Origin: Halalkalicoccus subterraneus
GTDB taxonomy: Archaea > Halobacteriota > Halobacteria > Halobacteriales > Halalkalicoccaceae
DNA length: 36,715 nucleotides
Direction of reading: 5' to 3'
Assembly: GCF_003697815.1 (NCBI RefSeq)
Contig: NZ_RDQG01000017.1
Coordinates: 1 to 36,715, forward strand
Shown here: positions 1-36,715 of the stretch, in pieces
Layout of the letters: each line of letters opens with the position of its first letter
Numbering within the stretch: position 1 is the stretch's first letter
Notes under the pieces: model-generated
What the model was told of the DNA's origin: nothing
Seen by the model: the letters and a program-made list of their open reading frames with translations, nothing else
Database searches by the model: none
Position numbers and translations under genes: made by a program

Positions 1-261
1 CTCGGCGAGCTCGGCATCGGGATGAACCGCGACATCGACCGGTTCACGTACAACATGCTGTTCGACGAGAAGATGGGCGACACCGTTCACATGGCCGTGG
101 GTATGGCCTACGACGACTGTGTCGGCGAGGAAGGTGAGAAAAACGAGAGCGCGGTCCACGTCGACATGATCGTCGACATGAGCGAGGACTCCCGGATCGA
201 GGTCGACGGCGAAGTCGTCCAGCGCGACGGCACCTTCCGGTTCGAGGAAAGCGAGACCTGA
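1..261 (+). CDS. M29-family aminopeptidase, C-terminal fragment
   Basis: The frame is open from base 1, so only the last 86 residues are visible. They match the C-terminal metal-binding part of family M29 (AmpS / aminopeptidase T type): a Glu in GELGIG, a His followed seven residues later by Tyr (HMAVGMAY), and a VHVD pair, the pattern of metal ligands and catalytic Tyr in this family. These enzymes are cytoplasmic, act as dimers with a two-metal centre and remove N-terminal residues from peptides. The start lies outside the window. The ending with an acidic tail is normal for a haloarchaeal protein. The family call is firm; the substrate range cannot be read from the sequence. Confidence 0.85.
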   Translation, partial: LGELGIGMNRDIDRFTYNMLFDEKMGDTVHMAVGMAYDDCVGEEGEKNESAVHVDMIVDMSEDSRIEVDGEVVQRDGTFRFEESET

Positions 262-383
262 ACGGCTCGATCGCCTCGAACGCGACCGGCGTGGCCGTGA
301 GTACGGTTTCGAGCGATAACGCCGAGGTCGCGTCGGCCCGTCGACTTTATTTCATGATCCTTGGGATGTCAGACACATGTGTG

Positions 384-390
384 TTTATAG
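384..390 (+). promoter_or_regulatory. TATA-like element of the FkbM methyltransferase gene
   Basis: TTTATAG centred 27 bases before the ATG at 414, in a short AT-rich stretch. The spacing predicts a leaderless transcript and favours 414 over upstream in-frame starts. Confidence 0.55.
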
Positions 391-413
391 TTACCAATCT
401 ACTATTGTCACCG

Positions 414-1256
414 ATGGACGTTCACGACCGCGTTTCGGGACTTCAGCTGGATCGGGGACCGGTCGATCTCGTGCGGGCAGCGGTGCGATCCGCCCACAAC
501 CGCGCGAGTGACGCCTACCGGGCGGTTCGAGGAGGGCGCATCGTCACGGTGGCGGGCGTGTCCGTCCGCTTTCGGCTCACCGGTCGCGACGACGCGCGAT
601 TCCTCCGGCGCTTTCTCGACATCGAGGGAACGATGCTCGCCGATCTGCTTCGCGAACTCCGCGCGGATGACGTCTTCTGGGACGTCGGTGCGGCCGGGGG
701 GTTTTACACCTGCTTCGCGAGCGCGATGCTCGATGACGACAGCGTGATCGCCTTCGAACCGAATCCGGACGTTAGGGCGGTCCTTCACCGACGCCTCGAC
801 GGCCGCGAGGCCGATCCGCGGGTGTTCGAGTGCGCTCTTGCGGACGCGGCGGGAACGCGATCGCTCGACAACCCCCGTCGCGAGCGGGGACGTTGGCAGG
901 GAACTCCCTCGCTCTCGACGGACCCCGGGGCGGCTCCCGGCGCGGAAGCCGTCGAGATCGAGACTCGGACCGGGGACGATCTCGCCGCGGACGGAGTTCC
1001 ACGGCCGACCGTCGTGAAGATCGACGTGGAGGGTGCTGAGCCGCTAGTGATCGAGGGACTCTCCGAGACGCTGGCTCGTGAGGACTGCCGGCTGGTCTAC
1101 TGCGAGGTCCACCGCGAGAGCGGTCGTCGTCGCTCGCCCGCCGACTACGGTTCCTCCCCCGAAGCCGTCGAGGGGGCGCTCGTGGAACTCGGCTTCGACA
1201 TCGAACGTCTCGAGGACCGGGGCGGCGAGTACCTGCTCAAAGCGACCAAACGCTGA
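414..1256 (+). CDS. FkbM-family SAM-dependent methyltransferase
   Basis: A 280-residue protein with a class I methyltransferase fold. Motif I is DVGAAGGFY (residues 90-98), followed by an acidic residue after strand 2 (AFEPN, about 113-117) and the FkbM hallmark KIDVEGAE (202-209). Family members O-methylate sugars, lipids or secondary metabolites; in archaea they often sit with glycan-synthesis genes, but no glycosyltransferase is near here, so the acceptor is unknown. The open frame extends to a GTG at 291, but the ATG at 414 has a TATA element 27 bases upstream and the extra 41 residues look non-coding. It converges on the next gene with no spacer: TGA directly abuts TCA. Confidence 0.85.
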   Translation: MDVHDRVSGLQLDRGPVDLVRAAVRSAHNRASDAYRAVRGGRIVTVAGVSVRFRLTGRDDARFLRRFLDIEGTMLADLLRELRADDVFWDVGAAGGFYTCFASAMLDDDSVIAFEPNPDVRAVLHRRLDGREADPRVFECALADAAGTRSLDNPRRERGRWQGTPSLSTDPGAAPGAEAVEIETRTGDDLAADGVPRPTVVKIDVEGAEPLVIEGLSETLAREDCRLVYCEVHRESGRRRSPADYGSSPEAVEGALVELGFDIERLEDRGGEYLLKATKR

Positions 1257-1661
1257 TCAGGCGAGTTCGAGCTCTCGGAGTACGTCCGCCAGCACGTGCG
1301 CTGCGAGGTTGACCGCGCTCACGCGGGCGAGCGGGCGACTGACCGGACGGAGCAGTCGGACGAGCGCGCCCCCGATGAGGACGTGACTCGCGAGCCGTTC
1401 GAGCCTGATGGTCACGTCCGGAAACACCGACTCCTGATCGGTAAACGCCCGGACGGGGTCGTGGACCGCCCCCACGAGGTGCGACCACCCGCCGGTTTTC
1501 ACCCGGGCGATGAGGAAGTGATCGAGGTCGACGAAGACGCTGAGAAACAGGCCGTACGTCCAGAGCGCGAGTTTCGCGGGCGGCGAGCGACCGCGTGCGA
1601 CGACCGGAACGGAGAGCGCGCCACAGAGCGCCCCGATCGCGGCGTGTTCGTGCGAGTACAT
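1257..1661 (-). CDS. small membrane protein with His/Asp motifs, possibly DUF457-like
   Basis: A 134-residue protein. Residues 4-6 are HEH, residues 45-48 are DLDH inside a hydrophobic segment (about 31-52), and further His residues occur at about 61, 67, 92 and 121. A His near the start and a DxDH inside a membrane segment recall the membrane-bound metal-dependent hydrolase group (YdjM / DUF457), but the protein is shorter than usual and I would not assign an activity. A TATA-like box (1685-1692) lies 28 bases before the start, with a perfect palindrome between box and ATG, so transcription is probably controlled by a repressor-like factor. Confidence 0.65.
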   Translation of the reverse strand: MYSHEHAAIGALCGALSVPVVARGRSPPAKLALWTYGLFLSVFVDLDHFLIARVKTGGWSHLVGAVHDPVRAFTDQESVFPDVTIRLERLASHVLIGGALVRLLRPVSRPLARVSAVNLAAHVLADVLRELELA

Positions 1662-1667
1662 TCCTAT

Positions 1668-1680
1668 AGTTTAGTAAACT
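1668..1680. promoter_or_regulatory. 13-bp perfect palindrome, candidate operator
   Basis: AGTTTA-G-TAAACT, a perfect inverted repeat around a single central base. It lies between the TATA-like box at 1685-1692 (ATTATACA on the minus strand) and the ATG at 1661, where it would cover the transcription start of the membrane protein gene. The position is typical of archaeal repressor operators. The binding protein is not known. Confidence 0.5.
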
Positions 1681-1684
1681 CGAA

Positions 1685-1692
1685 TGTATAAT
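1685..1692 (-). promoter_or_regulatory. TATA-like element of the gene at 1257-1661
   Basis: ATTATACA on the minus strand, centred 28 bases before the ATG at 1661; this predicts a leaderless mRNA. The rest of 1693-1777 is AT-rich without a recognisable gene. Confidence 0.5.
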
Positions 1693-1777
1693 CCGGTGCT
1701 TACACGGTAGCTAACAGTATAATTTCTACACAGACTGATTTGTAAAAATTGCGATAAGCATGATCTGTTTCTGTAGA

Positions 1778-1996
1778 TTAGCTGTTCTCATCTGGGCTAA
1801 AAACCCCTGGACTATTTGATATCAAGACGTATGATGCTGTACAAACGCACAATCCAAATAGATACCATATAATAATACTTGGACTATAATACATTGATAA
1901 CTCGAATTCATCACCGGACATAATTGGAACCCAAAATAACACACTAAGACCTAATCCGACAGCACAGACGATCATCATTCTGGCAGTTTCGTTCAT
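1778..1996 (-). CDS. 72-residue membrane protein, second gene of an AT-rich pair
   Basis: Not recognised. It has two predicted membrane helices (about residues 5-24 and 32-52), with a short acidic loop and an acidic tail. An in-frame GTG further upstream (2032) would add 12 residues, but the ATG at 1996 overlaps the stop of the preceding gene as ATGA, the usual arrangement for translational coupling, so 1996 is preferred. Codons are far richer in A and T than in neighbouring genes, suggesting recent acquisition. It and its partner probably act together in the membrane, but nothing in the sequence tells the role. Confidence 0.6.
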   Translation of the reverse strand: MNETARMMIVCAVGLGLSVLFWVPIMSGDEFELSMYYSPSIIIWYLFGLCVCTASYVLISNSPGVFSPDENS

Positions 1997-2235
1997 CCGG
2001 AGATCACTTCCCGTTTCGTATACAGTACCCACATAATATAGATGAAAAACGCTACAGAGATGACTTCGAAATAAACTCTCAAACCTAAGCCAGATGATGT
2101 AATATTCGTACGAATCACAAATAATACTGTAATAACTCCACTATATATTATAGAAGGAATAACGAGATACCTTAGTATTGCATTTGTTCTTTGTTTCCCA
2201 TCAGATTGAGCTTTTGAATCGTACAATTCTACCAT
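1993..2235 (-). CDS. 80-residue membrane protein, first gene of an AT-rich pair
   Basis: Not recognised. A polar N-terminal segment of about 20 residues (with Lys and Arg) is followed by two predicted helices (about 22-41 and 52-71) and a short basic end. ATTTATA on the minus strand at 2263-2269, about 31 bases before the ATG, can serve as TATA box. The stop codon overlaps the ATG of the next gene. Its low G+C content contrasts sharply with carS next door. Possible roles include a small membrane complex, a toxin-like pair or a remnant of an integrated element; none can be chosen from sequence. Confidence 0.6.
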   Translation of the reverse strand: MVELYDSKAQSDGKQRTNAILRYLVIPSIIYSGVITVLFVIRTNITSSGLGLRVYFEVISVAFFIYIMWVLYTKREVISG

Positions 2236-2454
2236 CTTATCTGTATTATAACTAATTTCACATATAAATTACTATCCAATAACTAATCTCATTTAATATT
2301 ATTTCATACTACAATAAAACTATCCATATTTAAAAAGGAATAGTCGCTACATATGTATCTATAGCTACCGAATCGAGCAGTCAAGTTTCACACCCGGTTC
2401 TGGATACCGGACTCGTATCACCGACTACTGGTACGCGATAGACCTCGAATGCGT
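2236..2454. other. AT-rich intergenic region with promoter of the small membrane pair
   Basis: About 220 bases of strongly AT-rich DNA between carS and the membrane pair. It holds ATTTATA (2263-2269, minus strand) as likely TATA box and many further A/T tracts. I see no ORF, RNA gene or clear repeat in it. Confidence 0.5.
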
Positions 2455-3000
2455 TCACCAGGGTTCGTGCTTGAACCCGAAGAGATAGGCGAGCACGTTC
2501 GTGACGACGTGGAGGATCGGCGTGAGGACGAAGACGACGATCAGAAGCGGGAGGGTGAAGACGGCGACGAGCCACTCGAAGGCGACGATCGCCGTCAGAA
2601 CGAGCGCGCTCACGGCGAAATCCAGCTGGTCGACGCCGGGAAGCGGCGCGCCGCGGTTCCGTCCCAGACGGCGCTTGACGAACGAGGCGATCATGTCCCC
2701 GAGCATCGCGCCGAGCGGCAGGGTGATCATGGCCACCAGCGGGAAGGTCGGCACCGACACGCCGAGCGCCTCGACGGCCGTGGGTCGCAGGACGTTGAGC
2801 AGATAGGCGATTCCGATCCCGACGAGCGTGCCGACGAGCGTCCCACGCCAGGTCTTGCCGTCGCCGAGGATCCGCCTGTCCTTCCACGTTCGCCCGCCGT
2901 CGATGGGCGCGCCGCCGCCCGCGAGGACGGCGGCGTTGTTCGGGACGTAGGCGGGCAACATCACCCAGAAGGCGACGATCAGGAGTTCGAGTGGGCCCAT
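2455..3000 (-). CDS. carS: CDP-archaeol synthase
   Basis: A 181-residue integral membrane protein with about five helices (3-23, 54-70, 86-105, 128-148, 150-175). It carries the CarS signatures ILGDGKTWRG (44-53) in the first cytoplasmic loop and GDMIASFVKRRLG (101-113) followed by PGVDQLDF (121-128). CarS transfers CMP from CTP to the unsaturated archaetidic acid, making the CDP-activated ether lipid from which all polar membrane lipids are built. Length and motifs are complete. The gene is divergent from the proline dehydrogenase gene, and the shared promoter region contains an inverted repeat. Confidence 0.95.
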   Translation of the reverse strand: MGPLELLIVAFWVMLPAYVPNNAAVLAGGGAPIDGGRTWKDRRILGDGKTWRGTLVGTLVGIGIAYLLNVLRPTAVEALGVSVPTFPLVAMITLPLGAMLGDMIASFVKRRLGRNRGAPLPGVDQLDFAVSALVLTAIVAFEWLVAVFTLPLLIVVFVLTPILHVVTNVLAYLFGFKHEPW

Positions 3001-3024
3001 ACCGGGTTCGAACGGCCCGGGGAG

Positions 3025-3064
3025 TTAATGCCCAACGGTTCGCGCCCGGGCATTCAGAGTTAAA
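3025..3064. promoter_or_regulatory. divergent carS / ProDH promoter with inverted repeat
   Basis: GTTAAT at 3024-3029 reads ATTAAC on the minus strand, about 27 bases before the carS ATG. GTTAAAG at 3059-3065 lies about 27 bases before the ATG at 3088. Between them is an inverted repeat AATGCCC (3027-3033) / GGGCATT (3048-3054) with a 14-base spacer, touching the carS box. A GGAGGGG stretch just before 3088 may also act as ribosome binding site. Confidence 0.45.
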
Positions 3065-3087
3065 GTCGCCGGCGACGAAGGAGGGGT

Positions 3088-3924
3088 ATGATTCCGCCGA
3101 TCGCGCGCCGATTCGTCGCCGGGGAGACCCCCGCGACCGCCCTCGAACACGTTCGTGAGTGTAACGACCGCGACATCAAAGTCGTCCTGAACCTCCTGGG
3201 GGAGCACTACGACGACCCTACGGCGGCCGATGACGACGCCCGCGCGTACGCCGCGCTGCTCTCGGATCTCGCTGACACCGACCTCGACGCCTGCATCACG
3301 ATCAAACCGTCCCAGATCGGGCTTGACGTGAGCGAGGCTCGGTTCCGGGACAACCTTCGGGGGGTCGTCGACACTGCCGACGAACACGACCAGTTCGTCT
3401 GGATCGACATGGAGAATCACACCACCACCGACGCCACGCTCGACGCCTTCGAGGAGTTCGCCGAGGCTCGGGGAGGGGGGATGGGCGTCTGCTTGCAGGC
3501 GAACCTCAAACGCACCCGCGACGACATCGAGCGGTTTGCCGACGTTCCCGGGAAGATCCGGCTGGTGAAGGGCGCCTATGACGAACCGCCGGCGATCGCG
3601 TATAAGAGCAAAGAGCGGATCAACGAGGTGTATGGGGAGTACTTGGAGTACATGTTCGAGAACTACGGCGGCGGGATCGCCGTCGCCAGCCACGACCCCG
3701 TGATGATCGACCGGGCGAACGAACTGCACGAGGAACACGCCACCCCCTTCGAGATCCAGATGCTGATGGGTGTTCGTGAGGACGCCCAGGAGGAGCTCGC
3801 TCACGAGTACGAAGTCCATCAGTACGCGCCCTATGGCGGGAAGTGGCTCTCGTATTTCTACCGCAGAATGATGGAGAGAAAGGAAAACGCAGGCTTCGCG
3901 CTACGGGCGATTCTGGGCCGATGA
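3088..3924 (+). CDS. proline dehydrogenase (FAD-dependent)
   Basis: A 278-residue protein of the monofunctional ProDH family, an FAD-binding beta/alpha barrel. Recognised segments are the substrate/FAD loop RLVKGAY (158-164), EIQMLMGVR (222-230) and the C-terminal YAPYGGKWLSYFYRR (246-260) that closes over proline. It oxidises L-proline to pyrroline-5-carboxylate, passing electrons to the respiratory quinone pool; the second step needs a P5C dehydrogenase, not present in this window. The ATG has both a TATA-like box 27 bases upstream and a purine-rich GGAGGGG next to it. Likely used for growth on proline or peptides. Confidence 0.92.
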   Translation: MIPPIARRFVAGETPATALEHVRECNDRDIKVVLNLLGEHYDDPTAADDDARAYAALLSDLADTDLDACITIKPSQIGLDVSEARFRDNLRGVVDTADEHDQFVWIDMENHTTTDATLDAFEEFAEARGGGMGVCLQANLKRTRDDIERFADVPGKIRLVKGAYDEPPAIAYKSKERINEVYGEYLEYMFENYGGGIAVASHDPVMIDRANELHEEHATPFEIQMLMGVREDAQEELAHEYEVHQYAPYGGKWLSYFYRRMMERKENAGFALRAILGR

Positions 3925-3931
3925 ACAACTC

Positions 3932-3936
3932 TTTTA
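3932..3936 (+). promoter_or_regulatory. TATA-like element of the DUF502 gene
   Basis: CTTTTAG with the T-run 27 bases before the ATG at 3961; predicts a leaderless mRNA independent of the ProDH gene. Confidence 0.4.
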
Positions 3937-3960
3937 GCCCGGCGGCGTAAGGGGGCTTCA

Positions 3961-4584
3961 ATGTCGACCTGGAAGCGGGACATGGCGAGCGGGCTGGTCG
4001 TTCTCGTCCCGATCATCGTCACCATCTGGGTGGTCTACTGGCTGTTTCGCTTCATTGCGAACCTCCCGCTGACACAGACCATCGCGAACCCCGCGCTTCG
4101 CGTGTTCATCACGCTCGTCGTGTTCGTCCTCCTCGTGTTCGCCGTCGGTTACCTGATGCGTACGGCCATCGGCTCGCTGGTCGAGGCCGGTATCGACAAC
4201 GTGATGAACCGCGTGCCCGGCCTCCGCGTGGTCTACAACGCCTCGAAGATGGCCGTCGAGACCGCCCTCACTGGTACCAGCGACCTTCAGGCACCGGTGA
4301 AGATCGATACGTGGAAGAACATCCGTATGACCGCGTTCAAAACGGGGCGGGAGGCCCCCGACGGCCGGAAGCTCCTCTTTTTACCCACGGCACCGAACAT
4401 CACCAGCGGGTTCGTTATCGAAGTCGACGAGGAGGACGTCATCGAGACCGACGAGAACGTCGAGGAGGCGCTCACGAGGATCCTGAGTGCGGGCTTCGGC
4501 GAGCGCGACGAGACCCCCGCGGGCATCCCGATCGACGTCGTCGAGGAGAAGCGCGAGGGCGAGGAGCGCCCGGCGACCGACTGA
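3961..4584 (+). CDS. DUF502-family membrane protein
   Basis: A 207-residue protein with two N-terminal membrane helices (about 9-33 and 46-67) followed by a soluble domain with the family signature RVPGLRVVYN (84-93) and a conserved PTAPNITSGFVIEV segment. This matches DUF502, found in bacteria, plants and archaea. The molecular function is unknown; a role in the cell envelope is an inference from family context only. The C-terminal tail is highly charged. Its stop is one base from the stop of the convergent larE gene. Confidence 0.85.
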   Translation: MSTWKRDMASGLVVLVPIIVTIWVVYWLFRFIANLPLTQTIANPALRVFITLVVFVLLVFAVGYLMRTAIGSLVEAGIDNVMNRVPGLRVVYNASKMAVETALTGTSDLQAPVKIDTWKNIRMTAFKTGREAPDGRKLLFLPTAPNITSGFVIEVDEEDVIETDENVEEALTRILSAGFGERDETPAGIPIDVVEEKREGEERPATD

Positions 4585-4585
4585 A

Positions 4586-5461
4586 CTACTCCACTGTGGG
4601 GTACTGGGCGTCGAGCAGTTCGCCGGCTCCGGTCTCGCTTTCGCTCCCATCCGTCGTGCCCTCGGGACTGACGCTGCCCGTCCGGTAGCCGTGCAGATCG
4701 AGCGTGACGTGTTCGAAGCCCAGATCCTCCATGTGGGCGCGCGTCGCCCGCACGAACTCGATGTCCAACGCTTCCTCTAGCTCCTCGGGCGCGATCTCGA
4801 TACGGGCTAGCCCGTCGTGATCCCGGACCCGGAACTGCGAGAACCCCCAGCCACGAAGCAGGGCTTCGGCCTTGTCGACGCGGGTCAGGCGTTCCTCGGT
4901 GACCTCGACTCCGGTCGGAATTCGGGAGGAGAGACAGGCCATCGAGGGCTTGTCGGCCACGGAGAGCCCGTAGGAATCGGCGATTTCCCGGACCTCCTCT
5001 TTGGTGACGTCGTGTTCGAGGAGCGGCGAGCGGGCGTCGAGTTCCGCGACCGCCTGCAGGCCCGGACGATGCCCCTCGCCGGAGTCGGAGGCGTTGGTGC
5101 CGTCGCACACGACCGGAATCCCGAGTTCCTCGGCCCGTTCGAACATCTTCCCCAACCGCATGGATCGACAGTGATAGCAGCGGTCGCCGTCGTTCTTCAC
5201 GAACTCGGGGTCGTCGAGCTCGGAGAACTCGACGATCTCGTGGCGGATACCGATCTCCCCTGCGACCCGCTTCGCGTCGTCGAGTTCCGCCTCGGGTAGC
5301 GTCTCGCTTCTGGCGGTACACGCGACCGCGGCCTCGCCCAGCGCGTCGTGGGCGATGGCGGCGACGGCGCTCGAATCGACTCCCCCGGAGAAGGCGACGA
5401 GCACCCCCTCTTCCGTGGCGAGGTCCGCGCGGGCGGCGGCCAGTTTCTCCTCTGCGGACAT
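4586..5461 (-). CDS. larE: LarE-type sulfur transferase (nickel-pincer cofactor)
   Basis: A 291-residue PP-loop ATP pyrophosphatase: the PP-loop is SGGVDSS (25-31). LarE adenylates and then thiolates the pyridinium carboxylates during nickel-pincer nucleotide synthesis. Two subtypes are known, one that sacrifices its own cysteine sulfur and one with three Cys that bind a 4Fe-4S cluster. Here Cys95 and Cys98 (CYHC) and Cys176 (MACLSSR) fit the three-cysteine, cluster-type enzyme. The start at 5461 (MSAEEKL) is chosen because the PP-loop is then at the usual position; 29 more codons upstream are open but basic and unlike protein. larB lies 6.7 kb away. Confidence 0.85.
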   Translation of the reverse strand: MSAEEKLAAARADLATEEGVLVAFSGGVDSSAVAAIAHDALGEAAVACTARSETLPEAELDDAKRVAGEIGIRHEIVEFSELDDPEFVKNDGDRCYHCRSMRLGKMFERAEELGIPVVCDGTNASDSGEGHRPGLQAVAELDARSPLLEHDVTKEEVREIADSYGLSVADKPSMACLSSRIPTGVEVTEERLTRVDKAEALLRGWGFSQFRVRDHDGLARIEIAPEELEEALDIEFVRATRAHMEDLGFEHVTLDLHGYRTGSVSPEGTTDGSESETGAGELLDAQYPTVE

Positions 5462-5546
5462 ACACGCGGTTGCGCGCCCGCGGACAAAAGCCGTGCGGGT
5501 CGACCGCTTCGGCGCTATACCGATCCACCCGTCCGATAATAACAGC

Positions 5547-5554
5547 ATAAATAA
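5547..5554 (+). promoter_or_regulatory. TATA box of the DICT-domain gene
   Basis: ATAAATAA, centred 28 bases before the ATG at 5579, in the divergent larE / DICT region (5462-5578). It predicts a leaderless transcript. No equally clear box is seen for larE. Confidence 0.55.
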
Positions 5555-5578
5555 CTATAGTGGCGGTGTAGGCCGCGC

Positions 5579-6280
5579 ATGAACGGGATATCGTCATGTA
5601 TCCAACAGGTGGCCGGTGGGGAGCGGACGCTGTCGGTCTCCAACGCCGCGACGGACGAGCTCTCGGCGCTTCGCTCGCACTTCGAACTCCGAAACGTGCC
5701 CGTCGAAGGGACGACTTCCGACCTGCCCGGTGGTCTGTGCGTCCTCCACGACGACGAGCGCGTGCTCGCGGCGAGCCCGCTCGCCGAGGTCATCCGCGCG
5801 GTTGGGTTCGACCCCGCGGCGTTCGAACCGGGCTTCGAGCACGAACGGCCCGACGTACTCGAGCACGTGGAGACGACCACGTTCGTCTCCTACGACAAAC
5901 GTCGGATGATCCTCGCCTCCCGCGAGGTCGAAGAGCGGGCATGGCGTGCGGGCGGCGGCCGGCTCTACGCTGGCTTCCAGTGCCTCTCCAGACTGCGCGC
6001 CCAATGGCCGATCTACGAAACGCTCACTCGAACCGTCGACGTGCGCGTCTACGGGTTGCGTGATTGGGAGCCTCCGGGCGATGTCGCGGTCGATGACGCC
6101 GACGACGAGGAAATCAGGAACTCGTGGTTCGTCGTCTACGACGGCAATGGGGCGGACGAACGGAAAGCCGCCCTCGTGGCCGAGGAGGTCGATTCGGGCG
6201 AGTTCACGGGCTTTTGGACTTACGAGACGGAAATCGTCGACGACCTCTTGGACTACCTCCCCGAGCGAGCTCCGGTCTGA
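5579..6280 (+). CDS. DICT sensory-domain protein, stand-alone
   Basis: A 233-residue soluble protein resembling haloarchaeal proteins that consist of a DICT domain (a sensory module otherwise fused to diguanylate cyclases and two-component proteins). Segments I recognise are SYDKRRMILASREVEERAWR (about 102-121), the WEPPGD segment and the C-terminal NSWFVVYDG and GFWTYETEIVDD stretches. No kinase, HTH or membrane segment is attached, so it must signal, if at all, through a partner. It is 58 bases upstream of the mutS-like gene on the same strand and may be part of that transcript. The assignment rests on remembered family sequences. Confidence 0.7.
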   Translation: MNGISSCIQQVAGGERTLSVSNAATDELSALRSHFELRNVPVEGTTSDLPGGLCVLHDDERVLAASPLAEVIRAVGFDPAAFEPGFEHERPDVLEHVETTTFVSYDKRRMILASREVEERAWRAGGGRLYAGFQCLSRLRAQWPIYETLTRTVDVRVYGLRDWEPPGDVAVDDADDEEIRNSWFVVYDGNGADERKAALVAEEVDSGEFTGFWTYETEIVDDLLDYLPERAPV

Positions 6281-6338
6281 TCGCTTTGTCGTCCGCGGCC
6301 GGGACGTTTTTGCGTTCGCGCCGGTACTGGGCCTACTG

Positions 6339-8324
6339 ATGGAGTTCGAGTCGATCCCCGGCGTGGGCGCGAAGACTGCAAGCGCGCTCGCCGAGGTCGA
6401 GGACGCCGAACGCGCGCTCCGCGAGGGCGACGTCGCCCGGCTCGCGAGCGCGCCGGGGATCAGCCAGGGCCGGGCCGCCCGAATCGCTCGCGGCGTCATC
6501 CGGCACGAACACGGCGATTCGAGTCGGCTGCTGCGAACCGATCGCGCCCGCGAGATCCACGGGGAGCTACTGACGCTGCTCCAGGAGCGGGCGGTCACTT
6601 CCTACGGAAAACGCCGGCTCGAAACGTTCTACCCGAGCGGAACTCCCTCGCGTATCGAGGAGGTACAGGCCTTCTCGCGGGGCGCGGCCGAGCGCGAGCC
6701 CGACCCCGACGTGCGCGAGGCACTATCGGGGGTCGCGCCGCTTTCGGCTTCCCGCGAGGTCCGGGTCCGCGATCGTTGTCTGGTGACCAGTGACGCCGAG
6801 ACGTTGGCGGAGGCCCGCGAGGCGATGCCCGAACTCGCCGTGGAAGTGTGCGAGGACGCCCGCGGACTCGCGGAGCTCGCGCGGGGATACTCGACGGTGA
6901 TCGCGCTCGACGAGGCCTTTACCGGCGTGGAGATCGAGGGCGACGTCCAGGTCAGACCCGACGCCCTGACGAAGCCCGCCGAGACGGTTCCCGAACGAAC
7001 CCTCTCGTTTTTCGCCGCGAACCGTGAGTCGATCCGGGCGGCGATTGTGGTCCACCGTGTCGCCGACATGGACTCGCCCTGCGACCTCGACTCCCTCGAC
7101 GACGCCCTTTCCAGACTGGGTCCCGACGGCGAGGTGCACGACGACGCCGAACTCGACCGTCTCTCGCGGGCGGTTTCGGACCTCGACGCGAGCGTTCACA
7201 CCGCCGAAAGCGTCGCCAACGACTCACTCAGAACGGCGATCGAGGAGCGCGACGTCACCATCGAGGGGACCGACTTGCTCTCGCTCGCAGAACGGGGTGC
7301 GGGGATCGACTCGCTGCTTTCGCGCGAACTCGCCGACGAGTACGACGCCGCCGTGGAGGCGGCCCGCGAGCACCTGACCGACGCGCTCGCGCTCGATTCG
7401 GGCGAGAGCGAGATCGCCCGCAACGGCTTCCCCGAGGAGCCGACGTTCCCGGTCGAGCACGACGAAAACGTCGTCTCGCGCCTGCGTGAGGAGCTGGTCG
7501 CGACGAAGGAGCGCCGAGCGGTACGCGGAAAGCGTGAACTCGCCGCCGAACTCGCCGAGTTCCGTGAACCGACCGAGGCGTTGGTCCGTGCCGCGCTCGA
7601 TCTCGACGTCGAGCTCGCGATCGCACGATTCTCCCGCGACTTCGGCTGTACGATGCCCGCGTTCGCGGAGGGGAACGAAGCGGGAATCGAGATCGAGGGC
7701 GGACGCTCGCCACTGCTTTCGGAACCCTTCGACGAGATCGAGCCGGTCGATTACTCCGTGGCGGGCGTAACGCTACTTTCGGGGGTCAACAGCGGCGGGA
7801 AGACCTCGACGCTGGACTTGGTCTGCGCCGTTGTAATCCTCGCCCAGATGGGGCTTCCGGTCCCGGCCGACCACGTCCGCCTTCGCCGGTTCTCGGAGGT
7901 TCACTACCACGCTAAGACCCAGGGAACGCTCGATGCGGGGGCGTTCGAAGGAACAGTACGGGAGTTCGCCGACCTCGCTTCGGGCGGCGAAGGCCGGCTC
8001 GTACTCGTCGACGAACTCGAAAGCATCACCGAACCGGGCGCGAGCGCGAAGATCATCGCCGGCATCCTCGAAGCGCTCACCGAGACCGACACCACGGCGG
8101 TCTTCGTCTCCCACCTCGCCCGCGAGATCCGGGCGGCCGCCGACTGCGAGCTCCGGGTCGACGGGATCGAAGCGGTCGGGTTGGAGGACGGCGAGCTGGT
8201 GGTGAACCGCTCGCCGGTCAGGAACCACCTCGCGCGCTCGACGCCCGAACTGATCGTCGAGAAACTCGCCGGCGAGGAGGGGGCGGCGATTTATGACCGC
8301 CTGCTCGAGAAGTTCGAGTCATGA
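6339..8324 (+). CDS. MutS-family ATPase with N-terminal helix-hairpin-helix
   Basis: A 661-residue protein. Residues 3-52 form two helix-hairpin-helix motifs (IPGVGAKTASAL and APGISQGRAARIA). The C-terminal part is a MutS-type ATPase: Walker A SGVNSGGKTS (481-490), Walker B RLVLVDEL (553-560) and FVSH (589-592). The middle is a helical core and clamp-like region. There is no N-terminal mismatch-recognition domain and no Smr nuclease domain, so it is closer to the MutS5/MutS2 side of the family than to mismatch-repair MutS. It probably binds branched or recombining DNA; this is inference. The frame is open further upstream, but the HhH begins right after the ATG at 6339. It overlaps the next gene by ATGA. 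Confidence 0.88.
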   Translation: MEFESIPGVGAKTASALAEVEDAERALREGDVARLASAPGISQGRAARIARGVIRHEHGDSSRLLRTDRAREIHGELLTLLQERAVTSYGKRRLETFYPSGTPSRIEEVQAFSRGAAEREPDPDVREALSGVAPLSASREVRVRDRCLVTSDAETLAEAREAMPELAVEVCEDARGLAELARGYSTVIALDEAFTGVEIEGDVQVRPDALTKPAETVPERTLSFFAANRESIRAAIVVHRVADMDSPCDLDSLDDALSRLGPDGEVHDDAELDRLSRAVSDLDASVHTAESVANDSLRTAIEERDVTIEGTDLLSLAERGAGIDSLLSRELADEYDAAVEAAREHLTDALALDSGESEIARNGFPEEPTFPVEHDENVVSRLREELVATKERRAVRGKRELAAELAEFREPTEALVRAALDLDVELAIARFSRDFGCTMPAFAEGNEAGIEIEGGRSPLLSEPFDEIEPVDYSVAGVTLLSGVNSGGKTSTLDLVCAVVILAQMGLPVPADHVRLRRFSEVHYHAKTQGTLDAGAFEGTVREFADLASGGEGRLVLVDELESITEPGASAKIIAGILEALTETDTTAVFVSHLAREIRAAADCELRVDGIEAVGLEDGELVVNRSPVRNHLARSTPELIVEKLAGEEGAAIYDRLLEKFES

Positions 8325-8542
8325 ACCGCGAGGGCACCCTCTACGAACTCACCCACTTCGTCGCCGTCGTCGCCATTGCCTATCTCACGCTGTTCGTCGC
8401 TCGAATCGCCGGCGTCACCGCACTGTGGATGGAACTGGTGGTCACCCTCCTCGTCGGCGTGGGGTACGTGCTGGCCGTGCTGTATCTCGATCTCGCGCCG
8501 CCGTCGTGGCGCGGGAACCGATCCCGGCGAACGATTAAGTAG
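8321..8542 (+). CDS. 73-residue membrane protein between mutS-like and orc genes
   Basis: Not recognised as a named family. It has two predicted helices (about 12-30 and 35-57) joined by a short loop, and a basic C-terminal tail (NRSRRTIK). Its ATG overlaps the TGA of the mutS-like gene, indicating translational coupling, and it is followed 21 bases later by orc. Why a membrane microprotein sits between two DNA-maintenance genes is unclear; conservation of this order in other haloarchaea would argue for a functional link. Confidence 0.7.
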   Translation: MNREGTLYELTHFVAVVAIAYLTLFVARIAGVTALWMELVVTLLVGVGYVLAVLYLDLAPPSWRGNRSRRTIK

Positions 8543-8563
8543 GCGGCGAGCGTGGTGAAAGTG

Positions 8564-9691
8564 ATGGTCGACGACCCCGAGGGGGGGATGCTCTCGTGGG
8601 ACGAGTCCGTCTTTCGGGACGAGCGCGTCTTCGAGATCGACTACCTCCCCGAGACGTTCAAGCACCGCGAGAGCCAACTGCAGAGCCTGCAGTACGCCCT
8701 CCGTCCCGCCGTACGGGGCTCCCGGCCGCTGAACGCGCTGGTCCAGGGCCCGCCGGGCACCGGCAAGACCACCGCAGTTCAGAAGCTGTTCGGCGAACTT
8801 TCGGGTCGCTCGGGTGTTCGCACGGTTCGGGTCAACTGTCAGGTCGATTCGACGCGCTATGCGGTGTTCTCGCGGCTGTTCGAGGGCATCTTCGAGTACG
8901 AACCGCCATCAAGCGGCGTCTCCTTTAAGAAGCTGTTTGGCCAGGTCGCAGACCGGCTGGTCGAGGAAGACGAGGTGCTCGTGGTCGCGCTCGACGACGT
9001 GAACTACCTCTTCTACGAGAACGAGGCCAGCGACACGCTCTACTCACTGTTGCGTGCCCACGAGGCACACGCCGGCGCACGGATCGGCGTGGTCGTCATT
9101 TCCTCGGACCTCTCGCTCGACACCATCGAGGAACTCGACTCCAGGGTTCAAAGCGTCTTTCGCCCCGAGGAGGTCTACTTTCCGGTGTATGACGCCGGCG
9201 AGATCGTCGACATCCTCCGCGAGCGCGTCGAGCGTGGCTTTCACGACGGCGTCGTTTCTCCCCCCGTCCTCGACCGGGTCGCCGACTTCACCGCCGAGAG
9301 CGGCGACCTTCGGGTCGGGATCGACCTGCTTCGACGGGCAGGGCTGAACGCGGAGATGCGCGCGAGTCACACTATCACGACCGAGGACGTCGAGGGGGCC
9401 TCCGAGCAGTCGAAGTACGTCCACCTCTCGCGTAGCCTCCGGGGGCTGGCCGACAGCGAGGCGGCACTCGTGCGCGTGCTGGTCGATCACGACGGCGAGC
9501 AGGCCGGCGACGTCTACGAGGCCTTCGCCGTGGAGACCGATCTTGGCTACACCCGCTATTCGGAGATCGTCAACAAACTCGACCAACTGGGGATCGTCGA
9601 GACCTCCTATGACGGCATGGAGGGACGGGGTCGCTCCCGGCAGCTCTCGCTCGCGTACGACCCCGATGCGATTCTCGACCGGCTCGACTGA
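8564..9691 (+). CDS. Orc1/Cdc6-type replication initiator
   Basis: A 375-residue AAA+ ATPase: Walker A QGPPGTGKTT (61-70), Walker B VVALDDVN (140-147), sensor 1 around VVVISSD (176-182), sensor 2 GDLRVGIDLLRRAG (247-260), then a C-terminal winged helix (about 285-375). Such proteins bind origins and load the MCM helicase; haloarchaea carry many paralogues, some without an origin. Here it is the third gene of an operon and no intergenic space or origin-recognition-box-like repeat is next to it. GTG at 8552 is possible, but GGTGA (8554-8558) is a good Shine-Dalgarno for the ATG at 8564. Confidence 0.9.
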   Translation: MVDDPEGGMLSWDESVFRDERVFEIDYLPETFKHRESQLQSLQYALRPAVRGSRPLNALVQGPPGTGKTTAVQKLFGELSGRSGVRTVRVNCQVDSTRYAVFSRLFEGIFEYEPPSSGVSFKKLFGQVADRLVEEDEVLVVALDDVNYLFYENEASDTLYSLLRAHEAHAGARIGVVVISSDLSLDTIEELDSRVQSVFRPEEVYFPVYDAGEIVDILRERVERGFHDGVVSPPVLDRVADFTAESGDLRVGIDLLRRAGLNAEMRASHTITTEDVEGASEQSKYVHLSRSLRGLADSEAALVRVLVDHDGEQAGDVYEAFAVETDLGYTRYSEIVNKLDQLGIVETSYDGMEGRGRSRQLSLAYDPDAILDRLD

Positions 9692-9692
9692 C

Positions 9693-10598
9693 TCACTCCT
9701 CGTCGGTCTCCTCCGAGCCGGGGAGGCGATCCCCGCCGGCGCCCGCCCCCTTCGCGTCCATCGGTTCGGCCGTCTCCGAGGCGTGCGAGCCGGTGGCGTC
9801 GCGTGCCGCCTCGTCCCCGCGGTAGCGCCACGTCCCGTCCTCGCGCTCGACGCCCGGGAGCTCCGCGAGGGCGTCGCTCACGCGGTCGTACCACTTCTCG
9901 GCCGATCCGAACCCGGCGGGGTGGTCCTCGTGGAGGGCGGCGATCCGCTCCTCATCGGCCTCGCCCTCGTCGGCGAGGAGGGCGAACGCGGCGTGGACGG
10001 CCGCGCGTTCATCTCCATCGAGATCGAGCGACTCGAGGGCGTGTTTCGCGTCGCCGTAGGGCGCGTCGTCGTCGGGGCCGTGGCGGCCGTCGACGCTGGG
10101 GTCGTCGAGGCCCGGTCGGCCCGCGTACCGCCACGCCTCCTCACCCGGCTCGATCTCGGGGAGCGCGGCGAGCCCCCCGCGGGCGAACCCCTCCCACCAC
10201 GCCTTCGAGGAGTCGTAGCCTGCCGGCTGCTCGCTGTAGAGGGCGTCGCGGATCTCGTGGGGCGTCGCCTCGCCCCAGTACGAGAGGAAGGCGAACGCAC
10301 CCCGGAGCGCCGCCGCCCGGTCGGGCGGATGATCGGCCCGGTCGAGGGCGGCCTCGACCTCGTCGGGGACGTCGATCCGGTCGTCCGCGCTCGCGTCGCC
10401 GGGGGCCTCGATCACCCGCCGGCCGCTGTCGGTGAGCTCGTAGCCGTCCTCGCTTCCGACGACCAGCCCGCTCTCGGCGAGCGCGTCGAGCCGGTCGGGG
10501 GCATCATTGAGATCGTCGAGCTCCGCGGCCGTCCGCGGCCCGTCGGCGAGCCGTTCGAGGACGGTCCTGTCGGTGTCGTCGAGCGTCGGAGTTCCCAT
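9693..10598 (-). CDS. winged-helix protein with two internal repeats
   Basis: A 301-residue acidic protein, not recognised by name. The N-terminus (about 6-62) looks like a winged helix: DDTDRTVLERLADGPRTAAE, then a recognition-helix-like segment and GYELTDSGRRVIE. Two similar units follow (about 92-160 and 190-260), each with an A-L..AFA.L segment, an acidic turn, a PAG(Y/F)-S-K-W stretch, an L-LP-(I/V)E segment and a W-R-Y-G end, so an internal duplication is evident. The tail is low-complexity, rich in Gly, Ala and Glu. It could be a DNA-binding regulator with a duplicated ligand or interaction domain; the target is unknown. It probably follows the DUF326 gene in one transcript (42-base gap). 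Confidence 0.75.
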   Translation of the reverse strand: MGTPTLDDTDRTVLERLADGPRTAAELDDLNDAPDRLDALAESGLVVGSEDGYELTDSGRRVIEAPGDASADDRIDVPDEVEAALDRADHPPDRAAALRGAFAFLSYWGEATPHEIRDALYSEQPAGYDSSKAWWEGFARGGLAALPEIEPGEEAWRYAGRPGLDDPSVDGRHGPDDDAPYGDAKHALESLDLDGDERAAVHAAFALLADEGEADEERIAALHEDHPAGFGSAEKWYDRVSDALAELPGVEREDGTWRYRGDEAARDATGSHASETAEPMDAKGAGAGGDRLPGSEETDEE

Positions 10599-10640
10599 AC
10601 CCGGTCCGAGGGCGGCGAGCCGGTTAGCTGTTGGTGGGGT

Positions 10641-10985
10641 TCAGGCCGCCATCTCGCGGCAGGTCTCGGCGCACTCGCGCAGCGTCTCCGCACAGAGCTG
10701 GCAGTGGTCGTGGTCGTGCTGTTCGCACTCGTCGGCACACTCCTCGCAGGCGTCGGCACAGATCGTCGCCAGCTCGGCGTGGTAGCCCGAATCGCGCGCC
10801 ATGAAGCGCGCGTGTAGCGTCGTCAGGTCCGCGACGTCCCGACACAGGCGGATGCACTCGGCCATTCCTTCGCCCTCCTCGGCACAGGCGTCCGCACACC
10901 ACTCGCAGGCCTGTGCGGCGTCGAGGCAGTTGTCCAGACACTCGGCCATCTCGTCGTCGAGGTGTTCGATTTCGGTGAGCGCCAT
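10641..10985 (-). CDS. cysteine-rich four-helix protein (DUF326 type)
   Basis: A 114-residue protein with 15 cysteines arranged as C-x2/3-C pairs along amphipathic helices, for example CEWCADAC and CADACEECADEC, plus a His cluster (HDHDHC). This is the pattern of the DUF326 / four-helix-bundle copper-binding proteins related to the copper-storage protein Csp, in which Cys side chains line the bundle and hold many Cu(I) ions. A role in copper storage or buffering is inferred from the family. The longer open frame starting at 11147 has an Arg/Pro-rich N-terminus unlike protein; the ATG at 10985 is chosen. Confidence 0.82.
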   Translation of the reverse strand: MALTEIEHLDDEMAECLDNCLDAAQACEWCADACAEEGEGMAECIRLCRDVADLTTLHARFMARDSGYHAELATICADACEECADECEQHDHDHCQLCAETLRECAETCREMAA

Positions 10986-11213
10986 TGCACGTATAGAAAC
11001 GCTCGCATCCCTTTCCGATGTTTCGCTTGCGATATCGTACCGAACGATGGGGATGACCTTACGGATCGAAAGTGCGGGCCGCCTCGGATCGGGTGGACGG
11101 AGCGTCGATGGGGAAGCGTCGGCGAAACGAGCCGGTTCTGACCGCAACGCGCGTGGTTTCGAGTCCGAAGCCCGACTGAAACGTTTTTTCTTCTGGGGTG
11201 TGACCGCCCGCCC
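10986..11213. promoter_or_regulatory. intergenic region with rpiA promoter
   Basis: 228 bases between divergent genes. On the plus strand GAAACG followed by TTTTTT (11184-11189) lies 27 bases before the rpiA ATG and looks like a BRE/TATA pair. An open frame from an ATG at 11047 runs through into rpiA's start in another frame, but its composition is not convincing. No clear box is seen for the DUF326 gene. Confidence 0.4.
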
Positions 11214-11903
11214 ATGAAAACCACCGGCGGAAGCGAAGACGAGAAACGACGCGCGGGCGAACGCGCCGCCGAACTCGTCGCGGACGGGACGGTCGTCGGT
11301 CTCGGCACCGGCTCAACGACGGCCCACGCGATCCGCGCGCTCGGCGAGCGGGTCGGAGATGGTCTCGATATCCGGGGGATCGCGACCTCGTATCAGTCGG
11401 CGGACCTCGCCCGCGAGGTCGGCGTCCCCCTGACGACGCTCGACGACGCCGCCCCCGACCTCGCCATCGACGGCGCGGATCGGGTCGCGGGCTTCGACCT
11501 GATCAAGGGCGGCGGGGCGGCCCATGCCCGCGAGAAACTGGTCGCGAGCGCCGCCGACCGGTTCGTCGTGGTCGTCGATCCCTCGAAGGAGTGCGACTCC
11601 CTCGACGGCTCGGTTCCCGTCGAGGTCCTGCCGTCGGCCCGGACGCCGGTTTCGAGGACGATCGAAGCGCTGGGCGGCGACCCGACCCTTCGGGCGGCCG
11701 AGCGAAAGGACGGACCCGTCGTCACCGACAACGGCAACCTCGTGCTCGACTGCGGGTTCGACCGGATCGAGGAGCCCGGCGGGCTGGCCGACGAGCTCTC
11801 GGGGGTTCCGGGGATCGTCGAGCACGGCCTGTTCGTCGGACTGGCCGACGCGGTGATCGTCGGGACCGAAGCCGGCGTCGAGAAGCGCGAGCGCAGCCGC
11901 TGA
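11214..11903 (+). CDS. rpiA: ribose-5-phosphate isomerase A
   Basis: A 229-residue protein with all RpiA motifs: the phosphate-binding GTGSTT (31-36), the active-site loop DGAD (86-89), IKGGGAAHAREK (97-108) with the catalytic Glu107, and VVDPSK (120-125). It interconverts ribose-5-phosphate and ribulose-5-phosphate. Haloarchaea lack a complete oxidative pentose phosphate pathway in many lineages, so this enzyme supplies ribose for nucleotides and histidine. Length and start are normal; the TATA-like T-tract 27 bases upstream supports the ATG. Confidence 0.95.
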   Translation: MKTTGGSEDEKRRAGERAAELVADGTVVGLGTGSTTAHAIRALGERVGDGLDIRGIATSYQSADLAREVGVPLTTLDDAAPDLAIDGADRVAGFDLIKGGGAAHAREKLVASAADRFVVVVDPSKECDSLDGSVPVEVLPSARTPVSRTIEALGGDPTLRAAERKDGPVVTDNGNLVLDCGFDRIEEPGGLADELSGVPGIVEHGLFVGLADAVIVGTEAGVEKRERSR

Positions 11904-11911
11904 TCGGCGCG

Positions 11912-11917
11912 AAAAAA
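11912..11917 (-). terminator. T-tract terminator of the DUF1931 gene
   Basis: A run of six A on the plus strand reads CGTTTTTTCG on the minus strand, about 23 bases after the stop of the histone-fold gene. Archaeal terminators are T-rich tracts of this kind. Confidence 0.4.
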
Positions 11918-11939
11918 CGAGAAGGGCTCGGAAACCGAG

Positions 11940-12107
11940 TTACAGGTCGCGGGGCTGGACCGTCTTCCGGTCGTTGTCCTCTGCGCGTCGCGCCGCATCG
12001 TCGAGGAGCTCCTCGACTTCCTCGTCGAGCGCGTCGTAGAAGTCGGAGGAGACGTTGTGGTCGGACAGTGCTTCCTTTACGGCGGCTTTGACGATCAGGT
12101 CTGCCAT
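11940..12107 (-). CDS. DUF1931 histone-fold DNA-binding protein
   Basis: A 55-residue acidic protein: MADLIVKAAVKEALS at the start and NDRKTVQPRDL at the end match the haloarchaeal DUF1931 proteins. The spacing of three helices with a C-terminal RKTV-x2-RD segment resembles the end of an archaeal histone, but one subunit is shorter than the usual 66-70 residues. It is probably a dimeric, chromatin-associated or regulatory protein; direct DNA binding is inferred. A textbook TATA box 28 bases before the ATG at 12107 and a downstream T-tract indicate a strong monocistronic gene. Confidence 0.85.
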   Translation of the reverse strand: MADLIVKAAVKEALSDHNVSSDFYDALDEEVEELLDDAARRAEDNDRKTVQPRDL

Positions 12108-12131
12108 ACGGACGCCCTTTTTCCGGCCGCC

Positions 12132-12138
12132 TTTATAA
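12132..12138 (-). promoter_or_regulatory. TATA box of the DUF1931 gene
   Basis: Minus strand CGAAAGC-TTATAAA: a BRE-like purine element followed by TTATAAA, centred 28 bases before the ATG at 12107. One of the best promoter matches in the window; a leaderless, probably abundant mRNA. Confidence 0.7.
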
Positions 12139-12203
12139 GCTTTCGTAAATCGACCCGTTTCGAAGGCGACGAATAGGAATAGCTGGGTGTCTACCTCTCG
12201 AAT

Positions 12204-12959
12204 ATGGAACTTCACGATATTCTTGAACGAGTTTCAGACGGTGAATTAAGCCCGCAGGAGGCCCAAGCCCGCCTCGCGGGATACGCGACCACCGACGCGG
12301 GCCGGTTCGATGCCGCCCGCGAGCGCCGGCGCGGCATCCCCGAGGCGATCTTCGCGCCCGGCAAGACTACCGAGGAGGTCGCGACGCTCGCCCGGACCGC
12401 CCTCGAAACCACGGGGCGGGCGATCGTCACGCGTATCGACAGCGACGAGGCCGCGACCGTCGAGGCGAGGGCCGAGGGCCAGGGAACCTACCACGAGCGG
12501 GCGCGCTGTCTCGTCGTCCGCGGCGACGGATTCGAAGCGCCCGAACTCGCCGCCGCCGTCGGGGTGGTCACCGGCGGGACCGCCGACCGCCGTCCGGCGG
12601 GCGAGGCTGCGGTGATCGTCGAGGAGATCGGTGCCGACGTCGAGCGGGTCGAGGACGTGGGTGTGGCGAGTCTCTCGCGGGTGATCGACCAGCTTCCCCG
12701 ACTGCGCGAACTCGACGTGCTCGTGGTTGCCGCCGGGCGTGAGGGGGCCCTTCCGACCGTGGTCGCGGGACTCGTCTCCGCACCTGTAATTGGACTGCCG
12801 GTCTCGAGCGGCTACGGCTTCGGGGGAGACGGCGACGCCGCACTCCGGGGGATGTTGCAGTCCTGTAGCGTCCTCTCGGTCGTGAACATCGATGCGGGGT
12901 TCGTCGCGGGTACGCAGGCGGGGCTGATCGCGCGAGCCGTCGACGACGCCCGTCCGTAG
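12204..12959 (+). CDS. larB: LarB, nickel-pincer cofactor carboxylase/hydrolase
   Basis: A 251-residue protein. Residues 39-58 hold the LarB segment RERRRGIPEAIFAPGKTTEE, and residues 115-245 are a PurE-like (AIR carboxylase) domain with VVTGGTADRRPAGEA (121-135) and GLPVSSGYGFGGDGDAAL (197-214). LarB carboxylates nicotinic acid adenine dinucleotide at C5 and cleaves it, the first step to the nickel-pincer nucleotide. A cysteine near residue 221 is catalytic in the Lactobacillus enzyme; Cys221 (LQSC) is in the matching place here. The gene is divergent from the histone-fold gene; the box GAATAGGAATAG about 28 bases upstream is only TATA-like. Confidence 0.93.
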   Translation: MELHDILERVSDGELSPQEAQARLAGYATTDAGRFDAARERRRGIPEAIFAPGKTTEEVATLARTALETTGRAIVTRIDSDEAATVEARAEGQGTYHERARCLVVRGDGFEAPELAAAVGVVTGGTADRRPAGEAAVIVEEIGADVERVEDVGVASLSRVIDQLPRLRELDVLVVAAGREGALPTVVAGLVSAPVIGLPVSSGYGFGGDGDAALRGMLQSCSVLSVVNIDAGFVAGTQAGLIARAVDDARP

Positions 12960-12968
12960 TTCCGGAAT

Positions 12969-13036
12969 ACGAAACGAGAGTATCGAATTCCAAACGCTTG
13001 ATTCCAGAATCGCTCCTATCTATTTTCGTTTCGGAA
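12969..13036. other. AT-richer spacer with inverted repeat after larB
   Basis: CGAAACGA near 12969-12976 and TCGTTTCG near 13025-13033 form an 8-bp inverted repeat about 50 bases apart, and GATTCCAGAATC-like half sites occur between them. The region 12960-13081 has no convincing ORF. It may hold regulatory sites or the end of the larB transcript; chance is possible. Confidence 0.25.
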
Positions 13037-13081
13037 AGGTATCTTTCACAGAGTCGAATTCTGGTCTGATTTTGGAAAGAG

Positions 13082-13132
13082 TATTTATCGGGCCTTCCCA
13101 TAGTGTGACTTACCGGCACAGCGGATTGCCGG
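13082..13132 (+). promoter_or_regulatory. TATA box and hairpin leader of the zinc-ribbon gene
   Basis: TATTTAT at 13082-13088 predicts a transcription start near 13112. From there to the first ATG (13133) the leader would be CCGGCA (13113-13118), an 8-base loop, and TGCCGG (13127-13132): a perfect 6-bp GC-rich stem ending directly at the start codon. It could hide the start or stabilise the mRNA. Confidence 0.45.
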
Positions 13133-13291
13133 ATGAACGCAATGCCACACTGTGACCACTGCGACGCGCATGTCTCCGAGCGATTCGAGCGCGTGTTCGC
13201 CGACGAACGCGGGCGGATCTACGCCTGCCCGAGCTGCTCGGCGAACGCGGGAATCGCGGAAGCGGCGAGACACCGCGCGCGAAAGGCATAA
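13133..13291 (+). CDS. small zinc-ribbon protein (CPxC type)
   Basis: A 52-residue protein (49 if it starts at the second ATG, 13142): [20 protein letters not shown], then a middle Gly/Arg turn and [11 protein letters not shown]. Two knuckles, C-x2-C and CP-x-C, would bind one zinc ion. It resembles the small CPxCG-type zinc-finger proteins that are abundant in haloarchaea and often annotated as DUF7563; several such microproteins affect stress or motility, but this one has no known role. ATG 13142 gives the family-typical MP-x-C start; the hairpin leader ends at 13132. Confidence 0.7.
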
Positions 13292-13353
13292 GGTGCCCCC
13301 TGAGGCTACCCGAACCGTCACGTAAGTACCACGCGAAGCCTCTCCTTTCGACG

Positions 13354-13596
13354 ATGACCCACTACGTCTACGTGCTCGAATGTGCCGACGGCAGCCTCTA
13401 TACGGGCTACACAACCGACGTCGAGCGACGGCTCGCCGAACACGACGCGGGCAAGGGCGCGAAGTACACCAGCGGGCGGACGCCCGTTTCCCTCCAGTAT
13501 ACGGAGTCCTTCGAGAGTCGGTCGGCGGCGATGAAACGGGAGTACGCGATCAAACAGCTCTCGCGGGCCGAAAAGGAGCGACTGATCGACTACTGA
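13354..13596 (+). CDS. GIY-YIG domain protein (YhbQ / UPF0213 type)
   Basis: An 80-residue, single-domain protein. The GIY-YIG core is [17 protein letters not shown] (4-20), with the conserved Arg in VERRLAEH (23-30) and the Glu in [12 protein letters not shown] (59-70). Proteins of this size are structure-dependent or non-specific nucleases in DNA repair, or have lost activity. Here the Tyr, Arg and Glu of the catalytic set are present. It converges on the FMN reductase gene with a 7-base overlap (CTACTGA). Confidence 0.9.
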
Positions 13597-14153
13597 ACCG
13601 TGTGTTCAGTGATCGGCTCGGGGTCGATGAAGGCGTACTCGACCGCCTGGCGGCCGAGTTTGCGGACCCGTTCTTCGAGGGCTTCATCGACGAACTCGCC
13701 GTCGGCGTCGAACTGATCGCTCGCGTTGCGGATGCCGACCTGGTGGGGGAGCGTCCAGCCGTGCACCGCCCGGACGACCGCCCGGAGGTGTTCGAGGGTC
13801 GGGCCGAAGGTCCCCCCGCCCGCGACCGCGAGCAGCCCTGTCGTAGTGTCCTCGAACTCGTCGAACCCGCAGTAATCGAGCGCGTTTTTCAGTGCCGCCG
13901 AGAAGGTCCCATGATAGACGGGCGTCCCCAGCAGGACCGCGTCGGCCTCGCGGATCTCGTGCATGAGCCGTTCGGCATCGGCGGTGGTTTCGGTGTCGGG
14001 ATCGTACACCGGCAGGTCGTACTCGCGCAGATCGAGCAGCTCGGTCGATGCGCCGGCCGCGCGGGCGGCAGCAAGCGCGTGTTCGAGCCCGAGGCGGGTG
14101 TAACTGCCGTCCCGGAGGCTACCACAGACCGCGACGACGCGTGGGGAGTCCAT
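13590..14153 (-). CDS. NADPH-dependent FMN reductase family protein
   Basis: A 187-residue flavodoxin-fold protein: the FMN phosphate loop is [11 protein letters not shown] (10-20), followed by [19 protein letters not shown] (75-93), and a Gly-rich loop [10 protein letters not shown] that contacts the isoalloxazine. This is the NADPH-dependent FMN reductase / azoreductase / chromate reductase group. It supplies reduced flavin or reduces quinones; the natural acceptor cannot be told. Length and start are normal. No clear TATA box before 14153. Confidence 0.88.
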
Positions 14154-14230
14154 ACGTGAACTGGGGGGCCAGCGGGGAAAACCGCACCGAAGACCCGCCG
14201 ATTTTTCTCCCCCGGTCGTGATTAGCCCGC

Positions 14231-15601
14231 ATGGACGCGATCAACTTCGGGACCGACGGCTGGCGGGCGACGCTCGACACGTTCACCACCCCTCGGGTGC
14301 GAATGGTCGGCCAGGCAGTCGCCACGTATCTCGACGAGGAGGGCTTCGATGCTCCGGTCGCGGTCTGTTACGACGCCCGCGAAAGCTCCCCCGGGTTCGC
14401 CGAGGAGCTCGCGCGCGTGCTCTGTGTCAACGGCTTCGACGTAGTGATGCCCGAGCGCGACCGCCCCACGCCGCTGCTCTCGTGGGCGATCGTCGACCGG
14501 GGCCTCGCGGGCGGGCTGATGCTCACTGCCTCGCACAACCCGCCCGAATACAACGGCGTGAAGTTCATCCCGAGCGACGGCTCGCCCGCCCTCCCCGAGA
14601 TCACCGAAACCATCGAGGCGAACCTCGCCGAGCCCGAGCCCCTACCCGAAGACGAGTGGGGCTCGGTCCGGAAGGTCGACTTCGTCACGCCCCACGCCGA
14701 TCACGCGCTCGACCTGGTGGATGCGGATCTCGATCTTCCGGTCGCCTACGACGCCATCCACGGCAGCGGGCGCGGGGTCACCGACAGCCTGCTGAAACGT
14801 GCGGGTGCTGACCTCACTCGCCTGCGCTGTGACGACGACCCGACGTTCGGCGGCGTCTCGCCCGAACCCACCCGCGAGAACCTCACGGAGCTGATCGAGC
14901 GCGTGACGGAGGGTGAGGCCGAGTTGGGCGTCGCGAACGACGGCGACGCCGACCGGATCGCGGTCGTCACGCCCGAACGCGGCCCCCTCAACGCGAACCT
15001 GCTCTACGCGGCGCTCTACGACTACCTGCTCGAGACCGACTCGGGACCGGCCGTTAGAACGGTGTCGACCACCTTCCTCGTCGACCGGATCGCGGAGGCC
15101 CACGGCGAGGAGGCTATCGAAGTGCCCGTCGGATTCAAGTGGGTCGCCGAGGCGATGGGCGAGCACGACGCGCTGATGGGTGGCGAGGAGTCGGGCGGGT
15201 TCAGTATGAGGGGACACGTCCGCGAGAAGGACGGCGTCCTGGTCGCGCTGCTCGCCGCGATGGCCCATTCCGAAGAGCCGCTCGACGACCGGGTGGATCG
15301 CCTGCTCGCCGACCACGGCGAGATCCACCAGAGCCGGATCAGCGTCGACTGTCCCGACGACGAGAAGGACTCGACCCTCGACGCCCTTTCCGAGCGGATC
15401 CCGGAGTCCGTCGCCGGCGAGCGCGTCGAGGACGTCAACACCGCCGACGGGTTCAAACTCCTGCTCGAAAGCGGGGCGTGGCTGCTCGTCCGTCCCAGCG
15501 GCACGGAACCCAAACTACGGGTCTACGCCGAGGCCGAACGTGAGGACCGGGTCGAGGCCCTCCTCGAAGACGGCCGAACACTGGTCACCGAGGCCCGTTG
15601 A
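14231..15601 (+). CDS. phosphohexomutase (phosphoglucomutase / phosphomannomutase)
   Basis: A 456-residue alpha-D-phosphohexomutase with all four loops: phosphoserine loop TASHNPP (99-105, Ser101), metal loop NDGDADR (236-242), sugar-binding loop GGEESGG (317-323) and phosphate loop RPSGTEPK (about 421-428). It converts the 6-phosphate and 1-phosphate forms of glucose and/or mannose, feeding nucleotide-sugar synthesis for glycoproteins and exopolysaccharide. Substrate preference (Glc, Man, GlcN) cannot be read with certainty. The 3' end overlaps the convergent acetyltransferase gene by 17 bases. Confidence 0.92.
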   Translation: MDAINFGTDGWRATLDTFTTPRVRMVGQAVATYLDEEGFDAPVAVCYDARESSPGFAEELARVLCVNGFDVVMPERDRPTPLLSWAIVDRGLAGGLMLTASHNPPEYNGVKFIPSDGSPALPEITETIEANLAEPEPLPEDEWGSVRKVDFVTPHADHALDLVDADLDLPVAYDAIHGSGRGVTDSLLKRAGADLTRLRCDDDPTFGGVSPEPTRENLTELIERVTEGEAELGVANDGDADRIAVVTPERGPLNANLLYAALYDYLLETDSGPAVRTVSTTFLVDRIAEAHGEEAIEVPVGFKWVAEAMGEHDALMGGEESGGFSMRGHVREKDGVLVALLAAMAHSEEPLDDRVDRLLADHGEIHQSRISVDCPDDEKDSTLDALSERIPESVAGERVEDVNTADGFKLLLESGAWLLVRPSGTEPKLRVYAEAEREDRVEALLEDGRTLVTEAR

Positions 15602-15956
15602 GTTCCCCCTGAAAGCGGTTCTCACCCACCCGATCGATCTCGAACCCGAGCGCCTCGTAGAACGGGCACACGTCGGGACGAAAATCGGCGACGAGCGAGC
15701 CTACGACCCGCTCGGCGGCCGCCCCGACCAGCGCCGACCCGATCCCGTTCCCCCGGTGGGTTCGGGTCACCGCGATTCCCTTGATCCGAGTGCCGTCGAG
15801 GACCAGTACGCCCCGGACGTGGCCGTCCCCGACTGCGACCAACACGTCCTCCCGCTGTATGGCGGCGCGCACCTCCTTCGGTTCGACTTCCAGCAGTGCA
15901 CCCTCCAGTATCCGCATGCAGGTCTCGAACTCCTCCTCTCGGGCCTCGCGGATCAT
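15585..15956 (-). CDS. GNAT-family N-acetyltransferase
   Basis: A 123-residue GNAT protein. Motif A, which binds the pyrophosphate of acetyl-CoA, is RTHRGNGIGSALV (65-77); the C-terminal FYEALGFE (99-106) is the usual strand/helix near the active site. The substrate is unknown. It starts six bases after the samp2 stop and is the last gene of a three-gene minus-strand operon, so a link to sampylation or to lysine acetylation is possible but unproven. Confidence 0.87.
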   Translation of the reverse strand: MIREAREEEFETCMRILEGALLEVEPKEVRAAIQREDVLVAVGDGHVRGVLVLDGTRIKGIAVTRTHRGNGIGSALVGAAAERVVGSLVADFRPDVCPFYEALGFEIDRVGENRFQGELNGPR

Positions 15957-15962
15957 CCCGGC

Positions 15963-16160
15963 TCACCCGCCCTTGATCAGCCGGAGCACCTGTACTCGCT
16001 GGGCGTTGACGGGCTGGTCCTCGGGGACGGGTCGGCCCTCGACCATCACGCTCACTTCGTGGGGGCTGAGATCGAGTTCCGCCAGCAGGTCGCAGTAGGT
16101 GGGGTCGGGGAGGCTGAGGTCATGGGTGTCCTCGCCGACGACCTCGACGGTGACGTTCAT
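15963..16160 (-). CDS. samp2: ubiquitin-like modifier SAMP2 (ThiS/MoaD fold)
   Basis: A 65-residue beta-grasp protein ending in LRLIKGG. MNVTVEVVGEDTHDLSL at the start, LSPHEVSVMVEGRPVPEDQ in the middle and the C-terminal diglycine closely resemble Haloferax volcanii SAMP2. SAMP2 is adenylated by the E1-like UbaA, attached to lysines of other proteins, and also serves as sulfur carrier for tRNA wobble-uridine thiolation. The Lys just before the diglycine is a known site of chain formation. The longer open frame (to 16262) adds an Arg-rich, non-protein-like N-terminus and was rejected. Confidence 0.92.
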   Translation of the reverse strand: MNVTVEVVGEDTHDLSLPDPTYCDLLAELDLSPHEVSVMVEGRPVPEDQPVNAQRVQVLRLIKGG

Positions 16161-16185
16161 GGCGTGTCTACCGCCGCGAGGGGTT

Positions 16186-16371
16186 TCAGACTGTCGCGGT
16201 CGGTTCACCCTGCTCGTCCGCCTGCTCCCCGTACCGGCCGTACAGCGCGAGGACGAGCGCACCGAGTCCGAGCAACAGCACGACGAGGTCGACGAGCCCG
16301 CTGAGGAAGGGGATCAAGCCGAGGAGCGCGACGACCATCAGCCCGACGACGAGCGCGAACACTCGTTTCAT
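16186..16371 (-). CDS. 61-residue membrane protein upstream of samp2
   Basis: Two predicted membrane helices (about 2-22 and 25-46) with almost no loop between them, then a polar acidic tail ([15 protein letters not shown]). Family not recognised, though very small two-helix proteins like this are common in haloarchaea. It lies 25 bases before samp2 on the same strand and is probably the first gene of that operon. A box reading CTATTTG on the minus strand (16396-16402) is 28 bases before its ATG. Confidence 0.7.
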
Positions 16372-16395
16372 TCCATGGTACTAGCTACCGATGGA

Positions 16396-16402
16396 CAAAT
16401 AG
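16396..16402 (-). promoter_or_regulatory. TATA-like box of the samp2 operon
   Basis: CTATTTG on the minus strand, centred 28 bases before the ATG at 16371. Confidence 0.4.
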
Positions 16403-16440
16403 CTGGCTGATGGAGACGTCGCTCGACCGTCTCGGGGAGT

Positions 16441-16447
16441 TTATCAC
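16441..16447 (+). promoter_or_regulatory. TATA box of rfcS
   Basis: TTTATCA centred 26 bases before the ATG at 16470. It supports that start over an in-frame ATG at 16410, whose reading frame would run across the box. Confidence 0.55.
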
Positions 16448-16469
16448 GCCCGCGGCGCGTGAATCGGGT

Positions 16470-17459
16470 ATGAGCGAGACCGAGGGTGAGGGCGCGTCGA
16501 GGCCCGGACGCGACGAGATCTGGGTCGAGAAGTACCGTCCTCAGACGTTGGACGACGTGATCGGCCAGGAGGACATCACCAGTCGACTGGAGCGCTACGT
16601 CGAGCGCGACGACCTCCCGAACCTGTTGTTCTCGGGGTCGGCAGGGATCGGCAAGACGACGTGTGCGACCGCCATCGCCCGCGAGGTCTACGGCGACGAC
16701 TGGCGGGACAACTTCCTCGAACTCAACGCCAGCGACGACCGCGGGATCGACGTCGTGAGAGGGAGGATCAAGGAGTTCGCACGCGCGAGCTTCGGCGGGT
16801 ATTCCTACAGAATCATCTTCCTCGACGAGGCCGATTCCCTCACCTCGGACGCCCAGTCCGCCCTCAGGAGAACGATGGAACAGTTCTCCTCGAACACGCG
16901 GTTCATCCTCTCGTGTAACTACTCCTCGAAGATCATCGACCCGATCCAATCGCGGTGTGCGGTCTTCCGGTTCTCGTCGATCGCCGACGAGGCCGTCGGC
17001 GAGCGGATCCGGGAGATCGCTGCCAACGAGGGGATCGAGTTCACCGACGGGGGCGTCGAGGCGCTCGTCTACGCCGCCGACGGCGACATGCGCCGGGCGG
17101 TCAACTCGCTTCAGGCTGCCGCGGTCATGGGCGAGACCGTCGACGAGGAGGCGGTTTATACGATCACCGCCACCGCCCGCCCCGAGGAGATCGAGGCGAT
17201 GGTCACGAGCGCCCTGGAGGGCGACTTCACGACCGCACGCGCGACCTTGGACGACCTCCTCTCGAACAAGGGGCTCTCGGGCGGCGACGTCATCGACCAA
17301 CTGCACCGCTCGGTCTGGGATCTCGGTCTCAGCGACCAGAAGGCGGTGCACACCCTCGACCGGATCGGCGAGACCGATTATCGCATCACCGAGGGCGCAA
17401 ACGAGCGGATCCAACTGGAGGCGTTTCTGGCCTCGCTCGCGCTCGCCGACGAGGCCTGA
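16470..17459 (+). CDS. rfcS: replication factor C small subunit
   Basis: A 329-residue AAA+ clamp-loader subunit: RFC box [20 protein letters not shown] (16-33), Walker [10 protein letters not shown] (56-64), Walker B IIFLDEAD (115-122), sensor 1 [12 protein letters not shown], and the SRC motif QSRCAVFRF (160-168). With the large subunit it opens the PCNA ring and loads it on primed DNA. Many haloarchaeal rfcS genes carry inteins next to the Walker motifs; this one has none. The C-terminal collar helices are complete. Confidence 0.95.
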
Positions 17460-17480
17460 GAACGCTCCGTTCGTTCCGTT

Positions 17481-17690
17481 CTACCCGCTCGCTGGCTCTC
17501 CCGGGCCCGACGTCCCGCCGTTTCGGCCGCTTCGCCAGTGACCGGCCATCGTACCGGCTCCGGGACCGATGACGACCGCCATGGCCGCCACGTTGACGAC
17601 CGGGATCAGATACAGAACGCTGACGAGGACCGACCCGAGCGCGAGCCAAGCGTTCGACGGGAGGACATATCGCCGTGTTTTCGCAACTAC
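17481..17690 (-). pseudogene. membrane-protein-like frame without a start codon, possible remnant
   Basis: In the 266-base gap between rfcS and the acylphosphatase gene, the minus strand encodes VLPSNAWLALGSVLVSVLYL followed by IPVVNVAAMAVVIGPGAGTM and a polar tail, then TAG. The hydrophobic run followed by VVNV, Gly-rich and charged segments looks like true protein, but between the upstream TGA (17691-17693) and the hydrophobic part there is no ATG, GTG or TTG. It is either a decayed gene, a gene with a frameshifted 5' end, or a small protein with an unusual start. It lies 33 bases after the acylphosphatase stop on the same strand. Confidence 0.35.
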
Positions 17691-17725
17691 TCAAAGCGTT
17701 TGTGGCCGTACCCCTCGCTTGACCC

Positions 17726-18001
17726 TCAGTGCTTCTCGAAGTCCTCCAGGTCGCCCTGGGGATCGCCCTCTTCGATCTCGACGCCCTCGACGTCGGCTTT
17801 GACCGGCCCGGTTCGACACCACTCGATCATCGCCTCGACGTCCTCCTCGGTGCCTTCGAAGACCCCCTCGACCCGACCGTCCTCCAGGTTACGGATCCAG
17901 CCGGTCAGGTCGTGGGCACGGGCGGTCTCGTGGGCGTTGTCCCGGAAGTGGACGTCCTGAACGTTCCCTTCGATGAAGACGTGAACTCGCGAATCCGGCA
18001 T
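17726..18001 (-). CDS. acyP: acylphosphatase
   Basis: A 91-residue acylphosphatase-fold protein. The phosphate-binding loop is VQDVHFR (14-20) and the catalytic Asn is in GWIRNLEDG (34-42, Asn38), with Arg20 in place. The usual VQG-V-FR has Asp instead of Gly in this loop, a change worth noting but compatible with the fold. It hydrolyses carboxyl phosphates such as acetyl phosphate or carbamoyl phosphate. The ATG at 18001 gives the family-typical N-terminus; an ATG five codons earlier is possible. Confidence 0.9.
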   Translation of the reverse strand: MPDSRVHVFIEGNVQDVHFRDNAHETARAHDLTGWIRNLEDGRVEGVFEGTEEDVEAMIEWCRTGPVKADVEGVEIEEGDPQGDLEDFEKH

Positions 18002-18108
18002 ATCCCCCGATTTCACGGATTCGACTCAAAACCCTTGGCCCGTCACTCGCAACGGCTCCGTTGACCGAATCGCGGGAATACGGCCCCCTCACATGTGCAA
18101 GCCAACTG

Positions 18109-18115
18109 TTTATTG
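18109..18115 (+). promoter_or_regulatory. TATA-like box of the DUF892 gene
   Basis: TTTATTG about 37 bases before the ATG at 18149, implying a leader of about 10 bases that contains GGAG (18139-18142) as ribosome binding site, six bases before the ATG. Confidence 0.4.
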
Positions 18116-18148
18116 AAATACCGCGGCTCGTCTCAAGTGGAGATCACA

Positions 18149-18640
18149 ATGCCAGTCGAAAACACCGAAGATCTGTTCGTCGAGGGGCTACAGCACATCT
18201 ACTACACCGAACAGCGGCTGCTCGACGCGCTCGAGGAACTCGAGAGCACCTCCAGCACCGAGGAGCTTCAGGAGGGCTTCTCCGAGCACCGCTCGGAGAC
18301 CCAGGAGCACATCAGCCGGCTCGAGGAGGTCTTCGAGGCCGTCGGCCAGGAGCCCGAGGGAAGCGAGGACCCGGTCGTCGAGGGGATGATCGAGGCCCAC
18401 GAGGAGTTCGTCGAGCAGGATCCCAGCGAGGGTGCGCTCGACCGGTTCAACATCGCCGCCGGCCAGAAGTCCGAGCACTACGAGATCGCCTGCTACGGCA
18501 ACCTCACGCCGCTTGCCGACCAGCTCGGGCTGGACGAGGCCGCCGACCTGCTCGAACAGAACATGCGCGAGGAGCAGGACGAGCTCGACAGCCTCTCGGA
18601 GATGGGCGAGGAGTTCGACTACGGCCGCATCGAGGCGTAG
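18149..18640 (+). CDS. DUF892 ferritin-like protein (YciE/YciF family)
   Basis: A 163-residue, all-helical, very acidic protein. The N-terminal ENTEDLFVEGLQHIYYTEQR (4-23), the Glu-x2-His pairs (SEHRSETQEH, 49-58) and the later KSEHYEIACYGNL (109-121) match the DUF892 / YciF family, whose di-iron ferritin-like four-helix bundle is stress-induced in bacteria. The role in archaea is not known; protection against oxidative or osmotic stress is inferred. The start at 18149 is supported by a GGAG ribosome binding site. Confidence 0.87.
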   Translation: MPVENTEDLFVEGLQHIYYTEQRLLDALEELESTSSTEELQEGFSEHRSETQEHISRLEEVFEAVGQEPEGSEDPVVEGMIEAHEEFVEQDPSEGALDRFNIAAGQKSEHYEIACYGNLTPLADQLGLDEAADLLEQNMREEQDELDSLSEMGEEFDYGRIEA

Positions 18641-18668
18641 TCGCTCGACTCCCCGATCAGATCGCTCG

Positions 18669-18674
18669 TTTTTT
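18669..18674 (+). terminator. T-tract terminator after the DUF892 gene
   Basis: TTTTTT flanked by CG on both sides, 29 bases after the stop codon: a typical archaeal intrinsic terminator. The following 110 bases up to the alaS promoter hold no ORF I can support. Confidence 0.45.
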
Positions 18675-18786
18675 CGTGGTCCGATGGCGCCAATGTGAGA
18701 ACCGTCGCTACGAACTGGGGCTCGGAGTAGAGGGAGTAACCGGACGGTACTCCGATTCGGCCGTTCTGATGGTGGGTGCGCAACAG

Positions 18787-18792
18787 TTTTAT
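18787..18792 (+). promoter_or_regulatory. TATA box of alaS
   Basis: TTTTAT centred about 28 bases before the ATG at 18818; leaderless mRNA expected. Confidence 0.5.
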
Positions 18793-18817
18793 CGCCCGAT
18801 TGGCCACTAGCGGTATC

Positions 18818-21583
18818 ATGAGTGCGCTTGAAGCCGAATACCGCCTCGAGTATTTCGAGGAGAACGACTTCGTCAGGCGGGAGTGTCCGGAGTGTGGGGC
18901 CTACTTCTGGACGCGCGACCACGACCAGGAGCTCTGCGGGGAGCCACCATGTGTCGAGTACTCCTTCATCGACAACCCGGGGTTCGAGGGCGAGTACTCG
19001 CTCGAGGAGATGCGCGAGAACTTCCTCTCCTTCTTCGAGGAGCACGGCCACAAGCGGGTTGAGCCCTACCCGGTCGCCGCGAACCGCTGGCGCGACGACG
19101 TCTTACTTACTCAGGCGTCGATCTACGACTTCCAGCCGCTGGTCACGAGCGGGAAGACCCCGCCGCCGGCGAACCCGCTGACCATCAGCCAGCCCTGCAT
19201 CCGGATGCAGGACATCGACAACGTCGGAAAGACCGGCCGACACACGATGGCCTTCGAGATGATGGCCCACCACGCCTTCAACACGCGCGAGGACGTCCCC
19301 GAGGATCAGTACGCCTACTACGGCGAGGTCTACTGGAAGGACCAAACGGTCGAGTACTGTGACGACTTCTTCACCTCCCTCGGAGCCGACCCTGAGGAGA
19401 TCACCTACATCGAGGACCCGTGGGTCGGCGGAGGGAATGCAGGACCCGCCATCGAGGTCATCTACCGGGGCGTCGAACTCGCGACGCTGGTCTTCATGTG
19501 CATGGAGGCCGACCCCGAGGGCGAGTACGAACTCAAGGACGGGAACCGCTACTCGTACATGGACACCTACATCGTCGACACGGGCTACGGGCTCGAACGC
19601 TGGACCTGGGTGTCCCAGGGAACTCCGACCGTGTACGAGGCGATCTACCCCGAGATGATCGACTTCCTGACTACTAACGCCGGTATTTCCCACACCGACG
19701 AGGAGGCGGCCTTGCTCCACGAGGCCTCGAAGCTCGCGGGCCACATGGACATCGACGAGGCGGAGGACATGGAGAGTGCCCGCGGCGAGATCGCGGCGGG
19801 CGTCGGGGTCGAGGTGGGCGAACTCGAGGCGCTGATGGAGCCGATGGAGGACGTCTACGCCATCGCGGACCACTGTCGAACCCTCGCATACATGCTCGGC
19901 GACGGGATCGTCCCCTCGAACGTCGCGACGGGCTATCTCGCACGAATGGTCCTCCGACGGACGAAACGGCTCTGTGATACCGTGGGCGTCGACGCACCGC
20001 TCGACGAACTCGTCGACATGCAGGCAGAACGGTTGGGCTACGAGAACCGCGACACGATCCGGGACATCGTGCGCACGGAAGTCGAGAAATACCGAGAAAC
20101 CCTCGAACGGGGCGGGCGGCGCGTCGAGGGGCTCGCCGAGGAGTACGCCGGGCGCGGCGAGCCGATCCCCACCGAGGAGCTGCTCGAACTATACGATTCG
20201 CATGGTATCCAGCCCGACATGGTCGAGGAGATCGCCGAGGGGGCCGGCGCGACGGTCGAGGTGCCCGATGACTTCTACAGTCTGGTCGCGGGCCGACACG
20301 ACGCCGGCGAGGCCACCCGTGAGCCCGAGGAACGCGACGAGCGGGTCGCGGAGCTTCCCGATACCGAGAAGCTCTACTACGACGACGCCGAGCGCACCGA
20401 CTTCGAGGCGGTGATCCTCGACGTGATCGAGCGCTCGGAGGGCTACGACGTCGTCCTCGACCAGACGATGTTCTACCCTGAGGGCGGTGGCCAGCCCGCC
20501 GACCACGGGACCATCTCGACCGACGACGGCAGCTACGGCGTCTCTGACGTTCAGGAGCGCGAGGGCGTGGTCCTCCATCGGGTCGAGGAAGAGCCCGAGA
20601 AGGGCGCGCTCGTGCGCGGGCGGATCGACCCCGAGCGCCGGCGCAGCCTCATGCGCCACCACACCGCGACCCACATCGTCGGCCACGCCGCCCGCGAGGT
20701 GCTTGGCGAGCATATCCGACAGGCCGGCGCCCAGAAGGGCATCGATAGCGCGCGACTGGATGTTCGTCACTACGACCGGATCTCCCGCGAGCAGGTCAAA
20801 GAGATCGAGCGCATCGCAAACGACCTGGTGACCGACAACGTCTCGGTGACCGAGGAGTGGCCCCACCGAAACGAGGCCGAGGCCGACCACGGCTTCGACC
20901 TCTATCAGGGCGGGATCCCGCCGGGAGAGCACATCCGTCTGATCCACGTCGCCGAGGACGTTCAGGCCTGCGGGGGCACTCACGTTTCGCGGACCGGTGA
21001 CATCGGTGCGATCAAGGTCGTCTCGACCGAACGGGTCCAGGACGGGGTCGAGCGCCTGACCTTTGCCGCGGGTACGGCCGCGATCGAGGCCACCCAGCGG
21101 ACCGAGGACGCCCTCTCCGAGGCGGCGACGATCCTCGACGTCTCCCCGCCGGAGGTGCCCGCGACCGCCGAGCGTTTCTTCGAGGAGTGGAAAGCGCGCG
21201 GCAAGGAGATCGAGGCCCTCACCGAGGAACTGGCCGAACTGCGCACCGACGAGGGCGAGGCAGTCGACCTCGGCGGGACGACCGCCGTGATCCAGCGCCT
21301 CGACACCGACAGCGACGAGCTGCGCGCCACGGCGAACGCGCTGGTAAGCGAAGGTAAGGTCGCCGTCCTCGGAAGCGCGAGCGACGGCGCGCAGTTCGTC
21401 GTCGCCGTCCCTGACGGCGTGTCGATCAACGCGGGGGAGGTCGTCGGCACGCTCGCAGGTCGCGTCGGCGGCGGCGGCGGCGGTCCGCCGGACTTCGCAC
21501 AGGGTGGCGGCCCCGACGCAGACAAACTCGACGAGGCGCTCGAGGGCGCCCCCGATATTCTCAAGCGGGTGCTGAACGGCTGA
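18818..21583 (+). CDS. alaS: alanyl-tRNA synthetase
   Basis: A 921-residue archaeal-type AlaRS. The N-terminus has the archaea-specific zinc site (Cys23, Cys26, Cys40, Cys45), followed by the class II catalytic domain, the tRNA-recognition domain, the editing domain with HHTATH (about 612-617) and CGGTH (about 714-718), and the C-terminal oligomerisation domain ending in a Gly-rich stretch. It charges tRNA-Ala and clears mischarged Ser and Gly. The ATG at 18818 is supported by its TATA box; the more upstream ATG at 18776 precedes that box. Confidence 0.97.
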
Positions 21584-21663
21584 AACCGCCCTTCGATTCT
21601 TGACTCTCGCCCTCTACCCGACAACCGGATTCCTTACCCACCGTCGGCCGGTAACCTTCGGCA

Positions 21664-22449
21664 ATGGCGAGCGTAGACCGGGAGGGTGTGACGCTGTACT
21701 ACGAGGTCGAGGGAGACGGTGAGACGGTCGCCTTTCTCGGCGATCTCGGACTGGGTGCGTGGCAGTGGGGTTGGCAGCACGCCGCACTCGCGGGCCCCTA
21801 CGAGGTGCTGGTCTACGACATGCGGGGAACGGGCCGGTCTGACACTCCTTCCGGCCCCTACTCAGTCGCGGAGTTGGCGGCCGATCTGGAGGCGATCCTC
21901 TCCGACCGAAGTGTCTCTCGAACCCACCTCGTCGGGGCCGGACTCGGCGGGATGGTCGCCTTACAGTACGCCCGCGAGTACGGACGGGCGCGGAGTCTCA
22001 TCCTGATCGGGACGAGTTCCGGCGGGGCGCGTGCGTGCCTACCGCGCGAACCCCGCGAGGCGCTGTTCGCGTCGCCCGACGATCCCGAAGCGCGTCGGGA
22101 GTCGCTGTCGGCGCTGTTTTCCGAGACGTTTCTCACAGAGCGATCGGAGGCGTGCGAGGGGATTGCCGAGTGGCGGGCGGGCGACGCAGAGCACGAGGGC
22201 TGTGTGGCTCAGAACGCGGCCTTCGAGGCCTTCGACGCGAGCGACTGGCTCTACGAGGTCACGCTCCCGGCACTCGTCGTCCATGGAGGCCGCGACGAGG
22301 TCGTCCCCGTCGAGAACGCCGACCTGCTCGTCGAGGGGCTCCCGAGGGCGACCCGCGAGATCTACGAGGGAGCGGGCCACGGGGTCTGGGTCGAGCGCTC
22401 TCGACCCGTCAACGACCGCGTTCTCGATTTTCTCGTCTCCATCGACTAA
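21664..22449 (+). CDS. alpha/beta-hydrolase fold protein lacking the nucleophile
   Basis: A 261-residue protein with a complete alpha/beta-hydrolase layout: DMRGTGRSD (52-60) after strand 4, the nucleophile elbow LVGAGLGGMVAL (89-100), the acid Asp211 in VVHGGRDEVVP and His239 in GAGHG. The elbow normally reads G-x-S-x-G; here the Ser position is Gly93, so the usual Ser-Asp-His triad is incomplete while Asp and His remain. It may be a non-hydrolytic protein, a dehalogenase-unlike lyase, or a signalling pseudoenzyme. I recall similar haloarchaeal sequences with the same change, so it may be a family trait. It shares a CTAA double stop with the next gene. Confidence 0.85.
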   Translation: MASVDREGVTLYYEVEGDGETVAFLGDLGLGAWQWGWQHAALAGPYEVLVYDMRGTGRSDTPSGPYSVAELAADLEAILSDRSVSRTHLVGAGLGGMVALQYAREYGRARSLILIGTSSGGARACLPREPREALFASPDDPEARRESLSALFSETFLTERSEACEGIAEWRAGDAEHEGCVAQNAAFEAFDASDWLYEVTLPALVVHGGRDEVVPVENADLLVEGLPRATREIYEGAGHGVWVERSRPVNDRVLDFLVSID

Positions 22450-23558
22450 CACAGCGCCGCCCGCACCGCGTCCGCGAGCGCGTTGACCCGCAGGGCGTGT
22501 TCCGTCTCCTCGCGGATCCCGTTGGTGACGTAGCTGAAGGCGATCCCGTCCTCGGGGTCGGCCCAACCGACGATGCTGCCGAGCCCGCCGTGGCCGAAGA
22601 CCCGCTCGGGCGAGAGGCTGCCGAACTTGTCCCACGCGCCGCCTCCGAGGACCACCCCGAGCCCGTAGCGCCGCGGGACGCCGAGGGTGCCGTCGCGCTC
22701 GACGGCGACCTGCTCGCTGGTCATCGCCGTGACGGTTTCGGCGTCGAGGACCCGCGTCCCGTCGAGTTCGCCCCCGTTCGCGAGGCAGGCGTAGAACCGG
22801 GCCATGTCGCGGGCCGTGCCCGTCGCGGAGGCCGCGGGGACCACCGCGCGGTGGAGCCACTCCTCGCCGAACAGCGCTGCGGCCTCGGCGTTCGAGAAGG
22901 TATCGAGGCCCGCATCGTGCTCGCGGGCGCGTTCGCCCGGCTCGAAGCCCGTGAGGCTCGCGGTCGTGTCCGGTTCGTTCGTCGGGATTCCCAGATCGGT
23001 GTCGTCCATTTCGAGGGGGTCGAACACCCGATCGTCGAGGAACTCCTCGACCGGCGTTCCGCTCGCCCGCCGGACGAGTTCGCCGACGAGAAACCCGTAG
23101 GACAGCGAGTGGTACGCCGCAGTTTCGCCCGGCGAAAACGTCGTTTCGGCGTCCTCCATTGCCTCGACGGCGGCCTCCCAGTCGCCCCATCGCTCGAACT
23201 CGGCGTCGAAGGCGGTCTCGTGGAGCCCCGCCTGGTGTGAGAGGACCTGCCGGACGGTGATCTCGGCTTTCTCACCCCCCGGGGCGAACTCGGGCCAGTG
23301 GTCGACGACGGGGTCGTCGTAATCGAGGAGACCGCCTTCGACACACTGATGAAGCGCGACACCCGCGTATGGCTTGGTACACGAGAAGAGGACGTGCTTT
23401 CGATCTTGGGTGGTCGCCTCGCCGTCGGGACCCGTCGATCCGCCCGCGAGGTCGAGTACGAGCTCATCCTCGTGATGGACCGCGAGCTGTGCGCCGTGGT
23501 GCAGGCCGGCCTCGACGTGCGTCTCGAAGACGGCCTCGACTCGGTCGATCGCGTCCAT
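22446..23558 (-). CDS. beta-lactamase-fold serine hydrolase (class C / esterase type)
   Basis: A 370-residue cytoplasmic protein of the penicillin-binding-protein-like superfamily. The motifs are S-x-x-K as SCTK (59-62), Y-x-S as YHS (149-151, where YxN is typical), and HGG in ERVFGHGGLG (about 320-330, replacing KTG). This set is typical of esterase-like members such as EstB, not of antibiotic-resistance beta-lactamases. No signal peptide is visible. The likely role is ester or amide hydrolysis of an unknown substrate. It converges with the alpha/beta-hydrolase gene with a 4-base overlap of stops. Confidence 0.9.
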   Translation of the reverse strand: MDAIDRVEAVFETHVEAGLHHGAQLAVHHEDELVLDLAGGSTGPDGEATTQDRKHVLFSCTKPYAGVALHQCVEGGLLDYDDPVVDHWPEFAPGGEKAEITVRQVLSHQAGLHETAFDAEFERWGDWEAAVEAMEDAETTFSPGETAAYHSLSYGFLVGELVRRASGTPVEEFLDDRVFDPLEMDDTDLGIPTNEPDTTASLTGFEPGERAREHDAGLDTFSNAEAAALFGEEWLHRAVVPAASATGTARDMARFYACLANGGELDGTRVLDAETVTAMTSEQVAVERDGTLGVPRRYGLGVVLGGGAWDKFGSLSPERVFGHGGLGSIVGWADPEDGIAFSYVTNGIREETEHALRVNALADAVRAALC

Positions 23559-23627
23559 GGTCCGATGATACGTGCCAGCCCCAAAGGGTCACGGTCTATC
23601 AGGTGATAACTGTCCGTTCCACAACTG

Positions 23628-23634
23628 TTTTTAC
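23628..23634 (+). promoter_or_regulatory. TATA-like box of the glutamine amidotransferase gene
   Basis: TTTTTAC centred 26 bases before the GTG at 23657; supports a leaderless mRNA with a GTG start. Confidence 0.5.
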
Positions 23635-23656
23635 GATCGACCCCGTGAATCCGGTA

Positions 23657-24376
23657 GTGAGTATTCCCCGTATTGCAGTTCTCGACGCCTCCCACGGAGA
23701 TAGGAACACGAAACGAAACTTCCGACGCGAACTCGACGCATCCCTGAGCGAATTCGACGTTACCGCCGGCGAACTTCCCGAATCGTTCGATTACGACGCG
23801 GCCGTCGTCACGGGTTCGCGCTCGTCGGTCTACTGGGACGAGCCCTGGATCGCCCCCACGAAAGCGTGGATCGGCGACGCCATCGGGCGCGATCTTCCCT
23901 TCCTCGGGATCTGCTACGGTCACCAGCTGCTGGCGGACGTACTCGGCGGCACCGTCGAGGGAATGGGCGAGTACGAGATCGGTTACAACGAGATCGCTCA
24001 CACCGACGACTCCCCACTGTTTGCGGGGATCGACGAGACGTTCCTCGCCTTTACGTCCCACTCTGATGCCGTCGTCGAACTGCCACCGGACGCCGAGCCG
24101 CTCGCGGAAAACGAGTACTCGAACCACGGCTTCCGGAAGGACCACGTCTTCGGCGTCCAGTTCCACCCCGAATACGACATGGAAACCGCCGCGGGCCTCA
24201 CCCGACGCAAGGACCTCTCCGAGGAGCGCCGCGACACGGTTCTAGAGGGAATCACCGAGGAGAACTACGCCGCCGCCTGCGAGGCGAAACTCGTCTTCGA
24301 GAACTTCCTCGGGTACGTCCGGGGGCTCGCGGACCACGCCGAACAGAAAAGCGAGCAGTCGGCCGCCGCCGACTGA
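23657..24376 (+). CDS. class I glutamine amidotransferase domain protein
   Basis: A 239-residue stand-alone GATase I domain: catalytic Cys86 in GICYGHQ (84-90), His170 and Glu172 in VQFHPEY (167-173). It resembles the glutaminase half of GMP synthase and the GuaA-like amidotransferases of unknown acceptor. The frame is open far upstream, but that part is Arg-rich shadow of the serine hydrolase; the GTG at 23657 has a TATA box 26 bases before it. No partner synthetase is near, so the ammonia acceptor is unknown. The tail is charged. Confidence 0.87.
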   Translation: MSIPRIAVLDASHGDRNTKRNFRRELDASLSEFDVTAGELPESFDYDAAVVTGSRSSVYWDEPWIAPTKAWIGDAIGRDLPFLGICYGHQLLADVLGGTVEGMGEYEIGYNEIAHTDDSPLFAGIDETFLAFTSHSDAVVELPPDAEPLAENEYSNHGFRKDHVFGVQFHPEYDMETAAGLTRRKDLSEERRDTVLEGITEENYAAACEAKLVFENFLGYVRGLADHAEQKSEQSAAAD

Positions 24377-24455
24377 CGCCATTCTCGGGCCGGCGACCGT
24401 CGTGGCTCCGGGGCCGACCGCGCCTATCGCGAGCTGCGAATGTGGGATAGATGTG

Positions 24456-24463
24456 TTTTTTAG
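24456..24463 (+). promoter_or_regulatory. TATA-like box of the acyl-CoA dehydrogenase gene
   Basis: TTTTTTAG centred about 26 bases before the ATG at 24485. Confidence 0.45.
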
Positions 24464-24484
24464 GAGTGGGAACGATCCTCGTCC

Positions 24485-25648
24485 ATGCTCGATTATGTGG
24501 GACTCGAGGACGAACTGGACGACGAAGCACGGTCGTTTCGCGACAGCGCCCGCGAGTTCGTCGACGAGTACGTCCGCCCGGGGATCGCAGAACACTACGA
24601 GGCGGGCACTTTTCCCGAAGAAGTCATCCCAGAGATGGGCGAGCGGGGTTTTTTCGCGACGAACCTCGACGGCTACGGCCTCCCTGACGCCAGCGAAACC
24701 GCCTACGGGCTGGTGATGCAGGAGCTCGAAGCCTGCGACTCGGGGCTGCGCTCGATGGCCAGCGTTCAGGGCGCGCTCGCGATGTACCCGATTCACGCCT
24801 TCGGCAGCGAGGACCAGAAAGACGAGTGGCTCCCCCCGATGGGGAACGGCGAGGCCGTCGGCGGCTTTGCGCTCACCGAGCCCGACCACGGCTCGGACGC
24901 GGGAAGCATGGAAACCCGGGCCGAGCGCGACGGCGAGGAGTTCGTGCTGAACGGCGAGAAACGATGGTGTACGAACTCGCCCATCGCGGACGTATTGGTC
25001 GTCTGGGCGCGCGATGCATCGAGCGAGGACGAGCCGGTGCGGGGCTTTCTGGTCGAAACCGACCGCGACGGGCTCGAAATCGAGGCCATCGACGGGAAGC
25101 TCTCGCTTCGGGCCTCCAGTTCCGGGGAGTTCACGATGGAGAACGTCCGCGTGCCCGATGAGAACGTTTTGCCCGGCGTCGAGGGGATGAAGGGGCCGCT
25201 GTCGTGTCTCACCCAGGCGCGCTACGGCATCGCGTGGGGGGCGGTCGGGGCGGCCCGCGACTGTTTCGAGGAGGCCCGCGCGTACGCGACCGACCGCGAG
25301 CAGTTTGACAAACCCATCGGCGGGTTCCAGCTCCAACAGGAGAAACTCGCGGAAATGGCGACCGAGATCACGACGAGCCAGCTGCTCGCCCACCGGTTGG
25401 CTGAGCTCAAAGAACGCGGCGACATGCGGCCCCAACACGTCTCGATGGCCAAACGCAACAACGTCGAGATGGCCCGCGACCAATCGCGGATCGCCCGCGA
25501 GATGCTCGGGGGCAACGGGATCACCGACGAGTACTCGCCGATGCGCCACATGGCCAACATGGAGACGGTCTACACCTACGAGGGCACCCACGACATCCAC
25601 ACGCTGATCCTGGGTCAGGACCTCACCGGTATCGCGGCGTTCGAGTAG
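24485..25648 (+). CDS. acyl-CoA dehydrogenase, glutaryl-CoA dehydrogenase-like
   Basis: A 387-residue FAD flavoprotein. Residues FALTEPDHGSDAG (about 127-139) and CTNSPIAD (about 161-168) are the flavin/substrate loops, and the C-terminus has NTYEGTHDIH-type YEGTHDIHTLILGQDLTG (365-382) with the catalytic Glu366. This end, together with GLRSMASVQGALAM (77-90), is closer to glutaryl-CoA dehydrogenase than to fatty acyl-CoA dehydrogenases. Whether it decarboxylates glutaryl-CoA (lysine or aromatic breakdown) or only dehydrogenates is not settled; the Arg that binds the distal carboxylate would need alignment. Electrons would go to ETF. Confidence 0.88.
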   Translation: MLDYVGLEDELDDEARSFRDSAREFVDEYVRPGIAEHYEAGTFPEEVIPEMGERGFFATNLDGYGLPDASETAYGLVMQELEACDSGLRSMASVQGALAMYPIHAFGSEDQKDEWLPPMGNGEAVGGFALTEPDHGSDAGSMETRAERDGEEFVLNGEKRWCTNSPIADVLVVWARDASSEDEPVRGFLVETDRDGLEIEAIDGKLSLRASSSGEFTMENVRVPDENVLPGVEGMKGPLSCLTQARYGIAWGAVGAARDCFEEARAYATDREQFDKPIGGFQLQQEKLAEMATEITTSQLLAHRLAELKERGDMRPQHVSMAKRNNVEMARDQSRIAREMLGGNGITDEYSPMRHMANMETVYTYEGTHDIHTLILGQDLTGIAAFE

Positions 25649-25652
25649 CGAC

Positions 25653-26075
25653 CTATCGGCGGACGAAGCGCCCCCAGAGCGCCCGTTGATCGGCGATCAC
25701 CTCGTACAGCCATTCCCTACTCCGGTCGTAACCCGGAACCATCCTGAAGAGCTTTACCGTGGTGCGCTCGGCCGGTCCGAGGCGCGCGCCGATCTCCTCG
25801 ACGGCCCGTCCACAGGAGTAGACCGCGTCGTCGGTCAGTAAGTGGACACACGACTCGTAGTCGTCGGGAAGCCGGGCGCGCTGATCGGGCGTCAGTTCGG
25901 AGAAGCCGACGGGTTCGAACGCGCCCCTCGAATCGGCGTACTCGACACACCACGTACAGAACCCGCAGTCGTCGTCGTAGACGAGCCGGGGCGGGGCTCG
26001 GATCACGGCGACCACACCCTCACCCCGGATTCGGTCGGTGCCAGCGAAAGCGCCATACCGGCATTGGAACGCCAT
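25653..26075 (-). CDS. DCC-family thiol-disulfide oxidoreductase-like protein (DUF393)
   Basis: About 140 residues. The family motif D-x-D-C-x2-C appears as DDDCGFCTWC, followed by segments typical of DUF393 (RAVEEIGARLG, WLYEVIADQR with an Arg-rich end). The thioredoxin-like C-x2-C suggests thiol-disulfide exchange, but no substrate is known. The start is uncertain: ATG at 26075 (MAFQCRYG) is used, while GTG codons at 26015 and 26006 lie closer to the domain. GTATAAA on the minus strand at 26107-26113 is about 35 bases from 26075. The same box may serve the divergent ferredoxin. Confidence 0.8.
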   Translation of the reverse strand: MAFQCRYGAFAGTDRIRGEGVVAVIRAPPRLVYDDDCGFCTWCVEYADSRGAFEPVGFSELTPDQRARLPDDYESCVHLLTDDAVYSCGRAVEEIGARLGPAERTTVKLFRMVPGYDRSREWLYEVIADQRALWGRFVRR

Positions 26076-26084
26076 CGGACATAG

Positions 26085-26617
<533 letters not shown>

Positions 26618-26654
26618 ACCGTTAGTAGGGAACGCAGACGGTTGAAGCCTCCGT

Positions 26655-27434
26655 TTACGGCAGTCGGGCACCGACCGCCCGGTAGGCCGGTTCGTCCAAC
26701 CCCGCGCGTCCGAGGCGGTCGTCGTGGGCGTCGCTGCCGCCGGTAGGGACCAGGTCGTTCCGTTCGACGGCCCCTTCCACGAGCGCGGTGTCGACGGGCC
26801 GGCCGTAAGGGTACCACCGTTCGACCGCATCGAGGCGGTCGGTCAGCGAGAGGGCGGCCTCGGGATCGGGATACCGAAACGGGTGTGCGAGGCCGACGAG
26901 CGCGCACGACTCCCGGAGCGCCGAGAGTCCCCGATCGAACCCCGGGATCTCCCGCGGGACGTAACACGGACAGTTCGCGCCGATCAGTTCGGCGAACGCC
27001 CCCTCGTAATCGAACCCCGATCCGGGATGGGCCGCGATGGCGCGAGCGACGTGTGGCCGACCCAGCCCGGCAACGGGTTCGAGGTCGAGTTCGATTCCTA
27101 ACTCGTTTTCGACCCGGCGGATGATCTCGCGTCCGCGCTCGATCCGGCTGGTCTGGACCCACTCGACGAGTTCGCTCAACGCGTTCGTTTCCCGCACGCC
27201 GTATCCAAGCAGGTCGACTGCGCCCTCCGGGGAGTCGACCCGAAGTTCGATCCCGCGGACGATCCGAACCCCGCCGCGATCGCTGACGGGGGCATCGAGC
27301 TCCGGATGAGGGCGGTCGTGGTCGGTGATCGCGACGACCTGCACGCCGGCGGTCCGCGCGGCGACGGGGACTTCCGGGAGGGTCATCGTGCCGTCGGAAG
27401 CGGTCGTATGAACGTGCAGATCCGCATACACCAT
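26655..27434 (-). CDS. PHP-domain metal-dependent phosphoesterase
   Basis: A 259-residue PHP protein (numbering from the ATG at 27434). The four metal motifs are HVHTTASDG (about 7-15), ITDHD (about 37-41), the Glu in RGIELRVD, and GSDAHDD near the C-terminus. Members hydrolyse 3'-5' oligonucleotides, nucleoside bisphosphates or histidinol phosphate; this short form is like the YciV/RNase AM group. A CATATAAT element on the minus strand (27471-27478) lies 40 bases upstream, giving a leader of about 13 bases that contains GGTGG. GTG at 27440 is an alternative start. Confidence 0.87.
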   Translation of the reverse strand: MVYADLHVHTTASDGTMTLPEVPVAARTAGVQVVAITDHDRPHPELDAPVSDRGGVRIVRGIELRVDSPEGAVDLLGYGVRETNALSELVEWVQTSRIERGREIIRRVENELGIELDLEPVAGLGRPHVARAIAAHPGSGFDYEGAFAELIGANCPCYVPREIPGFDRGLSALRESCALVGLAHPFRYPDPEAALSLTDRLDAVERWYPYGRPVDTALVEGAVERNDLVPTGGSDAHDDRLGRAGLDEPAYRAVGARLP

Positions 27435-27470
27435 GTCCACCCTATGATCCGACCCCCGAAGTCGTTGTGC

Positions 27471-27549
27471 ATTATATGCCTAGAAGATACCGCCTCTACG
27501 ATTATACTGGCAAAGGTGCCCTAGGATCATTATGGACAATCGTTATAAT
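27471..27549. promoter_or_regulatory. divergent promoter region PHP / DUF5789-like gene
   Basis: Minus strand CATATAAT at 27471-27478 for the PHP gene. Plus strand TTATAAT at 27543-27549, 29 bases before the ATG at 27575. GATTATA (near 27497) and TATAATC (27544-27550) form a 7-bp inverted repeat across the gap. The region 27435-27574 contains no other ORF I can support. Confidence 0.5.
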
Positions 27550-27574
27550 CATCGTCCGCTCAGATAGGGGTACG

Positions 27575-27859
27575 ATGTGTTACACTAGCACCAACGGGCT
27601 GTTCGAAGACCACAGTTATCCGACGACCACCCGCGATCTGATCGACCGATACGGCGAGCAGACCCTCGAACTGGCCGGCGGCTCCCAGACGATCGGTGAG
27701 GTCCTGAGCGTGGCCGGCGAGGAGACGTTCGAGAGCGCCGAGGAGGCTCGATACGCCGTCTACGCGGGCATGGGTAGCGAGGCGATCGGCCGCGAGGGCT
27801 ACACCGACCGTGATCCCGAACCGCCCGGAACCAACGGTCACGCCCCGGTCTCCTTCTAG
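27575..27859 (+). CDS. haloarchaeal small protein, DUF5789-like
   Basis: A 94-residue acidic protein. The pattern YPTTTRDLIDRYGEQTLELA, then GSQTIGEVL, EETFESAEEARYAVY and AIGREGYTDRDPEPPG matches what I recall of haloarchaeal DUF5789 proteins: a short alpha/beta domain with a predicted helix in which Glu-Ala-rich residues alternate. Function unknown. The start at 27575 has a TATA box 29 bases upstream. It shares a CTAG double stop with the next gene. Confidence 0.7.
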   Translation: MCYTSTNGLFEDHSYPTTTRDLIDRYGEQTLELAGGSQTIGEVLSVAGEETFESAEEARYAVYAGMGSEAIGREGYTDRDPEPPGTNGHAPVSF

Positions 27860-28860
27860 ACCCACTCGACCGTTTCGTCGAGCCCGACCGGAAGCGATCC
27901 CGTACTGTAGGCCTCGATCCGCCCCGACGGACGGGCCCGAAAGACCATTGCGGGGCGGTGGCCGACCGCGGGCTGTTCGCCACTGACTTGGGCCCATTCG
28001 TCGTCGCGAAACGACGAGCAGTCGACGAACAGGGTGATCCCGCCGCCGTGTTCCGCGAGCTGACCCGACGTTTTCGTTTCGGCCGTCTCCTTGACCGCCG
28101 CGACCGCCGTGTTCGCCGCCCGACGCGTCGGCGGCAGGGGGCGTGTCACCTCGACGAGCGTACCGGTGCCGTCCTTCTCGGCCCGAAAGTCGATCGAGTG
28201 GCCGGTCGTCACCTCGATCTCGGGGGTGATCTCGTAGCCGGCGTCGGTCAGGAGATGCGCGACGGTGAACTCGCTCATCGTCGCGCTCATACGGACGGGG
28301 TCGAGCCGGTCGCTCGTGCCGAGTTTGCTCGCCATGACGTACCGGTACTCGTCGAGGACGCCCGTGTGGAGGATCGACTCGTACCAGCCACAGGCCTCCC
28401 CGCGGGTGCTATCGGGGAAGCCGACGGCGTGCTCGCGGAAGAACCCGCGGGTCGTCTCCCGGCCGTCCTTCGAGCAGAAAACGGGCAGGAAGAACCACGA
28501 GAGATGCGGGTAGGCGGCGAGCCACGGTTCGGCCTCGTGGAGTTCGGCCAGCAGTTCGCGCTGAGCCCAGCGTGCGACGTGGTAGGGGACCTCCTCGAAG
28601 GTGTACTTCTCGGTTCGCCAGAGCGTACTCGGGGTCTGGGTGTTACCCATCCAGTAGGCCTCCTCGGCGTCCCAGATGAACAGGGCCGTATCGCCGTTGT
28701 CCATGTCGAAGCGTCGGGCGTCGTAGTGCCCGCCCGGGCTGAACCAGGGGGTCGAACAGCGCGCGCCGAGCGCGTCGTCGAGCGGGTGAAACAGGTCGCG
28801 ATGGAGGCGGTCTTCGGACCACGATTGGGGAGAGTGTCGAAAGCGGAGCGGACGAGCCAC
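27856..28860 (-). CDS. haloarchaeal protein (DUF5784-like) with a nuclease-like core
   Basis: A 334-residue protein resembling the haloarchaea-specific DUF5784 proteins. The N-terminal two thirds are rich in Trp and Tyr and have no motif I know. Residues 197-280 run as helix, strand, SIDFRA (222-227), LVEVTR (235-240), a helix with VAAVKETAETK and a strand ITLFVDCS (275-282). This order, Asp224 and Glu237 included, resembles a PD-(D/E)xK nuclease core with Thr at the Lys position. Activity is not proven. The start is uncertain: GTG 28860 gives the typical ARPLRF beginning; TTG at 28944 would add 28 residues. Confidence 0.7.
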   Translation of the reverse strand: MARPLRFRHSPQSWSEDRLHRDLFHPLDDALGARCSTPWFSPGGHYDARRFDMDNGDTALFIWDAEEAYWMGNTQTPSTLWRTEKYTFEEVPYHVARWAQRELLAELHEAEPWLAAYPHLSWFFLPVFCSKDGRETTRGFFREHAVGFPDSTRGEACGWYESILHTGVLDEYRYVMASKLGTSDRLDPVRMSATMSEFTVAHLLTDAGYEITPEIEVTTGHSIDFRAEKDGTGTLVEVTRPLPPTRRAANTAVAAVKETAETKTSGQLAEHGGGITLFVDCSSFRDDEWAQVSGEQPAVGHRPAMVFRARPSGRIEAYSTGSLPVGLDETVEWV

Positions 28861-28962
28861 ACCACCAGTGAGGAGTCGAACGCTGTTGAGGGTTCCGGCC
28901 CGTCGGTGTGGGTAGCCGTTACATTGATGACCCGGGGTTTCCAAGAGTGAGTGTGGTTCGCA

Positions 28963-29136
28963 ATGTCAATGGGTGCCTACGACGACGACGAACACGAGCG
29001 CCGAGAGAAGAAGAGCACGACGGTCGATACGGACTTCGATGACGACCGCTCGGAGTACCGCGGCACACTCGAGTTCGATTCGGGCGAGTCGGCGGAGGAC
29101 CTCCTCGATCAGTTCCGGCGGATCAAATCGAGCTAG
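28963..29136 (+). CDS. haloarchaeal small acidic protein, DUF5786-like
   Basis: A 57-residue, highly charged protein: MSMGAYDDDEHERREKKST, then DTDFDDDR and ESAEDLLDQFRRIKSS at the end. It matches my memory of haloarchaeal DUF5786, a small protein conserved across the class without known function. The N-terminal half is probably disordered and the end a helix. Three candidate ATG/GTG starts lie close together; the ATG at 28963 gives the family-typical MSMGAYD. It is divergent from the DUF5784-like gene and shares a CTAG double stop with the membrane gene downstream. Confidence 0.75.
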   Translation: MSMGAYDDDEHERREKKSTTVDTDFDDDRSEYRGTLEFDSGESAEDLLDQFRRIKSS

Positions 29137-29834
29137 CGCCGACTGTTAGCGATCAGATACGACGACCCCGAAACGGTCGTGACCGCGACGATGTGACCGA
29201 CGAGCGTCGCGACCAGCGTGGGATGGGCGCTGACGAACGGGAGCAGAATCACCTGTAGCAGGCCGAAGCAGACGTTGAGCCGGTCGACGGAGCCGAGCGT
29301 CGACGCCATCTCGGGATCGACCGGATACCGGAGAGCGCGCCACAGCGAGACGACGCCGATCCACCAGCTCGCACCGATCCGGTAACAGAGGTCCCAGCAG
29401 ACGAGCAGCGTGAAGTAAACGAGCACCATCGACGGCTCGGGGCCGAACAGCTCGTTCAACAGCGGCGTCCCCGATCGTGCGGGATCGACCACGAACAGAT
29501 AGGTCACGAGCGCGATGAACGCAAGCACGGAAAGGACGACCTCGATGTTCGAGCCGAAGAGCATCCGTTTGTAGGCCGACGAGACCGACACGGACCGGCC
29601 GAGTTCCCCCATCCGAAGCATCATCACGCTGCCCCCGGCGGCGACCACGACGGCGGCGGTGCCGGCGAGAAACGCGGTCCACGCGCCGTAGAGCACCGAA
29701 AAGACGACGACACCGACCTGAAAGAGCGCGAACTGGAACGCGACGGCGGCCCGGTTCGAGAGGCCGATCCCCGGAAGCGCGCTGACGATGCTCTCGTAGG
29801 TCCACGTGTCGCCGAAGTCGGGCTCCGTCCCCAT
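29133..29834 (-). CDS. six-helix membrane protein of unknown function
   Basis: A 233-residue integral membrane protein with about six helices (29-50, 53-73, 98-117, 136-155, 188-203, 207-228) and an N-terminal cytoplasmic segment of 28 residues. I do not recognise the family. Conserved-looking polar spots are R-M-G-E-L-G-R (74-80) in a loop and C-W-D-L-C (146-150) within helix four. Its ATG follows the stop of the SDR gene directly (TAGATG), so the two are translated from one mRNA and may act together, for example on a membrane lipid or quinone. Confidence 0.72.
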   Translation of the reverse strand: MGTEPDFGDTWTYESIVSALPGIGLSNRAAVAFQFALFQVGVVVFSVLYGAWTAFLAGTAAVVVAAGGSVMMLRMGELGRSVSVSSAYKRMLFGSNIEVVLSVLAFIALVTYLFVVDPARSGTPLLNELFGPEPSMVLVYFTLLVCWDLCYRIGASWWIGVVSLWRALRYPVDPEMASTLGSVDRLNVCFGLLQVILLPFVSAHPTLVATLVGHIVAVTTVSGSSYLIANSRR

Positions 29835-30719
29835 CTACTCCTCCCCGAGCGCCCGTGCGACTGCCGTCTCGAAGGGAGTCAGCTCGATGGGGAGGTGCCG
29901 GCGGATCCGGTCGTCGGTGACGACGACGGGGTTTTTCATCCCGGCCGCCAGCGCGTGAGCGATGTCCCGGTCGACGTCGGTGACGAGGCTGACCCAGTAG
30001 GCCGACAGCGTCGGCGTCAACACCGGAACCGGAAGGATGTGGAGTCGCTTTCCGAGTTTCTCGGAGGTGACCTGCAGCATCTCCTGATAGCTCATCACGT
30101 CCGGCCCGCCGATCTCGAAGGTCCGTCCGGCCGTCTCGGCCTCCTCGAGAACGCCCACCAGGTAGGCGATCACGTCGTCGATGGCGATGGGCTGGCAGTC
30201 GGTGCGAACCCATCGTGGGGTGATCATCACCGGCAGCCGGTGGGCGAGCTGTTCGATCAGCTCGAAGCTCGCGCTCTCGGAGCCGATGATGACCGCCGCC
30301 CGAAGGGCCGTCAGGTCGTAACTGCCCTCCTCTAAAACGTACTCGACCTCCCGGCGCGAGCGCAGATGGCCGGAAAGCTCGTCGCGCTCGTCGCCGAGTC
30401 CCCCGAGGTAGATCACCCGGTCGGTCCCCGCCTCGCTCACCGCATCGCGGACGTTTGCGGCGAGCTTGCGGTCCATCTCCTCGAACTCGCCGCCCCCGCC
30501 CATCGAGTGGACGAGGTAGTAGACCGCGTCGATTCCCTCCAGTGCGGGCGGGATCGTCTCGGGTTCCAAGAGATCGCCCTCGTAGACGTCGATCTCGCGG
30601 GGACCCCGGTAGTCCGCCGCGTCACGGACGAACACCCGGACCTCGTGGCCCGCGTTCAGCAGCGGCTCTACCAATCGCTCGCCGACGAACCCGGTTGCGC
30701 CCGTCACCAGCACGTGCAT
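29835..30719 (-). CDS. atypical SDR NAD(P)-binding protein (NDUFA9 / YbjT-like)
   Basis: A 294-residue Rossmann-fold protein. The dinucleotide loop is TGATGFVG (6-13), with VFVRDAAD after strand 2 and YLVHSMGGGG and VIYLGGLG later. The catalytic Tyr-x3-Lys of classical SDRs is not evident, as in the atypical SDRs related to complex I subunit NDUFA9 and to YbjT. Such proteins are often sensors or quinone-related reductases. It is the first gene of a pair with a membrane protein. GTATAAG on the minus strand, 27 bases before the ATG, supports the start. Confidence 0.88.
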   Translation of the reverse strand: MHVLVTGATGFVGERLVEPLLNAGHEVRVFVRDAADYRGPREIDVYEGDLLEPETIPPALEGIDAVYYLVHSMGGGGEFEEMDRKLAANVRDAVSEAGTDRVIYLGGLGDERDELSGHLRSRREVEYVLEEGSYDLTALRAAVIIGSESASFELIEQLAHRLPVMITPRWVRTDCQPIAIDDVIAYLVGVLEEAETAGRTFEIGGPDVMSYQEMLQVTSEKLGKRLHILPVPVLTPTLSAYWVSLVTDVDRDIAHALAAGMKNPVVVTDDRIRRHLPIELTPFETAVARALGEE

Positions 30720-30742
30720 ACCGAAGGGTAGGGCGGGCGGTC

Positions 30743-30749
30743 CTTATAC
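30743..30749 (-). promoter_or_regulatory. TATA box of the SDR / membrane protein pair
   Basis: GTATAAG on the minus strand, centred 27 bases before the ATG at 30719; a leaderless transcript is expected. Confidence 0.55.
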
Positions 30750-30826
30750 TGTGGCCCGGCTGCCGGTTTGGCCACGCTTCGATGTCTGCGTATCGTCCCT
30801 GATCGCCGCACTGTCGCGTTGGGTAC

Positions 30827-31690
30827 TCACCCGTTTGACGCGTCGCTCCAGCCCGGCGTCGACGGCGCCCCGCGGCGTTCCTCTATCACCTCGACGAGCG
30901 TTGGCTCCGGATCGCTTCCCGCGTTCGCCTCCCATTCGTCGATCGACTCGCCGACCCACGAGGCCGTTTCCAGCACCCGGGTTCGGGTACGTTCGTAGAC
31001 GTCGTCGCTGTGGCTCGTCGTCCCCGGTGCGGAGGCGCTCGCCCACGCGACGAACTCCGCGCGGTCGGCATCCGTGGCTCGCCCTTCCCGCAGGCGTTCG
31101 ATCACTCCCTCCAGTTCGTCGGGCTCGGGGTGGACGAACACCTTCTGGCCGAGCGCCCCCGGTCCTAACAGCAGCCCGGTGAGTCCCTCGGGGACCTCGC
31201 CGTCGAGCAGGCGTTCGCCGCCGAAGGCCGACTCGACGCGCTCGCATTCGGTTTCGGCCTCCAATGCGAGGTTGTGTCCGGGGTACTCGGCACATTCCTG
31301 CGGATAGGTTTCCGAGCCGTGGATCCGACACTGGAGGGTCGTCGGATCGAGAAAGGCGCACGTCGGGAGCCAGTTCGGGGGCTGATCGAACGGCCCCACC
31401 GGCTTCGGCGGCTTTCGCAGCCCGACGAAGAACGCCGGCTTCTCGCCGACCGCCGCGAGCGTCGTACCGTCGATCTCGACGCCCTCCTCATCTTCCCAGA
31501 GCCGCGGGGTCATGGCGTCGCCCAGCCCCGCCTCGACGAACGCCCTGACGTCGTCGCGGGTCAGCGGAACGAGGTTGTAGGCGTCGTCGAGCGGCTCGCG
31601 AGGACCACGGCGCTCGTGGTCGATGTCGCTCGAAGAAAGCGCCCGCCAGTCGATACAGCAGCCCGCACAGCCCGCACAGTTCACCTCCAT
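30827..31690 (-). CDS. YkgJ-family cysteine-cluster protein
   Basis: A 287-residue protein. The N-terminus has CAGCAGCC (Cys5, Cys8, Cys11, Cys12), and further Cys follow in PTCAFLD, LQCRIHG and PQECAEYPG, the C-x2-C and C-x5-8-C layout of the YkgJ / UPF0153 group, which binds zinc or an iron-sulfur centre. The C-terminal half is acidic and haloarchaea-specific. Function is unknown; a role in metal handling or protein modification is inference. The start at 31690 places the cluster at the N-terminus as in relatives; a longer frame to 31804 is not needed. Confidence 0.85.
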   Translation of the reverse strand: MEVNCAGCAGCCIDWRALSSSDIDHERRGPREPLDDAYNLVPLTRDDVRAFVEAGLGDAMTPRLWEDEEGVEIDGTTLAAVGEKPAFFVGLRKPPKPVGPFDQPPNWLPTCAFLDPTTLQCRIHGSETYPQECAEYPGHNLALEAETECERVESAFGGERLLDGEVPEGLTGLLLGPGALGQKVFVHPEPDELEGVIERLREGRATDADRAEFVAWASASAPGTTSHSDDVYERTRTRVLETASWVGESIDEWEANAGSDPEPTLVEVIEERRGAPSTPGWSDASNG

Positions 31691-31811
31691 GCCCGGACGA
31701 GGCGACGGCGCGACAAAAACGCGCGCCCGTAATCGATCGACTATTTGGACACCGACCCGACCGACCGACATCTTAGGTCGTTCTAGGACACCACAACCGT
31801 TCAAGGACCAT

Positions 31812-31818
31812 CTTTTTC
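31812..31818 (+). promoter_or_regulatory. TATA-like element upstream of nasA leader
   Basis: CTTTTTC in a T-rich stretch (31811-31818). It would place transcription start near 31843, eight bases before the short leader ORF at 31851. No better box exists directly before nasA. Confidence 0.3.
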
Positions 31819-31850
31819 AGTCAATGTTTTCCTCTAGACGAGTAGTGACG

Positions 31851-31907
31851 ATGAACGATTCGAGTACACAGAGAATAGTGGACGTTCGGTCAGTGGTACG
31901 CGAATGA
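31851..31907 (+). CDS. putative 18-residue leader peptide of nasA
   Basis: An ATG at 31851 starts MNDSSTQRIVDVRSVVRE and stops with TGA at 31905-31907, overlapping the nasA ATG (31904-31906) as ATGA. An in-frame ATG at 31824 would give 27 residues. The predicted transcription start favours the shorter form. Such coupling means ribosomes finishing the leader can restart on nasA. The sequence has no run of a rare amino acid, so simple attenuation is not obvious. It could also be a chance frame. Confidence 0.4.
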   Translation: MNDSSTQRIVDVRSVVRE

Positions 31908-34018
31908 GCGAGCCGGTTCCGACGACCTGTATGCGGTGTGCGGTCGGCTGCGGACACCTTCAACACGGTGCCGACAGGGGCTACGGGATCGGGGGGATCA
32001 GCGGCGATCCCGCCCACCCGGTGAGCGGGGGGCTGGCCTGCGGGCGGGGGCTGCGCGAGACCAGCGAACCCGACGGCCAGTGGCTCACCCGGCCGTTGCT
32101 CCGCAAGGACGGCGAGCTCGTGCCCACGAGCTGGGATACGGCCCTGGAGGTCGCCACCAACGCCCTAGCCGACGCCCGCGCCCGGGATCCCAATCGAGTC
32201 GCGGTGCTCGGAAGCGGTCAGCAGACCAACGAGGCGGCCTACCTGCTGGGCAAGCTCGCCCGCGGCGCGATCGGCACCCGCAACTACGACGCAAACACCA
32301 CCCTGTGTATGGCAAGCGCCGTCACCGCCTACTACGACGCCTTCGGCAGCGACGGCCCGCCGCCGACCTACGACGACATTCCGGAGGCCGACGTCCACCT
32401 GATCTGGGGGGCCAATCCCGCCGTGGCCCATCCCGTGCTCTTCCGGTGGCTCCGGAACTCCGAGGGGCGACTGATCGTCGTCGACCCCGTCGAGAGCGAG
32501 AGCGCGGACCACGCCGACGACCACGTCTCCCTCGAACCCGGTACCGACCTCGCCCTCGCGCGGGCCGTCCTCGCACGCCTGGTCGAGACCGAGCGAGTGG
32601 ATCGGGCGTTCGTCGACGAGCACACCGAGGGGTTCGAGGCACTGGTCGAGGAGCTTCCACCCGTCGGCGAGGCGGCCGCGACCGCCGGCGTCTCCCCCGA
32701 GGACGTCGAAACGCTCGCGACGGCCTTCGAGGAGCGAACGCTCGTCTACTGGGGGATGGGGATCAACCAGAGCACCCAGGGGACCGCCTCGGCGGGCGCG
32801 CTGATCGATCTGTGTCTCGCCTCGGGGAACCTGGGCGAGGGGGCGGGCCCGTTCTCGTTAACCGGGCAGGCGAACTCGATGGGCACGCGGGTCTGCTCCT
32901 CCAAAGGGACGTGGCCCGGCCACCGCGAGTTCACCGACCCCGCCCACCGCGAGACGGTCGCCGAGACCTGGAACGTCCCCGTCGAGCGCCTCCCCGACGA
33001 CCCGGGGCCCGGCCCCGTGGGAATCGGGCAGGCGATGGCCGCCGGCGAGGTCGACGGACGAGGCCCGTCCGCCGGAGGGACGGAGTCCCCCCCTGCTGAC
33101 GTCTGCTATACGGTCGCGACCAACCCGGTCGCGGGTCTGCCCGACGCGGCGCGGGCCCGCGAGGCGTTCGAGGACACGTTCCTGATCGCTCAGGACGCGT
33201 TCAAAACGGAGACGACCGCGCTCGCGGACGTCGTCCTGCCGGCGGCGACCTGGGGCGAATCCGAGGGAACGACGACCAACATGGAGCGGTCTGTCTCGCG
33301 GGTGCGTGCCGCCACCGACCTTCCGGGCGGGGTCCGCCAGGACCTCGACATCATCGCCGCCCTCGGTCGGGAGCTCGCCCCGGCAGTCTTCGACCGGCCG
33401 CCGCTCGAACCTCGGGCGGTCTACGACGAGCTACGCGGGCTTACTTATGGAACGCCCGCCGACCTCTCGGGGATCGACTACGGCCGTCTGGAAACCGAGC
33501 TGGCGGTGCGCTGGCCTGCCCCCGACGAGGAGAGCGCGGGCGGCTACCGGTATCGCACCGAGGAGGGCTGGGCGTTCGAGACGCCTTCCGGGCGGGCACG
33601 GTTCTCGTCGGGACAGCACGCCACGCTCCCCGAGGCCACCGACGAGGAGTACCCGCTGACGCTAACTACTGCCCGGAAGGCCGACGAATACAACACGGGC
33701 GTGCGGACCCGGACCGGTCCGGACGAGCCGCCGATCGCTCGGCTCCATCCCGAGACGATGTCGGGAACGGACGCACACGTCCACGACGGGCTTCTGGTCG
33801 TTCGCTCCCGGCGCGGGACCGTCACCGTTCGGACCGAGATCGACGAACGGATCCCGGAGGGCGTCGTCTGGCTGCCGATCCATCACCCGGAAGTCAACGA
33901 ACTGACGCTACCCGAGACCGATCCGCGTTCGGACGAACCGAACTACAAACAGTGTGCGGTGCGACTGCTCACGCCGTCGGAACCAGTCGGTCAACCGGCC
34001 GCCGCACGCGGCGATTAG
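31904..34018 (+). CDS. nasA: assimilatory nitrate reductase catalytic subunit
   Basis: A 704-residue molybdopterin oxidoreductase. The N-terminal 4Fe-4S cluster ligands are Cys9, Cys12, Cys16 and Cys46 (CMRCAVGC and LACGRG); the molybdenum ligand is probably Cys135 in NTTLCMASAV, as in Nap/Nas-type enzymes. Domain IV at the end has the molybdopterin-binding THRKA-like TTARKADEYNTG and ends NYKQCAVRL. It reduces nitrate to nitrite in the cytoplasm, with ferredoxin as likely donor in haloarchaea. No twin-arginine signal is present. Nitrite reductase and nitrate transporter genes, usually close by, are absent from this window. Formate dehydrogenase is the main alternative. Confidence 0.88.
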   Translation: MSEPVPTTCMRCAVGCGHLQHGADRGYGIGGISGDPAHPVSGGLACGRGLRETSEPDGQWLTRPLLRKDGELVPTSWDTALEVATNALADARARDPNRVAVLGSGQQTNEAAYLLGKLARGAIGTRNYDANTTLCMASAVTAYYDAFGSDGPPPTYDDIPEADVHLIWGANPAVAHPVLFRWLRNSEGRLIVVDPVESESADHADDHVSLEPGTDLALARAVLARLVETERVDRAFVDEHTEGFEALVEELPPVGEAAATAGVSPEDVETLATAFEERTLVYWGMGINQSTQGTASAGALIDLCLASGNLGEGAGPFSLTGQANSMGTRVCSSKGTWPGHREFTDPAHRETVAETWNVPVERLPDDPGPGPVGIGQAMAAGEVDGRGPSAGGTESPPADVCYTVATNPVAGLPDAARAREAFEDTFLIAQDAFKTETTALADVVLPAATWGESEGTTTNMERSVSRVRAATDLPGGVRQDLDIIAALGRELAPAVFDRPPLEPRAVYDELRGLTYGTPADLSGIDYGRLETELAVRWPAPDEESAGGYRYRTEEGWAFETPSGRARFSSGQHATLPEATDEEYPLTLTTARKADEYNTGVRTRTGPDEPPIARLHPETMSGTDAHVHDGLLVVRSRRGTVTVRTEIDERIPEGVVWLPIHHPEVNELTLPETDPRSDEPNYKQCAVRLLTPSEPVGQPAAARGD

Positions 34019-34152
34019 CTTCCGAGTCCGAACCGCTTTGCACACGCCGCCATCCGGGTGGTGGAGACGCCCGCCGCCTTCGCCGCCTGTTCTAACGTCA
34101 ATGTTCCACACCCGTACAGTGTTGCAGCAGCGACCTGTGACTTCGTAGCCAT
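34015..34152 (-). CDS. 45-residue HTH-like protein overlapping the end of nasA
   Basis: MATKSQVAAATLYGCGTLTL, then EQAAKAAGVSTTRMAACAKR and FGLGS. The middle (about 16-40) reads as a helix-turn-helix of the short UPF0175 kind seen in haloarchaea: TLTLEQAAKAAGVS-T-x-M. The TAA overlaps the nasA TAG in TTAG. TTTACAAA on the minus strand, 26 bases before the ATG, is a plausible TATA box. An alternative in-frame ATG lies at 34161. It could regulate nasA or be half of a toxin-antitoxin-like pair whose partner is lost. Confidence 0.6.
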   Translation of the reverse strand: MATKSQVAAATLYGCGTLTLEQAAKAAGVSTTRMAACAKRFGLGS

Positions 34153-34173
34153 ACTCTCCATATAGACCACTCG

Positions 34174-34181
34174 TTTGTAAA
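34174..34181 (-). promoter_or_regulatory. TATA-like box of the 45-residue gene
   Basis: TTTACAAA on the minus strand, centred about 26 bases before the ATG at 34152. The remaining bases 34182-34368 have no gene I can support, apart from a 14-codon frame from ATG 34317. Confidence 0.45.
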
Positions 34182-34368
34182 TCTTCTGGGAGAAACACTA
34201 TCAATGTAGTCGATTATCTCCTCGCTACTGATACGGACGGTCGCACGGAGCGCGATTCACCCGAACCAGGACTCGCGGATCGACACGGAAAAGATGCTCC
34301 TTGCCCAACGCGAGCTATGAGCGACGTATCGCCGACGAACTCCAGTCACACCGGACGCTGACCGAACC

Positions 34369-34869
34369 GTGCCACAGCCACGCCATCGAACCGCGGATGA
34401 TCGTCACGGGTTCGAGGAGACGACCAACTACCTCACGAGCGCGCTCTCGAAGCTCGTTCCGAACTGGCTCGCTCGGCGCGCGGTGAGCGTCTCGGTCGAC
34501 ACCCGGAAGGACCGGTATCCGCGGGGCGACCCCGTTGAAATCATCGTCGAGTTTCGCAACCGGTTGCCGGTGCCCGTCACCGTCCCCACCGTCGAACGAC
34601 GGCTCTGGTCGTGGTGCGTCGACGGGGTTCTGGAGGCGAGCGAGGAACCCCGATACGTGGACCGCTCGCCGAGCGCCTTTCCCTTTCGTGGTGGCGAGAG
34701 AAAGCGCATCGTCCACCGCTGGAACGGTCACTTCCGGCGCGAAAAGCGAGTCGACGGTCTGGCGGTCTCCGAGCCCGCCGCGCCGGGTGAACACACGATT
34801 AGCGTCTCGCTGGCAACGGCGCACGGTGACGGCAAGCCTGGTGATTCGACGACGATCCTCGTCGAGTGA
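34369..34869 (+). CDS. haloarchaeal hypothetical protein, beta-rich
   Basis: About 166 residues from a GTG at 34369. From about residue 33 on, RRAVSVSVDTRKDRYPRGDP, EIIVEFRNRLPVPVTVPT, WSWCVDGVLEAS, FPFRGGERKRIVHRWNGHFR and EHTISVSLAT form an alternating beta pattern like an immunoglobulin-type or transglutaminase-associated domain; I recall similar haloarchaeal proteins without known function. No signal peptide or membrane helix is seen. The start is uncertain: there is no ATG in frame before the domain, and a stop (TGA at 34318-34320) limits upstream extension. A 14-codon frame at 34317 ends just before it. Confidence 0.65.
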   Translation: MPQPRHRTADDRHGFEETTNYLTSALSKLVPNWLARRAVSVSVDTRKDRYPRGDPVEIIVEFRNRLPVPVTVPTVERRLWSWCVDGVLEASEEPRYVDRSPSAFPFRGGERKRIVHRWNGHFRREKRVDGLAVSEPAAPGEHTISVSLATAHGDGKPGDSTTILVE

Positions 34870-34895
34870 CGGCGATTCTCGCGTCCCGAATCGGA

Positions 34896-36266
34896 TCAGT
34901 CGTCCGAGGCGGCGGTCTCCGAACCCGGACCGGGCCCGGCGTCGGACGCGTTCGTAGCCGGTTCGACCGGCTCGCCGGTCTCCGGATCCAGCCGGACGCC
35001 GTCCTCGCGGTGGAGGTGACAGGCGGTGTAGTGAGCGTCGGTGCCGTGTTCCGGCGTGATATCGTAGGCGGGAACCTCCCGTGCGCAGACGCTCTTCTCG
35101 GCGAACTCCGCGACCAGCAGCTCCGCGGCCTCGTCCCACTCCTCGCGGTCGATGTGGTCGAGCGCCTCCTCGATCACGTCGCCCGCCTGACTCGAGGGCT
35201 CCTCCTCGAAGAACTCCCGACGGAGGGTCTCGGGGTCGCTCGTCTCGACGGTCCGGCGGTCGACCGCGCGCATGAACGCCCGGGTGGCCTCCCATTCCGT
35301 AGTTGAAAGGTCGTACTCGTCGGGCGCGATGAGTTCGGGACAGCGCGTACGGAACCGACAGCCCGAGGGCGGATCGATCGGACTCGGAACGTCGCCCTCG
35401 AGCACGCCACGCTCGCCCCTATCGCGCGGATCGGGGACCGGGATCGACTCCAGCAGCGCCCGCGTGTAGGGATGCTGGGGGTTCTCGTAGAGTTCTTCCT
35501 TGTCCGCGAGTTCGACCAACTGGCCCAGGTACATCACCGCCACCCGATCGGAGATGTGACGAATCACCGAGAGGTCGTGCGCGATGAAGAGGTAGGTCAG
35601 GTCGAACTCTTCCTGGAGCTCCTTCATCGTGTTCAGGACCTGTGCTTGGATCGAGACGTCGAGCGCGCTCACCGGCTCGTCGCAGACGATGAAGTCAGGG
35701 TTGACCGACAACGCGCGCGCGAGGTTGACGCGCTGGCGCTGGCCCCCGGAGAAGGCGTGGGGATAGCGGTTGTAGTGTTGGGGATCGAGCCCGACCTTCG
35801 CGAGCAGTTCCTTCGCGCGGGCCTCGCGGCCCTCGTCGTCGAGCATCCCGTGGGCCTCCATGGGCTCCTCGACGATCTGGCCGACCTTCATGCGCGGATC
35901 GAGCGAGGACTGGGGATCCTGGAAGATGAGCTGCATCTCGCGGCGTTTCTTCCGCAGTTTCTCGCCGCCCATCGCGGTGATGTCCTCGCCCTTGAAGTAG
36001 ACCGTCCCGTCGGTCGGCTCGATGAGCTGGAGGATGTTTCTCGCGAGCGTGGACTTCCCACAGCCCGACTCGCCGACCAGTCCTAACGTTTCGCCCTTCC
36101 GGATGTCGAAGGAGACGTTCTCGACGGCGCGTACCCGTTCGGGTTCGTGGATCACCGGCGGAATCATCCCTTTGGGATTGCGCTTGAACCCGCCGAACAG
36201 CCCATCGTCGTTCGAGAAGTGTTTGGTCAGGCCCTCGACGCGGACGAGCGGCTCGGACTCGCTCAT
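34896..36266 (-). CDS. peptide ABC transporter ATP-binding protein, OppF/DppF type
   Basis: A 456-residue ATPase: Walker A GESGCGKS (65-72), Q-loop IFQDPQ, signature SGGQRQ (173-178), Walker B FIVCDEP (192-198), H-loop AHD (229-231). The oligopeptide-transporter C-terminal domain begins near 262 ([15 protein letters not shown]). Its four Cys are Cys303, Cys309, Cys394 and Cys416; the second and third are normally only about six residues apart but here an insert of about 80 acidic residues (311-392) separates them. It powers uptake of peptides together with OppD and membrane subunits outside the window. Its ATG overlaps the upstream OppD stop as ATGA. Confidence 0.92.
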
Positions 36267-36715
36267 CGCGTTTCCTCCGTGAGGCCGACCTCGAATCCGC
36301 CGGTCGCCTCGTTCTCGATCGGCTCGCTCTCCCCGTACCCCACGTCGAAGGCGTCGTGTTTCACGCAGGCCGCGCGGTGGGTGCGTCCGTGACCGCTCTC
36401 CTCGCCGCCGTCGATCGCCCGGAGATCAGGATGAACGTGCCGACAGACCTCGCGGGCGTCCGGACACCGCGAGTGGAACCGACAGCCCGAGGGCGGATTG
36501 ATCGCCTCGGGCATCACCCCGCGGATGGGATCCAACTCCCCGATCGTCTCGTCGGGTCGGGGCATCGAGGCCAGAAGCGCCTCGGTGTAGGGGTGGGCGG
36601 TGTCGTAGAACAGCTCCTCGACGTCGGCCTGTTCGATGATCTCGCCCAGGTACATCACGTTGACCCGGTCGCAGATCTCGGCGACGACACCCATGTCGTG
36701 GGTCACCCAGACGAA
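36263..36715 (-). CDS. peptide ABC transporter ATP-binding protein, OppD/DppD type, partial
   Basis: The frame is open to the window edge; the last 150 residues are visible. It begins [16 protein letters not shown], the H-loop region of an ABC ATPase, then [29 protein letters not shown] and the C-terminal [15 protein letters not shown] motif with a later AACV: four Cys with normal OppD spacing, unlike the insert-bearing OppF partner. The N-terminal Walker A part lies outside. Translationally coupled to the next gene through ATGA. Confidence 0.92.

Follow-up and report, generated by a model that had tools for sequence, protein, structure and literature searches.

DUF5784, a haloarchaeal core family with a predicted PD-(D/E)xK nuclease fold and threonine at the usual place of the motif III lysine

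In the Holliday junction resolvase Hjc, motif I of the PD-(D/E)xK site is represented by E9, motif II by D33, motif III by E46 together with K48, and motif IV by D61, and variations of this scheme exist (PMC1913061). One of these is the DUF1626 family, for which the same source describes a threonine in motif III and the probable relocation of the lysine to the helix that follows, a change that DUF506 and DUF790 share. DUF790 is Bax1, whose acidic residues E275, D305, and E318 are located at the nuclease site. Mutation D305A lowered one cleavage activity of Bax1, although a second active site complicates the picture (PMC7293015). The catalytic lysine of the R2 endonuclease, Lys1026, is also found on a helix (PMC10499050). 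Both the PD-(D/E)xK fold and the exchange of its lysine for threonine are already known, and what is new here is their assignment to the family DUF5784 (Pfam PF19096). In the open-licence literature we found no paper on this family or on its fold assignment.

The DUF5784 gene, its distribution, and its neighbours

The window, i.e. the whole stretch of DNA analysed, comprises 36,715 nucleotides of Halalkalicoccus subterraneus. The DUF5784 gene is located on its minus strand (27856..28860), with a GTG start at 28860 and the stop at 27856, and encodes 334 amino acids. An earlier note, made from the bare sequence, had described this interval as the gene of a DUF5784-like, haloarchaea-specific family. 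The interval is indeed a real open reading frame, and PF19096 matches residues 2-326 of the 334-residue product with an E-value of 4.3e-171 in a profile search. The genome of H. subterraneus contains one copy. Like the gene in the window (start codon at 28858-28860, minus strand), 72 of 76 distinct DUF5784 genes start with GTG, while three start with ATG and one with TTG. A TA step about ten bases upstream of the start is often found among the 40 of these 76 genes that were listed. The combination of GTG and upstream TA step may point to a leaderless transcript with a conserved weak start.

The restriction to haloarchaea was borne out within the data searched. DUF5784 is present above the curated cut-off in 290 of 292 Halobacteria genomes, including that of Haloferax volcanii. 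Nearly all of the positive genomes have a single match, and two (G089 and G162) have two. In a phylum-wide draw, DUF5784 was found in 80 of 392 genomes, of which 81 belong to the same order as H. subterraneus; among the matches listed, there is none from the 311 genomes outside the order. The two Halobacteria genomes without DUF5784 (G002 and G129) are near-complete single-contig genomes of 2.7 Mb, in which a search with the family alignment returned nothing at E-values up to 1. Such an empty answer alone is little proof; the same kind of search gave the 290 positives. Viral contigs and phage records contain no DUF5784 relative, and only one plasmid record, a 532-kb replicon of Halocatena salina, contains the gene. 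DUF5784 is a haloarchaeal core gene and not mobile. A mobile or defence gene was rejected based on the missing PADLOC match, the lack of viral relatives, and the single plasmid record.

Within 36 loci, the genes most often found beside DUF5784 encode DUF5786 (24 loci), DUF7530 (21), NmrA (20), DUF5789 (20), and PHP-domain proteins (17). In the window, the gene of the small acidic protein DUF5786 (28951-29136, plus strand) and that of DUF5784 point away from each other, with about 100 bases between them. The DUF5789 gene (27467-27859, plus strand) is arranged tail to tail with DUF5784, and their stop regions overlap by four bases. The product of the PHP-domain gene (26655-27440, minus strand) matches a 3',5'-nucleoside bisphosphate phosphatase (5.6e-20) and RNase RNM (6.7e-17), both below the cut-offs. 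DUF5786 is a multi-copy family with two to three matches per genome in all 12 genomes tested, including the two without DUF5784, and in two genomes (G058 and G136) DUF7530 adjoins DUF5786 far from DUF5784. Because DUF5786 is multi-copy and also present in genomes without DUF5784, and because DUF7530 is separable from DUF5784, we rejected deriving a function from the neighbours. Thirteen loci, namely 12 without the common context and L089, share no informative neighbour, and most of the gene clusters found there are shadow frames. We regard the neighbourhood of DUF5784 as an inherited order and not a functional link.

Predicted fold and sequence relationships

The AlphaFold2 model of the DUF5784 protein, built with 58 relatives, has a pLDDT of 93.4 and a pTM of 0.90. 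It consists of an N-terminal alpha/beta lobe (residues 1-90; 28591..28860), delimited by the models and VIA-align, a helical middle part (residues 93-182; 28315..28584), delimited by the model and the alignment, and a C-terminal PD-(D/E)xK-fold domain (residues 186-334 plus the stop codon; 27856..28305), delimited by the model, Foldseek, and VIA-align, all encoded on the minus strand. Residues 188-320 are predicted to be arranged in the order helix, three strands, helix, strand, helix, and two strands. These are core helix A (188-206; 28243..28299), a strand (210-216), core strand 2 (222-229, SIDFRAEK; 28174..28197), core strand 3 (232-239, ending with LVEVT and containing the motif III E-x-T of Glu237 and Thr239; 28144..28167), core helix B at the place of motif IV (252-265; 28066..28107), core strand 4 (275-280, ITLFVD; 28021..28038), a further helix (286-295), and two further strands (304-309 and 315-320), the core elements again being on the minus strand and core strands 2 and 3 being re-read from the DNA. 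The order helix, strand, SIDFRA, LVEVTR, helix, ITLFVDCS, which the earlier note had proposed as the core of the fold, is thus found in the model.

Fold comparison gave a nuclease as best solved match. In VIA-align, the top row is 4g6v with a Z-score of 9.2 (128 residues, 3.1 A, 16% identity), which is 2.8 above the next row. The other rows aligning to the C-terminal part include PaqCI (6.4), XisH (6.2), SfsA (5.7), McrBC chain G (5.6), AF1548 (5.5), Bax1 (5.0), Hjc (4.9), and R2 (4.7-4.9). Among the best 50 rows, 39 align to the C-terminal and 11 to the N-terminal part. We take 35 of the 39 C-terminal rows to be PD-(D/E)xK-fold proteins, the remaining four being two rows of acetyl-CoA carboxylase and one each of AF2093 and Upx. 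When the N-terminal half was run alone, none of the best 50 rows was one that we recognised as PD-(D/E)xK. In Foldseek against the PDB, the first rows are mostly nucleases of the PD-(D/E)xK fold, with 4g6v on top (E 1e-3) and further rows of the R2 endonuclease, an archaeal repair endonuclease, Cdn1, AF1548, SfsA, Bax1, and Hjc; no match has an E-value under 0.001. The search of a viral structure library gave mostly uncharacterized rows, among them several with the names restriction endonuclease, PD-(D/E)XK, or VRR-NUC, none of them with an E-value below 0.001. As judged from the model, residues 188-320 almost certainly have the PD-(D/E)xK (restriction-endonuclease-like) fold.

The case for a nuclease rests on this structure and on the invariance of the acidic residues, whereas the sequence evidence is weak. 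No nuclease family of Pfam, NCBIfam, PHROG, or PADLOC matched above the curated or significant cut-off, and no meaningful match was obtained with PDB sequences. Below the curated cut-off, Mrr_cat matches the protein itself with an E-value of 0.077 and 4 of 58 members with 0.005 at best. The protein has further sub-threshold matches to YraN (0.18) and a PHROG endonuclease (0.12). NurA is matched below threshold in 2 of 58 members, and unrelated families reach similar E-values in single members. Profile comparisons by hhalign gave P-values of 0.0087 for Mrr, 0.15 for Bax1, 0.20 for Hjc, and 0.31 for PDDEXK_10. The controls were nine unrelated profiles, eight of neighbour genes with P-values between 0.12 and 0.74 and that of TBP with 0.06; two of the control profiles are thin with one and two relatives, and the Mrr profile was built from 28 of 30 loci. 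Sequence links to Hjc, Bax1, PDDEXK_10, and TBP were rejected because their P-values are at control level. Only Mrr and a preselected DUF4143-like set (P 0.0005) stand out from the controls. We give little weight to the latter because the set was found by a pattern of the DUF5784 protein itself and is therefore biased. The members of this set are clostridial ATPases, presumably of the DUF4143 type (L019, 5158-6339 on the plus strand, and also L018 and L020-L025). A C-terminal stretch of these proteins is 33-39% identical to DUF5784 residues 186-238/246, and that of L019 contains the exact octapeptide around DUF5784 strand 2.

Active-site residues, proposed mechanism, and alternative explanations

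Conservation was determined in 76 distinct DUF5784 members and in the smaller alignment of 58 relatives. Asp224 (motif II, strand 2; 28189..28191) and Glu237 (motif III, strand 3; 28150..28152), the two acidic residues that the earlier note had named with the right numbers, do not vary in either set (58 of 58 and 76 of 76 members). Glu197 (motif I, helix A; 28270..28272) is invariant in all 76 as well. As had also been read from the sequence, a threonine is found at the usual place of the lysine, namely in 74 of 76 members at residue 239 (28144..28146), the other two having alanine. Among the nearby residues that could matter, Lys263 on helix B (28072..28074), the candidate for a migrated lysine, and Arg247 in the loop before helix B (28120..28122), another candidate basic residue, are invariant in 76 of 76, and Gln267 (28060..28062) is present in 75 of 76; all these codons are on the minus strand. 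In addition, Glu214, Gly220, Pro241, Asp280, and the following Cys281 are invariant in 76 of 76 members, and Arg240 is found in 75. Ala255, Thr259, Lys263, and Gln267 are spaced four apart on helix B and just past its end, and all are conserved. Residues 186-334 contain 22 acidic residues of which five (197, 214, 224, 237, and 280) are invariant. The chance that both acids named beforehand fall among the invariant ones is about 0.04 (5/22 x 4/21), and 0.006 if Glu197, which was added afterwards, is included. The strict PD-(D/E)xK signature fails since there is no lysine two residues past the motif III acid. The assignment at the level of the fold nevertheless stands because families without this lysine are filed in the superfamily (PMC1913061).

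The N-terminal half retains its secondary structure when modelled alone (pLDDT 93.0). Its residues 1-81 weakly resemble the TBP-like lobe of RnlA (VIA Z-score 6.8, 77 residues, 2.9 A), which is practically tied with the N-terminal domain of AdoMetDC/spermine synthase (6.7), and both scores are below 8, the level of a clear match in VIA-align. No enzyme family and no Pfam TBP family matches the N-terminal half, and the profile of haloarchaeal TBP shows no similarity to it (hhalign P 0.36). In the 58-member alignment, 32 of 185 residues are invariant in the N-terminal half compared to 21 of 149 in the nuclease domain, and thus the N-terminal half is at least as constrained. The invariant residues include W70, G72-N73-T74, T76-P77, W81, T83, and K85, and in the helical middle part F124-L-P126, S130-K131, G133, K179, and G181-T182. 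TBP-like lobes are able to bind nucleic acid duplexes, and both RnlA and RNase HIII combine such a lobe with a nuclease (PMC7221094, PMC3710099). A substrate-gripping lobe in DUF5784 is therefore attractive despite the lack of TBP profile similarity. It is a rather doubtful idea that a TBP-like lobe gripping duplexes, the helical part, and a PD-(D/E)xK domain with relocated lysine could together act on DNA-RNA hybrids or distorted duplexes in the general genome or RNA maintenance of Halobacteria. We know of no description of an architecture in which a TBP-like lobe is joined to a PD-(D/E)xK domain of this type. If true, DUF5784 would be a haloarchaea-wide nuclease of undescribed architecture.

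Based on the predicted structure and the invariant acids, DUF5784 is probably a metal-dependent PD-(D/E)xK nuclease of the core genome with a relocated basic residue; with the fold granted, an active enzyme seems slightly more probable still. Glu197, Asp224, and Glu237 would bind one or two Mg or Mn ions together with the water molecule attacking the phosphodiester bond. The missing lysine would be replaced by Lys263 from the following helix or by Arg247 from the loop before it, and both may be regarded as equal candidates for this role. The N-terminal lobe and the helical middle part would grip the substrate. This could be DNA with a structural feature as it appears in repair or recombination, which is our first guess, or in the second place structured RNA or a DNA-RNA hybrid; the preference for DNA over RNA is little better than even. 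Against this explanation, Lys263 is located late on helix B in the predicted model, possibly at a large distance from the site. The missing motif III lysine, the lack of a nuclease family match above the cut-offs, the lack of a Foldseek E-value under 0.001, neighbouring genes that do not hint at a function, and the two near-complete genomes without DUF5784 also count against it.

It could also be that DUF5784 is a catalytically dead derivative, which has kept the fold and perhaps the metal for binding nucleic acids or for structural partnering. The loss of the motif III lysine would then mark the loss of cleavage, and the 32 residues within 1-185 that are just as invariant, although outside the site, suggest that binding or folding may be what is constrained. 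However, all three acids have been kept in every member although a dead site would not need them. In addition, families with missing or relocated lysine are predicted to be active, and Bax1 and R2 have been assayed (PMC1913061, PMC7293015, PMC10499050). The dead derivative is unlikely, although it deserves to be taken seriously, and the fact that neither the acids nor Lys263 and Arg247 vary among the sequences favours an active enzyme over a nucleic-acid-binding derivative. It is improbable that DUF5784 is another enzyme on the same fold, which acts on a nucleotide or other phosphoester and has an active site of its own in the N-terminal half. The many invariant residues there would fit such an enzyme, as would the match of the neighbouring PHP-domain protein to the nucleoside bisphosphate phosphatase, which is below the cut-off, but the N-terminal half matches no enzyme family and the PHP gene is a neighbour in only 17 of 36 loci. 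Finally, a wrong fold call, i.e. a chance alpha/beta arrangement, is highly improbable because, even if no Foldseek E-value is under 0.001 and all sequence matches are sub-threshold, the VIA Z-score of 9.2 with its gap of 2.8, a C-terminal list dominated by one superfamily, and acids at the places of motifs I, II, and III speak against it.

The metal-dependent nuclease as favoured here would provide a family of so far unknown function, present in nearly all Halobacteria, with a predicted and testable active site. Being almost universal in a group that is experimentally tractable, DUF5784 is of some interest, and Haloferax volcanii offers a tractable laboratory host that holds the gene. If active, it would be a haloarchaeal core nuclease beyond the known set, as Hjc, Bax1, and Mrr-type nucleases are separate in most or many genomes. 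As a further family without the signature lysine, it would also be useful for understanding how the PD-(D/E)xK fold cuts when this residue is lacking.

Comparison with known nucleases

Unlike the core gene DUF5784, its best structural match, 4g6v, is part of a toxin, namely the nuclease domain of CdiA-CT. The restriction-like endonuclease of the R2 retrotransposon, which is among the first Foldseek rows, has the same spacing of 13 between its two aspartates and its lysine on a helix (PMC10499050), but it is part of a reverse transcriptase protein and reaches VIA Z-scores of only 4.7-4.9. RnlA, to which the N-terminal lobe has some similarity, has a HEPN catalytic domain unlike the PD-(D/E)xK domain of DUF5784 (PMC3710099).

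Mrr_cat (PF04471) is the best sequence relative that was not preselected (E 0.005, hhalign P 0.0087). However, the Mrr sequences inspected carry (E/Q)xK, and separate Mrr_cat genes are present in 37 of 39 genomes. Hjc (PF01870) has the same core and the same places of the acids as DUF5784 (VIA Z-score 4.9) but has the lysine where DUF5784 has threonine, and the profiles are not similar (hhalign P 0.20). A Holliday junction resolvase was rejected because a separate Hjc is encoded in all 39 haloarchaeal genomes searched. Bax1 (PF05626), the archaeal repair nuclease partner of XPB, resembles DUF5784 in having the acids E, D, and E and no lysine of the ExK type (VIA Z-score 5.0), and a haloarchaeal Bax1 (L137) shares the K-x3-Q-L spacing after motif III. 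In contrast, DUF5784 has no PF05626 match, the hhalign P-value of 0.15 is at control level, and the N-terminal domains of Bax1 are different (PMC7293015). The H. subterraneus genome carries its own Bax1 gene, as do five of seven genomes of the same order in the draw searched for it. Given these separate genes (39 of 39 genomes for Hjc, 37 of 39 for Mrr_cat, and five of seven in the same order for Bax1), DUF5784 is not a stand-in for any of the three.

DUF1626/PDDEXK_10 (PF07788) agrees with DUF5784 in the core order alpha-beta3-alpha-beta-alpha-beta, in the threonine that is often found at the place of the motif III lysine, and in the basic residues that have moved to the motif IV helix (PMC1913061). 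It differs in its N-terminal region, which is mostly coiled-coil without a lobe according to the same source, and in the profile comparison (hhalign P 0.31). The PDDEXK_10 relatives inspected retain the lysine, unlike DUF5784. Of 148 genomes searched across the phylum, 12 contain PDDEXK_10, and the matches listed include none from the same order. A distance of 13 between the motif II and motif III acids is common to DUF5784 (Asp224 and Glu237), Hjc (33 and 46; PMC1913061), Bax1 (305 and 318; PMC7293015), and R2 (996 and 1009; PMC10499050).
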